Shown here: one piece after another, positions 1 to 64,000 of the stretch
Position numbering within the stretch: the first letter of the stretch is position 1
How the letters are laid out: each line of letters begins with the position of its first letter
Origin: Prochlorococcus sp. MIT 1223
GTDB lineage: Bacteria > Cyanobacteriota > Cyanobacteriia > PCC-6307 > Cyanobiaceae
DNA length: 64,000 bases
Reading direction: 5' to 3'
Assembly: GCF_034092465.1 (NCBI RefSeq)
Contig: NZ_CP139303.1
Coordinates: forward strand, 1,020,865-1,084,864
Notes under the pieces: generated by a model
What the model saw: the letters and a program-made list of their open reading frames with translations, nothing else
The model's database searches: none
What the model was told of the DNA's origin: nothing
Position numbers and translations under genes: made by a program

Positions 1-105
1 CGTGCTTATGTAAATACAATCACCAAGGCAATTAACCTTCCGATCTCTTATTTAATTTCAGTTGGAAATGAACGTTTTAAATTAAAATATATTGCTAAAA
101 ATTAA
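1..105 (+). CDS. crtB: Phytoene synthase, C-terminal end only (partial)
   Basis: Only the last 34 codons lie in the window. The frame reads from base 1 to a TAA at 103-105. It contains RAYV, a short helix and then LPISYLIS, which matches the typical C-terminus of phytoene synthases (KRAYV...K...LPIAY). The enzyme condenses two geranylgeranyl diphosphates to phytoene, the first committed step of carotenoid synthesis; zds, a later enzyme of the pathway, is at 22 kb. The final 14 or so residues, rich in Lys, look like a lineage-specific tail. The gene converges on the RNA-binding protein gene with 27 bp between stops. The call rests on a short segment, so it is probable rather than certain. Confidence 0.75.
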   Translation, partial: RAYVNTITKAINLPISYLISVGNERFKLKYIAKN

Positions 106-132
106 TTATTTGAAAGTCTATTAGCCTATCGA

Positions 133-561
133 TTAAGCAGGGGTCTTCTGATTTGCTAGTAATTCCTTCAACTTAGAAAGTTCGCCTGCCCATCTGGGGT
201 CTGGGGCCTCCTTGTTGGGGGCATCACTATGAACCACTTTCTTAACTTCTTTTCTATTAGCTTGTGAATTTCCACCTGCTGAATTGTTATTCCTACGACC
301 TCCATTATTAGATTCTTTTCTTTCTGAACGTTCTACCCGCAAATTACTGCCATTAAATTCATATCCATTCAATTTTTCAATCACTTCATTAGCTACCTTT
401 ACATCACTAGTGCTTGCGAAACCAAAACCTCTGCATGCTTTTGTTTCCCGATCAAAAACTGCTTTGAAGCGAATTCCTTCACTTACAGAAGCAAGAAGCT
501 CTTCAAGCTCTTTGATTTTGAAATTTTGCGGCAAGTTACCGATGTAAAGGCGAACGCTCAT
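133..561 (-). CDS. RRM-domain RNA-binding protein
   Basis: This is a 142-residue protein with one RNA recognition motif at about residues 3-82. RNP2 reads LYIGNLP and RNP1 reads CRGFGFAS, both with the aromatic residues that stack on RNA bases. After the domain comes a low-complexity tail rich in Asn, Arg, Gly and Lys (about residues 82-115), as in the cyanobacterial Rbp family, which is linked to cold response and mRNA binding or localisation. The ATG start fits the family because RNP2 begins 4-5 residues in. It lies downstream of the CCA-adding enzyme on the same strand with 70 bp between them. The target RNAs are unknown. Confidence 0.9.
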   Translation of the reverse strand: MSVRLYIGNLPQNFKIKELEELLASVSEGIRFKAVFDRETKACRGFGFASTSDVKVANEVIEKLNGYEFNGSNLRVERSERKESNNGGRRNNNSAGGNSQANRKEVKKVVHSDAPNKEAPDPRWAGELSKLKELLANQKTPA

Positions 562-631
562 GGAAAAGAAGGTAAATAAGAGAGAAAAAGCATCATTAGG
601 CAGGAACCTAATTCCAAGTGTGTGTAGTTAA

Positions 632-1864
632 TCACAAAAAGGGTTGCTTTTGTTGCCACAAGTAATGAGCCAATTGAACAGCTTCTTCTCGAGTATGCAA
701 ACGATCAAATGCTTTTTCTATAGATAAGCATTCAAGAATCTCACCTAATAGAGGTCCTTGGTTTACTCCTAAGATTTCTTGAAGTTCAAATCCATCCAAT
801 GGAGATGAAGGATGAAAAAGTGGGTCATCAGGGTCTCTCCATCTTTTTAACCAAATTATTTGATCTTCTTTGGATAAATCAATAATCAAGGCTGGTAAAT
901 ACTTCTCAAGCTCAATATGTAATTTATAACGATCATATTCTGTAATATTTGCAAATGCTATTTCTTTATTATTATTCTGCCATTTTCGTAAAATCTTACA
1001 AGTCTGTATATCTTTTTTACTGAAACATAATCTATTCAATCCAGTATCACTTAGCAAATAAACCAATCGATATAAAGGCAAAGCTAATGCCATTTCACTC
1101 AAATAAAAGCTTTTCGCATGCTCAGAAGGATGAAATTCAGGTATAAAAACTTTACTTTTATCCTGCCAAGGGCTCAAGAGACCTATTTGATCAATCTGTG
1201 GAATTACAGAATCAGCCCAATTGCCTTTTACAAGTTTTTGAATCTCATTTTTAATCCTTTCAGGCGCAACTTCCGGCAAAAGATTTGAATGTCTTTGTAA
1301 AATTGACTCTGTTAGAAAATCTAAAGATAAATTAAACTCACTCATTAACCTGAAACCTCGCAATATTCTCAAGGGATCCTCTATTAAGTTTTCTTCATTA
1401 ATTGCAACAACCAGTTTATTTTTTAAGTCCATGATCCCATTAAATGGATCAACTATCTGGGGTTCTGAGCCCAGGGTTAGAGCTATTGCATTAATGGTGT
1501 AATCACGCCTAGATAGATCTTCCAATAAATTATCTCCTACTTGTCTGGCAACATCGATAGTCCAATCATTTAAAACCAATCTTGCAATATCTCTTTTCTC
1601 ATCTAAAACAACACATTTTCCCTCTAACTTCTCAGCTAATTTCCTGACAAGATGAATTGCATCAGAGTGAACTATAAAATCTAAATCAGGCTTAAGATTC
1701 AATTTATTCAATAAAGCATCACGAACAGCTCCTCCCACTAAGGCACAATCACTTGGAAGTTCCTTACAATCAAAAGGCCAACTTGATAGATTTAATCTTT
1801 CAACTAACACTCGAGTTAGTAGACTTAGATCATCCTCATTCATTGCAAAATCCAATCCAGTCAA
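632..1864 (-). CDS. cca: CCA-adding tRNA nucleotidyltransferase
   Basis: This 410-residue class II nucleotidyltransferase is expected to add or repair the 3' CCA end of tRNAs, which matters where tRNA genes lack an encoded CCA, as the tRNA-Asn in this window does. The head domain shows GGAVRDALL (about residues 44-52), the catalytic pair in DLDF, then RRDYTINAIA and EDPLRILRG, which are the motifs that bind metal and read the base to be added. APERIKNEIQKL follows, as in the polynucleotide adenylyltransferase family. The remainder is the helical tRNA-binding part. The start lies 4 bp from the divergent ycf34 start at 1869; an internal ATG at 1843 is the alternative. Poly(A) polymerase activity cannot be excluded by sequence. 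Confidence 0.92.
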   Translation of the reverse strand: MTGLDFAMNEDDLSLLTRVLVERLNLSSWPFDCKELPSDCALVGGAVRDALLNKLNLKPDLDFIVHSDAIHLVRKLAEKLEGKCVVLDEKRDIARLVLNDWTIDVARQVGDNLLEDLSRRDYTINAIALTLGSEPQIVDPFNGIMDLKNKLVVAINEENLIEDPLRILRGFRLMSEFNLSLDFLTESILQRHSNLLPEVAPERIKNEIQKLVKGNWADSVIPQIDQIGLLSPWQDKSKVFIPEFHPSEHAKSFYLSEMALALPLYRLVYLLSDTGLNRLCFSKKDIQTCKILRKWQNNNKEIAFANITEYDRYKLHIELEKYLPALIIDLSKEDQIIWLKRWRDPDDPLFHPSSPLDGFELQEILGVNQGPLLGEILECLSIEKAFDRLHTREEAVQLAHYLWQQKQPFL

Positions 1865-1868
1865 AGAA

Positions 1869-2120
1869 ATGTGTATCTGCGTAGACTGTCAATGGGTAGA
1901 TAGATGCAAGACTTACCATGCCGTAGAAAGGCAACATGGAGCACAGCATTTAACCTCCAATCCAGATTTTCAGGGAAACAATCCGCGTATTCATATAATT
2001 GTGAGGAATTTACCAAATAAAGACATTGAAACAGAATGGGACGTAAGAGGTTGTGGCAGTTTTGCAAAAGATAAAGGGAAATGGCTGAGATTACGTCCTG
2101 GAGAGGAGCTTCCTACCTGA
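1869..2120 (+). CDS. ycf34: Ycf34-family protein
   Basis: This 83-residue protein begins MCICVDCQWVDRCKTYHAVE, the signature opening of the Ycf34 family found in cyanobacteria and red-algal plastids. The closely packed cysteines at residues 2, 4, 7 and 13 are thought to hold an Fe-S cluster; Ycf34 of Synechocystis has been reported as an Fe-S protein affecting photosynthetic electron transport. The rest carries a WDVRGCGSFAKDKGKW stretch. It is divergent from cca and is followed after one base by tsaB, so the two probably share a transcript. The exact molecular role is not established. Confidence 0.88.
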   Translation: MCICVDCQWVDRCKTYHAVERQHGAQHLTSNPDFQGNNPRIHIIVRNLPNKDIETEWDVRGCGSFAKDKGKWLRLRPGEELPT

Positions 2121-2121
2121 A

Positions 2122-2772
2122 TTGACTAAAAAAAATTTCCTCTTGGCTCTTCATAGTTCGTCTGCAATTCTTGGAGTGTCAATGATTGATTTAAGAGATC
2201 CTTCTAAAGAGATTCAAACTTCAACCTTTGATATAGGAAGAAAGCTTTCAAATGACATTTTTAGTTGTATTGAAGAAATATTACCCCGCAAACATTGGAA
2301 TCAAATCCAACGATTATCAGTTGCTACTGGGCCAGGGAGCTTCACAGGAACTCGCATCTCAATAACACTTTGCAGAACAATTGCACAACAAATGCAATGC
2401 CATTTAGATGGTATTAGCAGTTTTGCATTAATGGCCAGAAGGTTACATCAAGAAGAATTGAAAGATAATTCAATTAAGCCTTTTTGGATTACAAGCATTC
2501 TCAAGCGAAGAGGAATAATTGGTGGCCTTTATCAAATTAAGAAAGAATCAGATTTACCTTATTGCGATCAAATAATAGAGATTCAGTCTCCTAAACTTCT
2601 CCAGAATAAAGAAAATAAATACAATGAATTAAAAGCGAATTATGATATTAAACTGGATACAATAGAGCTATTAAAAATCTGTCATTCAGCCAATAAAATT
2701 AAGAAAGAAAGTCCATGGCAAAAAGTTTTACCAATTTACCCTTGCTCTCCAGTTGATGAAAATAGAAAATAA
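2122..2772 (+). CDS. tsaB: tRNA t6A biosynthesis protein TsaB
   Basis: This is a 216-residue ASKHA-fold protein. It shows the TsaB pattern: LALHSSSAILGVSMID at the N-terminus, and ATGPGSFTGTRISI at about residues 72-85. TsaB partners TsaD and TsaE in forming threonylcarbamoyl-adenosine at A37 of ANN-decoding tRNAs. The C-terminal half is divergent, as is common. The frame opens with TTG (2122), one base after the ycf34 stop, which suggests translational coupling; no ATG lies nearby in frame. Its last codons form the left arm of the long inverted repeat at 2751-2792. Confidence 0.85.
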   Translation: MTKKNFLLALHSSSAILGVSMIDLRDPSKEIQTSTFDIGRKLSNDIFSCIEEILPRKHWNQIQRLSVATGPGSFTGTRISITLCRTIAQQMQCHLDGISSFALMARRLHQEELKDNSIKPFWITSILKRRGIIGGLYQIKKESDLPYCDQIIEIQSPKLLQNKENKYNELKANYDIKLDTIELLKICHSANKIKKESPWQKVLPIYPCSPVDENRK

Positions 2773-2792
2773 CGTTTCTATTTTCATCAACT
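2751..2792. terminator. Bidirectional terminator-like inverted repeat between tsaB and plsC
   Basis: Perfect 18-bp arms (2751-2768 and 2775-2792) flank a 6-base loop. The left arm contains the last codons of tsaB, whose stop is in the loop, and the right arm ends one base before the plsC stop. The A-run in one arm and the T-run in the other give U-rich 3' stems in either direction. It is placed exactly where two converging genes end. Confidence 0.75.
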
Positions 2793-3473
2793 TCATTTAT
2801 GCGGTAAAAGACCCTGATCTATTAAAGAATTAATAGTTTCCTTTAAATGATTTGTTGTTTGCTCTAATTCAAGTTTTGATCTTTTAACTGGAGGAGGAAT
2901 AGGTTTTCCAATTCTTAAATGAATAGGTATAAAACGTGGCCACCTATTACCTTTCCCCAGAGCTCGATGACTATTAATAATAGCAACGGGCAAAAGATAG
3001 GCTCCACTTCTTGAAGCTAATAATGCTGCACCTGCCATAGGGGTATTTACACGCCCATTTTCTTGCCTTGTTCCATCAAGAAAAACACCGATTGCTCGTC
3101 CTTTCTTCAGAATGTTTGTAGCAGTTTTAATTGCTTCACGATCACTACTGCCTCGACTGACAGGATATGCTCCACAAGATCGAATAATTTGAGAAAGAAG
3201 CGGAATTGCAAATAATTCTTTTTTAGCCATAAATGAGACTGGCCGCCCTAAGGCATGTCCCAGAATTGGCGGGTCTAAATCAGAACCATGATTTGCAACC
3301 ACTACAAGTGGTCCTAATTTAGGGACATTGAAATTACCAAAAGTTCTTCCTCTAAAAAACAACCTGAAAAGTGGAAAGACAAAGCAATAGCTGACTATTG
3401 AATAAAAAAAACTTTGTTTATCTTTAGGCCATTGGTTATTGAGTGATGTTGAGTTTTTAATTATTTCTGTCAA
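2793..3473 (-). CDS. plsC: 1-acyl-sn-glycerol-3-phosphate acyltransferase
   Basis: This 226-residue PlsC/LPLAT family enzyme acylates lysophosphatidic acid to phosphatidic acid at the membrane. The catalytic HX4D motif is in ANHGSDLDPP (about residues 61-70). The acceptor-binding block reads FLDGTRQENGR instead of the usual FPEGTR, so Glu is replaced by Asp. A hydrophobic N-terminal segment (about 22-40) fits membrane association. It is the last gene of the run plsX-fabH-fabD-plsC, 3 bp after fabD. Other acyltransferases of this fold use different acyl acceptors, but the gene context supports phospholipid synthesis. Confidence 0.88.
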   Translation of the reverse strand: MTEIIKNSTSLNNQWPKDKQSFFYSIVSYCFVFPLFRLFFRGRTFGNFNVPKLGPLVVVANHGSDLDPPILGHALGRPVSFMAKKELFAIPLLSQIIRSCGAYPVSRGSSDREAIKTATNILKKGRAIGVFLDGTRQENGRVNTPMAGAALLASRSGAYLLPVAIINSHRALGKGNRWPRFIPIHLRIGKPIPPPVKRSKLELEQTTNHLKETINSLIDQGLLPHK

Positions 3474-3476
3474 AAT

Positions 3477-4373
3477 TCAAATTCCCAAGTCACTAGATGA
3501 ACCTATTTGATTTATTCCTACTCCTTTAATTGAGCGTTTAGCAAGACCAGACAAAACATTGCCAGGACCAATTTCTACCATGGTCGAAATACCTTCATTA
3601 ACAAAAATCTCCATTGTTTCTCTCCAACGAACACCTGTAATCATTTGTTTTTTAAGTTTCTGCTTAAGAAGTGATCCACGTCTAGAAGGCATGGGATCTG
3701 AATTACTAAGAATGGGAAAATTCGCATCACGGAAGTTCACTTTATCCAATTCTTGATCAAAAAATTGTGATGCCTTCTGCATCAAAGGTGAGTGAAAGGC
3801 ACCAGAAACTTGTAATGGTATAACTCTCTTACATTTAAGTTGACTAGAAACTATCTTTACTCCTTCGGGTGTGCCAGAAAGAACTACTTGGGAAGAACTA
3901 TTATCATTTGCTATAACAACTCCCTCAGTAGAGAGAACTAGATCATCAAGTTGATTTCTATCAAATCCCAAAACAGCAGTCATAGCTCCATCTTCTGATG
4001 CAGCCATTAGTTCAGATCTTGTTTTAAGTAAATTCAAAGCAATTTCAACATCAAAAACATTTGCTGCATACAAGGCAACAATCTCGCCAAGACTATGTCC
4101 TGCAAGGAATGAAGCCTCACGACCTTGCCTTTTGAGTTCATCTACCAATAAAGATTCAACGACAAATAACGCAGGTTGAGTATTTCTAGTGTCATTCAGA
4201 TCATTTAAGGGACTAATTCCTTCTTTCTCTTCTAAACAAATTTTCAAGAGATCTCTACCAAGAAGATCTGAAGCTAATTCAAACCTTTCTTTAGCACCAG
4301 GAAGGTTAATTACACCTTCGGCCATTCCTAATTTCTGCGATCCTTGGCCAGGGAATACCCATGCAATTGTCAT
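3477..4373 (-). CDS. fabD: Malonyl-CoA:ACP transacylase
   Basis: This 298-residue enzyme moves malonyl from CoA to acyl carrier protein for fatty-acid elongation. It has the oxyanion loop motif FPGQGSQ at residues 7-13, the nucleophile elbow GHSLGE with Ser94, and the catalytic His in GAFHSPLM. Length and motif order match bacterial FabD. It is followed after 3 bp by plsC, and lies 26 bp downstream of fabH, forming a compact lipid operon on the minus strand. Confidence 0.96.
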   Translation of the reverse strand: MTIAWVFPGQGSQKLGMAEGVINLPGAKERFELASDLLGRDLLKICLEEKEGISPLNDLNDTRNTQPALFVVESLLVDELKRQGREASFLAGHSLGEIVALYAANVFDVEIALNLLKTRSELMAASEDGAMTAVLGFDRNQLDDLVLSTEGVVIANDNSSSQVVLSGTPEGVKIVSSQLKCKRVIPLQVSGAFHSPLMQKASQFFDQELDKVNFRDANFPILSNSDPMPSRRGSLLKQKLKKQMITGVRWRETMEIFVNEGISTMVEIGPGNVLSGLAKRSIKGVGINQIGSSSDLGI

Positions 4374-4399
4374 AAAACCTCAAATTAATAGTTTAAAGA

Positions 4400-5419
4400 C
4401 TAGTTCGGACCAATCCATCTCAAAAGAGCTGCTCCCCAGCTTAATCCAGCGCCAAATCCACTCGTCGCAATTAAATCACCAGATTTAACTCGACCATCTC
4501 TGACAGCCTCATCAAGCATCAAAGGAATGGTTGCAGCAGAAGTATTTCCGTAATTAGCTAAATTACTTAAAACTTTTTTATTGGGTATTTTAAAACGATC
4601 TGCCACAGAATCAAGAATGCGTTGATTCGCTTGATGTAAAAGCAACCAGTCCAACTGAGACGGTTTGATGCTATTCGAAATCAGAAGTTCATCTAAAACC
4701 AAAGGAACTTCGCGAACTGCAAACTTATAAACTTCTTGTCCATTCATTTGAATTGGAGAAAAACCTCCTTTTTGATACATTTTTCCAGGCACTAAAGTTT
4801 GAAACACATCAAGATTAGGAACATTTAGACAATCACCTCTGGAACCATCAGATTTCAATCTGAAATCAATGAATCCATCTAATCCATTAGGCTTCGCCTC
4901 CATAGCCAGGGCTCCAGCACCATCTCCAAAAAGGATGCAGCTTCCTCTATCGTCCCAATCAACCCATCTACTAAGTTGATCTGCACCTATTACTAATGCT
5001 CTCTTCACCGAACCATTTAACAGATATTGAGAAGCTGTAACCAAAGCAAATAGAAATCCACTACATGCAGCAGTTAAATCAAATGAAACGGCAGAAGTAG
5101 CTGACAAATTAGCTTGGATTTTTGGAGCAGAACCAAATAAATCATCAGGAGTAGAAGTAGCAAGTATGACTAAATCAATACTCTCTGGCTCCCAATCAGC
5201 CATTTGCAACGCTTGCCGAGCTGCTGTTGTGCTTAATTCTGTAAGTGATTCGTTTTTACCTAGTACTCGTCGCTGAGAAATACCAGTCCGACTTTTTATC
5301 CAAGAATCATTAGTCTCTACACGCAGACCAAGTTCATCGTTTGAGATGACTTGGGTTGGTTTAGCGCTCCCAGTGCCTACGAAATTGACACCAAAATTGT
5401 TTTTAGGTGCTCGTGTCAA
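4400..5419 (-). CDS. fabH: 3-oxoacyl-ACP synthase III
   Basis: This 339-residue thiolase-fold enzyme starts fatty-acid synthesis by condensing acetyl-CoA with malonyl-ACP. The active-site triad is visible: Cys119 in TAACSG, His in LLHQANQRI and Asn in NYGNTSAATIP. The C-terminus GFGAGLSWGAALL is typical. The frame opens with TTG at 5419; the first family-like block (GTGSAKPTQVISN) follows about 15 residues later, which fits. It sits between plsX (63 bp upstream) and fabD in the usual order. Confidence 0.96.
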   Translation of the reverse strand: MTRAPKNNFGVNFVGTGSAKPTQVISNDELGLRVETNDSWIKSRTGISQRRVLGKNESLTELSTTAARQALQMADWEPESIDLVILATSTPDDLFGSAPKIQANLSATSAVSFDLTAACSGFLFALVTASQYLLNGSVKRALVIGADQLSRWVDWDDRGSCILFGDGAGALAMEAKPNGLDGFIDFRLKSDGSRGDCLNVPNLDVFQTLVPGKMYQKGGFSPIQMNGQEVYKFAVREVPLVLDELLISNSIKPSQLDWLLLHQANQRILDSVADRFKIPNKKVLSNLANYGNTSAATIPLMLDEAVRDGRVKSGDLIATSGFGAGLSWGAALLRWIGPN

Positions 5420-5482
5420 AGTTGAAAAAGATTCAATATTTTATTAGTCAATCACACCCTCGTCACTTGCAGTTCGTAAATT

Positions 5483-6817
5483 CTAGTTACTTAAGGCTAA
5501 AGGCTGCTGAAGTTTGGCCAAATCCTCCATTACTCCATGGCTTGCTGCGGAGTGAGCAAGCCTAAGCGCGCTAACAACTGATAGGGATTTACTACTTCCA
5601 TGACCAATAACGCAAATTCCATTTACACCTAACAAAAGAGCACCTCCGTGTTCAGCATGATCAAGGCGCTTTTTAATTCGTTTTAAATTACTTCTTAGAA
5701 ATGCTGACCCAACCTTACCTCTTCTTCCTCTAGGCAATTCAGCTCTTAAAACATCCAACAAAACGCTTCCTACTGACTCCAAAAATTTTAAAAGCACATT
5801 ACCTGTAAATCCATCACACACAACAACATCGAATTTCCCAGAAAGTACATCTCTTCCCTCACAATTACCCTTAAAGTAAAAACTATTGTCTTGATCCAAC
5901 AGCTCAAAAGCACTTAAACAAAGATCATTACCTTTACAAGACTCTTCCCCAATATTTAACAACCCAATTCTTGGCTTTTCCACTTGCAAAACATCTCGTG
6001 AATATATATTCCCAAGTAAAGCAAATTGGTGAAGATATGCAGGTTTGCAATCCATATTTGCGCCAACATCTAGAACTAAAACTGGTTGAGCAGGATCTTT
6101 CGTAGGGAATAATGCACCTATAGCAGGCCTATCAATTCCCTTTAATCGACCTAAGCGAAAAATGGCAGCAGCCATTAAAGCTCCGGAATTACCAGCAGAA
6201 TAAACTGCTAAAGCTTGACCCTTCTTAACTAGGTCCATTGCAACATTTATGCTTGCATGTTTTTTCTTTCTTACAGCAGTAGCCTCCTCATTCATTTCTA
6301 TAGATTCACCTGAAGGGACTAAGTCAATATGACCTTCAGAAATTGCTTGCTCAAGTAATTCTTCTAATCCAAATTCTTTAGCTGCAGCATTAATTTTCTC
6401 AAGTTGACCTACAAATTTTATTTTCAAAGGAAGTCTGGAAATGGCCTCTATACAGCCTTCTAATATTGGTCCAGGGGCATAATCTCCACCCATCCCATCT
6501 ACTGCTATCCACAAACGTTCAGAATCTTTAATAGCAGGCTTTTCAACCCCCGCTTCTCCACCTTGCAACCTTCTTAGTGGATCAAAGACTAGTGGCTGAA
6601 GAGTATTTTTAGCGATCGAACTAGCATTGGTTACGACAGAGCCAGCATTAGATACCACTGATCCAGCAACTGATCCAGCAACTGATCCAGCAGCGGAAGC
6701 GGAAGTTGTGGCTGTATCAACAAGAGTTGTAACGGCTGCATTCCTCCTATACCAAATAACTAATCTTCTTATTGCTCTAGAGCGATTTACTTTTCCTCGA
6801 GAATCATTATTTTCCAC
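5483..6817 (-). CDS. plsX: Phosphate acyltransferase PlsX with extended N-terminus
   Basis: This 444-residue protein makes acyl-phosphate from acyl-ACP for glycerolipid synthesis. The enzyme core begins at about residue 105 with IAVDGMGGDYAPG and continues with SAGNSGALMAAA, LDVGANMDCKP, GLLNIGEE and CDGFTGNVLLK. Ordinary PlsX proteins are about 330-350 residues, so roughly 100 residues are added in front. That extension holds a basic start, an Ala/Ser/Val/Gly-rich part with AGSV repeats, and a linker; it may form a membrane-associating or flexible helix. The gene begins 6 bp after rpaB on the same strand, so the two are likely cotranscribed. The extension is in frame with no later convincing start. 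Confidence 0.93.
   Translation of the reverse strand: MENNDSRGKVNRSRAIRRLVIWYRRNAAVTTLVDTATTSASAAGSVAGSVAGSVVSNAGSVVTNASSIAKNTLQPLVFDPLRRLQGGEAGVEKPAIKDSERLWIAVDGMGGDYAPGPILEGCIEAISRLPLKIKFVGQLEKINAAAKEFGLEELLEQAISEGHIDLVPSGESIEMNEEATAVRKKKHASINVAMDLVKKGQALAVYSAGNSGALMAAAIFRLGRLKGIDRPAIGALFPTKDPAQPVLVLDVGANMDCKPAYLHQFALLGNIYSRDVLQVEKPRIGLLNIGEESCKGNDLCLSAFELLDQDNSFYFKGNCEGRDVLSGKFDVVVCDGFTGNVLLKFLESVGSVLLDVLRAELPRGRRGKVGSAFLRSNLKRIKKRLDHAEHGGALLLGVNGICVIGHGSSKSLSVVSALRLAHSAASHGVMEDLAKLQQPLALSN
6657..6692 (-). repeat. Three tandem 12-bp repeats in the plsX N-terminal extension
   Basis: The unit actgatccagca occurs three times in a row with no mismatch. Read on the minus strand it encodes repeats of Ala-Gly-Ser-Val. 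The unit length is a multiple of three, so copy number can change without breaking the frame. Confidence 0.9.
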
Positions 6818-6823
6818 GAATCT

Positions 6824-7570
6824 TTAATTCCCATCAAGCGTTAGTGAATCAACAATTCGCTGAAATAAATATCCAGTTCCTCTCGCCGTAAGAATTAACT
6901 CAGGATTTGCGGGATCAGCCTCTAGTTTTGAACGAAGTCTGGAAATATGAACATCTACAACTCGAGTGTCAACGTGCCTTTCAGGAGTATATCCCCAAAC
7001 CTCTTTCAATATTTCGCCCCGACTAAAAGGCTCTCCTGAGCGACTTACTAACAGCTCAAGCAAACTGAACTCCATGCCGGTCAGGCGAATTCGTTCATCT
7101 GCTTTAAATACTTGTCTCTTATTCGTATCAATTCTTAAATCGGTTACCGCTATAACACCAGAATTAGGCAATCCAGCAATGTGTTCCTTTTCAACTCTTC
7201 GAAGAACACATCTAATTCTGGCTTCTAACTCTTTTGGGCTAAAAGGCTTAACCACATAATCATCAGCCCCCAATTCAAGTCCAGTAATCCTATCTGCGAC
7301 ATCACCCAATGCAGTCAACATAACTATTGGAACATCTGACTCTTTACGAAGTTCCTGACAAAGTCCATATCCATCTAACTTAGGCATCATTACATCGACA
7401 ACAACTAAATCTGGCTCACAATTCCTAAAAAGCTCTAGAGCTTCTTTACCATCGCATGCAGTTAAAACTTGATACCCGATCATGGATAAACGGGTTTCCA
7501 ATATCCTCCTGATACTGGCTTCGTCGTCAGCAACGAGAATGGTTTCTTTAGATGGACTGATTGCCGTCAT
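6824..7570 (-). CDS. rpaB: OmpR-type response regulator RpaB
   Basis: This 248-residue protein has a receiver domain (about residues 10-122) with the phospho-acceptor Asp59 in VVVDVMMPKLDG, a conserved Thr in MLTALGD and Lys in VKPFSPKELEARI. The winged-helix DNA-binding domain follows (about 145-240; LTGMEFSLLELLVSRSG, and VWGYTPERHVDTRVVDVHI). The match in both halves to cyanobacterial RpaB/Ycf27 is strong. RpaB binds HLR1 elements and controls high-light and photosystem genes downstream of the kinase NblS; no nblS lies in the window. It heads the plsX-fabH-fabD-plsC run. No clear HLR1 pair was found in its own upstream region. Confidence 0.93.
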   Translation of the reverse strand: MTAISPSKETILVADDEASIRRILETRLSMIGYQVLTACDGKEALELFRNCEPDLVVVDVMMPKLDGYGLCQELRKESDVPIVMLTALGDVADRITGLELGADDYVVKPFSPKELEARIRCVLRRVEKEHIAGLPNSGVIAVTDLRIDTNKRQVFKADERIRLTGMEFSLLELLVSRSGEPFSRGEILKEVWGYTPERHVDTRVVDVHISRLRSKLEADPANPELILTARGTGYLFQRIVDSLTLDGN

Positions 7571-7675
7571 TTTAAAAAAGACTGCGGCGGCGACAAAAGT
7601 CGAACCCTATGAAACTTTCAAGTTCCATAAAGACCATAGGTATTCAACTACAGCAAACTTCCTTTACACAACTTC

Positions 7676-9067
7676 GTGAACAGATCTGTTTCTATTTTTG
7701 TCTGTCAAAGCTGTGGAGCTGAAACCAGACAATTCTTTGGAAGATGCTCCAATTGTGGAGAATGGAACTCAATTGTCGAGGAAATCAGAAGTAAATCATC
7801 AGCTAGTTCTAGAAAAAAAAGAACTCAAATTGATCAAAAATCTTCTTCACATCGATCTGAAATAATTTCCTTAGAAAAAGAGCAATCTTTTAAAAGAATC
7901 TCAACTGGATATCAAGAGTTTGACAGAGTTCTTGGAGGTGGCATTGTTCCAGGCTCACTGATTCTGGTAGGAGGAGACCCTGGGATTGGGAAAAGTACTC
8001 TTTTATTGAAAAGTGCCACAAATATGGCATTAAGTAATCGTATTTTGTATATCACCGCAGAAGAATCAGCTCATCAAGTACGAATTAGATGGAAAAGAAT
8101 CAATCACGGTGAATCAAAGCTTCATTTACTTTCTGAAACAGATCTAGAAGAAATAATTGAAGAGCTTTATCAGTTCAATCCTGAAGTTGTAATAATTGAC
8201 AGTATTCAGGCTTTAAATAATGAAAATTTAACTAGCGCTCCTGGTTCTGTAGCTCAAGTCAGAGAATGTTCAGCATGTTTACAAAAAGTCGCTAAAAAGA
8301 GAAATATAGCTTTATTAATTGTTGGTCATGTTACCAAAGAAGGTGCATTAGCAGGGCCAAAAGTACTAGAACACCTTGTAGATGCTGTCCTTACATTTGA
8401 AGGAGACCGACTTGGAAGTCATAGATTACTAAGAGCGATAAAAAATCGATATGGCGCCACCAATGAGTTGGGAGTATTTGAAATGCAAGGAGATGGTCTT
8501 CTTGAAGTCCAAAACCCTAGTGAGTTATTTCTAAGTAATGAATCTGCTTCTGGGATAGCAACAATTGTTGCTTGTGAAGGTTCAAGATCAATCGCAGTAG
8601 ATCTTCAGGCTCTAATTAATCCAAGTACTTATGCAACTCCAAAAAGAACTGCAACAGGAGTTGAAACAAACAGATTACATCAAATATTGGCCGTTTTAGA
8701 AAAACATATAGGGCTGACACTTTCTCGTCATGACTGTTATTTAGCAGTCGCTGGAGGATTAGCCGTTGATGAACCAGCAGCTGATTTAGGAATAGCTATG
8801 GCAATAGTGTCAAGTTTCAAAAATATAGAGATACCTAAAAAAACCATTCTGATTGGAGAGATAGGACTCGGAGGACAATTAAGACCTGTAAAACAAATTT
8901 CACAAAGAATTCAAGAAGCAATTCGCCTTGGTTTTGAGATTGCTGTAGTACCCGAGGGGATATCTTCTAATGAATTAAAAAGCATAAAGACAAAAGATAT
9001 TCAGCTGATCAAAGTTTCAACTATTCAAGATTCTTTATTCGAGGTCTTAGGCCTAAAATCTAATTAA
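7676..9067 (+). CDS. radA: DNA repair protein RadA
   Basis: This 463-residue RecA-related helicase promotes branch migration in recombinational repair. It has a four-Cys zinc finger (Cys10, 13, 24, 27 in CQSCGAETRQFFGRCSNCGEW order), a Walker A GGDPGIGKST at about residues 99-108, a Walker B around VVIIDSIQAL, the RadA-specific KNRYGATNE motif, and a C-terminal Lon-like domain (VAGGLAVDEPAADLGIAMA). It opens with GTG, and the zinc finger follows after nine residues, which supports this start. It is divergent from rpaB across 105 bp. Confidence 0.96.
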   Translation: MNRSVSIFVCQSCGAETRQFFGRCSNCGEWNSIVEEIRSKSSASSRKKRTQIDQKSSSHRSEIISLEKEQSFKRISTGYQEFDRVLGGGIVPGSLILVGGDPGIGKSTLLLKSATNMALSNRILYITAEESAHQVRIRWKRINHGESKLHLLSETDLEEIIEELYQFNPEVVIIDSIQALNNENLTSAPGSVAQVRECSACLQKVAKKRNIALLIVGHVTKEGALAGPKVLEHLVDAVLTFEGDRLGSHRLLRAIKNRYGATNELGVFEMQGDGLLEVQNPSELFLSNESASGIATIVACEGSRSIAVDLQALINPSTYATPKRTATGVETNRLHQILAVLEKHIGLTLSRHDCYLAVAGGLAVDEPAADLGIAMAIVSSFKNIEIPKKTILIGEIGLGGQLRPVKQISQRIQEAIRLGFEIAVVPEGISSNELKSIKTKDIQLIKVSTIQDSLFEVLGLKSN

Positions 9068-9099
9068 ATGAAAAAATAAGTACCAGGAAAATATTTAGG

Positions 9100-9621
9100 T
9101 CACAAGATAATGTCAATATTTCTTCCACCTGTAGTTTTCAGCCAATTTTCTATATCTAAATAGCCACCTGGATAAAGCCTAACTGCCTTGCTCCAAACAT
9201 CTGCTGCTCTATCAAACCAAATATCACTTTCATCTTTATTACCTGCCTGTTGAGCTATCCGGCCACGTTTCTCATAAATTAAACCCATATTTTTCAAACA
9301 AGAAGGTTGCTTAGGATTCTCAACTAAAGCCTTCATATAAGTTTCTAATGCCAAGTCTTCATCACCATTACTCATATAGATAATCGCCATGTTTTTGAGG
9401 GTTTCACTCCTGTCTATGGCATTATCCTCGAGTTTCAAGCTTTCCTCATAATTTTCAAGGGCTTCGGAATAGTCACCATCATTTTGTGCAGATAGTCCAT
9501 CTCGATAGTAGATATATGCTTGCTTCTCTTTAGAAGCAATAGGCATCATCTTGACAATCGTTTCTGCAAGTACTGTGAAAGCCTTGTCAATAAAATTGTC
9601 TTTGTTTTGACTGCGAGGCAC
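9100..9621 (-). CDS. ycf3: Photosystem I assembly protein Ycf3
   Basis: This 173-residue protein begins with the Ycf3 pattern [15 protein letters not shown] and contains three tetratricopeptide repeats at about residues 36-70, 72-105 and 108-150 (for example [20 protein letters not shown]). The end, WLKTTGGRN, is typical. Ycf3 is a thylakoid-associated chaperone that helps assemble PSI core subunits. It converges on radA (32 bp between stops) and is divergent from the copper ATPase across 147 bp. Confidence 0.95.
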
Positions 9622-9768
9622 AACAAGCTCTATTCACTGACTTCGTATACCATCCTGCCTTGATTTGGTGGATTTGGGTGATAATCCTTAAATAAATTGT
9701 TTGTATTGAGCAATTGACACTATTAATTAGTTATTAGCTTTAACGTATAGATACAACTATTTCGATCC

Positions 9769-12093
9769 TTGAATCGCCAAGACGTTACTTCAAAAAAGGA
9801 CTCTGTCTTACTTGATATAGAGGGAATGAAGTGTGGTGGATGTGTTCGTACTGTTGAACAACTTCTCTGCGATCAACCAAATGTTCTTAAAGCAAGTGTA
9901 AATTTAGTGACAGGAACTGCATGGATAGACCTTAGTTCTTCGGAAAAGAAAATTGACAATATTCTCTCGGCTCTTGCAGATCATGGATTCCCATCAAAAG
10001 AAAGAAACGAAACAAATTTAAGTAGCAGAACTGCCTCAAGCGTTGCTGCAAACCAATCATGGTGGAACCAATGGAAGCAACTAATGATTGCTCTTGGTCT
10101 ACTTTTTCTTTCAATTCTAGGACATTTGGCCGAGGGAGGGAATATTGACCTGCCTGTAATTGGAACATTACCTTTCCACGCATGTCTTGCAACGTTTGCG
10201 TTATTTGGTCCAGGATTACAAATACTCAAAAAAGGTCTTCAATCTGGTTTGAAGTTGAATCCAACAATGGACAGTCTTGTTGGACTTGGAGTAAGTAGTG
10301 CCTATATAGCTAGTCTTGTTGCTTTGATTTGGCCTCAGGTTTCATGGCCATGTTTCTTTAATGAACCCGTAATGCTCCTTGGATTTGTACTGGTAGGGAG
10401 ATTTTTAGAAGAACGTGCACGTTTTAGAACAAACAAAGCACTCACTGAATTGGCTCAGTTACAACCTGAAACCGCACGGATTTTCATAAATCAAAACGAA
10501 ATACGTGAGGTTAGAGTTGGCGCTTTGAAACCAGCGGAACATATCCAATTACTAGCAGGTGATCGTGTACCTGTTGATGGAGTAGTCATAGAAGGTAATT
10601 CAGCTGTTGATGTTTCTAGCCTGACTGGAGAATCTTTGCCTTTAAATGCTTCTCCTGGCACTGAACTATCTTCTGGAAGTCTCAATTTAGAAGCTACTCT
10701 CATTTTCAAAGTAACAAGGATTGGTTCAGATTCAGCTTTAGCTAGAATTGTCGGATTAGTAGAGGAAGCACAAGCCAGGAAAGCTCCTATACAAGGTTTA
10801 GCAGATCGAGTGGCAGGGAAGTTTTGTTATGGTGTTATCTTTCTTTCGATTTCTACGTTTATTTTTTGGTGGCAAATAGGTGTAAAACTGTGGCCTGAAG
10901 TTTTAAATGCATCAGGGCAAGGCATGATGCATCATCATGGTGTACATGCTGCGTTAGGAAGCCAAGCTCAAACCCCTTTAGGCCTTGCATTACAACTGTC
11001 TATAGCCGTTCTAGTTGTTGCCTGTCCATGTGCATTAGGTTTAGCTACCCCAACAGTAATAACTGTTGCAGCTGGAATTGCAGCAAAACGGGGATGGCTC
11101 TTCAGAGGTGGCGATATTATTGAACGTGCAGCTTCCATAAAGCAAATTATCTTTGATAAAACGGGTACACTGACCATTGGAAGACCATTAGTAATCGAAT
11201 GCTTATTGAGTAATGATGAAGAGAGAATGTTACAACTAGCTGCAAGCCTAGAGCAAAATAGTCGTCATCCAATTGCTCATGCAATCTTACAAAAAAATCA
11301 GCAACAACAATTACCTCTATTAAATGCTTCTGTAACTAAAACATTTCCTGGGGAAGGAATCGCGGGAGAACTTGATGGAATTGATGGAACTATACGTATA
11401 GGGAAACCTGAATGGATTCGAAGTAAAGGAATTAAATTACAGAAAGGTGTAGAAAGAGTCCTAGACGATTCAAGTACAAAAGGCTATTCAATTGTTGCAG
11501 TTGCACTCAATACGGATCTACTTGGATTAATAAGTATTGACGATCAAGTTAGACATGACGCTAATACATCATTACAAAGATTACGCAAACAAGGGCTCAA
11601 GTTAAATATGCTTAGTGGAGACAGGCGTAAAGCAGTTGAACGCTTAGGAGAAAAATTAGGTTTTGAGATTGATGAACTTGGATGGGGGCTATTACCTGAT
11701 CAAAAGCTACAGAGAATTAAAGAGCTTCAAATACATATGCCCATTGCAATGGTTGGAGATGGCATTAATGATGCTCCAGCACTTGCTGCCTCAGATCTAG
11801 GAATAGCAGTTGGTACAGGTACACAAGTTGCAAAAGATTCAGCGGACCTTGTACTACTAGGTGATCGACTAGAAGCACTACCAGAAGCACTTTTATTAGC
11901 CAAAGGGACAATGTATAAAATTCAACAGAATCTTTTTTGGGCATTTGGTTACAACATGATTGCTTTACCTCTTGCAGCAGGCGTTCTGCTACCACAATTC
12001 GGATTATTACTATCACCTCCGTTAGCAGCATTTTTAATGGCATTAAGCTCAATCACTGTTGTCCTAAATGCCCTCTCATTGAAAGGAAAATGA
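9769..12093 (+). CDS. Copper-transporting P1B-type ATPase
   Basis: This 774-residue pump has an N-terminal heavy-metal domain with MKCGGC (Cys22, Cys25), then membrane helices, an actuator domain with TGES, the ion-binding CPC motif in VACPCALGLATP (about residues 418-420), phosphorylated Asp in DKTGT (about 463), the P1B HP motif in SRHPIAHAI, and GDGINDAPAL. A His-rich luminal or external loop (MMHHHGVH, about 385-392) precedes the CPC helix. Cyanobacteria use two such pumps, CtaA (import) and PacS (to thylakoid plastocyanin); sequence reading does not decide which this is. The start is TTG at 9769, with the metal-binding domain beginning soon after. Its stop overlaps the tmk start in an ATGA. 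Confidence 0.93.
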   Translation: MNRQDVTSKKDSVLLDIEGMKCGGCVRTVEQLLCDQPNVLKASVNLVTGTAWIDLSSSEKKIDNILSALADHGFPSKERNETNLSSRTASSVAANQSWWNQWKQLMIALGLLFLSILGHLAEGGNIDLPVIGTLPFHACLATFALFGPGLQILKKGLQSGLKLNPTMDSLVGLGVSSAYIASLVALIWPQVSWPCFFNEPVMLLGFVLVGRFLEERARFRTNKALTELAQLQPETARIFINQNEIREVRVGALKPAEHIQLLAGDRVPVDGVVIEGNSAVDVSSLTGESLPLNASPGTELSSGSLNLEATLIFKVTRIGSDSALARIVGLVEEAQARKAPIQGLADRVAGKFCYGVIFLSISTFIFWWQIGVKLWPEVLNASGQGMMHHHGVHAALGSQAQTPLGLALQLSIAVLVVACPCALGLATPTVITVAAGIAAKRGWLFRGGDIIERAASIKQIIFDKTGTLTIGRPLVIECLLSNDEERMLQLAASLEQNSRHPIAHAILQKNQQQQLPLLNASVTKTFPGEGIAGELDGIDGTIRIGKPEWIRSKGIKLQKGVERVLDDSSTKGYSIVAVALNTDLLGLISIDDQVRHDANTSLQRLRKQGLKLNMLSGDRRKAVERLGEKLGFEIDELGWGLLPDQKLQRIKELQIHMPIAMVGDGINDAPALAASDLGIAVGTGTQVAKDSADLVLLGDRLEALPEALLLAKGTMYKIQQNLFWAFGYNMIALPLAAGVLLPQFGLLLSPPLAAFLMALSSITVVLNALSLKGK

Positions 12094-12725
12094 AAGGTCG
12101 CCTGATTGTTCTTGAAGGAATTGATGGCTGTGGGAAAAGTACCCAAATCGACCATCTCACTCAATGGTTACCCACGAGTGGAGTAATGCCTAAAGCCTCA
12201 AAATTACATGTCACACGAGAACCTGGTGGTACTGCACTCGGTACCTCGCTAAGACAAATATTGCTTGGCTCTACAAAAGAAAATTCTCCAGAACCACTGA
12301 CAGAACTTCTCTTATATGCCGCAGATCGCGCTCAACATATTTCTCAAATCATATTGCCTGCACTGCAACAAGGTGATTGGGTTCTAAGTGATCGATTTAG
12401 TGCCTCAACAACTGCCTATCAAGGCTATGGGAGAAATATTGATATGGAACTAATTAGGAAACTTGAAGAGATAGCTACGCAAGGTATTTCGCCAGATCTA
12501 ACTATCTGGCTAGATATCGAAATAGAAAAAAGCTTCGAGAGAAGAGTTCAAAAGTCGAAGGATCGAATTGAAGCAGAAGGAAAAAATTTTCTAGAAAAAG
12601 TAGCATTTGGTTTCGGCGTACTCGCAACAGAACGTAATTGGTTAAGAGTCTCTGCAGATAATGAATGCAATTTAGTAAGTACTCAAATTGAAAAATCTAT
12701 AAAAAAATATTTCGAAAATTTATAA
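12090..12725 (+). CDS. tmk: Thymidylate kinase
   Basis: This is a 211-residue P-loop kinase that phosphorylates dTMP to dTDP. It begins KGRLIVLEGIDGCGKSTQ, with the P-loop, then has the DR(Y/F) motif in LSDRFSASTTAYQGYGR and TREPGGT. The ATG at 12090 overlaps the stop of the copper ATPase (ATGA). An open frame extends about 50 codons upstream but lies inside the ATPase gene, so the overlap start is preferred. holB follows after 11 bp, a common pairing with tmk. Confidence 0.96.
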   Translation: MKGRLIVLEGIDGCGKSTQIDHLTQWLPTSGVMPKASKLHVTREPGGTALGTSLRQILLGSTKENSPEPLTELLLYAADRAQHISQIILPALQQGDWVLSDRFSASTTAYQGYGRNIDMELIRKLEEIATQGISPDLTIWLDIEIEKSFERRVQKSKDRIEAEGKNFLEKVAFGFGVLATERNWLRVSADNECNLVSTQIEKSIKKYFENL

Positions 12726-12736
12726 AATCAATAAAA

Positions 12737-13717
12737 ATGTTAATTAGCAATAGAAATGAAGTATTCGAAGAAATTATTGGTCAAGTATCTGCAATTAATT
12801 TGTTAGATGCTGCAATTCAAAAACAAAGAGTAGCACCTTCATATCTTTTCAAAGGTCCGGAAGGTGTTGGACGAAAATTAACTGCAATAAGGTTTTTAGA
12901 AGGTTTAATAAAAAATGCCGAACAGCCAAAATCTGATATAAGAAAACGTTTAGAAACACATAATCATCCTGATCTTCTATTGATAGAGCCAACTTATATG
13001 CATCAAGGTAATCTCATTACACAAACGAATGCTGCGATTGAAAACCTTAACTTTCGTACCTTGCCACAAGTTCGTCTAGAGCAAATTAAAATTGTAAAAA
13101 GATTTTTAGGGAAAAAGCCAGTTGAGACAAAACGAGGAATGGTAATTATTGAAGATGTACATAATATGAATGAATCGGCTGCAAATGCATTATTAAAAAC
13201 TCTTGAAGAGCCTAATCAAGGAATATTCATATTAATTTCATCACGGCCTGAATCTCTTCTCAGTACAATTCGATCGCGTTGCCAGGAAATTACTTTTAAT
13301 CGTTTAAATAAAAAGGAAGTAAATGAAGTATTAGACAGAAAAATGAATAATACAATTGATATTTCAAATATTGTCCAGCAAAAAGAATTTGTAAATCTTG
13401 CAAATGGTTCGCCTGGATTAATGTTAAAGAATTTAGAGATTTGGGAAACAATTCCCGATGAATTATGGACAGATCTAAAGAGTTTACCTAACAATAACCC
13501 TATAGAAGCATTGTCTTTAGCAAAAAAATTAACAGAGAAACTAGATTCTAATGAACAAATTTGGCTAATTGGATGGTTACAGCAATATCTATGGAATAAA
13601 ACAACTGATTCTAAGATTATTAGACAACTAGAAACACTCCGTAAGCAAATAAAGGCCTTTGTAAGTCCAAGACTCGCCTGGGAAGTTACATTATTGAAAT
13701 TACAGGAAGATCTTTAA
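12737..13717 (+). CDS. holB: DNA polymerase III subunit delta prime
   Basis: This 326-residue AAA+ clamp-loader protein has IIGQ...[23 protein letters not shown] (P-loop region at about residues 35-47), [25 protein letters not shown] (the Walker B and sensor block) and [17 protein letters not shown]. These match HolB/DnaX-like clamp-loader subunits. The usual zinc-binding Cys cluster between P-loop and Walker B is not evident: the segment [13 protein letters not shown] lies there instead, as in cyanobacterial delta prime. It follows tmk and overlaps the convergent rpaA stop by 4 bp. Confidence 0.88.
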
Positions 13718-14511
13718 GCTATAGCTGGATGTTCTTTGGGAACATGGATTCCTTTCTCTTTCCTGTAGCTAGCAATTAAATCCGAAAATTCTTTCACTTG
13801 TCCATCCTTTGGAAGCTCTAAGCAATACCCTGCTCCATAAACTGTTTTTATAAATTTAGGCTTTCTTGGATCAGGTTCAAGCTTCGTTCTCAAATGTCTT
13901 ACATGAACCCGAATAGTCTCAATATCATCATCTGGTTCATAACCCCAAACCTCCTTCAAAATTAATGAAGGAGCAACTGTTTGTCCATGCCTTTGAAGTA
14001 AACAATGAAGCAATTCAAATTCAAGATGGGTTAATCGAACTGGCAAGTCAAACCAAATAGCCTCAAATCTCTCAGGTACTAGGGTTAAAGGTCCATAATT
14101 CAATATTTCTTGCTGGCTAACCGCTCCTACAGGGGCTCTATTTGTTCTTCTTAAAAGTGCTTTAATTCTTACCTGTAACTCTTCAAGATCAAATGGCTTC
14201 GTAATGTAATCATCTGCACCAGAATTAAAACCAGTTACCTTATCTTTTGTTCCAGCTAAAGCAGTAATCATAAGTATTGGAATATTTGCAGTTCTTTCAT
14301 CTCGCCTCAATCGTTGGCAAAGAGTAAGTCCATCAACTTTAGGTAGCATAAGATCAAGAAGTATTAGATCAGGCTCATACTGAAGAGCAAGAGCTTGTCC
14401 TTTAATTCCATCTTCAGCTTTTTGGACATCGAATCCAGTATGAGTTAAATGTCCTGCAACCAGCTCACGCATATCCTGGTCATCTTCTATTAGCAAAATA
14501 CAAGGCTTCAT
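13714..14511 (-). CDS. rpaA: OmpR-type response regulator RpaA
   Basis: This 265-residue protein has a receiver domain with Asp53 in [13 protein letters not shown] and Lys in [19 protein letters not shown], followed by the highly conserved linker and winged helix: [67 protein letters not shown] (read in segments). These segments match RpaA, the output regulator of the KaiABC clock through SasA. The C-terminal tail of about 25 residues is divergent. The gene has a long upstream region (about 380 bp) shared with the divergent fcl gene. Confidence 0.93.
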
Positions 14512-14890
14512 GTAACCAGACTTTGAGTAAGTAAATAAACAGCAAAATGCTGTTTAAAAATAGTGCTTACGATTCTCTCAACATTTTGTTTTTTATGCAG
14601 AATTAATAAAAAGAGGATAAAAGCACTAAAAATACGCAAACCTCTTAGCTTCACAGGTGTTTCTCCATTTTACAATGTCAAAACAGCTTGTGTGTCTTTA
14701 GAAAGTCTTTCGATTTACGAAGCATTCTGTTAAGGATTTCATAAAAACCTTACATTCAATTAATTCAATTTTTACAAATAGATAAACCTGAGAAGAAGCT
14801 GAAGACCGTTTTCTTACTCAGTTTTCACTGACTAAGAAAACGGTAAAATCATACAAGAAATGGAAATTTACAAGAAAAAAGATCTGAAAA
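14512..14890. other. Intergenic region between rpaA and fcl
   Basis: These 379 bp separate the divergent starts of rpaA and the GDP-fucose synthase gene. No RNA gene or convincing small reading frame was found. It holds a strong hairpin at 14805-14844, annotated separately. Two TTACA-like half sites (near 14749 and 14771) are too far apart to be a standard HLR1 element. Confidence 0.6.
14805..14844 (+). promoter_or_regulatory. Strong hairpin in the leader of the GDP-fucose synthase gene
   Basis: Two 17-base arms (14805-14821 and 14828-14844) pair with a single mismatch around a 6-base loop ttttca. There is no T-tract after it on either strand, so it is not a standard terminator. It lies 46 bp before the fcl start codon and could be a leader element, a protein site, or the relic of an insertion edge. 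Confidence 0.6.
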
Positions 14891-15856
14891 ATGACATCAC
14901 TCATAGGTAAAAGCGATCGCATATTTGTTGCAGGCCATAAAGGCATGGCAGGAAGCTCAATTATACGAGCACTAGAGAAAGAACATTACACAAATCTTCT
15001 AACTGCATCCAGACAAGATCTGGACCTTAGTGATATCAATAATGTTCACAATTGGTTTAAGAATAATCGACCAGAAGTAGTAGTAATTGCAGCAGCAAAG
15101 GTTGGAGGAATTAAAGCCAATGAAAGTTTTCCAGTTCAATTTCTATTAGAGAATATGAAAATACAAAATAATGTAATAGAAACAGCCTGGAATGAAGGAG
15201 TGAAAAGATTATTGTTTTTAGGAAGTAGTTGTATATATCCAAAATATGCTCAACAACCAATAAAAGAAGAAGACTTATTAACAGGAAGTTTAGAACCAAC
15301 AAACGAATGGTATGCAATTGCCAAGATTAGCGGGATCAAGCTTTGTATGGCATTAAAACAACAATATGATTTTGATGCTATTAGCCTTATGCCAACTAAT
15401 CTTTATGGTCCTGGAGATAATTATCACTCTATAAATAGTCATGTTTTACCAGCTTTTATAAGAAGATTTGATGAAGCTATTAATAATAAAGAAGAAAGCG
15501 TCACTTGCTGGGGGAGTGGTTCACCAATGCGAGAATTCCTTCATGTCGACGACCTCGGAGAAGCATGTGTTTTCGCCTTGGAGAATTGGAGACCAAATAA
15601 AAACGACATCCAACATTTAAATGTTGGCACTGGAGTTGATATAACAATAAAAGAACTTGCTGAAGAAATTGCCGAAATAGCAGGTTTTAGTGGAGAAATA
15701 ATCTGGGATTCAAGCAAACCTGATGGGACTCCAAAGAAACAATTAGATATAAGTCGCTTATCTCAAATGGGATGGAAATCTAAAATAAAATTAAGAGAAG
15801 GGCTGAAGAAAACCATATATTCATTTAGAAATCAAAAAGACAACATAAGATTATAA
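14891..15856 (+). CDS. fcl: GDP-L-fucose synthase
   Basis: This 321-residue short-chain dehydrogenase converts GDP-4-keto-6-deoxy-mannose to GDP-L-fucose, a donor for surface polysaccharides. The NADP-binding motif is GHKGMAGSS (residues 16-24). The active-site Ser and Cys are in LGSSCIYPKYAQQPIKEEDL and the Tyr-Lys pair in EWYAIAKISG. MREFLHVDDL and GTGVDITIKELA follow as in the family. No GDP-mannose dehydratase (gmd) lies beside it, so the substrate must come from elsewhere in the genome. The gene sits alone between rpaA and apt, which suggests acquisition. One GCGATCGC octamer (HIP1-like, about 14912-14919) occurs near its start. Confidence 0.92.
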   Translation: MTSLIGKSDRIFVAGHKGMAGSSIIRALEKEHYTNLLTASRQDLDLSDINNVHNWFKNNRPEVVVIAAAKVGGIKANESFPVQFLLENMKIQNNVIETAWNEGVKRLLFLGSSCIYPKYAQQPIKEEDLLTGSLEPTNEWYAIAKISGIKLCMALKQQYDFDAISLMPTNLYGPGDNYHSINSHVLPAFIRRFDEAINNKEESVTCWGSGSPMREFLHVDDLGEACVFALENWRPNKNDIQHLNVGTGVDITIKELAEEIAEIAGFSGEIIWDSSKPDGTPKKQLDISRLSQMGWKSKIKLREGLKKTIYSFRNQKDNIRL

Positions 15857-15889
15857 TCAAAGCATAAGTAATTATTTTCAAAATAGATA

Positions 15890-16432
15890 ATGAATACTGA
15901 TATATCTACTTCAACTAACAATCAAGAAATAAAAAAGTTAATCAAAAATTATCCTGATTTTCCTAAAAAAGGAATTATTTATAAGGACATTTTGCCAGTT
16001 TTAATGAATCCTGAAGCATTCAAAAGCTTAATTGAGAGAATGGCTAGCACAAATATTTGCAAAGAGTCTGATGCAATTATTGGTATTGATGCAAGAGGTT
16101 TTTTATTTGCTTCTGGAATAGCATTAAAACTAGATAAGCCTATAATTGTAGCAAGAAAACCTGGTAAACTTCCTGGACAATTATACACAAAGGCTTATAA
16201 GCTTGAATATGGGAAAAGCTCATTATCAATCCAAAAAGATGCATTAATAAACTTCAAAAGACTTGCAATTATTGATGATTTACTTGCGACAGGAGGGACT
16301 GTAGAAAGTGTATCTGACATTTTATCTTCTGAGAAAAAACAGATTACTGGTTTATGTGTTGTGATTGAATTATCACATCTTAAAGGGCGAGAAAAATTAC
16401 CTTTTAAAGTATCTTCTCAAATAAAATATTAA
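15890..16432 (+). CDS. apt: Adenine phosphoribosyltransferase
   Basis: This 180-residue enzyme salvages adenine to AMP using PRPP. The N-terminal block YPDFPKKGIIYKDILPVL, the segment GIDARGFLFASGIAL, and the PRPP-binding loop LAIIDDLLATGGTVES are all characteristic of APRT. It follows fcl on the same strand after 33 bp and could share its transcript, although the functions are unrelated. Confidence 0.95.
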   Translation: MNTDISTSTNNQEIKKLIKNYPDFPKKGIIYKDILPVLMNPEAFKSLIERMASTNICKESDAIIGIDARGFLFASGIALKLDKPIIVARKPGKLPGQLYTKAYKLEYGKSSLSIQKDALINFKRLAIIDDLLATGGTVESVSDILSSEKKQITGLCVVIELSHLKGREKLPFKVSSQIKY

Positions 16433-16519
16433 TTTTAATCATAAAATTTATGGAATTTCTTAAGATAAATTAAATCGAAAAATTATTGATAAGTTTTTCT
16501 AAAAGTAAATAGTTAGAAA

Positions 16520-16678
16520 TCAACTATCGTGAATCTGCACTTTTGCTTTTTTTTGTCTCTTTTTAAAATTAGAGCGATCATAAGCACAAATATTGCCATT
16601 TCTGGTTGCAGTTAGCTGAGCCTTATGAAGGCGATCAGCTTTGTTTTGTCTTTCACGAATGAGCGATAGGTTGTTCAT
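16520..16678 (-). CDS. Small basic protein, 52 residues, function unknown
   Basis: A clean ATG-to-TGA frame encodes 52 residues, strongly basic, beginning MNNLSLIRERQNKADRLHKA and ending in a Lys-rich tail (FKKRQKKAKVQ). A single Cys is present. Charge pattern and regular codon use look coding rather than random, and the frame sits alone in a 530-bp gap between apt and tRNA-Asn. A nucleic-acid or ribosome-associated role is conceivable but not shown. A hairpin lies 15 bp upstream of its start. Confidence 0.6.
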   Translation of the reverse strand: MNNLSLIRERQNKADRLHKAQLTATRNGNICAYDRSNFKKRQKKAKVQIHDS

Positions 16679-16964
16679 GACATTAAAGTCAAATGGCAAT
16701 CCCGTTCCCTATTGCCATGTAATGCATCCCAACCACTGAAGGGAAGGAACGAACGTGACTAAATTGTAGCGGTTGCTACCAAAATTTATCGTGAGTAAGA
16801 ACACCTGTTTTTATTATCGCGAAATTTTTAGCAGAAAATTAAAAGTGATGATCTGTCCAAAATCAAGAAGATATGAAAAATCCTTATTGAATAAAATCTT
16901 ATTTATAAAAATAAACACTAGAAAAATTCAAGAATCTACTGAATCTTAGTAACAGAAATAAAAA
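16679..16964. other. Intergenic region between the small basic gene and tRNA-Asn
   Basis: Apart from the hairpin at 16693-16718 and a smaller one at 16766-16779 (gtagc, ggtt loop, gctac), nothing recognisable was found. The first 100 bp are visibly richer in G and C than the rest, which is AT-rich. Confidence 0.5.
16693..16718. promoter_or_regulatory. Hairpin upstream of the 52-residue basic protein
   Basis: Perfect 8-bp arms, atggcaat and attgccat, flank a 10-base spacer. It lies 15 bp before the start codon of the minus-strand small gene and may be an operator or leader hairpin. Confidence 0.4.
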
Positions 16965-17036
16965 CTCCCCGGGCGGGATTCGAACCTGCGACCAATCGAT
17001 TAACAGTCGACCGCTCTACCGCTGAGCTACCGAGGA
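16965..17036 (-). tRNA. tRNA-Asn (anticodon GUU)
   Basis: The minus strand folds into a 72-base tRNA. The acceptor stem TCCTCGG pairs with CCGGGGA (one G-U), the D arm is GCTC AGCGGTA GAGC, the anticodon loop is CTGTTAA (GUU), and the T loop is TTCGAAT. The discriminator is G and CCA is not encoded. The T stem has one A-C mismatch. Confidence 0.97.
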
Positions 17037-17064
17037 ATAAACAAAGTGAACTTAACCTTAATTA

Positions 17065-17772
17065 CTAGCCTATTGCAAGTGGATTCAATTGATCAAAAAG
17101 ATCTTGACCTGATGACCATGGACCAATTCGCCCCTCTTCCATTATGGCCGCTTGAAAGCAATGCAAAAGCTCATCTAGTCGATGTGTTATCCATAAAGCA
17201 GTAATGGGGTCTTCAGAGCGCCTACAAAGCCTTGAAACGATTTCCAAAACAGATCGTTGACTTATTGGATCTAATAAAGCAGTTGGCTCATCAAGAAGAA
17301 GCAAGTTCGACTCACTAACTAGAGCACCTGCTAAAGCAAGTCGCTGTTTTTGTCCGCCGCTAAGTGTATGAATAGGACGAGTTTCCATTCCACTCATACC
17401 CACACAATCAAGAGCTTCATTTATTTTTAAACTTATTTGTTTTTCGGTTAATCCTCGAGGGATATTCAACAATAAATCACTTTGGCATGTTGGCAAAAGC
17501 AAATGATGGTCTGGATTTTGGAACATCAAAAAAGGTTTTAGTTTACAAATAAACTCGCCGCTATTCTGCTTTAGCATCCCATTTAACAATCTGAACAAAG
17601 TACTCTTTCCACTGCCATTCTTCCCAACGATCATCCATAATCCAGGCTTAGAAATAGAAAAGCTACATTCATTAAGAACTTGTTTTCCGTCTGGCCAGCT
17701 AAAAGAAATCTTGTCCAAATAGATATTGGAAGAATTAATTAAAGTGGTTGTTGGAATCTTTTTGACAGTCAC
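17065..17772 (-). CDS. ABC transporter ATP-binding protein
   Basis: This 235-residue ATPase has Walker A VGKNGSGKST (about residues 53-62), a Q-loop in LMFQNPDHHLLLP, signature LSGGQKQRLALAGAL, Walker B NLLLLDEPTALLD and the switch His in LWITHRLDEL. The Q-loop with NPDHH and the overall form resemble the ATPases of energy-coupling-factor and cobalt/biotin-type importers. No permease gene is adjacent, so the partner and substrate are unknown. It lies directly after the UPF0367 gene, with no gap, and they are probably cotranscribed. Confidence 0.85.
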   Translation of the reverse strand: MTVKKIPTTTLINSSNIYLDKISFSWPDGKQVLNECSFSISKPGLWMIVGKNGSGKSTLFRLLNGMLKQNSGEFICKLKPFLMFQNPDHHLLLPTCQSDLLLNIPRGLTEKQISLKINEALDCVGMSGMETRPIHTLSGGQKQRLALAGALVSESNLLLLDEPTALLDPISQRSVLEIVSRLCRRSEDPITALWITHRLDELLHCFQAAIMEEGRIGPWSSGQDLFDQLNPLAIG

Positions 17773-18039
17773 TCATTCATCCTCGAAAGAAAATCCAGGC
17801 CTCTTAGTTCCAGCAACTAAAGCAGTTTTTTCATAAATTTGTACTGCCATAATTTCACTGCATAAAACAGCAATCTTTTTTTCTTCAACTTGATCACAAG
17901 TCAATTCCAACAAAGATGGCTGCCCCTTTGCCATAGACTCTCGAACGTGGTTATAAAGAGATTGAGCATTTTTTAGCTCTTTACGTTGAACCGACATTGG
18001 GAATGGGCTCAACTTGAGTGTCAATTCAATAATGTACAC
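17773..18039 (-). CDS. UPF0367 family protein
   Basis: This 88-residue protein contains [33 protein letters not shown] and ends near [11 protein letters not shown]. This pattern is that of the UPF0367 family, which is conserved in cyanobacteria and has no established function. There is no membrane segment or signal peptide. It lies immediately upstream of the ABC ATPase gene, and is divergent from the cysteine synthase gene. Confidence 0.8.
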
Positions 18040-18118
18040 AGTTTCTTTTGCATAATTACTCCATTCTTACAACTCTATTTCCTTAGACAGCTATACGGTC
18101 AACTTCTCAAAATCATCG

Positions 18119-19087
18119 ATGCCTATTGCTCCTGACATAACTGCTCTAGTTGGGCAGACTCCTTTGGTTCGAATGAATCGTTTGCCAAAAAAATATTCCT
18201 GCCATGCCGAGTTACTTGCGAAATTAGAAAGTTTTAACCCAACTGCATCTGTAAAAGATCGCATTGCTGGAGCAATGGTTCAATCTGCTGAAGAAGATGG
18301 CATTATTCAACCAGGGGAAACTGTATTAATAGAACCCACTAGTGGAAATACAGGAATAGCTCTGGCAATGGTTGCTGCAGCTAAAGGCTATCGATTAATT
18401 TTGACTATGCCGGATACCATGAGTACAGAGAGAAGGTCAATCCTGAGAGCGTATGGCGCAGAGCTACAACTAACTCCTGGCAATGAAGGAATTCAAGGTG
18501 CCATTAAATTAGCTACTGAATTAGTTAGTACTATTCCCAAAGCGTATCTTCTTCAACAATTTGACAATCAGTCCAACCCAGACATACATGAAAAAACTAC
18601 TGCTCAAGAAATATGGAGTGATTGCGAAGGGAAATTAGATGGTCTTATATGTGGAGTTGGAACTGGAGGAACGATTACTGGTTGTGCAAGAGTTTTAAAA
18701 CAAAGAATTCCTGAAATTCAAATCTATGCAGTTGAACCGGCACAAAGTCCGGTCCTTTCAGGAGGCAAAGCCGGTGCTCATAATATTCAAGGAATTGGGG
18801 CTGGATTTGTGCCTAATGTTCTTGATACTAACTTAATAAATGAAGTTATTAAAATTGAAGACTCCGAAGCCATGGAAGTTGGAAGACTCCTTGCTAGAGA
18901 AGAAGGTCTTTTAAGTGGAATAAGTAGTGGAGCAGCTGTAGCTGCCGCCTTAAAAATTGGATCAAGGCCTGAAATGATTCATAAAAGAATAGTGGTTGTC
19001 TTACCTAGCTTTGGAGAGAGATATCTTTCAACAGCGATGTTTAATTCAATTTCATCGATGCAGGCTCGCAAAGATGGATATCTCTAG
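18119..19087 (+). CDS. cysK: Cysteine synthase A (O-acetylserine sulfhydrylase)
   Basis: This 322-residue PLP enzyme makes cysteine from O-acetylserine and sulfide. The Lys that binds PLP is in [12 protein letters not shown] (Lys46 or nearby), the substrate loop is [11 protein letters not shown], and the phosphate-binding loop is [23 protein letters not shown] closes the active site. Length and motifs fit CysK/CysM; the TSGNTG and GTGGT pattern favours CysK. Together with cysH at 53 kb it belongs to sulfate assimilation. Confidence 0.95.
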
Positions 19088-19106
19088 TATTTAATTTATT
19101 CAAAAT

Positions 19107-19805
19107 ATGCAAATAGATCCTTACAAAGTTCTCGGAGTAAATGAAGACTCAAGCTTTTCAGAGATCAAATTAGCTTATAGGCTATTAGTTAAAAAACACC
19201 ATCCAGATGCGGGCGGGAATGAAACAAGAATTATAGAGCTCAATGCAGCTTGGGAAATTTTAAGAAGCTCTGAAAGAAGAGATGCTTTTAATGTTAATTA
19301 TAAAAACAAAAATTCTTTATTTAAGAAAAGAAAAGCAAGAGAAGAAAGAAATATTCAAGCAAGTGATTTTGTTAAGTCAGTACATCAAAAAGTAGCTGAT
19401 GAAGAAAGCGAGGTAATGCTATGGATACAAAATATATTTAAGCCTATAGATCAAATAATCGGTCAAATAATCAATTCATTTCCAAAGAAAATAAAAGAGC
19501 TTTCAGCAGATCCATATGATGATGTATTAATGGAATCTTTCTGTGAATACTTAAGTAAAAGTCAAAATAAAATAAAAAAAGTTTTAAATATATATCAAAC
19601 CAAATCTACTCCTAAGCCTGCTAAAGAATTAGCTCTAAGTCTTTACCATTGCTTCTCACAAGTAGAAGACGCTTTAAATGAACTAGAGCTTTATACAAAT
19701 GGTTATGTTGATAATTACCTGCATGATGGCAATGAAATGATTCGAAAAGCCAAAAAACAAAGACTAGTTCTTAAAGAAAATCTAAAAGTGATTCTAGGTT
19801 CTTAA
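19107..19805 (+). CDS. J-domain (DnaJ-like) protein
   Basis: This 232-residue protein has a J domain at residues 3-65 (YKVLGVNEDSSFSEIKLAYR, HHPDAGG with the HPD tripeptide, and AAWEILRSSERRDAFN). There is no G/F region, no zinc finger and no DnaJ substrate domain. The remainder (about 75-232) is Lys/Glu-rich and mostly helical, and is of unknown function. It would be expected to recruit Hsp70 (DnaK) to a specific client. It is 19 bp after cysK and converges on ndhO. Confidence 0.88.
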   Translation: MQIDPYKVLGVNEDSSFSEIKLAYRLLVKKHHPDAGGNETRIIELNAAWEILRSSERRDAFNVNYKNKNSLFKKRKAREERNIQASDFVKSVHQKVADEESEVMLWIQNIFKPIDQIIGQIINSFPKKIKELSADPYDDVLMESFCEYLSKSQNKIKKVLNIYQTKSTPKPAKELALSLYHCFSQVEDALNELELYTNGYVDNYLHDGNEMIRKAKKQRLVLKENLKVILGS

Positions 19806-19807
19806 GT

Positions 19808-20065
19808 TTATTCTGAACTCACCCATTCTTCTAATTGATCACTTCTTAGCCATACATCTGGAACTGGCCTCCGCCATCTAACTTGGCAATATTCATTTTT
19901 AACTAAAAGTAATTCTCCTGGTCCTTCAAATATATATTCAGGTAAAGAGGTATCACTGGCCAAAGCTTCCAAACTATTTTCATAAGCTTGGCGATTAACT
20001 TTTATCAAATCCCCTTTACGAAATTTTTTTTGAATTTTTGGAGAAACTTCAGGCTCAGTCATCAA
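19808..20065 (-). CDS. ndhO: NAD(P)H-quinone oxidoreductase subunit O
   Basis: This 85-residue protein shows FRKGDLIKVNRQAYENSLEA, YIFEGPGELLLVK and CQVRWRRPVPDVWLR, the characteristic NdhO sequence. NdhO is a small peripheral subunit of the cyanobacterial NDH-1 complex, which works in respiration, cyclic electron flow and CO2 uptake. It stands alone, converging with the J-domain gene (2 bp between stops). Confidence 0.92.
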   Translation of the reverse strand: MMTEPEVSPKIQKKFRKGDLIKVNRQAYENSLEALASDTSLPEYIFEGPGELLLVKNEYCQVRWRRPVPDVWLRSDQLEEWVSSE

Positions 20066-20173
20066 AATACTATCTATGTGTCTAAGATTAGATCATTTTT
20101 TTCATTTCATAGTGGTTCACAAAGCAAAGAAAAATTATCTAGCCTTAAATTGAGGTAATTTCTAACTTATTTC

Positions 20174-21103
20174 ATGCGCCTTCTTCTTGTTGGCTGCTCG
20201 GGTTTTATCGGTCGTGAATTAATTCCTCATTTATTAAAATCAGGTTATCTTCTCACGGTCATAAGCCGCAAAGCACCTAAAAAATACCCCAAAAGCATTG
20301 ACACAACAAAATTAAATCATCTCCAACTTGATCCAGCTGAGCTTATAAATTGGGAACAAGACAAACTGCTATGCGCTCTTAAAGAAGCTAACGGAGTAAT
20401 TAATTTAGCTGGGGAACCAATTGCCAATAAACGCTGGACAGAAGAGCAATGTAAAAAAATAGAACAAAGTCGACTGATAACAACAAAAGGTTTGGTTAAT
20501 GCAATGTCCCAAATAAACAAACCTCCTGAGATTCTTATAAATGCTTCAGCTATAGGGTTTTATGGAACTAGTCAAAATAAAATTTTTACAGAAAAAAGTT
20601 CTCAGGGAGATGATTTTCTTGCAAGCCTTTGCTCAAAATGGGAACAAATCTCTAGAGGATGTCCACAACAAACAAGACTAGTTCTAATTCGTATTGGAAT
20701 AGTTCTTGGAAGAGATGGGGGCGCGCTAGGAAAAATGCTTCCTATTTTTCGAGCAGGCTTCGGTGGACCTATAGGGAATGGCAATCAATGGATGAGCTGG
20801 ATACATAGAAAAGATTTATGTCAAATTATAGAAAAATCTCTAAGAAATAAAAAATGGGAAGGAGTAATTAATGCTGTATCCCCAAACCCTGCACAAATGT
20901 CACTCTTCTCGCAAACTTTGGGAGAAGTTTTAGGTAGACCATCATTACTACCATTACCAGCTCCATTATTAAAACTGCTTTTAGGAGATGGCGCAAAAGT
21001 TGTTTTAGAAGGTCAAAAAGTAATCCCTGAAAGACTTATGAAAATGAATTTTGAATATAAATACCCTGAACTTAAGCAAGCTTTGGAAAATCTGACTGAA
21101 TGA
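20174..21103 (+). CDS. TIGR01777-type SDR family epimerase-like protein
   Basis: This 309-residue protein starts MRLLLVGCSGFIGRELIPHL, an NAD(P)-binding Rossmann motif, and has INLAGEPIANKRWTEEQ, NASAIGFYG, IRIGIVLGRDGGAL and WMSWIHRKDL, which are diagnostic of the TIGR01777/SDR39U1 group (E. coli YfcH type). A DUF1731-like C-terminal end is present (PAPLLKLLLGDGAKVVLEGQKVIPERL read in parts). The substrate is not established; older cyanobacterial annotation calls it a cell-division inhibitor, which is weakly founded. Confidence 0.88.
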   Translation: MRLLLVGCSGFIGRELIPHLLKSGYLLTVISRKAPKKYPKSIDTTKLNHLQLDPAELINWEQDKLLCALKEANGVINLAGEPIANKRWTEEQCKKIEQSRLITTKGLVNAMSQINKPPEILINASAIGFYGTSQNKIFTEKSSQGDDFLASLCSKWEQISRGCPQQTRLVLIRIGIVLGRDGGALGKMLPIFRAGFGGPIGNGNQWMSWIHRKDLCQIIEKSLRNKKWEGVINAVSPNPAQMSLFSQTLGEVLGRPSLLPLPAPLLKLLLGDGAKVVLEGQKVIPERLMKMNFEYKYPELKQALENLTE

Positions 21104-21118
21104 CAATCAATGATGTAA

Positions 21119-21538
21119 TTAACAAGAAAGCCACTTTTTAATTTTTATTAAAGCATCCCAATCAGGTTTCCTAGTTAAGCCATCTTCAATTGAAATTTTT
21201 AATTCTTTTTCCAATTCAGGCATTACCAATAAAGCTCTTTTAACTAATTCAATATGATCTCTAACACCCTTTGACTGAGTTTCAAGAAGGGCCAAGCTTA
21301 AATTAATTCTTGCTTGAGGATCTTGTGCGTTTAATTTAACGGCAATACGTGCTGACCTCAAACCATTTTCGTGTTGATTGCACAATAACTGAAGCCAAGA
21401 TAAACAAGTCCAACCTGCAGAATTATTTGGGAAGGTATTTACTATCTCCTCAAAATCATTTATTAATTCTTTAGCTTCAACCCCATCTTTATAACGATTC
21501 ATAGCTTTTTCAAAAAGACTTTCTTCAGAGAGTTGCAT
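21119..21538 (-). CDS. TPR-like helical protein, function unknown
   Basis: This 139-residue protein reads as pairs of helices with TPR-like features (NSAGWTCLSWLQLLCNQHEN, ARINLSLALLETQSKG). It has no signal peptide or membrane span. It sits on the minus strand between the SDR gene and the Fe-S carrier gene, 51 bp downstream of the latter. Conserved helix-repeat proteins of this size occur in picocyanobacteria, but no function is known to me. Confidence 0.7.
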   Translation of the reverse strand: MQLSEESLFEKAMNRYKDGVEAKELINDFEEIVNTFPNNSAGWTCLSWLQLLCNQHENGLRSARIAVKLNAQDPQARINLSLALLETQSKGVRDHIELVKRALLVMPELEKELKISIEDGLTRKPDWDALIKIKKWLSC

Positions 21539-21589
21539 AAGAAAAATAAAGTTTTAGTTGATTTTTAATTGAGTTTCTATGTCATGCAT

Positions 21590-21988
21590 TTATACAGAAA
21601 AAGAACTACCACATCCACAAGTTTGACTTGCATTAGGATTTGTAAAATTAAACCCTCCTCCAATTAATGCTGTACTAAAATCCAATTGCATTCCGTAAAT
21701 ATATAAGAGGCTTTTAGGATCACAAATCACCCTGAATTTCCCACCACCTGGAGAAGAATAATGATATATTTCATCCTTTTCTTCAATCTCAGATGATGTT
21801 ACAAAATCCATCGTGTAACTCATCCCACTACATCCTCCAGATCTAACGCCAACTCTTAAAAGTTTATTTTCTCCTTGCTCTTTGCATAAACGAGCTAATT
21901 GTTCCATTGCCGGACCAGTGATAAGAATCCCCTTACCATCCTTAGCTGAATGAGTAGCAACAGAGTTCTCAGGACTAGACATAGTCAT
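21590..21988 (-). CDS. A-type Fe-S carrier (IscA/SufA/HesB family)
   Basis: This 132-residue protein has the three Cys of A-type carriers: one in GVRSGGCSGMSYTMDF and two in the C-terminal TCGCGSSFSV. These ligate an Fe-S cluster or iron for delivery to target proteins. The N-terminus of about 25 residues is a variable extension; starts at residues 1 or 3 are both possible. It is divergent from zds across 87 bp, an arrangement seen in cyanobacteria. Confidence 0.93.
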   Translation of the reverse strand: MTMSSPENSVATHSAKDGKGILITGPAMEQLARLCKEQGENKLLRVGVRSGGCSGMSYTMDFVTSSEIEEKDEIYHYSSPGGGKFRVICDPKSLLYIYGMQLDFSTALIGGGFNFTNPNASQTCGCGSSFSV

Positions 21989-22075
21989 TTTGCTTTAGCA
22001 TAAAAATACTCTATGAAATAAATCTAGATTTTGTAGTAAACAAAATTCTATCTCTTAATTTTATAGAGTTATTAG

Positions 22076-23560
22076 ATGAGTTGTTTCACGAAACCATTGA
22101 AGATTGCAATAGTAGGTTCTGGTCTAGCAGGTCTCACTGCAGCAGTAGATCTAGTTGATGCTGGACATCAGGTTGATCTTTATGAATCAAAACCCTTTGT
22201 GGGAGGGAAAGTAGGGAGCTGGGAAGATTCAGAAGGAAACCATATTGAAATGGGCTTGCATGTCTTCTTTTTCAATTATGCAAATCTTTTTGCACTCATG
22301 CACAAAGTTGGTGCCATTGAAAACCTACTTCCAAAGGATCACACACATTTATTTGTTAATACTGGGGGAGATGTCAGATCTCTAGACTTTAGATTTGCAC
22401 TTGGGGCTCCTTTTAACGGCCTAAAAGCGTTTTTCACAACGCCTCAGCTCAACTGGGTAGATAAGATTCGAAACGCTCTCGCATTAGGTACAAGCCCAAT
22501 AGTAAGAGGTCTGGTTGATTATGAAGGTGCAATGAAAACAATTAGGGAACTAGATTCTATAAGCTTTGAAAAATGGTTTCTCAGTCATGGTGGCAGTAAA
22601 AATAGTATTGAAAAAATGTGGAACCCCATTGCCTATGCATTGGGTTTTATAGATTGCGAAGCAATATCAGCTCGATGCATGCTTACCATATTTATGATGT
22701 TTGCTTCTAAAACAGAAGCTTCAAAATTAAACCTTCTAAAAGGCTCTCCTCATAAGTGGCTTACTAAACCAATATTAAAATATATAGAATCAAAAGGAGG
22801 CAAACTTCATCTAAATCATAGTGTTAAAAAAATTCTTTTTGAAAAGAATACGAATCACACAGAAATTACTGGTTTAACTCTAAATACAAGTGAAGGCTCT
22901 GTAGTTATCAAAGCCGATAAATATTTGGCTGCATGTGATGTTCCAGGTATTAAAAGATTAATCCCAAGTGAATGGAAGTGTTACCCTGAGTTTGCCTCAA
23001 TCTATAAATTAGATGCCGTTCCAGTTGCTACTGTTCAACTTCGATACGATGGCTGGGTAACTGAACTTAAAGATAAATCAGCACAGCAAAATCTTCAAAC
23101 TCCTTCTGGATTAAACAATTTGTTATATACAGCAGATGCAGATTTCAGTTGTTTTGCAGATTTAGCTTTAGCTAGTCCAGAAGATTATTTCAAGAAAGGC
23201 ATGGGTTCTTTACTCCAATGTGTTCTGACTCCAGGTGATCCATGGATAACTGAAGATGTGGCTAAGATTATTCAACATACTGACTCTCAAGTTAGAAAAC
23301 TTTTTCCTTCTTCAAAAGAATTAAAGTTAATCTGGAGTAACGTAGTCAAAGTTTCACATTCACTATATAGAGAGTCACCAGGTATGGATATATTTAGACC
23401 TTCACAAAAAACACCAATAAATAATTTTTTTCTGGCTGGTAGTTATACACAACAAGATTATATTGACTCGATGGAAGGTGCAACAATGAGTGGACATCTA
23501 GCAGCCTCAGCAATACTTAATAGAGAAATAAAATTACAAAAAAATTCTCAGGTGTCCTAA
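22076..23560 (+). CDS. zds: Zeta-carotene desaturase
   Basis: This 494-residue FAD enzyme has the dinucleotide-binding motif [23 protein letters not shown] at residues 9-31 (read in parts) followed by [17 protein letters not shown], the plant-type phytoene/zeta-carotene desaturase pattern. [14 protein letters not shown] and the C-terminal motif [19 protein letters not shown] are typical of ZDS (CrtQ). It converts zeta-carotene to lycopene. The SRPBCC gene begins 1 bp after its stop, so they are likely cotranscribed. Confidence 0.95.
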
Positions 23561-23561
23561 A

Positions 23562-24020
23562 ATGGGTAAATGGCTTGAACATACAGTAACTAGTAATATT
23601 AATGCTCCTGTTACAGAAGTATGGAAAGTATGGAGTGATCTTGACTCAATGCCTCTTTGGATGACTTGGATTGAATCAGTTAAAACAGTTGATCAAGAAA
23701 CTAATACGCTTCCTGACCTAACCGAATGGACACTAGCTGCTAATGGGTTTCGTTTTAAATGGCAAGCGCAAATAAGTGAGCGAATAGAAGCACAAAAATT
23801 AAAATGGGAATCAGTAGGTGGACTTCCAACAAAAGGTTGTGTTCGATTCTACGAGGAAGGAGAAAAAACAATTGTTAGATTAACTATCTCGTATGAGCTA
23901 CCAAAAATATTGGCAAGAATAATGGAAGAAAATATTTTAGGGAAGATGGTTACAAATGAACTGCAAATAAATCTAGATAGATTTAAAAGTTTGGTCGAGC
24001 AAAGAGTAAATAACACATGA
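23562..24020 (+). CDS. SRPBCC (START-like) family protein
   Basis: This 152-residue protein has the SRPBCC cyclase/dehydrase pattern (INAPVTEVWKVWSDLDSMPLW, then MTWIESV and a long beta-sheet region with VGGLPTKGCVRFYEEG). The fold makes a hydrophobic pocket for lipids or pigments. It directly follows zds, which suggests a role linked to carotenoids or membranes, but no activity has been shown from sequence. Confidence 0.85.
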   Translation: MGKWLEHTVTSNINAPVTEVWKVWSDLDSMPLWMTWIESVKTVDQETNTLPDLTEWTLAANGFRFKWQAQISERIEAQKLKWESVGGLPTKGCVRFYEEGEKTIVRLTISYELPKILARIMEENILGKMVTNELQINLDRFKSLVEQRVNNT

Positions 24021-24045
24021 ATTAGTAGACTTAATTATTTAACAT

Positions 24046-24837
24046 TTAGAAAATCTTTATGCAAGCTTTGATCAAGCCATTCATATCATGTGGAATTGCT
24101 TCTATATCTACTCTTTTAAAATATTTTTGACAACTTTTGGTTGTTTGAGGTCCAATTGATAGAAGTTTTATTTCTCCTAACTTGAATTCTAATTCTTCAC
24201 CAAAATATCTTTTTAATAATGTATAACAATGAGAAACAATTTTACTACTTGTAAAAGTAATTGCATCTATTTTATTTTCATTGAAAGCATCAATAGTTAT
24301 TTGAGGAATAGTCTTTGGACAACTAGTTTCATAAGCAGCGACTTCAACGACATGGGAACCAGAAGAAGCAAAAGCTTCTGCCAACACAGTCCTACCTCCG
24401 CTTTGAACTCTTGGAATAAGCATTTTCAATCCAGCACCAGATACAGGGAAGTGAGTTATCAAGCTATCGGCATTAAAATCTGGTGGAACAAAATCAATTG
24501 CAATATCTAATTGCTTTAAAAAATCAGAAGTTTTACGACCTACAGCTGCAATTTTTAAATGTTTTTTTTTATCTTTAAGAGACATATTCTTAAGAGCTAG
24601 TCTTTGTTCAACTGCATTTACTCCATTAACACTAGAAAAAATTATCCAATGAAAAGTATCAAGTTCATCAAGTGCTCCATCTAAATGTCCAAATTCATCA
24701 GGGGGTCCAATAATAAGAGCAGGGAGTTCAAAAACATTAGCGCCAAAGCTTTCAAAAAGTTTTTTAGAAGAGCCTAATTGATTTGCAGATCTAGTAAGAA
24801 GAATTGATCTTCCTGATAAAGGTAAATAATTTGCCAT
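24046..24837 (-). CDS. hemD: Uroporphyrinogen-III synthase
   Basis: This 263-residue protein matches HemD: GRSILLTRSANQLGSSKKLF at the N-terminus, LDTFHWIIFSSVNGVNAV, and DAITFTSSKIVSHCYTLL, with SIGPQTTKSCQKYF near the end. HemD closes and flips hydroxymethylbilane to uroporphyrinogen III for haem, chlorophyll and cobalamin. HemD sequences vary greatly, so identification rests on these short blocks and the length. It converges with the SRPBCC gene. Confidence 0.9.
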   Translation of the reverse strand: MANYLPLSGRSILLTRSANQLGSSKKLFESFGANVFELPALIIGPPDEFGHLDGALDELDTFHWIIFSSVNGVNAVEQRLALKNMSLKDKKKHLKIAAVGRKTSDFLKQLDIAIDFVPPDFNADSLITHFPVSGAGLKMLIPRVQSGGRTVLAEAFASSGSHVVEVAAYETSCPKTIPQITIDAFNENKIDAITFTSSKIVSHCYTLLKRYFGEELEFKLGEIKLLSIGPQTTKSCQKYFKRVDIEAIPHDMNGLIKACIKIF

Positions 24838-24900
24838 ACTTTATATTATATAAAGCATAGGTTTTGTAGAGCAAGATATATTTATTTAAAAAATCGTTTG

Positions 24901-25299
24901 CTATAAATCTTGATTTAATTCACTAGAAGAATCATCTTTATTCTTACGTTTTCTCTGTAATTCATCTAAAAGACCTAAAACAGAAGTACCTTTTTCAATT
25001 CCTTTATCTAACTTAAAAACTATCTCAGGAGCCCTTCTCATCTTTAGCCTTCTGGCTAATTCTCCTTTTAGAAAACCTGATGAATTCTCTAATCCTGCAA
25101 AAACATCCTCTTTTAAGCTATCAGCCCCAAAAAGACTTACAAATATTCTACAATGCTGCAAATCATTAGAGACTTGTACTCCTGTAATAGTGACAATACT
25201 TGTTGCAATCTTTGGATCAATTAAACCCTGCATTATTAGCTGACTGACTTCTTTTCTAATGAGCGAAGAAAACTTTTCAACACGTCTTGAATTGGCCAT
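24901..25299 (-). CDS. rbfA: Ribosome-binding factor A
   Basis: This 132-residue KH-like protein has [40 protein letters not shown] and [18 protein letters not shown], all typical of RbfA, which matures the 16S rRNA 5' end in the 30S subunit. A Lys/Glu/Ser-rich tail of about 20 residues is added. It lies 9 bp downstream of the DUF751 gene on the same strand. Confidence 0.94.
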
Positions 25300-25308
25300 T
25301 TTTTAATC

Positions 25309-25509
25309 TTAGTAAATGGGAAAAATCATTGCTCTTAAAAGAAAAATAAGTGTAATCATTCCACTAATCAATGCTCCAATTAATGCAATGGCTGTAATTG
25401 GATTACTACTTCTCCTAATTAAAGGCTCTAGAGCAGCAGTAAATACTCCAAGAATAATTGTTATTAAATATTTAGGATAACGCGAAACATTAGAAAAAAA
25501 CTCTCCCAT
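25309..25509 (-). CDS. DUF751-type small membrane protein
   Basis: This 66-residue protein begins MGEFFSNVSRYPKYL and has two hydrophobic segments (about residues 14-30 and 41-62) with a basic stretch between. This layout is that of the DUF751 family, conserved in cyanobacteria and without a known role. The frame could start at a GTG 12 bp upstream (25521), but an AGAGG sequence sits about 10 bases before the ATG, so the ATG is preferred. It is followed by rbfA. Confidence 0.78.
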   Translation of the reverse strand: MGEFFSNVSRYPKYLITIILGVFTAALEPLIRRSSNPITAIALIGALISGMITLIFLLRAMIFPIY

Positions 25510-25568
25510 TTTGATCTGCACCTCTTAACTTTAATAGCTACTCTTCCTATTCCATAAGGAAGATCTCG

Positions 25569-26285
25569 ATGCTGGAACTCAATCAATTTCGCCATTCACC
25601 ATTCTGCCTTAAGGTCAGAATGGTTTTAGAGGCAAAGAATCTCAGTTACAGATTAGTTGAGATCACTCCAGGGATAGGGCAAGTATCAATCTTTAGGTTA
25701 TCTGGTCAAAGGCAATTACCTCTTTTAATTGATGGAAGCGATGTAATACATGATTCCAGTGCAATAATTCGACATCTTAACGAAATAAGTCCTGAACCAA
25801 ATCTTATTCCGAAGGACTCAAATCAAGCATCCATAGCATTCCTAATTGAAGATTGGGCAGATACAACGATGGCTAAAGGTTGCAAAAAGGCACTGATTAA
25901 AGCTGCAGCAAATGATTCTCAACTACGCATGGCTTTACTGCCAGAAGAAGTTCCTTCGTCCTATCGCAAAATTATTGGAGAGTTACCAAATAGTATTTTG
26001 AATAAATTTTCAGAATTTGCGACTACCGATATCAATTCAGAACTACTTGCAAGTCTGGAGCAATTAACAAATTTAATTAAATCAAAAAAGTGGATTGTAG
26101 GGAATAAAATTAGCTTTGCAGATATAGCTGTTGCCGCACAATTATCTCTTTTAAAATTTCCAAAGTCTGCGGGCAAAGAATTAGCTGGCAAAGGTTGTCC
26201 AGAGTTCATGGACCATCCAAAATTAACTGATCTTTTTGATTGGCGAGATCAACTAGAGACTTCTTTGATGGAAGTTGCTCAGTAG
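25569..26285 (+). CDS. Glutathione S-transferase family protein
   Basis: This 238-residue protein has a thioredoxin-like N-terminal domain (LNQFRHSPFCLKVRMVLEAK; then SGQRQLPLLIDGSDVIHDSSAII with the cis-Pro and Ser of the glutathione site) and a helical C-terminal domain. The redox site is SPFC, so only one Cys remains. Substrate cannot be inferred. The last 80 bp overlap the 3' end of the oppositely oriented neighbour. Confidence 0.85.
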   Translation: MLELNQFRHSPFCLKVRMVLEAKNLSYRLVEITPGIGQVSIFRLSGQRQLPLLIDGSDVIHDSSAIIRHLNEISPEPNLIPKDSNQASIAFLIEDWADTTMAKGCKKALIKAAANDSQLRMALLPEEVPSSYRKIIGELPNSILNKFSEFATTDINSELLASLEQLTNLIKSKKWIVGNKISFADIAVAAQLSLLKFPKSAGKELAGKGCPEFMDHPKLTDLFDWRDQLETSLMEVAQ

Positions 26286-26991
26286 CAGATATAAACAATA
26301 ATTTAAAATGGTTAGAATTAATGGATTTTAATTTTAAAGACTCTCCAGGAGCTTTATAGGTTCCCTGCCATTGCTCTCCACAAATAGAAGAACTATTAAT
26401 ATTTTCAAGCAAAATTCCTTGATCCCTACATTTTGAATATCGGCCTAAAGTTTCAACTTGATTAATCCTAGAAATCGATAAGGAGTGAAAAATCTGTAAT
26501 GCAAGTTCATCAGAAATAAACAAACCATTTGAAAGGGATGATTGACTTCTTCCAATGACTTTTGTTTCTAAGGATTCATCGTCTTGAAATAAAGCTAACT
26601 GCCTATTAGGGGAATCTGGATCATCTATAACGTCAATTAAAGTACTGCCAAAGATTTCTTGACCTAAAGATTTAGTATTAAAGGCCCTATCTGCAACCAC
26701 TTTGCCATTTGAATCATGCCTAAATTTTGCCTTATGAATTACAAATTTTTTTTTAGGATCACTTAAATCAAAGTTAATGATTTGCCAATCTCCTAAAAAA
26801 TACTCAGGATAAATCAAATCTTCATCATCTTGCGGCCTCCTGAATGGCCCTGGCAGAGCCCACAAAGGCCAGGACAATTGCCTTTCAGCCAAGTCGTCAT
26901 CAAACGAGTTATATAACCCTATGTCCCCGCATAATGCCTGATCAGGGATCAAAATAAGAATACAAAAAAAAATTACGAGTTTTTTTACCAC
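26206..26991 (-). CDS. Conserved cyanobacterial protein with signal peptide
   Basis: Starting from GTG at 26991 this is 261 residues. The N-terminus VVKKLVIFFCILILIP then ALCGD reads as a signal peptide, which supports this start; a frame extends 19 codons further upstream but into the divergent gene. The mature part has WPLWALPGPFRRP and YPEYFLGDWQI, a pattern seen in uncharacterised cyanobacterial proteins and their plastid-lumen relatives (DUF6816-like, a tentative label). It is probably lumenal or periplasmic. Its 3' end overlaps the GST-like gene by 80 bp on the opposite strand, and its start is one base from the divergent CRR7 start. Confidence 0.75.
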   Translation of the reverse strand: MVKKLVIFFCILILIPDQALCGDIGLYNSFDDDLAERQLSWPLWALPGPFRRPQDDEDLIYPEYFLGDWQIINFDLSDPKKKFVIHKAKFRHDSNGKVVADRAFNTKSLGQEIFGSTLIDVIDDPDSPNRQLALFQDDESLETKVIGRSQSSLSNGLFISDELALQIFHSLSISRINQVETLGRYSKCRDQGILLENINSSSICGEQWQGTYKAPGESLKLKSINSNHFKLLFISATEQLPSKKSLVDLANQKDQLILDGP

Positions 26992-26992
26992 G

Positions 26993-27256
26993 ATGTCAGA
27001 TCCTTTAATCAGAGAGATTGATAATTTTGTAGTCCTGGAACCAGGCAAAAATGAACAATTTTTAAATACAGAAGAAACATTGATATGGATATCAAATTGG
27101 TTAAAAAACCTTGATGAATTACCTGAAGACTTAAAACCAAAAAATTCTATAGAAAATGCTGCAAAGCATCTATTAGATACTGCATGTGATTTAGAAGTTA
27201 AACCAGGTTTTACTATTCAATGGTTCGCTGTCCGTCTTGATTCTCCGAATAATTAA
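26993..27256 (+). CDS. CRR7-like protein
   Basis: This 87-residue protein shows FVVLEPGKNEQFLNTEETL, LPEDLKPKNSIENAAKHLLD and FTIQWFAVRLDSP. The pattern, with a late LDTACDLEV and QWFAVRL, resembles CHLORORESPIRATORY REDUCTION 7 (DUF3571), which in plants is needed for chloroplast NDH assembly. The window also carries ndhO. It starts one base from the divergent secreted-protein gene and overlaps the aroK 3' end by 44 bp. Confidence 0.72.
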   Translation: MSDPLIREIDNFVVLEPGKNEQFLNTEETLIWISNWLKNLDELPEDLKPKNSIENAAKHLLDTACDLEVKPGFTIQWFAVRLDSPNN

Positions 27257-27800
27257 GTATAGATATTAGATTCTTGGCAATCAAGTTGGACAGTTCTTTT
27301 GGAGACTCCTCTTGTACAGAAATATGTAAATCAGCCTCATTATATTGAGGTATTCTATCTTGATTCAATTTCTCAAAAGCACGAGAGGTATCATCATTTG
27401 CAATCAAAGGGCGTTTTTCTAATTCATTCTTTTTCTTCAACCTTTCCAATAAGCGCTTAGGGCCTGGATCAAGCCACACTACAATTCCTTGATGCAAGAT
27501 CCCCCAATTCTCTGAACGAGTAACGATGCCTCCACCAGTTGCAATAACTAGAGAATATAATTTGCCAATTTCTTTAAGAACTTGAGTTTCAATTTCTCGA
27601 AAAGCACATTCTCCATCTTCTTCGAAAATTTGAGTAATAGATTTCTTTACAGCTTTCTCTATAACTAAATCTGTATCAACAAACCTATATCCAAGTTTCT
27701 GGGCTATATGGGGACCAGTTTCTGACTTGCCAGAACCCATCATCCCAATCAAATAAAGATTGCGACCTCCCAAAATTTGTTTTAATGAAGTGGAGCTCAC
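27213..27800 (-). CDS. aroK: Shikimate kinase
   Basis: The enzyme phosphorylates shikimate in aromatic amino acid synthesis. It has NLYLIGMMGSGKSETGP (P-loop), the shikimate-binding DTDLVIE, FREIETQVL, and GGGIVTRSENWG. A GTG at 27800 gives 195 residues, close to the usual length. The open frame runs 22 codons further to an ATG at 27866, but that start would sit on the ATG of the divergent gene at 27865, so the GTG is preferred. The 3' end overlaps the CRR7-like gene by 44 bp. Confidence 0.92.
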   Translation of the reverse strand: MSSTSLKQILGGRNLYLIGMMGSGKSETGPHIAQKLGYRFVDTDLVIEKAVKKSITQIFEEDGECAFREIETQVLKEIGKLYSLVIATGGGIVTRSENWGILHQGIVVWLDPGPKRLLERLKKKNELEKRPLIANDDTSRAFEKLNQDRIPQYNEADLHISVQEESPKELSNLIAKNLISILNYSENQDGQRTIE

Positions 27801-27864
27801 ATGATTCCTCTCAAAAACAGAACAAAAAATGAGCTTATTAACATGGCATTCAATCTGAGAATGC

Positions 27865-28785
27865 ATGACTGATACAACATCTAAAAAACCTCATGGTGAA
27901 GGTCGCAACTGTGTCATAACTCGTCGTGCTTGTTTTAGTGCAAGCCATCGATATTGGCTACCTGAATTTTCCGATAAAGAAAACTCAGAGATTTTTGGAC
28001 CTTGTTCGATAGCGCCAGGTCATGGACACAATTACGAATTAATCGTATCCATGGAGGGCGCACTAGATCAATTCGGCATGGTTCTTAATCTATCGGATGT
28101 TAAACATGCCATCAAAAATGAAGTCACAAAACAACTTGACTTTCGATTTCTAAATCACGTGTGGCCTGAATTCGATATTTCCAAACCTGAAGGTTGTCTT
28201 CCCACCACAGAGTCACTAGTTCGAATAATCTGGAAAAGGTTGAAACCACATTTACCAATCATTTCCCTCCGTCTATATGAAAACCCTGCTCTTTGGGCTG
28301 ATTATTTAGGAAATTCCATGGATGCTTTTTTAACTGTTCGCACTCACTTCGCTGCTGCACATCGATTAGCAAGGGAAGACCTTCCTCAAGAAGAAAATGA
28401 AAAGATCTTTGGTAAATGTGCTCGACCAAACGGTCACGGTCACAATTATTTGGTGGATATAACCGTTCGAGGAGAAATTCATCCTAGGACTGGAATGATT
28501 TGTGATTTATCAGCTCTGCAAAAAATTATTGAGGATTTAATTGTCGAACCATTTGATCACACTTTTTTAAATAAAGATATCCCTCATTTCGCTATCACTG
28601 TTCCTACCGCTGAGAACATAGCACTTCATATATCTGATAAATTAAAAGCACCAATTAATCAACTTGGAGCAAGTTTACATAAAGTCAAGCTTCAAGAAAG
28701 TCCTAATAACGCAGCTGAAGTTTATGCAGAATCTCCTATTTTAGAAAATGTAACGAGAACTCTTGAAACTTCAATTAGTAATTAA
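27865..28785 (+). CDS. Tandem 6-pyruvoyl-tetrahydropterin synthase / QueD-fold protein
   Basis: This 306-residue protein contains two copies of the PTPS/QueD fold. Copy 1 (about 15-150) has ASHRYW, GPCSIAPGHGHNYE and LRLYEN. Copy 2 (about 155-290) has AAHRLARE, FGKCARPNGHGHNY, FDHTFLN and KLQES. The His residues for zinc and the catalytic Cys are present in both, but the Asp-His pair of copy 2 (FDHTFLN) reads LDFRFLN in copy 1, so the active-site His is missing there. Normal QueD is about 120-140 residues and single. The family makes 6-carboxy- or 6-pyruvoyl-tetrahydropterin. A RibD-like reductase gene follows after 5 bp, suggesting a pterin or deazapurine route. Confidence 0.88.
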   Translation: MTDTTSKKPHGEGRNCVITRRACFSASHRYWLPEFSDKENSEIFGPCSIAPGHGHNYELIVSMEGALDQFGMVLNLSDVKHAIKNEVTKQLDFRFLNHVWPEFDISKPEGCLPTTESLVRIIWKRLKPHLPIISLRLYENPALWADYLGNSMDAFLTVRTHFAAAHRLAREDLPQEENEKIFGKCARPNGHGHNYLVDITVRGEIHPRTGMICDLSALQKIIEDLIVEPFDHTFLNKDIPHFAITVPTAENIALHISDKLKAPINQLGASLHKVKLQESPNNAAEVYAESPILENVTRTLETSISN

Positions 28786-28790
28786 GTTAA

Positions 28791-29474
28791 TTGAAAAAAA
28801 TTATTGCTAGAGTTGTATTGGCTACAAGTATCGATGGTAAAATAGCCTTACCAAATGGTGCAAAAATTGATATTGGAGATGAAGGAGATAGAAAAGTTTT
28901 AGAGAATTCATTAGCATGGGCTGATGCCACTTTGATGGGAGGAGAAACACTTAGAGCGCATAAAAGTACATGTCTAATCCATAGAAAAGAACTAATAGAT
29001 AAACGCAAATCTGAAGGAAGATCTGAGCAACCTATATGTATAGTTGTTAGCAATAAAAAAAATTATTCATTAGATTGGCATTTTTTTAAACAGCCAATTG
29101 AAAGGTGGCTCATTAGATCAAAAGTAAATTTTGAAACTAGTAATAATTATTGTAAAGGTTATAGTAGAACAATAGAATTTGAATCTAATTGGTCAAAGAC
29201 ACTAGAGGAAATTTACACTTTTAATATCAGAAAGTTAGTAGTGCTAGGGGGTTCAAAGATAGTTGGCTCTATGCTTTTAGAAGATCAAATAAGTGAATTG
29301 CAAATCACTTTAACTCCAAAGCTTATAGGTGGAAGTTTTTCTTGGATACCAAGTAGTTTAAATAATCTTTCTATGGACTTACAAAAAAAGAATTCATGGA
29401 TTCTGAAAGAAGCTAAAAAGCTTGAAGACAATGAATTATTATTACACTACCATAGGAATTATGATAATTTTTAA
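28791..29474 (+). CDS. RibD C-terminal-like (dihydrofolate-reductase fold) reductase
   Basis: This 227-residue protein resembles the reductase half of RibD: RVVLATSIDGKIALPNG, LAWADATLMGGETLRAH, ICIVVSNKK, RKLVVLGGSKIVGSMLL and QITLTPKLIGG. The deaminase domain of RibD is absent. Stand-alone proteins of this type reduce riboflavin precursors or pterins. The start is TTG at 28791, five bases after the QueD-fold gene, so coupling is likely. Confidence 0.85.
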   Translation: MKKIIARVVLATSIDGKIALPNGAKIDIGDEGDRKVLENSLAWADATLMGGETLRAHKSTCLIHRKELIDKRKSEGRSEQPICIVVSNKKNYSLDWHFFKQPIERWLIRSKVNFETSNNYCKGYSRTIEFESNWSKTLEEIYTFNIRKLVVLGGSKIVGSMLLEDQISELQITLTPKLIGGSFSWIPSSLNNLSMDLQKKNSWILKEAKKLEDNELLLHYHRNYDNF

Positions 29475-29548
29475 TTCTACTAAATTTAATTTTACAATCT
29501 ATTTAACAATTATAATATGTAAAGTATAAATAATTAGTTTCTAATGAT

Positions 29549-30739
29549 ATGGCAAAGCTGATATACAAATGGAATGCATCTATTTCAGAAATAGATGAAA
29601 AAGATTGGGATTATCTCTTAGGTGAAAATAGTAATCCATTTTACTCCTGGAAATGGCTATATGCTTTAGAAAATTCTAAAAGTATAGTAGCTACTTCTGG
29701 ATGGCAACCTTTATATTTATCAGTTTGGCGTGAATTTCAGAAGAATCCTGTAGCAATAGCACCTCTATTCCTCAAAGGACATAGCTATGGAGAGTTTATA
29801 TTTGACAACCAGTTTGAAGAATTAGCTAATCAATTAGGCAAGAGGTATTATCCAAAATTAATAGGAATGAGTCCAGTAAGTCCTGTAGAAGGATACCGTT
29901 TCTTATTTTCTAACAAAGAGGATAAGCTATATCTAACTAGAGAAATTATTAATCAAATTGACTCGTTCTGTGTAGATAATAATATCCTCAGTTGTAATTT
30001 TCTATACGTAGATCCAAGTTGGCAAGTGCTTGCTGAAAAAGCAAATTGTGCAACTTGGCTAAACAAAACAAGTATATGGGAGGCAAATGAAAATAAAAAT
30101 TTCTCAGATTATCTTTTAAAGTTTAATTCCAATCAAAGAAAGAATATAAAAAAAGAAAGGAATTCGATTAAAAAAGCAAATATAAATGTCTCAGTAAAAT
30201 ATGCAGAAGATATTAATCTTCAAGATATGCAAATGATGCATGATTTTTATGAAAGTCATTGTAGTAGATGGGGGATTTGGGGCAGCAAATATCTCTCAAG
30301 AGCGTTTTTTGAGCAACTTGCATTAGAAAAATATCGCAATGAAATTGTTTTATTTAGTGCAAATAAATCTGATGAAATAAAACCTATTGCAATGTCTTTA
30401 TGTATAACTAATGGTGAAAAACTATGGGGTAGATATTGGGGGAGCAAGCTAGATATTGACTTTTTGCATTTTGAACTATGCTACTACTCGCCAATTGAGT
30501 GGGCATTCACTAAAGGCATCAAGAGTTTTGACCCAGGTGCTGGAGGAAGTCAAAAAAAAAGACGAGGTTTTATTGCAAAACCAAGTGCTAGTCTTCATAG
30601 ATGGTATGAACCAAATATGGATAAATTAATCAGAGCATGGCTATGCAAATCAAATAAATTAATGCTTGAAGAAATTAAAGCAACTAATAATGAAGTACCC
30701 TTTAAAAAAGACAATGGAAAATTGTCTTTAATGACATAA
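29549..30739 (+). CDS. FemAB/GNAT-like protein (DUF482, COG3146 type)
   Basis: This 396-residue protein has NPFYSWKWLYALENS near the start, AIAPLFLKGHSYGEFIFD, MSPVSPVEGYRFL, FNSNQRKNIKKERNSIKK, and WGRYWGS then DPGAGGSQKKRRGF. This sequence pattern is typical of the DUF482 group, a GNAT-superfamily relative of peptidoglycan FemAB transferases. The real substrate is unknown. It stands alone between the RibD-like and the small membrane protein genes. Confidence 0.85.
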   Translation: MAKLIYKWNASISEIDEKDWDYLLGENSNPFYSWKWLYALENSKSIVATSGWQPLYLSVWREFQKNPVAIAPLFLKGHSYGEFIFDNQFEELANQLGKRYYPKLIGMSPVSPVEGYRFLFSNKEDKLYLTREIINQIDSFCVDNNILSCNFLYVDPSWQVLAEKANCATWLNKTSIWEANENKNFSDYLLKFNSNQRKNIKKERNSIKKANINVSVKYAEDINLQDMQMMHDFYESHCSRWGIWGSKYLSRAFFEQLALEKYRNEIVLFSANKSDEIKPIAMSLCITNGEKLWGRYWGSKLDIDFLHFELCYYSPIEWAFTKGIKSFDPGAGGSQKKRRGFIAKPSASLHRWYEPNMDKLIRAWLCKSNKLMLEEIKATNNEVPFKKDNGKLSLMT

Positions 30740-30767
30740 TTCTATTGTATAGTTATTTTAAAAGTTT

Positions 30768-30986
30768 ATGAAAGAAATCGAAGATAGAAATTCTCAAGAT
30801 AAAGAACTTATAAATCCAAAAGGGATTTTAAACTACAAGAACAAAGGATCACAAAGTGTTTTTAGATTATTTGGCATAGAATTAACAGCTCCATCGGGCT
30901 TAAAGAACCCAGGTACAGTATATATCTCATTTATTCTTGTAAATTTAATTATATTTCTTGTTTTAAGGAGCTTCGTCACAGGCTAA
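30768..30986 (+). CDS. Small single-span membrane protein
   Basis: This 72-residue protein is polar for 50 residues (including FRLFGIELTAPSGLKNPGTV) and ends with a hydrophobic helix (YISFILVNLIIFLVLRSFV). It lacks the chlorophyll-binding E..NGR..M motif, so it is not an Hli protein. It lies 28 bp after the GNAT-like gene. Its stop overlaps the convergent zinc-ribbon gene by 4 bp. I do not recognise the family. Confidence 0.7.
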   Translation: MKEIEDRNSQDKELINPKGILNYKNKGSQSVFRLFGIELTAPSGLKNPGTVYISFILVNLIIFLVLRSFVTG

Positions 30987-31126
30987 TCATTTTCATTCCA
31001 ATCTCTTAACTTTAATTTTGATCCGCAATAAATACAATTTTCATTCTTTTTAAATAATGGTGGACGTTTTTCAATAGAAAACCAATTAATACATAAATCA
31101 CAATAAGCTAAAAACTTAACTATCAT
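30983..31126 (-). CDS. Tiny zinc-ribbon-like protein, 47 residues
   Basis: The minus strand encodes 47 residues with CDLC (residues 9-12) and CIYCGSK (31-34), a two-knuckle CxxC...CxxC arrangement expected to bind zinc. The rest is basic (EKRPPLFKKNEN, KLKLRDW). The ATG at 31126 is 3 bp after the stop of the upstream gene on the same strand, so the pair is likely an operon. It is shorter than most automatic cut-offs. Confidence 0.7.
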   Translation of the reverse strand: MIVKFLAYCDLCINWFSIEKRPPLFKKNENCIYCGSKLKLRDWNEND

Positions 31127-31129
31127 AAT

Positions 31130-31327
31130 TTAAGAAGCAATAGGAAATTGAATATTTCTAAGCTCCTTTTTCATTCTCTTTCGAAGAATTTTATGTTCAG
31201 CGTAAATAGATGATTGACTTATTGGTCTTGAAACTTTTACATAATTGGCATTTCTAGATTTATCTTTTACAAAAGGGATGCTCGCTATAGAGATTTCCTG
31301 CAATGATCTTATAGAGGGGAATAACAT
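31130..31327 (-). CDS. Small basic protein, function unknown
   Basis: From the ATG at 31327 this is 65 residues: MLFPSIRSLQEISIASIPF, then a basic part with SQSSIYAEHKILRKRMKKEL. A TTG 51 bp upstream would add 17 residues. There is no membrane span or known motif. The tiny zinc-ribbon gene follows after 3 bp. The ATG shares a CATG with a potential plus-strand start at 31325. Confidence 0.55.
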   Translation of the reverse strand: MLFPSIRSLQEISIASIPFVKDKSRNANYVKVSRPISQSSIYAEHKILRKRMKKELRNIQFPIAS

Positions 31328-31650
31328 GGCTTCACCAAAGCTAGTATTTAAATATTTCCTATCCAAATTCTTCCGCAATAAATAAAAATTTCAAGTCCTA
31401 CTATTCATATTTATTAATTGCATCATTTGCAATTGCGTTAAGCTTTACTCTCTTTAAGCTTTCAGCTATAAGTTATCCAGACAGAAGATCAAATACCTTT
31501 TATGAGTATATAGAAAAATTGAATATGATTTTCAAAGAAATATTTCTTAAAAAGATAAGGGTATATCAAAATCGATATATGCTCTTAGGGACAGATTTAT
31601 TGGATGCGCTTCTAATTTTTAGGTTAAAAAATGAACTATCAAATCATTGA
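31325..31650 (+). pseudogene. Probable frameshifted small membrane protein gene
   Basis: An ATG at 31325 opens MASPKLVFKYFLSKFFRNK and then stops (TAA at 31382-31384). In another frame the sequence continues as FKSYYSYLLIASFAIALSFT, a membrane helix, and runs about 85 more codons (through SYPDRRSNTFYEYIEKLN and GTDLLDALLIFRL) to TGA at 31648. That second frame has no ATG/GTG/TTG of its own before the helix. The junction is an aaataaat tandem; removing one aaat joins both parts into one plausible protein of about 105 residues. It overlaps the start of the next gene by 20 bp. Coding nature is inferred, not proven. Confidence 0.4.
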
Positions 31651-32032
31651 AACCCAAATCAAAAAGAAGATTAAAGAACTTGATGAAAAGCTCTCAAAAA
31701 GACTTATCGAGCTTGATCCTAAAGGATATTTTATTGTCAAGATTGACCAGTCTGAACATGAGATTTTAGTAGAGCACTACAGCAATGATATCGATAGCTT
31801 AGGAAGAGCAATTAACCCTGATACAGGGAAGCCTATTGGATGTAAAGATGATTTACAACGCGTTCCCACTACTACATATAGAGGAAGCAGCGCAAAAGAA
31901 GTTGGAATAAAAATAACCGAAGGAAGCAATGAATATCCTATAAGTAGACTTGACCATGCTCTGTACTTAGGGAGAGAACTACAACGGGCAGAGGAATGTC
32001 TAAGACATAACAAAGACTACAAACAAGACTAA
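31631..32032 (+). CDS. DUF4346-like protein
   Basis: This 133-residue protein has LIELDPKGYFIVKIDQSEHE, ILVEHYSNDIDSLGR, and ends ISRLDHALYLGRELQRAEE. The pattern resembles the DUF4346 domain, which in many cyanobacteria is attached to a pterin-binding (dihydropteroate-synthase-like) protein; here it stands alone. Function unknown. The neighbour petL follows after 82 bp. Confidence 0.72.
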   Translation: MNYQIIETQIKKKIKELDEKLSKRLIELDPKGYFIVKIDQSEHEILVEHYSNDIDSLGRAINPDTGKPIGCKDDLQRVPTTTYRGSSAKEVGIKITEGSNEYPISRLDHALYLGRELQRAEECLRHNKDYKQD

Positions 32033-32114
32033 TTAGACAAGTCTCTGGAGAATTGCCCCCAATTACTGTAATCTTTGTTTTATCATTTACTTAAAAAGTA
32101 CGGAGCTTAATTGA

Positions 32115-32207
32115 ATGGGTGTAATTTTTTATCTCGTCTTAGTTGCCGCTGGGCTTGGAACAGCTTTTCTTATTAATAAAGCTTTAAAAGCAATAAAGCT
32201 AATTTGA
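32115..32207 (+). CDS. petL: Cytochrome b6f complex subunit PetL
   Basis: A 30-residue protein is encoded, beginning MGVIFYLVLVAAGLG and ending LKAIKLI. One membrane helix followed by a basic end with the final KLI or RLI is the hallmark of PetL (cytochrome b6f subunit 6), a small subunit that stabilises the complex. It was found by reading the gap between DUF4346 and VKOR genes, and is too short for routine gene-length limits. Confidence 0.8.
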   Translation: MGVIFYLVLVAAGLGTAFLINKALKAIKLI

Positions 32208-32305
32208 TTATAGAAATAAGTAAAACAACGAATCTTGGGATTCCAAAAGGCGATATTAGAAAGACTTTCTAGACTTATCCTACAAGCATAAAAAATCTTC
32301 TAATA

Positions 32306-33250
32306 ATGGGCACAACACGCCTTAAAACTCGTAGACGCTCCGAGCAAGGTTTCAAATGGAGCAGAATAGCAATAGCTATTCTCTCAACTGTTGGTGTAAT
32401 TGATACAGGTACAATTACTTTAAATAAGTGGGGATTTATAGGGACACTTTCATGCCCTGGTGGAATTGAAGGTTGCAATAAAGTTTTAAATAGTGCTTGG
32501 GGAACATTATTAACTATAAATGAAACTTCAATTCCATTATCTTTAGCTGGATTTAGTGGATATCTTTTAATGCTAGTAATGGCATTAATCACATTTACTC
32601 CTTGGCTTAAAGATAAGAGAAGTGATCTTTCAAAAAGAACATGGTGGCTGATATTTCTTATCTCATGTTCTATGTCTATTTTCAGTATAGTCCTAATAGG
32701 AATAATGGTTTTTAAAATTCAAGGTTTTTGTTTGTTTTGTATAATTTCTGGAATAATTTCAATATCTATTTTAGTTCTATCTTTTATTGGTGGAGGCTGG
32801 GAAGATACTAGTGAATTAATCTTCAGAGGAATAATTCTTTCTCTTATAGTATTTTTAGGTAGCTTAATATGGGCCTCATCGGTTAGTCCTAATAACAAAA
32901 ATATTTCACCAAATAACTATAACCTTCCTCCCATTGTTCAAAGAGAGAGTAATGATTCAGCTATAGAATTAGCCAAACATCTAAAAGATGAAGGTGCAAA
33001 AATGTATTTTGCTTATTGGTGTAAATACTGTGCATTACAAAAAGAATTATTTGGGAAAGAAGCAGTATCCGAACTTTTACTAGTAGAATGTGCTGAAGAT
33101 GGAGTAAATAATCAAAGTGCATTATGTAAAGAAAAAGGTATAACTTCATACCCTTCATGGGAAATTAATGGAGAAATTACATCAGGAGCACAATCTTTAG
33201 AGGAGTTAGCGAAGATAAGTAATTACAAAGGATCGAAGGAATTTAAATAA
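32306..33250 (+). CDS. VKOR-thioredoxin fusion protein
   Basis: This 314-residue membrane protein is a vitamin K epoxide reductase homologue. The first Cys pair is in CPGGIEGCNKVLNSAWG, followed by helices, and the CxxC of the active site is in FCLFCIISG. A thioredoxin-like domain at the C-terminus has YWCKYCALQKELFG and YPSWEINGEI. In cyanobacteria such fusions oxidise lumenal thiols using quinone, forming disulfide bonds. The domain order and motifs are clear; its client proteins are not. Confidence 0.93.
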   Translation: MGTTRLKTRRRSEQGFKWSRIAIAILSTVGVIDTGTITLNKWGFIGTLSCPGGIEGCNKVLNSAWGTLLTINETSIPLSLAGFSGYLLMLVMALITFTPWLKDKRSDLSKRTWWLIFLISCSMSIFSIVLIGIMVFKIQGFCLFCIISGIISISILVLSFIGGGWEDTSELIFRGIILSLIVFLGSLIWASSVSPNNKNISPNNYNLPPIVQRESNDSAIELAKHLKDEGAKMYFAYWCKYCALQKELFGKEAVSELLLVECAEDGVNNQSALCKEKGITSYPSWEINGEITSGAQSLEELAKISNYKGSKEFK

Positions 33251-33257
33251 AAATAAT

Positions 33258-34928
33258 TTAAATATTTACAGGTCTAGTTGATATGTTGTAGCCAAGTTTC
33301 TGTCTGGAATGACATCTCCAATGAGGCATAGTGGAAGGAGTATCACTTCTATAATGTCCTCCTCTACTCTCTCTGCGAAAATAACATGCTTCCAGCATTA
33401 AAAGGCTTGTTATTTGTCGGTGATATAAATCTAATAATAGATTTATATCTCGCCGTTGATCTTCATCTAATTCATAGTGCATATCATACTTGTGATTCAA
33501 AATAAACTCTAGAAGGGGTTCCCTTTTAATCAGATCAAAGTCCTTACGAATAGAAGATATTGCATTTTTAATACCCTGAGGAGAGCGGTCAACACCTGCA
33601 ACTCGCCAGAGTAAATTGCGGAGTTTCTCGATTTCAAAAATTAAATCTTTGGAGTTAAAAGTACTATTTTTTCTAAAATCTATTTTATCTATTTTTATAA
33701 TTCTATTTTTATTGAACCTTTCTCGGAAGCCAGCTAATTCACAAGAAGAAAATTGCATTGCAAATACAAGACATTCCATTAAGGAATTACTAGCCAATCT
33801 ATTTGCACCATGTAACCCAGTACACGCGACTTCACCAACAGCATATAAACCTGGCATATCAGTTTCTGCAGACAAATTTGTAGATATGCCTCCCATCCAA
33901 TAATGAGCAGCTGGCGCAATAGGAATAATCTGACTAAAAGGATCTAAACCAAAATCTCTACATCTTTGCAGGATTGTGGGAAAGCGATTTGTAGCTTTTA
34001 CCCTACCTATAGTTCTTAAATCTAAGCCGAGATGGTTAACTCCTTGACTGCGCATTGCTTGAAAAAGTGCTCTACTTACCTGATCTCGTGGTGCAAGATC
34101 CTTCCCCAATAGTTTTGATACAGGACTTTGGCCATATTTATCAGTCAAAAGTGCGCCTTCTCCTCTTAGAGCCTCTGAAAGCAAAAAGCATGGTGCACCA
34201 TCAAGCTTCAAAGCTGTGGGATGAAACTGAACAAATTCGAGATCTTTTATTGCTGCTCCTGCATTCCATGCCAAAGCAATGCCTTCTCCACATGCTTGTG
34301 CTGGGTTAGTTGTATTAGCAAATAAATGGCCTCCTCCCCCTGTCGCAATAACTACAGCTCTAGAAGGGATCCACTTAAGAATTGAGCCATCTAAAACCTG
34401 CACTCCTAAACACATATTATTTTCAACCCAAAGTTGCGTAACTCGAATGCCTCGCAAATGAGAAATATTTTCTCTTTGTTCAACTTGATCTTGTAAAACT
34501 TCAACTAAAGCTCTTCCAGTGCGATCTTGAACATGTAAAACACGCCTATGACTATGTGCTGCTTCTAAGGTCGTAGACAAGACACCATTTTCGTTATCAA
34601 ATTCCATTCCTAAACTCATTAAGCGATCGACACATTGAGGAGCATTTTGAACAAACATTCTTACTGCATCAGCATCACAAAGTCCCGCCCCTGCATTAAA
34701 AGTGTCCTCTGCATGACTGTCATCACTATCATTAATACGAGTAACCGCGGCTATACCACCCTGAGCCCATCTACTTGACGAACGTTTACTAGTATTCCGA
34801 TTTAATAACAACACATTAAATTTATTAGATAACTCAATTGATGTCATTAGGCCTGCTGCACCAGCGCCAATCACAACTACATCCCAAGAACTTTCAGGAA
34901 TAGAACCAAGGTTATTAGCTAAATTCAT
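33258..34928 (-). CDS. nadB: L-aspartate oxidase
   Basis: This 556-residue flavoprotein makes iminoaspartate for NAD synthesis. It has the FAD motif VVVIGAGAAGLMTSIELS, RWAQGGIAA, HSHRRVLHVQDRTG, ATGGGGHLF, QFHPTALKLDGAPCFL, and the C-terminal RRESRGGHYRSDTP. These match NadB over the whole length. It converges on the VKOR gene with 7 bp between stops, and lies 19 bp after the DUF3120-like gene. Confidence 0.96.
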   Translation of the reverse strand: MNLANNLGSIPESSWDVVVIGAGAAGLMTSIELSNKFNVLLLNRNTSKRSSSRWAQGGIAAVTRINDSDDSHAEDTFNAGAGLCDADAVRMFVQNAPQCVDRLMSLGMEFDNENGVLSTTLEAAHSHRRVLHVQDRTGRALVEVLQDQVEQRENISHLRGIRVTQLWVENNMCLGVQVLDGSILKWIPSRAVVIATGGGGHLFANTTNPAQACGEGIALAWNAGAAIKDLEFVQFHPTALKLDGAPCFLLSEALRGEGALLTDKYGQSPVSKLLGKDLAPRDQVSRALFQAMRSQGVNHLGLDLRTIGRVKATNRFPTILQRCRDFGLDPFSQIIPIAPAAHYWMGGISTNLSAETDMPGLYAVGEVACTGLHGANRLASNSLMECLVFAMQFSSCELAGFRERFNKNRIIKIDKIDFRKNSTFNSKDLIFEIEKLRNLLWRVAGVDRSPQGIKNAISSIRKDFDLIKREPLLEFILNHKYDMHYELDEDQRRDINLLLDLYHRQITSLLMLEACYFRRESRGGHYRSDTPSTMPHWRCHSRQKLGYNISTRPVNI

Positions 34929-34947
34929 AAACTAAAGGATAAATTAT

Positions 34948-35583
34948 TCAAATCAAACCACTTAATTGAGGCTGAATAAGAGTTGTTATCAAAAACAATC
35001 CATCAACCCAAAGGGTAGTTACAAGAGCCGAACTAGATACTATCCATGTTTTTTCAAAATCTGAACCTAGCATCGACCTTTTATCCATTAAATATGCAAT
35101 ATACAAAATCAAAGCTGATGCAAGTAATAATAAAATTATTTTGTCGAAATGCAGCAAATCATGAGCAGTTTGTCCTAATAATTTAGATGCATTCTTGAAG
35201 TTTGCATTCACAACATTTGGCCATGATTTCATTACTCCAGTACAAACAATCATGAAATCAGTAATTGCAGTTCCAAGTAACGAAGCCAGATAAAAACCAG
35301 AACCCATTCTCCAGCGAGTATTTAATCCAACTAAAGCGATTGGCAAAGCAATCGCTTCCACTGGAAGATGCCAAACAGGATATGCCCGTAGCCATCCCCA
35401 AAACAGACAACCTCCAAACCAGCTACCACTAACACCAATTAGAAGTGAACCAACATTGATAAAGCGATCTGCAAAAAATTCTATTAAAAGCAATCCTGTG
35501 ATTAATAAAACAAAAGTAAATAAAAGTGCAGATAATGGAAAGATATGAACCCATGGAGCCTGAATAAAGACAGGTAAAATCAC
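34948..35583 (-). CDS. DUF3120-like membrane protein
   Basis: This 211-residue protein is hydrophobic, with about five or six membrane segments. LRAYPVWHLPVEAIALPIAL and NTRWRMGSGFYLASLLGTA are conspicuous. It resembles the DUF3120 family, conserved in cyanobacteria with unknown role. It lies upstream of nadB on the same strand. Its upstream region (35584-35760) carries several inverted and direct repeats. Confidence 0.75.
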   Translation of the reverse strand: MILPVFIQAPWVHIFPLSALLFTFVLLITGLLLIEFFADRFINVGSLLIGVSGSWFGGCLFWGWLRAYPVWHLPVEAIALPIALVGLNTRWRMGSGFYLASLLGTAITDFMIVCTGVMKSWPNVVNANFKNASKLLGQTAHDLLHFDKIILLLLASALILYIAYLMDKRSMLGSDFEKTWIVSSSALVTTLWVDGLFLITTLIQPQLSGLI

Positions 35584-35903
35584 ACAAGTACTTGCCCAGA
35601 ACCTTAAAGTACTGGGCTTTGATAAATATGACTCCGAGTTAACCGAAGTCTTTTTAGATAGCGATTGGTTAACCAGAAGTGACTTTTTCCAAGGACGCGA
35701 AGCCTAAAGACAAAGCAATTAGCCCTTCTTCTAGAGAAGGGTCTTTACCATGATTTTAGATTCCAACGTTAAAGACCATAGCTCCACACAGGTTATCCAT
35801 AGAGAAATTCACTTATTTGCAGTATTTATCTATTGAAAATCAAACTATCTTCTAAGTTTTTGTTCATAATATTAAAGTTAGATGAAGCCTTATAGCTTTT
35901 TGC
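35584..35903. other. Structured intergenic region between DUF3120-like and PDZ-radical SAM genes
   Basis: These 320 bp lie between divergent starts. Seen: GCCCAG/CTGGGC arms at 35594-35617, two imperfect direct repeats around ttaacc (near 35639 and 35674), and a hairpin at 35723-35741 (cccttct, 5-base loop, agaaggg) followed by tcttta. No RNA family was recognised. A plus-strand open frame (35564-35707) lacks a normal start codon. Confidence 0.5.
35723..35741. terminator. Hairpin, terminator-like
   Basis: Seven-base perfect arms (cccttct and agaaggg) enclose a 5-base loop and are followed on the plus strand by tcttta. No plus-strand gene that clearly ends here was found, so the hairpin might instead belong to a leader or to a small RNA. 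Confidence 0.4.
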
Positions 35904-37343
35904 TTGAGCTCACAATCTAACTGTCAAACAACTATTGCTTCTGTGTGGAAAGAACTCACCAATGACAGTCACTCCACTTCACTGAAAACGCATGCAAGCC
36001 AAAGTAATCTAAAACCTGCATTAGTTGAATCAGTAGAACCAGGATCTATAGGGGAAGATCTTGGCATTCAGCCAGGAGACAAAATATTGCGAATCAATGG
36101 GATTCGGCCCCGTGATCTAATTGACTACAACTTTTTGGTGAGTGAAGAAGAAATCAAAATAGAAGTTATTGATAAAAACGAAAAATTGCATCAAGTAGAG
36201 TTTGAAAAAGATGCGGATGATGGTTTAGGAATTATTTTTAAGGAAGCTTTATTTGATGGATTAAAGCAATGCAATAATAATTGTCCATTTTGCTTTATTG
36301 ATCAACAACCTCCAGGTAAACGATCAAGTCTTTATTTAAAAGATGATGATTATCGTTTGAGTTTTTTATATGGTTCTTATTTAACTCTAACCAATCTTTC
36401 CAAAGAAGATTGGCAAAGAATAGAGTCACAAAATCTTTCGCCACTCTTTGTGTCTGTACACGCAACAGACCCTTCACTAAGAACAAAGCTTTTAAAGAAC
36501 CAAAAAGCAGCTCTAATAATGGAACAGCTAAATTGGTTTTCCAAAAGAAATCTACAAATACATGCTCAAGTAGTTGTCTGCCCAGGAATTAATGATGGAA
36601 AGTTCTTAGATAAAACATTGTCAGATCTTTTTCAATTCGCTAAAGGTGATTGGCCAGCAATTTTATCAATAGCAGTAGTACCAGTCGGGCTCACTCGTTT
36701 TAGGCCTGATAATGATGGCTTAACTCCTGTCACTCAGGAATGTGCAGAAAAAACTATATTTCAAGTAGAGAGTTTGCAAAAAGAGTTTAAAAATGAAATT
36801 GGTTCCCGCTTTGCATGGCTTTCCGATGAATGGTATTTAATTGCCAATAAAAAACTACCTATTCGAAAAGATTATGAAGACCTGCCTCAGGAAGAAAACG
36901 GTGTAGGAAGTATTCGATCTTTTTTAGAAAAATTAGATTGTGCTACTTCAAGTCTGCCAAGGAAAATACCACATAAAAGAAGTATAAGTTGGGTAGTCGG
37001 AAAAATGGTTAAAAATGCTTTCTATGAAGCCGAGAAAAAACTTAACTCTATTGAAAATCTAAGTGTAAATTTATATGGTTTGCCAAGCCCATATTGGGGG
37101 CAAGAGCAAGTTGTAACTGGACTATTGACTGGAAAAGATATTTTAGAAGGTCTTTCCTCTAAAAATCTTGGTGATCAACTTTTAGTGCCTTCTGTAATGC
37201 TAAAAGAAGATAAACCTGTATTTTTAGATGATATGACTATAGAAGAGGTTAGCCAATCACTTAGAGTACCTATCAATATAGTTCACAGTGCTGAAGATAT
37301 CGTTAATGCGGCACTTGGAACAGAACTATTAACTAGAAAGTAA
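35904..37343 (+). CDS. PDZ-radical SAM-like Fe-S protein (TIGR03279/DUF512 type)
   Basis: This 479-residue protein has a PDZ-like segment (ALVESVEPGSIGEDLGIQPG, about residues 34-53, then ILRINGIRPRDLIDY), and a Cys cluster CNNNCPFCFIDQQPPG of the Cx3Cx2C form of radical SAM enzymes (about 122-129). RSSLYLKDDDYRLSFLYGSY follows, and the C-terminal half resembles DUF512. The family is conserved across cyanobacteria; its reaction is unknown. TTG at 35904 opens the frame; a start nearer the PDZ domain is possible. A TolC-like gene follows after 2 bp. Confidence 0.88.
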   Translation: MSSQSNCQTTIASVWKELTNDSHSTSLKTHASQSNLKPALVESVEPGSIGEDLGIQPGDKILRINGIRPRDLIDYNFLVSEEEIKIEVIDKNEKLHQVEFEKDADDGLGIIFKEALFDGLKQCNNNCPFCFIDQQPPGKRSSLYLKDDDYRLSFLYGSYLTLTNLSKEDWQRIESQNLSPLFVSVHATDPSLRTKLLKNQKAALIMEQLNWFSKRNLQIHAQVVVCPGINDGKFLDKTLSDLFQFAKGDWPAILSIAVVPVGLTRFRPDNDGLTPVTQECAEKTIFQVESLQKEFKNEIGSRFAWLSDEWYLIANKKLPIRKDYEDLPQEENGVGSIRSFLEKLDCATSSLPRKIPHKRSISWVVGKMVKNAFYEAEKKLNSIENLSVNLYGLPSPYWGQEQVVTGLLTGKDILEGLSSKNLGDQLLVPSVMLKEDKPVFLDDMTIEEVSQSLRVPINIVHSAEDIVNAALGTELLTRK

Positions 37344-37345
37344 AA

Positions 37346-38863
37346 ATGAGAACTTCAACTAAAATAGAACGATTCAGTCAATTATTTCTAGGATTTAGTA
37401 TTGCATTGATAACACTTAATAATGCAAGTTCATTTGCCTTAGGGGCAAAGGCTGAAAGTAAAAATAATATTTTAAAAATTAATAATAATGACCTAGAAAT
37501 AAAGAAAATTTTAAATATCGAATTAAAAGAATTAGAAAGTCTAGTTATAGAAAATAATCTAGAATTAAAAAATGAAAGATTAAGAGTGGAACAAAGTAAG
37601 TTATTACTCCGCAGCTCAATTTCAGAAAAATATCCAACGCTGAGCTTAACCTCTAATGGATTACCTAAATATCTAAGTGGAAATACATATAATCAACCAA
37701 ATAGTTCTATTAATACTAAAAGCAGTCAATTAAGCTCTTCAATATCCGCAGAATTAAAGTGGGATGTCATTAATCCTTTAAAAGAATCAAAAATTAAAAT
37801 TGCCAGAGAAAAATTTGAAAAAGCAAAGCTATCTTATAGAATTAAGTTACGTGATATAACGCTAAGATCCTATAAAAGTTACTACTTACTGCAACAAGCA
37901 TTGGAAGAAGTAAAAGTTGCTAAAAAATCAATAGAATACTCTAAACTAGCGCTGAATGAAGCAAAGATTAGACTTGAAGCAGGTATTGGCACCAAGCTAG
38001 AAGTCTTAGAATCTAAAACTCAACTTTCAAGAGATAAAAAACTACTATCAGATAAAATAGGTAATAAAAAAATAAAGCAAAGGGAGTTGACAAGTATTTT
38101 AAATCTTCCAGAACACGTACAAGCTTCAATAGGCTCTAAGCCAGAAATCTTTGGCTATTGGAACACACCTATTAATCAAAGTGTTATTGCAGCATTTGGT
38201 TACAATAAAGAACTAGAGGTTGCTCTGATTGATATCTCAATTAATAAAAAAGATGCATTAAGGGCTGCTGCGGAGAAAAAGCCAGTTTTAAGTTTTTATA
38301 ATACGTTAAGTACAACTTATAAGAAAGGTGAAGCACTCGTATCCTCTCCAAGTATGGATAATACTTCTAACAATTTAAATAATACAGTTGGTCTATCAGC
38401 AACTTGGAAGCTAATAGACGGTGGAAAGTCAAGATCCAACTATTTATATAATAAGAATAAAGAGAAAGAATCAAATAATAAATATAAATTAAAATTATCT
38501 GATATCCAAAAAGATGTAGAGAAAAGCTTTTATGAACTTGAAGCTGAAGAGAAAAATATAATAACAACTAAACAAGAAGTTCAAACAGCTCAAGAATCTC
38601 TAAGGCTAGCAAATCTTAGATTTAAATCAGGGATAACAACCCAACGCGAAGTAATTAATCACCAAAGAGATTTAACAGATGCAAAAGTGAATCATATAAA
38701 ATCACTTACTAATTACAATATTCATTTAGCAGAACTAAGAAGGAAAACAGGCATAGATTCATTGCAATCATGTTTTGAAATTAATACAATTGAAAAAAAA
38801 GTAAAAAATGACATAGATGAGTTTATAATTAGATCAAATAATTTAAAAGCACTTTGCAAATGA
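37346..38863 (+). CDS. TolC-like outer membrane efflux protein
   Basis: This 505-residue protein begins with a hydrophobic signal-like segment (residues 16-32, ending in ALGAKA). It is then built of two similar halves of long coiled-coil helices and beta strands, as in the TolC/OEP family: ELESLVIENNLELKNERLRV, KIRLEAGIGTKLEVLESK in the first, and RLANLRFKSGITTQREVINH in the second. It would form a trimeric outer-membrane exit duct. No inner-membrane pump or adaptor is beside it. It is 2 bp after the PDZ-radical SAM gene. Confidence 0.9.
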   Translation: MRTSTKIERFSQLFLGFSIALITLNNASSFALGAKAESKNNILKINNNDLEIKKILNIELKELESLVIENNLELKNERLRVEQSKLLLRSSISEKYPTLSLTSNGLPKYLSGNTYNQPNSSINTKSSQLSSSISAELKWDVINPLKESKIKIAREKFEKAKLSYRIKLRDITLRSYKSYYLLQQALEEVKVAKKSIEYSKLALNEAKIRLEAGIGTKLEVLESKTQLSRDKKLLSDKIGNKKIKQRELTSILNLPEHVQASIGSKPEIFGYWNTPINQSVIAAFGYNKELEVALIDISINKKDALRAAAEKKPVLSFYNTLSTTYKKGEALVSSPSMDNTSNNLNNTVGLSATWKLIDGGKSRSNYLYNKNKEKESNNKYKLKLSDIQKDVEKSFYELEAEEKNIITTKQEVQTAQESLRLANLRFKSGITTQREVINHQRDLTDAKVNHIKSLTNYNIHLAELRRKTGIDSLQSCFEINTIEKKVKNDIDEFIIRSNNLKALCK

Positions 38864-38881
38864 TATTTTCTATTTATTAGG

Positions 38882-39700
38882 ATGATGAATAAAACAACAA
38901 CAAACTCACTTTCTCAACAAGAAGTTTATGCAGTAAATAAATTAATCGATGAAGTATCTAAGAGACAATTAAATGATTTTGGAGAAATTAATTCTGATAT
39001 AAAAAATGATGGCACATTAATAACTGAATGTGATAGATGGAGTGATCAAAAAATAGTAGAAGGAATTGGAAATATCACTAATAAATCCGAAGGTGTTTTA
39101 AGTGAAGAAGGGTCGAAGATAGTTCCTGAATCAAATGCATTTTGGGTAGTAGATCCTTTAGATGGTACAACTAATTTTGCAGCTGGAATTCCTTATTGGG
39201 CAATTTCAATTGCAAGATTTGTTAATGGTAAACCTGAGACTGCTTTTTTAGATATTCCAGCTCTTAATAAAAGAATTCTTGCTATCGCAGGCAAAGGAGT
39301 TTGGTTAAATGATAAAAAAATTTCCAGGAAAAATCTATCTTTAATTAATAATAATTGCATTTCACTTTGCAGTCGATCTATAAAAATCTTACAACTTCAA
39401 CCTACTAAATCTTTTCCTGGGAAAATAAGATTGCTTGGAGTTTCAAGTTTGAATATGACAAGTGTTGCTCTAGGTCAAACAATTGGAGCATTAGAAGCTA
39501 CTCCAAAAATTTGGGACTTGGCCGCAGCATGGCTAATACTTTTAGAATTGAATTGTTCGATTATTTGGTTAAACGAAAATCCTGATTCAATCAAAGCAGG
39601 ACAAAATTTAGGAGAGAAGAATTTCCCTTTATTAACAGCATCATCTGAAAAAACAATTAATAAACTCCTTCCTTGGGCAAAAGTCCTAATGGAAAACTAA
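38882..39700 (+). CDS. Inositol monophosphatase family protein
   Basis: This 272-residue metal-dependent phosphatase has the IMPase motif 1 around GVLSEEGS and motif VVDPLDGTTNFAAGIPYWAI (about residues 90-109), plus the C-terminal KIWDLAAAWLILLEL. Members hydrolyse inositol phosphate, PAP, histidinol phosphate or fructose bisphosphate; sequence reading does not say which. The start could be either of two adjacent ATGs. It follows the TolC-like gene by 18 bp. Confidence 0.88.
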   Translation: MMNKTTTNSLSQQEVYAVNKLIDEVSKRQLNDFGEINSDIKNDGTLITECDRWSDQKIVEGIGNITNKSEGVLSEEGSKIVPESNAFWVVDPLDGTTNFAAGIPYWAISIARFVNGKPETAFLDIPALNKRILAIAGKGVWLNDKKISRKNLSLINNNCISLCSRSIKILQLQPTKSFPGKIRLLGVSSLNMTSVALGQTIGALEATPKIWDLAAAWLILLELNCSIIWLNENPDSIKAGQNLGEKNFPLLTASSEKTINKLLPWAKVLMEN

Positions 39701-39763
39701 ATTATTCCAACCAAGATGACATTTCCAATTAATATTAAGTGAATACTAATTTCATTCCCAACA

Positions 39764-40696
39764 GTGGCCAATAGATTGATACGTCACGGGAAATGGTTAG
39801 TTAGCAGCTTATGGGGTGCATATGAAAGATGGAATCGTTGTGATTGTGTAGACCTTAGTGCTGCTTTTGCTTATTACACCCTTCAATCATTTTTTCCAAT
39901 TTTATTAATCTCCCTATCTGTTGCTTCTTGGTTTTTAGGGAAGCAGCAAGGTCTAAATGAACAAATCATAGTCTTGGCTGCTCAGGTTTTACCCCCTTCA
40001 GTAGTTGGTTTAGTAGATACAACATTAGTGAAACTAGTGAACCAAGGTTTTGGAGCAGGATTGCTAGGTGCAATGTTTCTTATGGTGACAGCAGGCAATG
40101 CTTATTTAACTCTTCAACGTGGGGCTGATCGACTTTGGGACGATGTCCTACCTAGGAAAGAAGGGACTCCTCTTAGAATTCAAGCATTTAGATTTATTAG
40201 AAACAGGGTTGAAGCTTTTTTACTTGTTTTTCTTATTGGGTTATTAATGGTTGTAGATCAAATCAGTGCAAATATAAGGATGATACCTGGCGCTGTCTTA
40301 GAGGATCTCAAGAGAACAAGCCCATGGATTGGTGAAGCATTAATTAGATTACCTGTTCTACAAGTTGGTCAGTTTATTCTTCCGCTCATTGGATTTTCTA
40401 TAACTGCACTGCTTTTACAAGCACTCCTACCTAGCAGAAGAGTCCCATTAAAACCTCTAATACCAGGTGCTTTATTAATAGGAACTTTATTAACTACTCT
40501 GAATCTTGCAGTTAGTCGAAGTATCCTTTCACTTGGTTCCAGATTTCAAGCTTATGGATTCATTGGAGGTGTACTAGTTTTAACCCTTTGGGTGTGGATG
40601 GTTGGAGTAATAATTTATTATGGACAATGTTGGAGTGTAGTTATTGCGAGCAAAAAATTAAATAAGCGCGGAGAACCGCACCCCCTGAATATTTAA
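39764..40696 (+). CDS. YihY/BrkB-type membrane protein
   Basis: This 310-residue protein has the YihY pattern: DLSAAFAYYTLQSFFPILLI, then several membrane helices, RVPLKPLIPGALLIG and SLGSRFQAYGFIGGVLVLTLW with a late WVWMVGVIIYYGQCW. About six membrane segments are seen. The family was once called ribonuclease BN, which is not supported for these proteins. The start is GTG at 39764. Confidence 0.88.
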   Translation: MANRLIRHGKWLVSSLWGAYERWNRCDCVDLSAAFAYYTLQSFFPILLISLSVASWFLGKQQGLNEQIIVLAAQVLPPSVVGLVDTTLVKLVNQGFGAGLLGAMFLMVTAGNAYLTLQRGADRLWDDVLPRKEGTPLRIQAFRFIRNRVEAFLLVFLIGLLMVVDQISANIRMIPGAVLEDLKRTSPWIGEALIRLPVLQVGQFILPLIGFSITALLLQALLPSRRVPLKPLIPGALLIGTLLTTLNLAVSRSILSLGSRFQAYGFIGGVLVLTLWVWMVGVIIYYGQCWSVVIASKKLNKRGEPHPLNI

Positions 40697-40741
40697 TTTG
40701 AATAAAAAAGATCATAATATTTCCAATCATTATCTAATTCA

Positions 40742-41068
40742 ATGAACAAGCCTTCAGCTTTAATCTGGCTGGCTATTGTTCTTTTCTTGCTTTTACCTTC
40801 AGCGGCAGGAAAATTCTTCCTGGATTTGGCTGGAAGCTTAATTCTCATCTTCTTATTAGTACCAGTTGTATTAGGGGGTGTTGGATGGGTTGGATGGAAA
40901 TTATTACAATCAAAGCTGACAAAATGTAATTCATGCGGTACAACTTTTTTAAATTCTGCATCTGAGTGTCCAATTTGCGGAATAAAGTCAGATAGAGAAA
41001 TAAATAATCCCTATAACATCCCAGCAAGTAATGCAACCATTGATATTAAAGCGGAAGATACTAAGTAA
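40742..41068 (+). CDS. Small membrane protein with C-terminal zinc ribbon
   Basis: This 108-residue protein has two hydrophobic segments (about 8-24 and 33-55), then a zinc-ribbon with CNSCG and CPICG (about residues 61-81). A polar tail ends it. It presumably has the ribbon in the cytoplasm. It follows yihY and overlaps the convergent xseB stop by 8 bp. I do not know a function. Confidence 0.7.
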   Translation: MNKPSALIWLAIVLFLLLPSAAGKFFLDLAGSLILIFLLVPVVLGGVGWVGWKLLQSKLTKCNSCGTTFLNSASECPICGIKSDREINNPYNIPASNATIDIKAEDTK

Positions 41069-41333
41069 TATTTTCCAGATTTAATTCTTCAACTTCCTGC
41101 TCTAATAAGTTTAATAATTTCTGACAATGTTCTAAATAAGTATTAGCTTGAATATAATATTCATGCATTTTATCAATAGGTATCTTCTCATTTTGTAAGT
41201 GATTCAAGATTATATCAAGTTCTTTCAAAGAGTCCTCATAACTCATTTCTAAAATTTTATCATTAATGTTATTAGCATTTTGATTTTTACTATTATTTTT
41301 TGATCTTAATTTTGGTGACTTTTTACTATTCAT
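41061..41333 (-). CDS. xseB: Exonuclease VII small subunit
   Basis: This 90-residue protein has a core, MSYEDSLKELDIILNHLQNE then IPIDKMHEYYIQANTYLEHCQK, matching XseB. The N-terminal 28 residues are a Lys/Asn-rich extension. XseB binds several copies per XseA to form the single-strand exonuclease. It lies 15 bp downstream of xseA, the normal arrangement. Confidence 0.92.
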   Translation of the reverse strand: MNSKKSPKLRSKNNSKNQNANNINDKILEMSYEDSLKELDIILNHLQNEKIPIDKMHEYYIQANTYLEHCQKLLNLLEQEVEELNLENIT

Positions 41334-41348
41334 TTATCAATAAATCTA

Positions 41349-42491
41349 CTATTCTTTATAATAGATACTTTTTACTTTAGAGTCCATATTGCCATCATCA
41401 AACTGGATATTAATTAAATCATCTTCTTTAACAGCAGAAACACTTGTCAATAATTGACCTTGTTTATTACGTACAATACAAAATCCTTTTTTCAGCCAAT
41501 GGTCTGGTGAAAGTGCATTTAAAAGATGTTTCTTCTGAATTAATTCATTTTGATGCTTTCTCAGCAAAGTATCTGGAGAATAAGATGTCAATAAATCAAT
41601 TTTATCCCGTAATATATTTCTTTGATCCTTTATAAACCATAAAAAATAATCAGAGATTCGCTGTTTTTTCTGAAAACAATCTGATAGTGCTATCTCTCTA
41701 CTAGGTAACAAGTCAACTATTGCGGCAGTTGGTGTAGCAGCTCGATGATCTGATACAAGATCAGCAACCGTAAGATCATCTTCATGCCCTATTCCTGTAA
41801 TTACAGGAATAGGGCATGAAGCAATTTCTCTACAAATTTTCTCATTGTCAAAAATCATAAGGTCTTCACGACTTCCACCACCTCTTGCAAGGACAAGAGC
41901 ATCTAATTTTAATTCTTTGGAAGAACTAGAAAGGCACTGAAGAGCAGCTAAAATTTTTGCCGCCCCTTCTCCTTGCACAGGGATAGGTACAATAAAAAGC
42001 TTAGTCATCGGCCATCTTTCTTTTGCAGTTCTAAGCATGTCAGCTAGAGCTGAGCTAGGAACACTCGTTAGAATGGCGATGGAATTTGGATAACGAGGTA
42101 AATCTTTCTTTCTCTTTTCGTCAAGTAAACCTTCCTGATCTAATAACTTACTAACTATTTCAAATTTCCTTAAAACTGTTGAGATACTAGGCTTTAAATC
42201 AATGACATTTATTGTTAAACGGGCCTGAGCTTTCCAAAAATTCAATTTTCCAATAACTAAAACCCCATCTTCTTGTTGGGGTTGAAAAGAAAGTCTTGAA
42301 ACTTGTGAAGACCAAACGACTGCATCAATAGTTGCTTCGCCATCAGTTAGCGACATCCACAGATGTCCCTTTTTGAATTGGCATTTTGAAACAGTAGCTT
42401 TAAGGAGAAATCTTGGAGCAAAACCTCTATTAAGTAAAGACCCTATGGCCTCATTAAGCTCTTTAACAGAATAAGCAGGTAAGGAATCTAT
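41349..42491 (-). CDS. xseA: Exonuclease VII large subunit, without a usual start codon
   Basis: The frame encodes the whole XseA protein: an OB-fold (YSVKELNEAIGSLLNRGFAP, then FKKGHLWMSLTDGEATIDAV), the catalytic core with RGGGSREDLMIFDNE, IPVITGIGHEDDLTVADLVSD and HRAATPTAAI, and a C-terminal helical part ending in a XseB-binding tail. The stop-to-stop frame (to 42497) contains no ATG, GTG or TTG before the OB-fold; the first is the ATG at 42356, 45 codons into the homologous part. The ATA at 42491 is the only position that fits the expected length (380 residues) and is used here as the tentative start. A perfect 42-bp palindrome lies within the gene. Confidence 0.85.
   Translation of the reverse strand: MDSLPAYSVKELNEAIGSLLNRGFAPRFLLKATVSKCQFKKGHLWMSLTDGEATIDAVVWSSQVSRLSFQPQQEDGVLVIGKLNFWKAQARLTINVIDLKPSISTVLRKFEIVSKLLDQEGLLDEKRKKDLPRYPNSIAILTSVPSSALADMLRTAKERWPMTKLFIVPIPVQGEGAAKILAALQCLSSSSKELKLDALVLARGGGSREDLMIFDNEKICREIASCPIPVITGIGHEDDLTVADLVSDHRAATPTAAIVDLLPSREIALSDCFQKKQRISDYFLWFIKDQRNILRDKIDLLTSYSPDTLLRKHQNELIQKKHLLNALSPDHWLKKGFCIVRNKQGQLLTSVSAVKEDDLINIQFDDGNMDSKVKSIYYKE
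41780..41821. repeat. Perfect 42-bp palindrome inside xseA
   Basis: Bases 41780-41800 are exactly complementary to 41801-41821 with no spacer (each arm 21 bases, beginning cttcatgccc). On the minus strand the sequence encodes the conserved SCPIPVITGIGHE region. It can form a long cruciform or an RNA hairpin on either strand. Confidence 0.95.
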
Positions 42492-42536
42492 CTCTAATTA
42501 CCTATTAATTGAATAATAGAGGGAAAAACGTTTTGT

Positions 42537-42683
42537 TCATCCAAGGCCTATTTGCGTAAGAATTCCCCTGCCTGTGAGAAGTTCTGTGCTTAAACCAATC
42601 AAAATACCCATCATGGCAAGACGACCATTCCAGATCTCTGCATAATTCACAAAACCAAAACGAGGTTGTAGGTTGTCAGGCAT
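42537..42683 (-). CDS. hli: High-light-inducible protein (Hli/Scp)
   Basis: This 48-residue protein has FGFVNYAEIWNGRLAMMGIL, the chlorophyll-binding E..NGR..M motif, and then a helix with LIGLSTELLTGRG. Hli proteins are one-helix relatives of plant antenna proteins and protect photosystems under stress by binding chlorophyll and carotenoid. It lies 45 bp upstream of the tentative xseA start on the same strand. An in-frame TAA precedes the ATG directly. Confidence 0.93.
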   Translation of the reverse strand: MPDNLQPRFGFVNYAEIWNGRLAMMGILIGLSTELLTGRGILTQIGLG

Positions 42684-42789
42684 TTAGGCCCTCATATATA
42701 AAAATTATTCTAACGAAAAAAACTTTCTAAGCAGCTTTTTAAAAATTCAAAGAATTTAATTTGTATAGATCTCAGTACATATAGATTTA

Positions 42790-43173
42790 CTAGCGAACAT
42801 GCTTAGCGCCATCTACAGGATGATAATCCTCTCCTGTCAACTCCTCATAGATAATTGCTGGCAAACCAGTCTCAAACATTGTTTGCAAAGCCTCTTTGAG
42901 AAAAGGATTCCATCCCCCTGTACTCACATCCCCATGACGAACCGTCCAGTCCCAGGTTCCCTGTAAATCCCTAGGCATCCTCCCCTCTCGATCTCTTCTG
43001 GCAACTAAATCAAGTGATTCAACCAAGCCAACTAGAATAGGTTTTTTGCCATAGGCAGGGGTAAGGCTTAATTCAATCCTTACCGGATCTTCCTTTAGAA
43101 GTCTTAATCTGAACCTTGGCGGCAATTTTACAGTTTTGAGAACTGCAGCAACTATGCGTGTTCTTTGTTCCAC
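42790..43173 (-). CDS. Conserved cyanobacterial protein, function unknown
   Basis: This 127-residue protein has FRLRLLKEDPVRIELSLTP, KPILVGLVESLDLVARRDRE and DLQGTWDWTVRHGDVSTGGW. There is no signal or membrane span. The very even, well-conserved look suggests a picocyanobacterial core protein. It lies upstream of hli on the same strand, with the DUF2973-like gene before it. Confidence 0.75.
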   Translation of the reverse strand: MEQRTRIVAAVLKTVKLPPRFRLRLLKEDPVRIELSLTPAYGKKPILVGLVESLDLVARRDREGRMPRDLQGTWDWTVRHGDVSTGGWNPFLKEALQTMFETGLPAIIYEELTGEDYHPVDGAKHVR

Positions 43174-43233
43174 AATTTATTTCTCCAATGAGCCATATAT
43201 AGCCTGATTCTCGAATATTTCCACAAAAACCTA

Positions 43234-43506
43234 TTAAGTCGGAGTACCTGATGACTTTGGCGGATCACCATCCCTAGAGAAACGAACAGTCAGCAAATCT
43301 TCATCAGTGATCTTCCCATCTTGATTCAAAATCTCGGGATGAATAGTAACCTGTCCGGTTCGATCCTCTTCAGAGTGAGAAATATTTTGCATATTTTTTG
43401 TTCCAGCCTTAGGAGTGTAAACACCTCTAAACATTACGCGAGCAGCTTGAATGAGCAGTACGCAAACCGCTAAGCCATATAAGTAAGGAAGAAAATTGTT
43501 CAACAT
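43234..43506 (-). CDS. DUF2973-like small membrane protein
   Basis: This 90-residue protein has one membrane helix near the N-terminus (LPYLYGLAVCVLLIQAARVM) and a polar part with VTIHPEILNQDGKITDEDLL, the DUF2973 sequence pattern. The family occurs only in cyanobacteria; its role is unknown. It lies 60 bp upstream of the 127-residue gene and is divergent from htrA. Confidence 0.72.
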   Translation of the reverse strand: MLNNFLPYLYGLAVCVLLIQAARVMFRGVYTPKAGTKNMQNISHSEEDRTGQVTIHPEILNQDGKITDEDLLTVRFSRDGDPPKSSGTPT

Positions 43507-43721
43507 GATTCTGTTTTACAAGCTATAAACAGAAATAAGTCAATGGATTTAAATTATCGCAAATTTCTAGTTCTTTTGTGCAACCATATTTTTTACAGAA
43601 GTAAAAATGTTCGCCTAAAAAGCCTAATGTTGTCTAATCATTATTTTGTTTACAAAAAATATTGGTTTAAACAACCAAATCAAAATGACTTCATTGAATT
43701 TATAAGGAAAATGAAAAAATT

Positions 43722-44888
43722 ATGAGTAAAAAATCTTTAAATTCAAGTAAACCTATTGAGAAAATTTTTGCAGCATGCCTTTTAACTTTAACAGCAGTAA
43801 CAGGTATATCGTCTCTATTACCTGGAGAAATCAGAGCAAATGAAAGAGATTCAAAGCTTACAGAAATATCTCCCAAAAGCTTTGTAGCTAAAGCCGTAGC
43901 AAAAACTGGTGACGCAGTAGTCACTATTGAAACTCAAAGAAGAGTTTATACATATAGAAATAATGGTATGTCTCGGGGCTTACTCATCGATCCATATTTT
44001 GAAAGATTTTTCAATTTCCCTGGGCCTACAATTCCCAAGTCAAGAATTGAAAGCGCACAAGGAAGTGGGGTTATTTTTGGCCCTGAAGGTCTGGTTTTGA
44101 CAAATGCTCATGTTGTCGAGAAATCCGACAAATTAATTGTTGGGCTCTCAGATGGAAGAAGAGTAACAGGGAAAGTAATAGGTCAAGACTCTCTAACTGA
44201 TCTTGCCGTAATTCTCCTCCAAGGAACTGGGCCTTGGCCAACTGCCAATTTAGGCAATTCTGACAAAATAAGAGTGGGAGACTGGGCTATAGCTGTTGGT
44301 AATCCATTTGGGCTAGAAAATACTGTCACATTAGGAATTATTAGTAACTTAAATAGAAATGTCACGCAACTAGGAATTTCAGATAAAAGAATAAACCTAA
44401 TTCAAACAGATGCAGCCATTAATCCTGGCAATTCTGGAGGTCCATTATTAAATGCCGAAGGTGATGTCATTGGTATCAATACATTAGTCCGGTCAGGTCC
44501 TGGTGCTGGCTTAGGTTTTGCTATTCCCATTAATAAAGCAAAGAATATTGCCAATCAATTAATTAAGAATGGAAATGCTAGTCATCCAATTATCGGAGTA
44601 AGTTTATCCAACTTGCCTCTTGTAGATAAGGATGGTAATGAATCCCAAAAGAAAGGAGCCTTAATTCGTTACTTAATTCCGGGAGGTCCAGGTGAGACAG
44701 GAGGTTTGAAGATCAATGATTTCATACTCAAAGTTGGAGGTGACTTAATAAAAAGTCCATCAGACGTGGTAAATAAAATTAACGATCATGGTGTAAATAA
44801 GCCATTAAAATTCGAAATCAAACGAGGACAAGAGACTTTAATCTTATTTATAAGTCCAATAGATATTAATCAACTAAATATGAGATAA
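43722..44888 (+). CDS. HtrA/Deg-type serine protease
   Basis: This 388-residue protein has a hydrophobic N-terminal segment (about residues 14-32, IFAACLLTLTAVTG) for export, a trypsin-like domain with catalytic His130 (TNAHVVEK), Asp160 (TDLAVI) and Ser238 (NPGNSGGPL), and one PDZ domain at about 285-380. Cyanobacteria have HtrA, HhoA and HhoB; this cannot be assigned further. It acts outside the cytoplasm in stress-related protein turnover. The start is preceded by AAGGA about 11 bases before the ATG. Confidence 0.94.
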   Translation: MSKKSLNSSKPIEKIFAACLLTLTAVTGISSLLPGEIRANERDSKLTEISPKSFVAKAVAKTGDAVVTIETQRRVYTYRNNGMSRGLLIDPYFERFFNFPGPTIPKSRIESAQGSGVIFGPEGLVLTNAHVVEKSDKLIVGLSDGRRVTGKVIGQDSLTDLAVILLQGTGPWPTANLGNSDKIRVGDWAIAVGNPFGLENTVTLGIISNLNRNVTQLGISDKRINLIQTDAAINPGNSGGPLLNAEGDVIGINTLVRSGPGAGLGFAIPINKAKNIANQLIKNGNASHPIIGVSLSNLPLVDKDGNESQKKGALIRYLIPGGPGETGGLKINDFILKVGGDLIKSPSDVVNKINDHGVNKPLKFEIKRGQETLILFISPIDINQLNMR

Positions 44889-44906
44889 TTAAACTATTTA
44901 TTCACT

Positions 44907-46643
44907 TTACTTTTTATCAATTAATTTAGCTTTTCTATTATTTTTATTTTTTCTTTGCTTATCTTTATTAGCTAATCTCTTTGCTTCCTTCTTAGCAATT
45001 GCTAACTGTTCTTGTTTTAAAGCTTTCTCTTGCAATTTCTTTTCTTTAAAGTAATTATAATCTCCTTTATAAATAAATAATTGGCCATCTCTTAATTCAA
45101 CTATTCTATTAGCTACTCTAGAAATAAAATACCTATCATGTGAAACTATTAAAGCAGTTCCTGTATAGTTCCTTATCGCATTTTCAAGCATTTCTTTAGA
45201 TGGAATATCAAGATGGTTAGTAGGCTCATCTAAAATTAACAGGTTTATAGATTTAACTAATAATAGAGCCAATGCGAGCCTAGCCTTTTCACCTCCACTA
45301 ATTTTAGAAACTTCCTTAAATACAGAATCATTGCTTAAACCAAAACTACCTAATAAAGAACGAACCTTAGTCTGAGACCAATCTGGAACTACTTCAAAAA
45401 GTGTATTTAGAACAGTTTTTGATAAGTCAAGTGCTTCTGCCTGATTTTGTTCAAAATATCCCGGAATAATATTATGTGTACCTAATGAAACTCTTCCTTC
45501 ATCAGGTTTTTCAAAGCCCATTATTAATCTTAATAAAGTTGATTTACCTGAGCCATTCTCTCCAATAAATGCAATATGTTCTCCTGGTGATACTTCTAAA
45601 TTAGCTCCTAAAAAAAGAATTTTATCTTCGTAACTATGTGTAAGATCATCTATAATGACAACCTCTTTACCTGCTCTTGGTGCTTGGGAAAAATTAAAAT
45701 TTGGACCATTAATTTCTTCTAAAGGTGATTCTATCTTTTCAATTTTTTCAATCAACTTCTCTCTACTTTTAGCCTGTGTACTTCTAGTTGCACTGGCTCT
45801 AAATCTGTCAACATAAGCTTGTTGAGAAGCGAGCTCTTTTTGTTGCCTAAGGAAAGCAGATCGATTGGATTCATATTCAATTTTCCTTTGTTCTAAATAA
45901 GATGAATAATTTCCAAGATATGTTCGTGAAACTCCTCTTTCTGTATTAATAATTTGGGTGCAAATCCTATCTAAAAATTCTCTATCATGGCTAATAATAA
46001 CCATTGCTGATCTCTGCTTATTTAAATAATCTTCTAACCATTGAATTGTCTCAATGTCCAAATGATTAGTAGGTTCATCTAAAAGAAGTAAATCAGGATC
46101 TTGTAAGAGTATTTTTCCTAAAGCGATTCTCATCTGCCAACCACCTGAAAAATCTCCTACATTTCTATCTGCATCTGCAGCATTGAAACCAATAGTTGGC
46201 AAAAGTTTCTCTATCTTCGCCTCCAGTTCATACCCATTTAAACCTTCAAATCGACTTTGTAAGGTTCCTAATTTCTTAATCAATAAATCTAGGTAATCAG
46301 AATCATTTTGGGCTCTATGAGATTCCAATTCTTTTTCAAGATCAGATTTGTCATTTAATACTCGCGAAGCGTCATCAAATGCCTGAAACAGTTCTTCGCG
46401 AACAGTTCTTCTAATATCAACATCAAACTCTTGTTTTAAATAAGAAATACGAGGTTCCCCTTGAAGAACAACCTTTCCAGAACTAGGTTCTTCTAAGCCA
46501 CAAATTATTTTTAATTGAGTAGATTTGCCAGCACCATTTACTCCAACCAGACCTATTCGATCTCCTGGCTTAATTTCCCATGTGATGTCTTTTAGGACTT
46601 CACCAGTGGGATAAGTTTTACTAATGCGCTCAAGTCGCAGCAC
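44907..46643 (-). CDS. ABC-F family ATPase
   Basis: This 578-residue protein has two ABC domains in one chain, with Walker A GVNGAGKST and GENGSGKST, signatures FSGGWQMRIALGKILL and ISGGEKARLALALLL, and both followed by LDEPTNHLD. No membrane part is present. The linker (about 240-310) holds the ABC-F feature. The C-terminus is very Lys/Asn-rich. ABC-F proteins act on ribosomes (EttA, Uup, YheS types). It converges on htrA with 18 bp between stops. Confidence 0.93.
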   Translation of the reverse strand: MLRLERISKTYPTGEVLKDITWEIKPGDRIGLVGVNGAGKSTQLKIICGLEEPSSGKVVLQGEPRISYLKQEFDVDIRRTVREELFQAFDDASRVLNDKSDLEKELESHRAQNDSDYLDLLIKKLGTLQSRFEGLNGYELEAKIEKLLPTIGFNAADADRNVGDFSGGWQMRIALGKILLQDPDLLLLDEPTNHLDIETIQWLEDYLNKQRSAMVIISHDREFLDRICTQIINTERGVSRTYLGNYSSYLEQRKIEYESNRSAFLRQQKELASQQAYVDRFRASATRSTQAKSREKLIEKIEKIESPLEEINGPNFNFSQAPRAGKEVVIIDDLTHSYEDKILFLGANLEVSPGEHIAFIGENGSGKSTLLRLIMGFEKPDEGRVSLGTHNIIPGYFEQNQAEALDLSKTVLNTLFEVVPDWSQTKVRSLLGSFGLSNDSVFKEVSKISGGEKARLALALLLVKSINLLILDEPTNHLDIPSKEMLENAIRNYTGTALIVSHDRYFISRVANRIVELRDGQLFIYKGDYNYFKEKKLQEKALKQEQLAIAKKEAKRLANKDKQRKNKNNRKAKLIDKK

Positions 46644-46722
46644 TAATTAAAAGCCTCATGATTACATCATCTTTTGTGACTAAAGAGAAAATGGAAATTT
46701 TGCCGATTTCTCGTTTAAGACC

Positions 46723-46905
46723 ATGATAAAACTAGAACAAATCACTGCTCTAGTTTTAGCAGCAGGATTGGCAATACCAAGTTATTGGTTTTTTTGGACG
46801 CTTGCTGGTGGTGGTGGCTATGACCGTAGAGAAACTAAAGAATTACCTCAACTTCCAAAAAAAAGCATTCCCTCTAAATTAGTTATAAGCCACCCCGAGC
46901 CTTAA
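46723..46905 (+). CDS. Small single-span membrane protein
   Basis: This 60-residue protein has an N-terminal membrane helix (ITALVLAAGLAIPSYWFFWT), then GGGGYDRRETKELPQLPKK. It overlaps the convergent Nif11-like gene by 23 bp. Similar small proteins with a GGGG-YDRR segment are typical of picocyanobacteria as far as I recall, but no function is known. Confidence 0.7.
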   Translation: MIKLEQITALVLAAGLAIPSYWFFWTLAGGGGYDRRETKELPQLPKKSIPSKLVISHPEP

Positions 46906-47113
46906 TAATCCATTGTTTTGTGTCTGGATCTTCCAAGGTTGCTAAATAATCGGTTACTTCTTTTGGCGTCACAGGAAGTCCAAGACTATCCCCTATATCA
47001 CAAATAGCTTGTAAAGCACCTTGCGGATCTTGTAGGGCCTGGCGAAATAAAATTTGGGTATAGCCGTGATCAGCTTCAATACGCTTGTAAAGCTGAGAAG
47101 CATTTCCACTCAT
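46883..47113 (-). CDS. Nif11-like small protein
   Basis: This 76-residue protein reads NASQLYKRIEADHGYTQILF, RQALQDPQGALQAICDIGDS and LGLPVTPKEVTDYLA, which resembles the Nif11 domain found in leaders of some ribosomal peptides (including the prochlorosins) and in short free-standing proteins. The C-terminus WIIKARGGL ends close to a Gly-Gly pair, but no Cys/Ser/Thr-rich core peptide follows. No lanthipeptide synthetase or peptidase-transporter lies nearby. The start at ATG 47113 is preferred to TTG 47116. Confidence 0.6.
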   Translation of the reverse strand: MSGNASQLYKRIEADHGYTQILFRQALQDPQGALQAICDIGDSLGLPVTPKEVTDYLATLEDPDTKQWIIKARGGL

Positions 47114-47146
47114 CAAAAAAAAATCAACTAAAGAAACGATATTCCC

Positions 47147-47500
47147 CTAAGCGACTTTACGCTCGATTTTTGTATCGTAAAACTTTTCAGAACTAGTTTC
47201 TTTCAATCCTGAAGCTGATGCGTCTTCCATACTGCGTGCATCCATACAAAGAACTTTGCGCAATTGTGCAAAATTAGATGCTAATGAAATCCTTCCATCT
47301 TTAGTCGCTCCATATTCAGCTCTTTGAAGAACATGATGAAGATGAGTAAGTAAGTATGAACTAATTACTGCAGAAATTAAGACATCACTATTTTCGGAAT
47401 TATGTAGGTTTTTCTTTAGACGCGTAGAAGAAGAAACAACATTTTCAGTTGAAAATTGGTCTTTAGTAAAAGAAGCCTTTGGGAGAATTGGTTTTTTCAT
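47147..47500 (-). CDS. Conserved hypothetical protein, 117 residues
   Basis: This protein is Ser/Lys-rich at the start (KKPILPKASFTKDQFSTENV) and then has a helical region, SYLLTHLHHVLQRAEYGATK and FAQLRKVLCMDARSMEDA. No known motif was recognised. It lies upstream of the Nif11-like gene on the same strand (33 bp), and is divergent from the ribbon-helix-helix gene across 185 bp. Confidence 0.65.
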   Translation of the reverse strand: MKKPILPKASFTKDQFSTENVVSSSTRLKKNLHNSENSDVLISAVISSYLLTHLHHVLQRAEYGATKDGRISLASNFAQLRKVLCMDARSMEDASASGLKETSSEKFYDTKIERKVA

Positions 47501-47647
47501 AGTTCATTCCTTGAATTAACTAATGGAGTAAGAAAACAAATCAACCGGGGAAGCAGTCCAGTTAAAAGAACTTGTACTGATTTCACATATTGGTCGAGAA
47601 GGCCAATATCCAAACAATCATACTGCTGGATACTATCCTTGTGTATA

Positions 47648-47657
47648 AGTGTACACT
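47648..47657. promoter_or_regulatory. Short palindrome upstream of the ribbon-helix-helix gene
   Basis: The 10-bp palindrome agtgtacact ends 28 bp before the ATG at 47686. Its position suits an operator bound by the encoded regulator, but no second copy has been located in the immediate region. Confidence 0.35.
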
Positions 47658-47685
47658 ATGTGTTACCCGTTACTTCCAGTGGGTC

Positions 47686-47985
47686 ATGGCTACCCGGCAA
47701 AATTCATCAAGCGGGAATCCAAAATCCCCAAGGGTCCAAGTTGTATTGCCTGAAGATTTGTGCAACCAACTTTCCGCATTAGCAAAGCGCGAGTCTCGAA
47801 CTGTTAGCAATATGGCTAAAGTTCTTATTCAGGAAGGAGTTCAAAGACTTGAAAGCAAATCAATAACACCTTCCTTGGAAACTAAAGCAATGACAAATAA
47901 AGATAAATTTATCTCAGCCTTAGAAGCACAAGAACCAAGACGATTACGAGGAGCTCCTAAAAGACTAAGGTTCCTCCGTCCTTGA
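47686..47985 (+). CDS. Ribbon-helix-helix (CopG/Arc-like) protein
   Basis: The 99-residue protein has a beta strand RVQVVLPEDLCNQLSALAKR followed by ESRTVSNMAKVLIQEGVQRL, the ribbon-helix-helix DNA-binding pattern (residues 15-57). The second half is basic and ends PKRLRFLRP. The frame is open 32 codons further upstream, but MATRQNSSSG is the natural start. No toxin gene lies next to it, so it is more likely a transcription regulator than an antitoxin. Confidence 0.75.
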   Translation: MATRQNSSSGNPKSPRVQVVLPEDLCNQLSALAKRESRTVSNMAKVLIQEGVQRLESKSITPSLETKAMTNKDKFISALEAQEPRRLRGAPKRLRFLRP

Positions 47986-47990
47986 TGCTG

Positions 47991-48695
47991 TTATTCCTGA
48001 GGTAATTTTTGCAGATCTTCCATTAATCCCATTACAACAAGAACATGATCTTCTTGAAGTACGTACTTAGCAGGTGGATTAACTGTAAGACGCTTTGCTG
48101 GTCCTGCCGCTAAAACATTCACTAAATAATTCTTGCGCAGATTAAGTTCTCTTAAAGATCGACCTACAAAAGCCTCTGGCACCTTAATTTCATCAATCCC
48201 TGTTTGATCATCTAATTCCAAACGCTCAATCATATTTGGGCGTATTAATTCAAGTCCTAAGCGTTCGCCTTGCATTCGTGATGGAAAAACAACTCTGTCA
48301 GCACCAACTCTTTTTAACATTTTTTCATGCAAATCACTGGTAGCTCGAGCAATAACCTGAGTTACTCGACTACCATCAGTATCTTTAGCAATCAGAGTTG
48401 TCGTAATACTTGCCTCTATTGGCTCGCTAATGCCAACTACAACTGTTCCCATCTCTAATACGCCTGCTTCACGCATAGACTCTTCATCTGTAGAGTCAAC
48501 AACTCTTGCTTCAATTGATGGTTCGAGTTGTCGCAACTCTTCAATTGCCTTGGAGGAAAAATCAACCGCAAGAACATCAGCACCATTACGTAGCAATTCT
48601 CGGCAAACTGCTGTACCAAAGCGACCTACTCCTACTACAGCGAAGCCAAGATCATCGCCTAATCTTTTACGAGACCACTGCCACCATTCATTCAT
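47991..48695 (-). CDS. Potassium uptake regulatory subunit (KtrA/TrkA type)
   Basis: This 234-residue protein has an RCK_N NAD-binding domain starting FAVVGVGRFGTAVCRELLRN (about residues 17-36) with AVDFSSKAIEEL, and an RCK_C domain at about 150-230 (IDEIKVPEAFVGRSLREL). Together with the integral-membrane subunit upstream it forms a Ktr-type potassium or sodium-driven uptake system. It lies 24 bp after ktrB. Confidence 0.92.
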   Translation of the reverse strand: MNEWWQWSRKRLGDDLGFAVVGVGRFGTAVCRELLRNGADVLAVDFSSKAIEELRQLEPSIEARVVDSTDEESMREAGVLEMGTVVVGISEPIEASITTTLIAKDTDGSRVTQVIARATSDLHEKMLKRVGADRVVFPSRMQGERLGLELIRPNMIERLELDDQTGIDEIKVPEAFVGRSLRELNLRKNYLVNVLAAGPAKRLTVNPPAKYVLQEDHVLVVMGLMEDLQKLPQE

Positions 48696-48719
48696 AATCT
48701 TCCCTCACAAACAAAAAAG

Positions 48720-50099
48720 TTAAACATAAAGATCTTCATGCGGATAACCAACACGAGTTTGATGTTTTAACCTACCTGAATTAATCACTTGCCATATTGA
48801 ACTTAACAACAAAAGGATACCTAACCTACCTACAAACATACCTACCACCAATACAAATTGCCCAAAATGTCCTAATTGCTTTGTAACTCCCAAATCAAAA
48901 CCTACCGTTGCAAAGGCTGAAACACAAGTAAAGAGCATTTCAAGAAAAGAAAAAGATGCGCTATTTCCATGTCCGCTTGTCATGCTTAACAACAAGGCCA
49001 TGACTAAGACAAATAGCAAAGATGCAACTGTTATACCAACAGCCTTCAAGACTACTTTATCTGAAATTTGACGATTTCTTATTACAACGTCATTCTGGCC
49101 TCTAAGAGTAGTTCTAGTTGCAGCCATAAGAGCTGCGATTGTAGTGGTTTTAATGCCACCTCCAGTACCCCCAGGGCTAGCGCCTATGAACATCAAAGTC
49201 ATCAAGAGTAAAAGACCAGAATCAGAAATAGTTTCGATAGAGATTGGGATATTTGTAAAACCAGCCGTTCTGGCACTAACAGACTCAAAAAGAGAACTTA
49301 CAAAACGCTCTTGGAAGTCAATTCCTGAAAAAAAGTTTCCATTGACAATTGACTCAGTCAGCATTAACCCTAATGTTCCTATGGCAATAAGTATGAAAGA
49401 TGTACGAATAACTAATCGAGTATGAAGACTTAAATTCCTTATCTTTAGAGATTTACGATTACTCCAAATATCACTTGTTACTCTCCATCCCAATCCACCT
49501 AAAATAATCAACATGATAATGACAGTATTCACAACTCCATTAGTGCGATAATCTTGCAAACTATTTGACCAAAGACCAAATCCGGCATTGTTATAAGCAG
49601 AAATACTATGAAATAGTGATGCCCAAAATCGCTCAGCTGAGTTATTTATATCAGTAAAACCAAAGTAATAAAGAATAATTGCGCCGATGATAATCAGAGT
49701 TGCTGCTGTTAAGGCAATACCACGAAATGTACGCCCTACTCCACCTACTCCAAACTCATCAAGGGTTTTCCCTCGATCGAGTCGACATCTAAGTTCTGTT
49801 CCAGTAACGACAAATCCTTGGAGAAAAGTTGTAATAGCCATCAAGCCAAGACCACCTATCAAAAGCATTGTCGCAAGAATTATTTGACCAACAATTGTCA
49901 AGTCTCTTCCAATATCAATAATAGATAAGCCTGTAACTGTTACAGCAGAGGTCGCAGTAAAGAAAGCCTCCCATAAACCAACATCAGAAGAGGAACAAAT
50001 CGGAGTTGCTAGAATAAATGTACCAAAAGCAATTATCAAGAATCCTGTTATTACAGTGAATTGAGGAACTGTTAGTTTCTTATAATGGTCAGGCCGCAT
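48720..50099 (-). CDS. Potassium uptake membrane subunit (KtrB/TrkH type)
   Basis: This protein, 459 residues from the ATG, has four membrane-pore-membrane repeats; filter motifs include TVTGLSI, YNNAGFGLWS, RTAGFTNI and ATVGFDLG. The GASPGGTGGGIKTTT block marks the family. A TTG 36 bp upstream gives a longer form; ATG at 50099 is preferred. It pairs with the RCK protein gene downstream. Confidence 0.92.
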   Translation of the reverse strand: MRPDHYKKLTVPQFTVITGFLIIAFGTFILATPICSSSDVGLWEAFFTATSAVTVTGLSIIDIGRDLTIVGQIILATMLLIGGLGLMAITTFLQGFVVTGTELRCRLDRGKTLDEFGVGGVGRTFRGIALTAATLIIIGAIILYYFGFTDINNSAERFWASLFHSISAYNNAGFGLWSNSLQDYRTNGVVNTVIIMLIILGGLGWRVTSDIWSNRKSLKIRNLSLHTRLVIRTSFILIAIGTLGLMLTESIVNGNFFSGIDFQERFVSSLFESVSARTAGFTNIPISIETISDSGLLLLMTLMFIGASPGGTGGGIKTTTIAALMAATRTTLRGQNDVVIRNRQISDKVVLKAVGITVASLLFVLVMALLLSMTSGHGNSASFSFLEMLFTCVSAFATVGFDLGVTKQLGHFGQFVLVVGMFVGRLGILLLLSSIWQVINSGRLKHQTRVGYPHEDLYV

Positions 50100-50207
50100 A
50101 TTTACTTTATTAGTTAATATCACTTTTTTAATCAAAAAATAAAAACTTGATAATCTAATTAGTATATATCAAATTTAAAATATAAGTGTACATAAAAGAT
50201 TATTTAT

Positions 50208-52028
50208 TTAAGATCCTCCGTATTGCCAAAGAATTAAAGCTGGAATAATTAAGGTCATTAAAACTGTTAATCCTGCACCATATCTAGTCACATCAAGAAA
50301 GCGATAACGACCTGGTCCAAATACCATCATATTAGTTTGATAACCCATAGGAGTTAAAAATGATTGACTGGCTCCAAATAAGACAGCTATCAACAGAGCC
50401 AACTCTGGAAGGTTTAATCCTGGTGCTAACTGAACAGCAACAGGTGCTAAAAATGCAACTGAAGCTGCATTACTAATAACTTGAGTAAAAATAGTTGTTG
50501 AAAGAACAATCACTAGTAACGCAAAGTATGTAGGCAAGTCTTCTAGCCAATACTCTAATGCGTTAGCAAATATATCAGCTAATCCTGTGTCATTCATTGC
50601 AACGCTAAAACTTGATAATGATCCCAACAAAAGAATTACGTCTAATCTAATTGATCTCTGGACTTCTACAGGCCTAATACATCCTCCTACTACCATAGCT
50701 ATTACTGCAATAAGAACAGAAGAGACAAGAGGTATGGAGGAGATAGTTGGCACAATTAACATTGCAATTGCGATTGCAATTGCAATTGGTTTTCTACGAA
50801 CAGTTGGTAAATCATTTTCGAACTGATCAAGGACAAGTAAATCATTACTTGCTTGTAATCCTCTGATTGAATCAAGAGGTGCCTGCAACAACAAAACATC
50901 ACCTTCCCTAAGAATAGCTTGACCAATTCTTTCTTGAACTGTTTGTTGCCCTCTTCTTAAAGCTAAAACTGTTGCATTATGTCTCTGACGAAATCGAAGC
51001 TCACTTAAACTAGCTCCTGCAAGAGTAGACCCTGAGGGAAGAAGTACCTCTACAGTTTTTTGACCGGCTAAGAAATTAGGATCTGAAAATTTCGTCTTTT
51101 GCTTGTCAACACTCCTAGCAAGTTGCACTGTATGTTCTTGCTGAAGACGTAATAAGTCTGCTCTAGCAACTCGAAGTAATAATCGATCTCCTGGCTCAAT
51201 AGTTTTATCTGCTAAAGGCGGTAAGAATCTTTCTCTATGTCGTTGCAATTCCAATACATCAACATCGAAACGACGTTGTAATCGACTGTTTCTTACTGAC
51301 TGTCCAACAAGGTCAGAATCATCCGGAATCGTAACCTCCGTAAAATATCCAGTTTGATCAGTACTTCCACTAAATTCATTATTAATCGATCCTCGGTCAG
51401 GTAGAAGTATTTGTGGGGCCAATAATAAATAGACTGTTCCAATTAGCCAAATAGGAATTCCAATAGAGGTAAAGGTAAATAAATCAAATGAACCATAACC
51501 AAGTTGAGCGCTAATATCACTAACTAAAAGATTGACAGAACTACCAAGTAAAGTCAGTGTTCCACCCAAAACAGTTGCAAAAGACAAGGGAAGCAATACT
51601 CGTGAGGGCGACAACTTACGTCTAATACACCAAGCTTCTATAACGGGCAAAAGAGAAGCTACAACTGGTGTATTAGGAACTATGCCGGAAATAGGTGCTA
51701 CAACAAATCCTAAAAGTGCAATTAATCTTCTGGGAGAGCGAATATTTTCAGAAGCAATAAGTTCTCTTAAACGATCAAGTGCTCCACTCTTAAACAAAGC
51801 AGCTGAAACCGCAAATAAACCCATTAAAGTAATTAAAGCAGGACTCCCAAAGCCAGCTAATGCCTTTTGAGGTGGTAAAACACCTGTAGCCATTAACAAT
51901 GCAACACTTAAAAGTCCTGTCAACTCAGGAGCTAATAAGCCTGAAATAAAAAGCACCACTGCTAAAATCAAAACTGATAGAGTTATGACAGCTTGAGGAT
52001 TTTGATAAATAGCAATTAGTTCATTCAT
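50208..52028 (-). CDS. SLC13/DASS-type anion transporter with two RCK_C domains
   Basis: This 606-residue protein has about 10-12 membrane segments in two halves. Between them lie two RCK_C (TrkA-C) domains (about residues 230-300 and 320-395; YFTEVTIPDDSDLVGQSVRN; VEVLLPSGSTLAGASLSEL). N-terminal SGIVPNTPVVASLLPV and C-terminal SNAASVAFLAPVA are the typical SNT-like motifs. A short Ile-Ala repeat (IAIAIAIA) opens the second half. Relatives carry sulfate or dicarboxylates, and are linked to sulfur uptake in algae. The substrate is not fixed. Confidence 0.88.
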   Translation of the reverse strand: MNELIAIYQNPQAVITLSVLILAVVLFISGLLAPELTGLLSVALLMATGVLPPQKALAGFGSPALITLMGLFAVSAALFKSGALDRLRELIASENIRSPRRLIALLGFVVAPISGIVPNTPVVASLLPVIEAWCIRRKLSPSRVLLPLSFATVLGGTLTLLGSSVNLLVSDISAQLGYGSFDLFTFTSIGIPIWLIGTVYLLLAPQILLPDRGSINNEFSGSTDQTGYFTEVTIPDDSDLVGQSVRNSRLQRRFDVDVLELQRHRERFLPPLADKTIEPGDRLLLRVARADLLRLQQEHTVQLARSVDKQKTKFSDPNFLAGQKTVEVLLPSGSTLAGASLSELRFRQRHNATVLALRRGQQTVQERIGQAILREGDVLLLQAPLDSIRGLQASNDLLVLDQFENDLPTVRRKPIAIAIAIAMLIVPTISSIPLVSSVLIAVIAMVVGGCIRPVEVQRSIRLDVILLLGSLSSFSVAMNDTGLADIFANALEYWLEDLPTYFALLVIVLSTTIFTQVISNAASVAFLAPVAVQLAPGLNLPELALLIAVLFGASQSFLTPMGYQTNMMVFGPGRYRFLDVTRYGAGLTVLMTLIIPALILWQYGGS

Positions 52029-52119
52029 ACTTAATTCATTGCATCGATTAAGAATGAGTTCTTCTTCAAACTAAATGACAAAATATAAGGAGTCATTAAA
52101 TTAATGCAGAAACAATTAT

Positions 52120-53304
52120 TCATTTGCATTGATGTGTGTTATTCAATAACCAAGCCAAGGCAAATCTAATACCTAAAGAAAGATTTTGTACTTTCGTAAG
52201 ATAAGCCATACGGCGAATCTGAAAAGCTAATGGTCCTGTTAATGTCAAACCAAATCCGGTAATAGATGCATTTCCCCTTCCTAAACTAAGCATTTCACCA
52301 AAATCATCATATTTAAAAACCTGAGGACTTACCCCAGTGCGATAAGCGATTACATTATTTGCTGCAACTATCGCTTGTTGCATTGCCAATTGAGCGGTTC
52401 CCGGATGAGGGCTTAGTTCATTAAAAGACACATCACCTATTGCAAGTAGGTTTTTTTGCCCAACAACATGCAAAGTAGATTCAATAATTATTTTTCCCTC
52501 TTTCAAAATTGGCTTTGGAATAATCTGAGGAAGTCTTGGTTTAGAACCAGCAGTCCAAATTACTCCTTGATGATGCATGTAAAAATCATGAGAAACTTGA
52601 TCATTTATTGTTCTTAATTTAACTTTATCAGAGCTTATCTCGATAACTTCAGTCAACAAATGTACCTTGATATGGCGATTATTTAATGCGACCTCTGATT
52701 TCTCTCGATTAAACAACTTACCTTGAGGCAAGATCTTTCGACCACGCTCAATTAAATGGATCTGAGTTTCATTATCTAATACATCAGAAAGCTTACATGC
52801 TAATTCTACGCCTGAAGGTCCAGCGCCAACTATGAAAAGAGAGTTATTAGTTTCAGATGATTGCTTTAAAATAAATATCAAATTTCTTAATTTCTTTACA
52901 TCCGATAAATCATGAAACATTAAGGCATGCTCAGTGAGGCCTTTAAGAGAGAGCTGATTAGGCTTAGAACCAACAGAAAGTACAATTTGAGAATAATTTA
53001 TTTTCAATCCTGTATTAGTAATAACGTATTTTTCAAGATTATTAATACTTTCTACACTCTCTTGAATCCACACTATACCTGTCGCACTAAGCAATGAGCT
53101 GTAGGAAGGAGCAATCTCCCAAGACTTTATCTCTTCACTCAATAATTCATATAACAGGGGTGAGAAAATAAAGCGATCTCTTGGCTCTATCAAAATAATC
53201 TTAGGCTTAGGGTGACTTCGACTTAGTGCCAAAGATGTTGTTAAGCCACCAAAACCTCCTCCTACTAAAACAACTGGATCAGAATTAGGATCATTTATGT
53301 CCAT
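52120..53304 (-). CDS. Type II NADH dehydrogenase
   Basis: This 394-residue flavoprotein (NDH-2) has VVLVGGGFGGLTTSLALS (FAD motif), IEPRDRFIFSPLLYELLS, LFIVGAGPSGVELACKL (NADH motif) and LAIGDVSFNELSPHPGTAQLAMQQ. It oxidises NAD(P)H with a quinone and does not pump protons. The start is taken at MDINDPNSDP (53304). The frame is open 34 codons further but would overlap the divergent cysH gene. Relatives in cyanobacteria also serve phylloquinone synthesis (NdbB). Confidence 0.9.
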   Translation of the reverse strand: MDINDPNSDPVVLVGGGFGGLTTSLALSRSHPKPKIILIEPRDRFIFSPLLYELLSEEIKSWEIAPSYSSLLSATGIVWIQESVESINNLEKYVITNTGLKINYSQIVLSVGSKPNQLSLKGLTEHALMFHDLSDVKKLRNLIFILKQSSETNNSLFIVGAGPSGVELACKLSDVLDNETQIHLIERGRKILPQGKLFNREKSEVALNNRHIKVHLLTEVIEISSDKVKLRTINDQVSHDFYMHHQGVIWTAGSKPRLPQIIPKPILKEGKIIIESTLHVVGQKNLLAIGDVSFNELSPHPGTAQLAMQQAIVAANNVIAYRTGVSPQVFKYDDFGEMLSLGRGNASITGFGLTLTGPLAFQIRRMAYLTKVQNLSLGIRFALAWLLNNTHQCK

Positions 53305-53378
53305 AGTTACAACCCGCGGGGGTATCAATGAGACACTAAACAAACTTGCAAAATAAGCGTCAATTCGATGATAAAAAC

Positions 53379-54158
53379 ATGACCAAACCAAACCAACAAA
53401 ATTCAATAAATCAACAATTGCCTAAAGACTATTATCAAGAATCAGTTGATAATTTTTCTCTTGAGAAGGCGCGAAGCGAGTTAGAAAATCTTAAGGCCGA
53501 AGAAAGAATCCAATGGGGTCAAAAAAAGTTTGGCGAGAGATTTGTTCTGACGACAAGTTTTGGTATTCAATCTGCAGTTTTACTAAATATGGTCCGCCAA
53601 CTCAAAAGTAATAATTTGCCGACCATAATTTGGGTAGACACAGGATACTTACCATCAGAAACCTACCTCTATGCAAAGCAACTTATTGAACAGCTTCAGC
53701 TTGATATAAGTGTAGTACAAAGTTCTATCTCATCAGCGCGGATGGAAGCGTTATATGGACGACTATGGGAAACAAAATCTCTCAAAGACTTAGAAAAATA
53801 TCACCTCATTAGAAAAGTAGAGCCTTTAGAGCAAGCTTTTAATGATCTAAAAGTTACTTGCTGGGCAAGCGGGGTGAGAGGCAATCAAACAAAACACAGA
53901 AAGTCAATGAATCCTATAGATCTCATCAGAGGGCGTTTATCCATAAGACCTTTACTGAGCTGGACGACAAAAGATATTTTTTATTACATGAAAGAAAATA
54001 ATTTACCTCAACATCCGCTTTTTGAAAAAGGATACTCAACTGTGGGGGACTGGCACTCGAGCAAACCTGATACTCTTGGCGAAGAAGGGAGAGTCACAAG
54101 ATTTGGCGGCATGAAAGAAGAGTGTGGAATACATGTTTCAGAGTCAAGTGATCAATGA
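53379..54158 (+). CDS. cysH: Phosphoadenylyl-sulfate (PAPS) reductase
   Basis: This 259-residue enzyme reduces activated sulfate to sulfite with thioredoxin. It has FVLTTSFGIQSAVLLNMV (a P-loop-like motif), WVDTGYLPSETYLYA, GVRGNQTKHRKSM, and the catalytic Cys in ECGIHVS. The paired Cys motif of APS reductases is not seen, so the PAPS type is favoured. The ATG at 53379 is chosen over TTG at 53346. Its stop overlaps the coaX start. Confidence 0.93.
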   Translation: MTKPNQQNSINQQLPKDYYQESVDNFSLEKARSELENLKAEERIQWGQKKFGERFVLTTSFGIQSAVLLNMVRQLKSNNLPTIIWVDTGYLPSETYLYAKQLIEQLQLDISVVQSSISSARMEALYGRLWETKSLKDLEKYHLIRKVEPLEQAFNDLKVTCWASGVRGNQTKHRKSMNPIDLIRGRLSIRPLLSWTTKDIFYYMKENNLPQHPLFEKGYSTVGDWHSSKPDTLGEEGRVTRFGGMKEECGIHVSESSDQ

Positions 54159-54880
54159 AAGAGAAACTAGATAAAGAGAGAGTTAACAAAAAAACCTATC
54201 TTTTAATTGGGAATAGTCGCCTACATTGGGCTTTCCAAAATCAAAACCAATGGGATTTCCTAGACACATCAATAAAGCAAGGGTTTACCGAATATATAAA
54301 TACAAGTTTATTAGCATGGGCTGAAGTAGGAAAAAGGCCTAAGAATATTTACTTAGATCCTAAAAAGAAACTCAATATTGAAGAAATACCTCTTTTAAAC
54401 GTACCAAGTTGGTTAGGTATTGATAGAGCATTGGCTGGCTGGGGAGCATTTAAAAAAGCGAAAGAATTATCAATTATTCATACAAATGGACTACTAATTG
54501 CTGATGCAGGAACAGTACTTAGTATTACAAGAATTAGTAAGAAAGGCGAGTTTATTGGCGGTCAATTAATAGCTGGATTAAATCTTCAACTAAAAGCCAT
54601 GGCGCAATGCACTAATAATTTATCTTATCCTTCAAGAAAAGATTTGAATGGAGAAACTTTTCCTAAGGCTACAGAAGATGCAATGTTAAGAGGTAGTTTT
54701 CAATCATTAATAGGTGCCATTCAAGAAGCCAAAAAAGATACTAGTGCACCTCTTTTTATCTGCGGGGGGGATAGCTTAGATATTTTTAATAAACTAAAAA
54801 TATCGTATGATGATATTTATCATTGCCCTAATCTTGTTCTAGAGGGAATGATAAATGTGAAGCATAATGAATTAACTTAA
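54155..54880 (+). CDS. coaX: Type III pantothenate kinase
   Basis: This 241-residue protein has an ASKHA fold: [12 protein letters not shown] at the start, [11 protein letters not shown] (about residues 89-99), DAGTVLSIT, and [15 protein letters not shown]. These match CoaX, the first step of coenzyme A synthesis. Prochlorococcus lacks other pantothenate kinase types as far as I know. It overlaps cysH by 4 bp (ATGA) and overlaps the convergent bcp by 9 bp. Confidence 0.9.
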
Positions 54881-55339
54881 TCCTAAGTCCAATAGTATCT
54901 GATGAGCCATTTTTTCTGCTTTAACTTTCAAATAAATCAACTCGATTCTCCCATCAGGAGAAATCACAAAAGTATGTCTCATCATTCCCATATACTCTCT
55001 CCCCATGAATTTCTTTAGTCCATAACTTCCAAAAGAACTTGCTACTGGACAAGGCTCTGAATCAGTAAGGAGTATAAAAGGGAGTTGATATTTATCAATG
55101 AACTTTATATGAGAACTAGAGGGATCTTTACTGATGCCAAACACCTTTATCCCCTTGGATTCAAAAATACTCCAAGAGTCTCTGAAGCTACAAGCCTCTT
55201 TTGTACATCCAGGAGTATCATCCTTAGGATAAAAATAAAGAATGACCCTCTCTCCTTTAAGTGATGACAATTTCACTAAATTCCCATCTTGATCAGGGAG
55301 AGTGAAATCAGGTGCAAGATCCCCGACTTTTAAGGACAT
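54872..55339 (-). CDS. bcp: Peroxiredoxin, Bcp/PrxQ type
   Basis: This 155-residue protein has the fold start [17 protein letters not shown] and the active-site segment [18 protein letters not shown], with the peroxidatic and resolving Cys five residues apart, as in PrxQ/Bcp. It reduces peroxides with thioredoxin. The ATG at 55339 fits the family; a longer form from 55369 is possible. A 12-bp palindrome lies about 80 bp upstream. Confidence 0.94.
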
Positions 55340-55418
55340 TATCTTGGAAAATAATAAACCTACATCCAAGTTACTAGGAGTTCGTTATTACCTCTACTCA
55401 ACTTCCGAAAAAATAACG

Positions 55419-55430
55419 TTCTTATAAGAA
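55419..55430. promoter_or_regulatory. Palindrome upstream of bcp
   Basis: The perfect 12-bp palindrome ttcttataagaa lies 80 bp upstream of the bcp start. It is AT-rich and could be part of a promoter or a binding site. No known consensus was matched. Confidence 0.25.
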
Positions 55431-55546
55431 TATTTTCATAAGATCACTGTTGAAGAAAAACAAAATGACCAAATACGATTATCTATAAAAGATTTACTTT
55501 AAAAAATTTTTAAATTTCTAAGAATACATCTTAAAAGTGAACTAAT

Positions 55547-57754
55547 CTAGTAATTGCCCTCATAGATACCAATTATTTTATAATGAGATACCTTCTGTTT
55601 TAAATCTTTTCCTCTTACCGATTTTATTAGGTTAATCAATTGCACTGAAATCTCTTCATCAAATTCATTAAGAATTGATTTAAAGTAATCACTATCTTGA
55701 GAAAGCCATCTTTTCTCAATTGAGTTTGTCATTTTAAAAATTAAAGTTTCATCCCAAGTGTCAACTTTAATTTTCCATCTTAATTGTCGTAATAGCTCGA
55801 AAAAAAACTGTGATTTATTTTTTTTCTTCAATAAAGTCATTTCTAAGGAAACAACTTCTTGCAGAATCTTATTATCTATATTCTTTATGCAACTCTCATT
55901 TATACTCTCTAAAATTGATCCCAATGGACCACAGGAAGGCTGACTTACTAATAATCTTAATTTTGTTTTAGGTGCAGAGATTGATGAAATCTTATTCCAG
56001 AATTGACTATATTTTATATCAGAAAGATCTTCATTTTTTATTCTTCCTCCTATTAATTCAAACTTTAAATTCACAGGAATATCACTTGATAAAAGGTTCT
56101 CTATAGTAATCAAAGTGGGACGTAACAGCGGATCCAATATATCTAATTGGGCTAAAACCTTAAGTTTTTCTTCTGACGAAGTGCTTATAAATACTCCGCC
56201 TTCTTTAACTGAACTCAGTGAATTAAGAGACCAAAACAAAGGACTCTGTCCCACAATTAATACTCTGTCATTAGTCTTGAGATTCGCATCAATCCATAAT
56301 TTTTGAAGTAATTTCTGAAGTCTCTCGCCCTCTTGCATCAGCTGACGCTCTATCCAGCCTTCAAATACAGGTTCATTTTGACTAGAAGATAGAAATAATT
56401 TATGAGATTCAAGAGACTCTTCAGCTGCAGCAAATTGTGCTGCTCTTCTCTCAAGCATCTTATTTCTTCTATCACCTTCCCATCCATGCTTGGATGGCCT
56501 CCAAAAAACTTCACCTTGCAGTGAGTCAGGCAAATACTGCTGTGCAACCCAGTTTTCAGCAAATGCATGTGGGTAACGATAACCAATTCCATCCCCAAAT
56601 GCCTCTTGATCTCGATTAGGATCTCGCAGATGAGTTGGTATCTTCTGAGCCTCAACCTGCCTGATCGATTTAACTGCCTCAAAAAAACCCATAGAACTAT
56701 TACTTTTTTCAGTTGTAGCTAAATAAAGAGCTGCTTCTGCTAATAAATAAAGTCCTTCTGGTAATCCAATTCTTTCAAAAGCTGAAGCACATGCTTCTAC
56801 AACAACTATTGCTTGAGGATCCGCTAAGCCAACATCCTCACCTGCCGCAATTAACATTCTGCGAAAAATAAACTTTGGATTTTCTCCTGCTTCCATCATT
56901 CGCGCCAACCAAAATAATGCAGCATCAGGGTCTGATCCTCTTAATGACTTAATAAATGCACTAATAGTGTCAAAATGAGCATCCCCATGTTTGTCATATA
57001 AAACTGCTGTTTCCTGGATCGACTCTTCAGCAATACAAAGATCTATATTGATAATTTCATTTTCATCGGGGTCTGTAGTTTCAACAGCAAGCTCAAGAGC
57101 ATTAAGCAAACTTCTCGCATCACCATTTGCCACTTCAACCAAATGAGCGGATGCTTCAGAACTTACCCTGACCATTTTCTTACCATAACCATATGTTTTA
57201 TCTTCAAGAGCGCGTGTAAGTAACTTGTGAAGAGCGTCTGTATCCAAATTTTTTAAACGAAAGATTCTTGATCGACTTACTAATGCTTTATTAACTTCAA
57301 AATAAGGATTCTCAGTAGTTGCACCAATCAGTGTCAAAGTTCCGTTTTCTACCCATGGAAGCAACGCATCCTGTTGAGAAGTATTGAAACGATGCACTTC
57401 ATCGATAAAAAGAATTGTTTTCAATCCATACTCATTCCATCTTTTCTGCGCTTCTAACACTTCGTGGCGTAATTCTTTAATCCCTACTAATACAGCATTC
57501 AAAATACTGAAATGTGAACTTGTATTTGCTGCAATAATTCTTGCCAAAGTTGTTTTGCCTACACCTGGTGGGCCATGTAATAACAAATTACCCACGCGAT
57601 CTGCTGCTATAGCTCGTCTCAATAAACGTCCCTCAGCTAAAATAGATTCTTGGCCAACGAAATCGTCTAAAGTCTCTGGCCTTAAACGTTCAGCAAGTGG
57701 AGCATTACTCTTTAATGCTTTTTCACCATGAAATGTAAATAAATCTTTGCTCAA
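55547..57754 (-). CDS. RarA/MgsA AAA+ ATPase with extra C-terminal domain
   Basis: Residues 1-440 match RarA: PLAERLRPETLDDFVGQESI, Walker A LLHGPPGVGKTTLARI, Walker B LFIDEVHRFN, GATTENPYFEVNKALVSRSR, and the C-terminal oligomerisation block ending YRYPHAFAENWVAQQYLPD. This protein family acts at stalled replication forks. Normal RarA is about 420-450 residues, but here about 290 more follow (from about 445). In that part LKTNDRVLIVGQSPLFWSLN looks like the first strand-loop of a Rossmann-type methyltransferase, but no clear SAM motif was seen. A single continuous frame encodes both. Confidence 0.88.
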   Translation of the reverse strand: MSKDLFTFHGEKALKSNAPLAERLRPETLDDFVGQESILAEGRLLRRAIAADRVGNLLLHGPPGVGKTTLARIIAANTSSHFSILNAVLVGIKELRHEVLEAQKRWNEYGLKTILFIDEVHRFNTSQQDALLPWVENGTLTLIGATTENPYFEVNKALVSRSRIFRLKNLDTDALHKLLTRALEDKTYGYGKKMVRVSSEASAHLVEVANGDARSLLNALELAVETTDPDENEIINIDLCIAEESIQETAVLYDKHGDAHFDTISAFIKSLRGSDPDAALFWLARMMEAGENPKFIFRRMLIAAGEDVGLADPQAIVVVEACASAFERIGLPEGLYLLAEAALYLATTEKSNSSMGFFEAVKSIRQVEAQKIPTHLRDPNRDQEAFGDGIGYRYPHAFAENWVAQQYLPDSLQGEVFWRPSKHGWEGDRRNKMLERRAAQFAAAEESLESHKLFLSSSQNEPVFEGWIERQLMQEGERLQKLLQKLWIDANLKTNDRVLIVGQSPLFWSLNSLSSVKEGGVFISTSSEEKLKVLAQLDILDPLLRPTLITIENLLSSDIPVNLKFELIGGRIKNEDLSDIKYSQFWNKISSISAPKTKLRLLVSQPSCGPLGSILESINESCIKNIDNKILQEVVSLEMTLLKKKNKSQFFFELLRQLRWKIKVDTWDETLIFKMTNSIEKRWLSQDSDYFKSILNEFDEEISVQLINLIKSVRGKDLKQKVSHYKIIGIYEGNY

Positions 57755-57788
57755 AACCGAATTAATTTATTTGAAACAAAGCAGCAAT

Positions 57789-59441
57789 TTATGTAACTAC
57801 TGTAGGTTGTCTCATACCAGTACGCTTACTAATTTCTGCTAGTAAATCTATTTCTTTAATTAAATCAGCCAGGGCAATCTGCGGATTTTGATTTAAGTTT
57901 CCATTTGATGCAACATAACTCTCTAAATAAATTCTTAGAGTTGCTCCCTTGGTACCTGTTCCAGATAACCTTATTATCACACGGCTTCCATCATTTAATA
58001 AAATTCTTAGGCCCTGATTTTTAGTAATAGAATTATCAATTGGATCAATATAGCTGAAATTATCAGCAACATTTATCTGTCTTCCTGCAAAAGTTTGACC
58101 AATTAATTTGGGCAATAGTTTCTCTAATCTTAAATAAAGTTGATTAGCAACATCACTAGAAATAGCTTCATAATCATGCCGAGAATAATAATGTCTACCA
58201 AACTCTAGCCAATGTGATTTCATCAAATCATCAACAGAACATTTTTTCTCTGCAAGTATTTGCAGCCAAAATAAGACTGCCCACAGTCCATCTTTTTCCC
58301 GAACATGATTGCTACCAGTTCCAAAGCTCTCTTCTCCACAAAGAGTTATTTTCTCATCATCAAGTAAATTGCCAAAAAATTTCCAACCAGTAGGAGTCTC
58401 AAAACAATTTATCCCTAATTTTTTCGCAACTAAATCGACTGCTGAACTAGTTGGCATAGAACGGGCTACACCAAAAAGGCCATCGGAATAGGCGGGTACT
58501 AAAGATGCGTTGGCAGTTAAAACAGCAAGGCTATCACTAGGGTTTACAAAACATTTCCGTCCCAAAATCATATTCCTATCTCCGTCTCCATCACATGCAG
58601 CTCCAAACGAGTATTGATCACCTTTTAATAAGGCATCTGCCAAGTCTTTGGCATATGTAAGGTTCGGGTCAGGGTGGCAACCTCCAAAATCTTCTAGTGG
58701 AACTGAGTTTCTTACTATTCCCTGCCCTCCAGACATTAGCTCCTCAAAAACACGCCTCGCATATGGTCCTGTAACCGCATTCATAGCATCAAACGCTACA
58801 GGAAAATCATTTTGAATAAGAGAACTAATTTGATCAAAATCGAAAAGATTTTGCATTAAATCAATATAATCACTTATACCATCTATAACTTCAACAATCA
58901 TAGATCCTATTTGATAGGTTCCTGAACAATGTATGTCTATCTTTGTATACTCAGTCATTTTTTTATAACAACTAAGAGATTTAGTGCAAGTAAAAATATC
59001 ATTAGTTAAAATTTCATTTGCTGGTCCACCATTAGGACCATTAATCTTTACTCCAAAATCTCCATCTTGGCCGCCTGGGTTATGACTTGCTGAGAGAATA
59101 ATACCTCCTATTGCTCTTTTGATGCGAATAAGGTTAGACGCTGCAGGAGTAGATAAAATTCCATCAGTTGTTGTAATTATTTTTCTAATTCCATGAGCAG
59201 CAGCCATGGAAATAATGACATCAATAGCCCTTTTATTCCCATAACGACCATCTCCTCCTAGGACCAGAGTACCTCCCTTAACTCCTGGAAGTATTCGTAA
59301 AGTTGCTTCTATGAAACTCTCCAAAAAATGAGGTTCATGAAATTGAGAAGTACTTTTTCTTAATCCTGAAGTACCTGGCTTTTGATCAAGAAAAGGTGAA
59401 TCAAGGTCGACAATTACCTGCTTGGGTTCTGATAAAATCAC
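57789..59441 (-). CDS. pgm: Phosphoglucomutase
   Basis: This 550-residue alpha-D-phosphohexomutase interconverts glucose-1-phosphate and glucose-6-phosphate. It has GTSGLRKSTSQFHEPHFLES, the catalytic Ser in LSASHNPGGQDGDFGVK, the metal loop in CDGDGDRNMILG, the sugar loop ESFGTGSNHVREKDG, and RLSGTGTKGATLRIY for phosphate binding. These are the marks of the Pgm (plant/animal-like) subfamily, used in glycogen and sucrose metabolism. Confidence 0.95.
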   Translation of the reverse strand: MILSEPKQVIVDLDSPFLDQKPGTSGLRKSTSQFHEPHFLESFIEATLRILPGVKGGTLVLGGDGRYGNKRAIDVIISMAAAHGIRKIITTTDGILSTPAASNLIRIKRAIGGIILSASHNPGGQDGDFGVKINGPNGGPANEILTNDIFTCTKSLSCYKKMTEYTKIDIHCSGTYQIGSMIVEVIDGISDYIDLMQNLFDFDQISSLIQNDFPVAFDAMNAVTGPYARRVFEELMSGGQGIVRNSVPLEDFGGCHPDPNLTYAKDLADALLKGDQYSFGAACDGDGDRNMILGRKCFVNPSDSLAVLTANASLVPAYSDGLFGVARSMPTSSAVDLVAKKLGINCFETPTGWKFFGNLLDDEKITLCGEESFGTGSNHVREKDGLWAVLFWLQILAEKKCSVDDLMKSHWLEFGRHYYSRHDYEAISSDVANQLYLRLEKLLPKLIGQTFAGRQINVADNFSYIDPIDNSITKNQGLRILLNDGSRVIIRLSGTGTKGATLRIYLESYVASNGNLNQNPQIALADLIKEIDLLAEISKRTGMRQPTVVT

Positions 59442-59492
59442 TTGATTAAATGCTTGTTTAAAAACTTTAATTGCATGAGAAAATTCAGAAAT

Positions 59493-59663
59493 TTAATGAG
59501 GCATTTCTGATGTTCGCAGCATTGTAATAAACCATATAGAACTGAGAGTTAATGTCGCAAAAACACCTGCCCCTATACCTAGTTTTGCAATAGTAAGTGG
59601 TACTACTAAAGGTAAAATTATGACACCAGCTATAGGTGTTATAGCAACAAACAAACGCAACAT
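59493..59663 (-). CDS. Small two-span membrane protein, 56 residues
   Basis: A clean ATG-to-TAA frame encodes MLRLFVAITPIAGVIILPLV, then LTIAKLGIGAGVFATLTLSS and WFITMLRTSEMPH. Two hydrophobic helices separated by a short Lys turn are evident. It lies between the DUF4912 protein and pgm, in a gap left by longer genes, on the same strand as both. Function unknown. Confidence 0.7.
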   Translation of the reverse strand: MLRLFVAITPIAGVIILPLVVPLTIAKLGIGAGVFATLTLSSIWFITMLRTSEMPH

Positions 59664-59682
59664 TATTTAACTAGCAAGAAAC

Positions 59683-60768
59683 TTAAAACCATTCTTTTGA
59701 AGGGTTATCCTTTGGATTTGTGTTGTCTTCCGGAGTAGTTCTTTCAAAATTCATAGTTATATTTTTTTGCTCTTGAGTCACGGAATCAATTGCTTGAATT
59801 GGATAATTCTGAATTCCATCTCTAAATGGTACTTGTAACCTGAAGGTTCCATCATTAGCGAGAGGCACTACTTCTCCTCCTATCTTTAATGTCGCTGATG
59901 GATCAGTAGCTCCATAAACAATTAATTCTGCATCAGCAACCAGCCAAAATGAATTATCATTGGGGATCAAACCTATACCTGACTCGTTTCTACCGCTAGC
60001 CCATAATCCAGCACCTGAGTCAGTAACATTGGAAGTTTTTTCAGATAATGAAGAATATTCATGAAATTCTTCAGATCCTATTCTTGTTTTTCTATAAGTA
60101 TTGGTTGCAGATTGATATAAACGTTGGTGCAATCCACTATCTGTGGAATCACCTTTGATTAGATTTTCAACAGGCATTGAGCTAGGTGAATCTAAACTAA
60201 AGGGTACAAATTGATCAAGAATTACTTCGCTAGGTCGTTGAGAAGGAACTTTTGCTGAGGAAGAAAAAGCCAAAGAAATCCATTGCGACCTATATCTATA
60301 TCCAAGTTCTACCTGATAATCCCGATCTCCAAGAGGTATGGGCAAATACCATTCAGTGCTATGACTATCAACAGTAACCTCTCGTAAAGCACCCTTATTT
60401 ACACCACCTGATTCCTGACCAGTTACATCAGCCAAACGCAACGACAGACGTGTAGCTCCTCGAGACAAAGCTTTATTTCTATCTATTTCTGAGATCTCCC
60501 AAAATACATACGCCCATTCTGGATCCCTAGGCAGAAAAACAACCTTGGTTATATCAGTAGGGTTGTTAGAAAAATCTTGAGAAAGGTTATTTGGTGAATT
60601 TTTAGCAACTAATTTTTCTTCTACTTCTTTCTTGTTTTGATATAAAACGATTTCCTTTATCAAGGCTGCCTTCGTTTTTCTGCTATATAAAGGCACTCCT
60701 ACAGCACTGGCTTGCTGACGCAATTGACGAAGGGTAAGGCTAGATAGTGACTCTTTATCTTGACTCAC
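59683..60768 (-). CDS. DUF4912 protein with Rho-N/SAP-like start
   Basis: This 361-residue protein starts with a Rho-N/SAP-like helix pair (LTLRQLRQQASAVGVPLYSR, KTKAALIKEIVLYQ; residues 11-45) and has a DUF4912 core (LPRDPEWAYVFWEISEIDRN; SLRLADVTG; EWYLPIPLGDRDYQVELGYR; about 90-190). The C-terminal part has LVADAELIVYGATDPSATLK and a beta sandwich. The start is GTG at 60768, with AAGGAG 11 bases upstream. Function is not established. Confidence 0.82.
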   Translation of the reverse strand: MSQDKESLSSLTLRQLRQQASAVGVPLYSRKTKAALIKEIVLYQNKKEVEEKLVAKNSPNNLSQDFSNNPTDITKVVFLPRDPEWAYVFWEISEIDRNKALSRGATRLSLRLADVTGQESGGVNKGALREVTVDSHSTEWYLPIPLGDRDYQVELGYRYRSQWISLAFSSSAKVPSQRPSEVILDQFVPFSLDSPSSMPVENLIKGDSTDSGLHQRLYQSATNTYRKTRIGSEEFHEYSSLSEKTSNVTDSGAGLWASGRNESGIGLIPNDNSFWLVADAELIVYGATDPSATLKIGGEVVPLANDGTFRLQVPFRDGIQNYPIQAIDSVTQEQKNITMNFERTTPEDNTNPKDNPSKEWF

Positions 60769-61071
60769 GCCGGGAAAAGCTCCTTATGTTTTATTTGGGA
60801 TCAGTATCTCCTGATTTGGAAGAATCTCGTGGCTGCCGTCAGCATCTACTGACTACAAAGAACGCCATCAGAGAAGAGGAAACTCCTTAAAGCTTCTATT
60901 CGCAAGGGTTTTCGCAAAGTGAAAAACAAAAATAAATATGCCTAGGGTTATTTTTTGAAAGCTCGGTCAAGCAAATTCCAGTTCTGTTTAAAAAAATCTA
61001 ACTTTTCTTTCTCTTTGGGATCACAAGAATAAGATCACAATCGGGAATGGATTAAAAAAGCTCTAAGCTGA
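60769..61071. other. Intergenic region between DUF4912 and the 124-residue gene
   Basis: These 303 bp hold no gene I can support. Bases 60810-60920 are richer in G and C than usual for a spacer here, with a short GAG-GAAA-CTC hairpin (about 60878-60887) and a ttcgcaa direct repeat (60898-60918). A 34-codon plus-strand frame from 60788 has no recognisable feature. A small RNA is possible. Confidence 0.4.
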
Positions 61072-61446
61072 TTAATCTCTTATACGATTTAAAGCATCAG
61101 CAATTAAATCATCCAACGTTAATTCCAAAGGAGGGATCTCAAGAGTAATAGATATCATTTCTAAATATTCAGCTGCGGCTGAAAACTGTTCTATCAATAT
61201 CAATATAAATTCTTTATCATTTGCAAGCTTTGGGTTTGAATTACACCAACTTATTAGCTGTGCTTTTGAAGGTAATGTCTTAATTGAAAGCTGAGCAGAT
61301 ATCTTCTTGAAAGATTCAAGGCAATGGGCAATCAGTCTTACATGATGTTTTTCTAAAATCGAAATATTTAATTTATCAATAACTTGAATTTGATCTAAGT
61401 TCAAAGGACTATCAATTAAGTATAAATCATTTATCTTTTGGTTCAT
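61072..61446 (-). CDS. Hypothetical protein downstream of sufR
   Basis: This 124-residue protein is helical: HHVRLIAHCLESFKKISAQL, then LISWCNSNPKLANDKEFILI and a second half AAEYLEMISITLEIPPLELT. Its stop is followed by the spacer and its start is 3 bp after the sufR stop, so it is likely in the sufR transcript. No known motif is evident. Confidence 0.7.
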   Translation of the reverse strand: MNQKINDLYLIDSPLNLDQIQVIDKLNISILEKHHVRLIAHCLESFKKISAQLSIKTLPSKAQLISWCNSNPKLANDKEFILILIEQFSAAAEYLEMISITLEIPPLELTLDDLIADALNRIRD

Positions 61447-61449
61447 AAA

Positions 61450-62100
61450 TTAAATTTTATTAGGCGTAATCTTAAATCCGCAAGTTTTAGCTTCATCAAT
61501 TCTCCATTGGACACGTTCAACGTTACAGTCTGGGAATATATAACGAATTAATTGTAATTCCTGGTCACAAACCACTGGAAAACTCTCTGCGATTCCCTTA
61601 ATAGAGCAATGAAAAGCATTTAAGTACCAACTGAGAGAATCATCCTTGCATTTATAAAAATCAGCCTTATGACCTTCTTCAATCCTCAATTCTATAAGCT
61701 TTCTTAATCGATCTTGAACTTTACCTAAACCTATCTTCCTTCTATATAAAATAGCTTTTTCAAAAGCCTGTGTATTTAATAAGTCTTTAAGAATATTGGG
61801 AGATAATCTTTTTTCAATCGAATCCAATAATTCTAAAGCAAATTTTTCACTACCTTTTTCATTAAAAAAACAATGATGACCTTTTGAAGTTAAATGCCAT
61901 ACATTTGAAGGTCTACCTGGTCCTAAAGATATAGAAATAGACTCAACTAAACCATCATTCTGCAAACTTCTCAAATGGCGCCTAATCGCCTGAACAGAAA
62001 TACCCAAAGACAAGGACAGGCTAGATGCACTCAACTCTCCCTTCTCTAAAAGCAAAGAGAGAGCAGCTTCTCTAGTGGGGACTTGAACCTGTCCAATCAT
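61450..62100 (-). CDS. sufR: Fe-S cluster-sensing repressor SufR
   Basis: This 216-residue protein has an N-terminal winged helix-turn-helix (LLEKGELSASSLSLSLGISV, QAIRRHLRSLQNDGLVES, LGPGRPSNVWHLTSKG) and a C-terminal part with regularly spaced Cys (KCKDD, FHCSIKG, VVCDQ, PDCNVERV), the Cys-rich cluster region of SufR. SufR with a 4Fe-4S cluster represses the suf operon; loss of cluster derepresses it. ATG at 62100 is taken over TTG at 62106. It is divergent from sufB. Confidence 0.93.
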   Translation of the reverse strand: MIGQVQVPTREAALSLLLEKGELSASSLSLSLGISVQAIRRHLRSLQNDGLVESISISLGPGRPSNVWHLTSKGHHCFFNEKGSEKFALELLDSIEKRLSPNILKDLLNTQAFEKAILYRRKIGLGKVQDRLRKLIELRIEEGHKADFYKCKDDSLSWYLNAFHCSIKGIAESFPVVCDQELQLIRYIFPDCNVERVQWRIDEAKTCGFKITPNKI

Positions 62101-62210
62101 TAGCAAATTCTAACTTGCGATGATAATCACCCATTAATTCCCATCATTAAATCAATATACGAAAATGACAAGATCATTGGCTTCTAATTAGTGTGACGGA
62201 GGGTCTATGA

Positions 62211-62232
62211 TACGAAACAAATTGGTTTCGTA
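62211..62232. promoter_or_regulatory. Likely SufR operator between sufR and sufB
   Basis: An inverted repeat, tacgaaac then 6 bases then gtttcgta, sits between sufR and sufB. The N6 spacing is that of the SufR sites described in Synechocystis (CAAC-N6-GTTG). A TATGAT at 62206-62211 lies directly before it, so a bound repressor would overlap a start site for sufB. Confidence 0.75.
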
Positions 62233-62352
62233 AATGAACATCTAATAACTCTCGCTTGCTGTCTAAGGTATTGCACATGCAATGCTTACCTTGAAAGCAA
62301 AAATTTTTATTTTTCTCAACTCTCACTGCGATGAACTTGAAATCCAAAAATC

Positions 62353-63795
62353 ATGAATAATTCCAATACAGTAGAAAAACTTGTTTCAAAGCCATATAAA
62401 TATGGATTTATCACAGATATAGAAACTGAGAAAATAAGAAAAGGTATAAATGAAGATGTAATTAAGCTTATTTCAAGTAAAAAAAATGAACCTGAATTCC
62501 TTCTTAAATTCAGATTAAGAGCATATAATCAATGGTTAAAGATGAAAGAGCCTGAATGGGCTTTATTAAATTATCCAAAAATCAATTATCAAGATATTAT
62601 TTATTACGCAGCGCCTAAACAAAGTGAGAAAAAAGAGAGCTTGGACGAGGTTGACCCAAAATTATTAGAAACATTTGAAAAACTTGGCATTCCAATAAGT
62701 GAACAAAAGCGTTTAACAAATGTTGCTGTTGATGCTGTTTTTGATAGTGTCTCAATAGCAACTACATATAAAGAAAAGCTTGCAGAACATGGAGTAATAT
62801 TTTGCTCAATTACAGAAGCTATTAAAGAATACCCTGAGTTAATTGAAAAGTATTTAGGCAGTGTGGTGCCTATTAATGACAACTTTTTCGCTGCTTTAAA
62901 CTCAGCTGTATTTAGTGATGGCTCTTTTGTTTTTATACCAAAAGGCGTCAGTTGTCCAATGGACTTATCTTCATACTTCAGAATCAACTCTGGAGATACA
63001 GGGCAATTTGAAAGAACATTAATAATTGCGGAAGACCGAGCTTCAGTTAGCTATTTAGAAGGATGCACTGCACCAATGTTTGACACTAATACTCTTCATG
63101 CCGCTGTTGTAGAACTGATAGCTCTTGAGGATTCATCTATCAAGTATTCGACTGTGCAAAACTGGTATGCAGGGAATGAAGAAGGTGTTGGAGGTATTTA
63201 TAACTTTGTCACCAAGAGAGGTCAATGCCGAGGGAAAAGGAGCAAGATCAGCTGGTCACAAGTCGAAACCGGTTCAGCTATTACATGGAAATATCCAAGT
63301 TGTATTTTGCAAGGAGACGAGTCAGTAGGCGAATTTTACTCCGTAGCTCTTACCAATAATCATCAAAAAGCTGATACAGGAAGCAAAATGATTCATATTG
63401 GAAAGAAAACTCGTTCTACTATCGTAAGTAAAGGTATAAGTGCAGGTAATTCCAAAAATAGTTATAGAGGACTTGTTCATATAGGAGCTCAAGCCAAAGG
63501 TGCAAGAAACTACAGTCAATGCGATTCAATGTTAATAGGAGACAAAGCTGCAGCGAATACTTATCCCTATATTCATTCAGGGCAACCTCAATCAAATATT
63601 GAACATGAAGCAAGCACATGCAGAATTTCTGAAGACCAATTATTTTATTTGCAAAGTCGAGGGATAGTCTTTGAAGAAGCCATTTCCATGATGGTAAGTG
63701 GATTTTGTCAAGATGTATTCACTCAATTACCTATGGAGTTTGCTGCAGAAGCTGACAAATTACTTGCTCTAAAGCTAGAAGGATCTGTAGGTTAG
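62353..63795 (+). CDS. sufB: Fe-S cluster assembly scaffold SufB
   Basis: This 480-residue protein has the SufB pattern [59 protein letters not shown], and the beta-helix with [34 protein letters not shown], and [18 protein letters not shown]. SufB with SufC and SufD assembles Fe-S clusters, required for photosystem I. It is the first gene of the suf run and is followed by sufC after 51 bp. Confidence 0.97.
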
Positions 63796-63846
63796 TGATT
63801 CTAAGTAATTTCCATATCAATTAAATAATCTATTTATTAAACAAAA

Positions 63847-64000
63847 GTGACTAATCTAGAAACACAATTAATTCTTGAAGTAAAAGATCTTCATGCTTCT
63901 GTTGAAGGTCAAGTAATACTTAATGGAGTCAATCTGAAAGTAAAAGAAGGTGAAATTCATGCAATAATGGGAAGAAATGGCAGTGGCAAAAGCACTCTTT
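63847..64000 (+). CDS. sufC: Fe-S assembly ATPase SufC, N-terminal part (partial)
   Basis: Only the first 51 codons lie in the window, to its end. The start is GTG at 63847. It has [20 protein letters not shown] and Walker [11 protein letters not shown] (the last residues seen), the SufC pattern. It follows sufB directly, as in all suf operons. sufD and sufS are expected beyond the window edge. Confidence 0.93.

Follow-up and report, generated by a model that had tools for sequence, protein, structure and literature searches.

How does a perfect palindrome come to lie within the coding sequence of a repair gene? In the window, the whole 64,000-nucleotide stretch of Prochlorococcus sp. MIT 1223 DNA analyzed here, direct comparison confirmed a preliminary description of a perfect 42-bp palindrome without spacer in xseA: positions 41780 to 41821 (CTTCATGCCCTATTCCTGTAATTACAGGAATAGGGCATGAAG) read the same as their reverse complement, the arms being 21 nt each and the spacer 0. 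This is the longest inverted repeat of the window, and short arms that match perfectly with nothing between them have the form of a template-switch product. The host gene lies on the minus strand and matches the Pfam family Exonuc_VII_L (E = 3e-66). The features of the locus are as follows.

41780..41821, no strand: perfect spacerless palindrome, 42 bp (identity to reverse complement)
41801..41821, minus strand: 5' arm relative to the direction of xseA, comprising the wobble base of the A codon, the codons for S, C, P, I, P, and V, and base 1 of the central I codon (sequence and frame)
41780..41800, minus strand: 3' arm relative to the direction of xseA, comprising bases 2 and 3 of the central I codon and the codons for T, G, I, G, H, and E (sequence and frame)
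41349..42356, minus strand: xseA, exonuclease VII large subunit (ORF from first ATG; Pfam)
41061..41333, minus strand: short ORF just 3' of xseA, judged from its position and size to be probably xseB, which encodes the small subunit of exonuclease VII

We sampled 464 kb of this genome and found one other spacerless palindrome with arms longer than 10 nt; from base composition alone, 6e-7 palindromes with arms of at least 21 nt would be expected in the sample. That figure is naive and misleading for this site, because the amino acids dictate 14 of the 21 pairs and freedom is confined to 7 wobble pairs. Read in the frame of xseA, the palindrome is TCA TGC CCT ATT CCT GTA ATT ACA GGA ATA GGG CAT GAA, encoding S-C-P-I-P-V-I-T-G-I-G-H-E, extended at its two outer ends by a wobble base and the mirror of that base. 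The mirror axis falls between bases 1 and 2 of the central ATT. As read from the sequence, each codon is the reverse complement of its mirror codon at positions 1 and 2 (TC/GA, TG/CA, CC/GG, AT/AT, CC/GG, and GT/AC, with the central AT pairing with itself), and the residues are partnered S/E, C/H, P/G, I/I, P/G, and V/T, the central I with itself. The remaining pairs are wobble facing wobble, and all 7 of the third-position bases are complementary between the arms with the ORF intact, which makes the site a phase 3 coding inverted repeat.

The core P-I-P-V-[IV]-T-G-I-G-H-E is an exonuclease VII motif present in many phyla; in strain MIT 1223, S-C precedes and H-E follows P-I-P-V-[IV]-T-G-I-G. 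Because this motif is mirror-symmetric in codon space, all genomes that encode it hold at least an imperfect inverted repeat. The presence of a palindrome in this repair gene is thus owed to a protein motif that mirrors itself at the codon level. Coding constraint, which had been thought to make the palindrome more surprising, has the reverse effect, since the self-mirroring motif creates most of the symmetry.

What is left to explain is the agreement of the seven wobble pairs. One explanation is luck aided by codon usage: beyond the 14 pairs set by the motif, a preference for AT-rich codons favors A-T, and the rest match by accident. With each wobble pair expected to match at a rate of about 0.36 (96.1/264, the shuffle expectation), our arithmetic gives a chance of about 1e-3 per sequence with these residues that all seven match, and many sequences were examined. 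We compared wobble pairs p2 to p5 with a null model in which wobble bases were shuffled among sequences having the same residue, leaving out of the statistics motif sequences in which T was replaced by S or C or that contained N. Low-GC genomes with the symmetric motif had 124 wobble matches against 96.1 expected (standard deviation, 6.9), and with one sequence per genus the mean z was 2.9. The excess was restricted to this group: there was no clear excess for the asymmetric motif in low-GC genomes (30 versus 29.2 expected), the symmetric motif in high-GC genomes (28 versus 26.9), or the asymmetric motif in high-GC genomes (39 versus 35.7), the ratio of observed to expected in these three groups being 1.03 to 1.09.

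To control for phylogeny, we repeated the excess calculation at every mirror axis of the xseA alignment. Within genus g56 (Prochlorococcus) the motif axis ranked 1st of 632 (z = 5.2) and among all 90 sequences it ranked 3rd of 632, while among low-GC sequences outside g56 it ranked only 24th of 632; this weaker excess outside g56 speaks for luck. Within g56, matching was all or none. The numbers of species (26 in all) with 0, 1, 2, 3, and 4 of the four tested wobble pairs matched were 7, 9, 1, 3, and 6, a bimodal distribution, where independent pairs would give 2.7, 8.6, 9.5, 4.5, and 0.8; fully paired species thus made up 6/26 and unpaired species 7/26. The variance ratio of 2.51 ranked 1st of 565 axes, a pattern of arm homogenization. 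Neither the excess nor the all-or-none pattern was reproduced by column-preserving shuffles, by other mirror axes, or by shifted registers, and we consider chance with codon usage an unlikely source of the palindrome.

Relatives of the gene, which we located by a scan for the motif pattern and from which the motif segments were extracted, include perfect or near-perfect palindromes in several other genera and species. These are spelled differently, with wobble bases exchanged on both sides.

G271: CCCGATTCCTGTAATTACAGGAATCGGG
G145: CCCTATTCCTGTGATCACAGGAATAGGG
G301: CCAATCCCTGTAATTACAGGGATTGG
G260: CCCAATACCAGTA-GT-TACTGGTATTGGG
G058: CCTCATGCCCTATTCCTGT-TGTG-ACAGGAATAGGGCATGAGG

These spellings bear on two explanations. 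Perfect palindromes are a known form of read or assembly fold-back artefact, a possibility that the preliminary description had raised. However, both arms encode the expected conserved residues, which align with those of 89 homologues, and independent assemblies of other species carry their own versions; we regard an artefact as extremely improbable. The second is that recombination moved a short palindromic tract between lineages, giving the nearly identical cores of G000 and G058, which have 41 of 45 motif bases in common although 64% of flanking same-residue codons differ. Against such an exchange, the high identity stops at about the edges of the palindrome, the outermost wobble pair of the two genomes differs by a double-sided change from T-A to C-G, and other spellings exist elsewhere. 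Since an exchange would also leave the first origin of the palindrome unexplained, we give it very little credence.

The preliminary description had further proposed a protein-binding or recombination site, for which we found no support: a search of the genome for the same arm gave no second copy at up to 3 mismatches, the palindrome core was absent from the viral contigs searched, and the arms are often unpaired in close relatives. A repeated binding site was rejected for want of a second genomic copy, and a repeated or mobile element was rejected on the single genomic location (at up to 3 mismatches) together with the lack of any viral contig with the core. An intrinsic terminator was also rejected, since the site lies in midgene and neither strand has a run of T immediately following it.

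Selection might instead keep an RNA hairpin or DNA cruciform at this site, for instance because it slows translation, protects the mRNA, or binds a protein, and the compensatory wobble changes would then reflect that selection. The arms do covary among the xseA sequences compared, through several alternative pair types exchanged on both sides, and the mRNA hairpin suggested earlier is predicted to be very stable, with a 121-nt RNA segment from this genome folding at -46.5 kcal/mol (z = -6.6). Yet in 16 of the 26 g56 species at most one of the four wobble pairs tested is matched, so that pairing is not conserved through compensatory change, though compensatory changes occur. High-GC genomes with the symmetric motif lack a wobble excess, and the site is not repeated in its own genome. 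Because many close relatives do without the pairing, we think it improbable that a selected hairpin underlies the palindrome; a hairpin, where one forms, could possibly affect translation or expression.

Comparison of individual species shows how arms can differ. In G247 and G260, a pair chosen post hoc from data already inspected, the 45-nt segment is identical save for four adjacent codons in one arm (from G247 to G260, ACA>ACT, GGA>GGT, ATA>ATT, and GGT>GGG), and all four G260 wobble bases complement the other arm, which is unchanged between the two; 19% of their flanking same-residue codons differ. On an IQ-TREE tree, several nodes of which have low support, parsimony assigns one of the changes to the G260 branch and the other three together to a branch of length 0.010 with a support of 68. 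Three changes on the branch from n12 to n14 unpair the arms, and because pairing is lost there, the polarity of some arm changes is uncertain. Stretches in which four successive codons have changed occur elsewhere in xseA too.

The reading we favor, and consider likely, is that a quasipalindrome forced by the protein is intermittently perfected by replication template switching. The imperfect inverted repeat encoded by the motif may fold into a hairpin once single-stranded; during replication the nascent strand would then fold back and copy its own other arm (template switching, or quasipalindrome correction), rewriting several wobble bases of one arm in a single event. Such changes would be synonymous and little removed by selection, and the match between the arms would later be worn down by point mutation. 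Template switching would account both for matching that is all or none and for changes clustered in one arm, and recent gene conversion between the arms, proposed in the preliminary description, comes close to this homogenization, the best-supported explanation. The physical event would be a replication template switch, which by comparison of sequences would also have produced the copy in strain MIT 1223 and may have extended as far as the variable codons for S and C. Both S and C are found only in G000 and G058 among 144 sequences, and these are also the only ones with arms reaching these codons. That the two residues are themselves products of a template switch is nevertheless only suggestive, because high-GC genomes outside the 144-sequence set (e.g., G162, G279, and G339) carry S-C without the palindrome.

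Template switching at quasipalindromes is an established class of mutation in Escherichia coli, where it makes repeats perfect or more perfect (PMC7202029, PMC6357072). As in xseA, perfection at the thyA hotspot and in the lacZ QP5/QP6 reporters (the Ripley model) is templated by the other arm, and the arms are short and similar in size; unlike those at these sites, the putative xseA events are deduced by comparing species, are mostly synonymous wobble changes, and occur where a conserved protein motif forces the quasipalindrome (PMC7202029, PMC6357072). In yeast coding genes, template switching homogenizes the arms of inverted repeats, with clustered multinucleotide changes and recurrence like those in xseA, although the yeast events are at strain level and include some amino acid replacements, whereas the xseA changes are mostly silent and span bacterial species (PMC8604942). 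Template switching can also yield multibase compensatory changes in RNA genes, creating and maintaining hairpins without selection on each pair; the resemblance to xseA is in this compensation, the difference in that xseA encodes a protein (PMC8794818). Similar in form are the nematomorph mitochondrial coding palindromes, for which template switching was offered as one possible mechanism (PMC6649704). Among 110 perfect repeats in four mitochondrial genomes, the share in phase 3 drops as repeats lengthen; like the xseA site, the phase 3 repeats are perfect with third codon positions facing each other, encode conserved residues in both arms, and are gained and lost between species, but xseA presents a single 42-bp site on a bacterial chromosome (PMC6649704).

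The broader proposal, that a self-mirroring motif is a permanent, protein-encoded hotspot at which template switching has repeatedly resynchronized synonymous codons over long evolution, is one on which we are evenly divided. Exonuclease VII, a single-strand exonuclease, probably itself limits quasipalindrome template-switch mutation in E. coli. In a limited search of the template-switch literature, no statement was found that names the enzyme as a suppressor of quasipalindrome mutation.

Similar matching was sought in 408 gene-like ORFs of the same genome, xseA itself included, at stretches with at least 3 mirrored codon pairs. There were 111 wobble matches in the true register, 1.29 times the expectation, compared with 1.00 to 1.09 times in shifted registers, and the maximum in 60 within-gene synonymous shuffles was 107, below the observed value. 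The genome-wide excess is small. The ratio climbs with arm length, the longest classes consisting of two sites only, one of which is xseA. A second codon-mirrored coding palindrome, with 15-nt arms, lies at L210:19244-19274 (ATT ACT GAG ATT AGT CTA ATC TCA GTA ATA) and has 4 of 4 tested wobble pairs matched.

A palindrome that looks improbable therefore reduces to a simple rule, that certain protein motifs impose quasipalindromes on all genomes encoding them. Codon-mirrored sites could be natural records of template-switch mutation, given the near neutrality of wobble bases and the many species open to comparison. They also carry a warning: covariation at synonymous sites, the usual evidence for a selected RNA structure, can come from mutation alone.

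Several further observations concern xseA and other inverted repeats. Homology to xseA runs on in frame upstream of the first ATG to about 42488, and the homologous N terminus has no ATG, GTG, or TTG start codon (window positions 42489 to 42497); ATA at 42489 to 42491 is about where several relatives place TTG. A nonstandard start codon, a late start at 42356, and a sequence error are the alternatives. In a family search of 400 genomes, xseA was present in 289, the closest homologue having 59% protein identity. The same search gave no match in genus g17, nearly complete genomes included, which suggests that this lineage lost the exonuclease VII large subunit.

The second longest inverted repeat of the window, at 2751 to 2792, has 18-nt arms and a 6-nt loop. 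The other spacerless palindrome of the 464-kb sample (L224:13831-13870) has 20-nt arms with runs of A and T on its flanks and is probably a bidirectional intrinsic terminator. Directly 5' of umuD- and umuC-like ORFs is a 60-bp inverted repeat (L211:7279-7338; genome position C1:367279-367338) with 29-nt arms, a 2-nt spacer, and the core AGTACTAGAGTACT, which we take to resemble the cyanobacterial LexA box. An intergenic inverted repeat with 25-nt arms (L223:14041-14094; C1:1574041-1574094), downstream of an ORF resembling the end of an ammonium transporter, has a core, AGTACACAAGTACT, similar to that of the L211 repeat.
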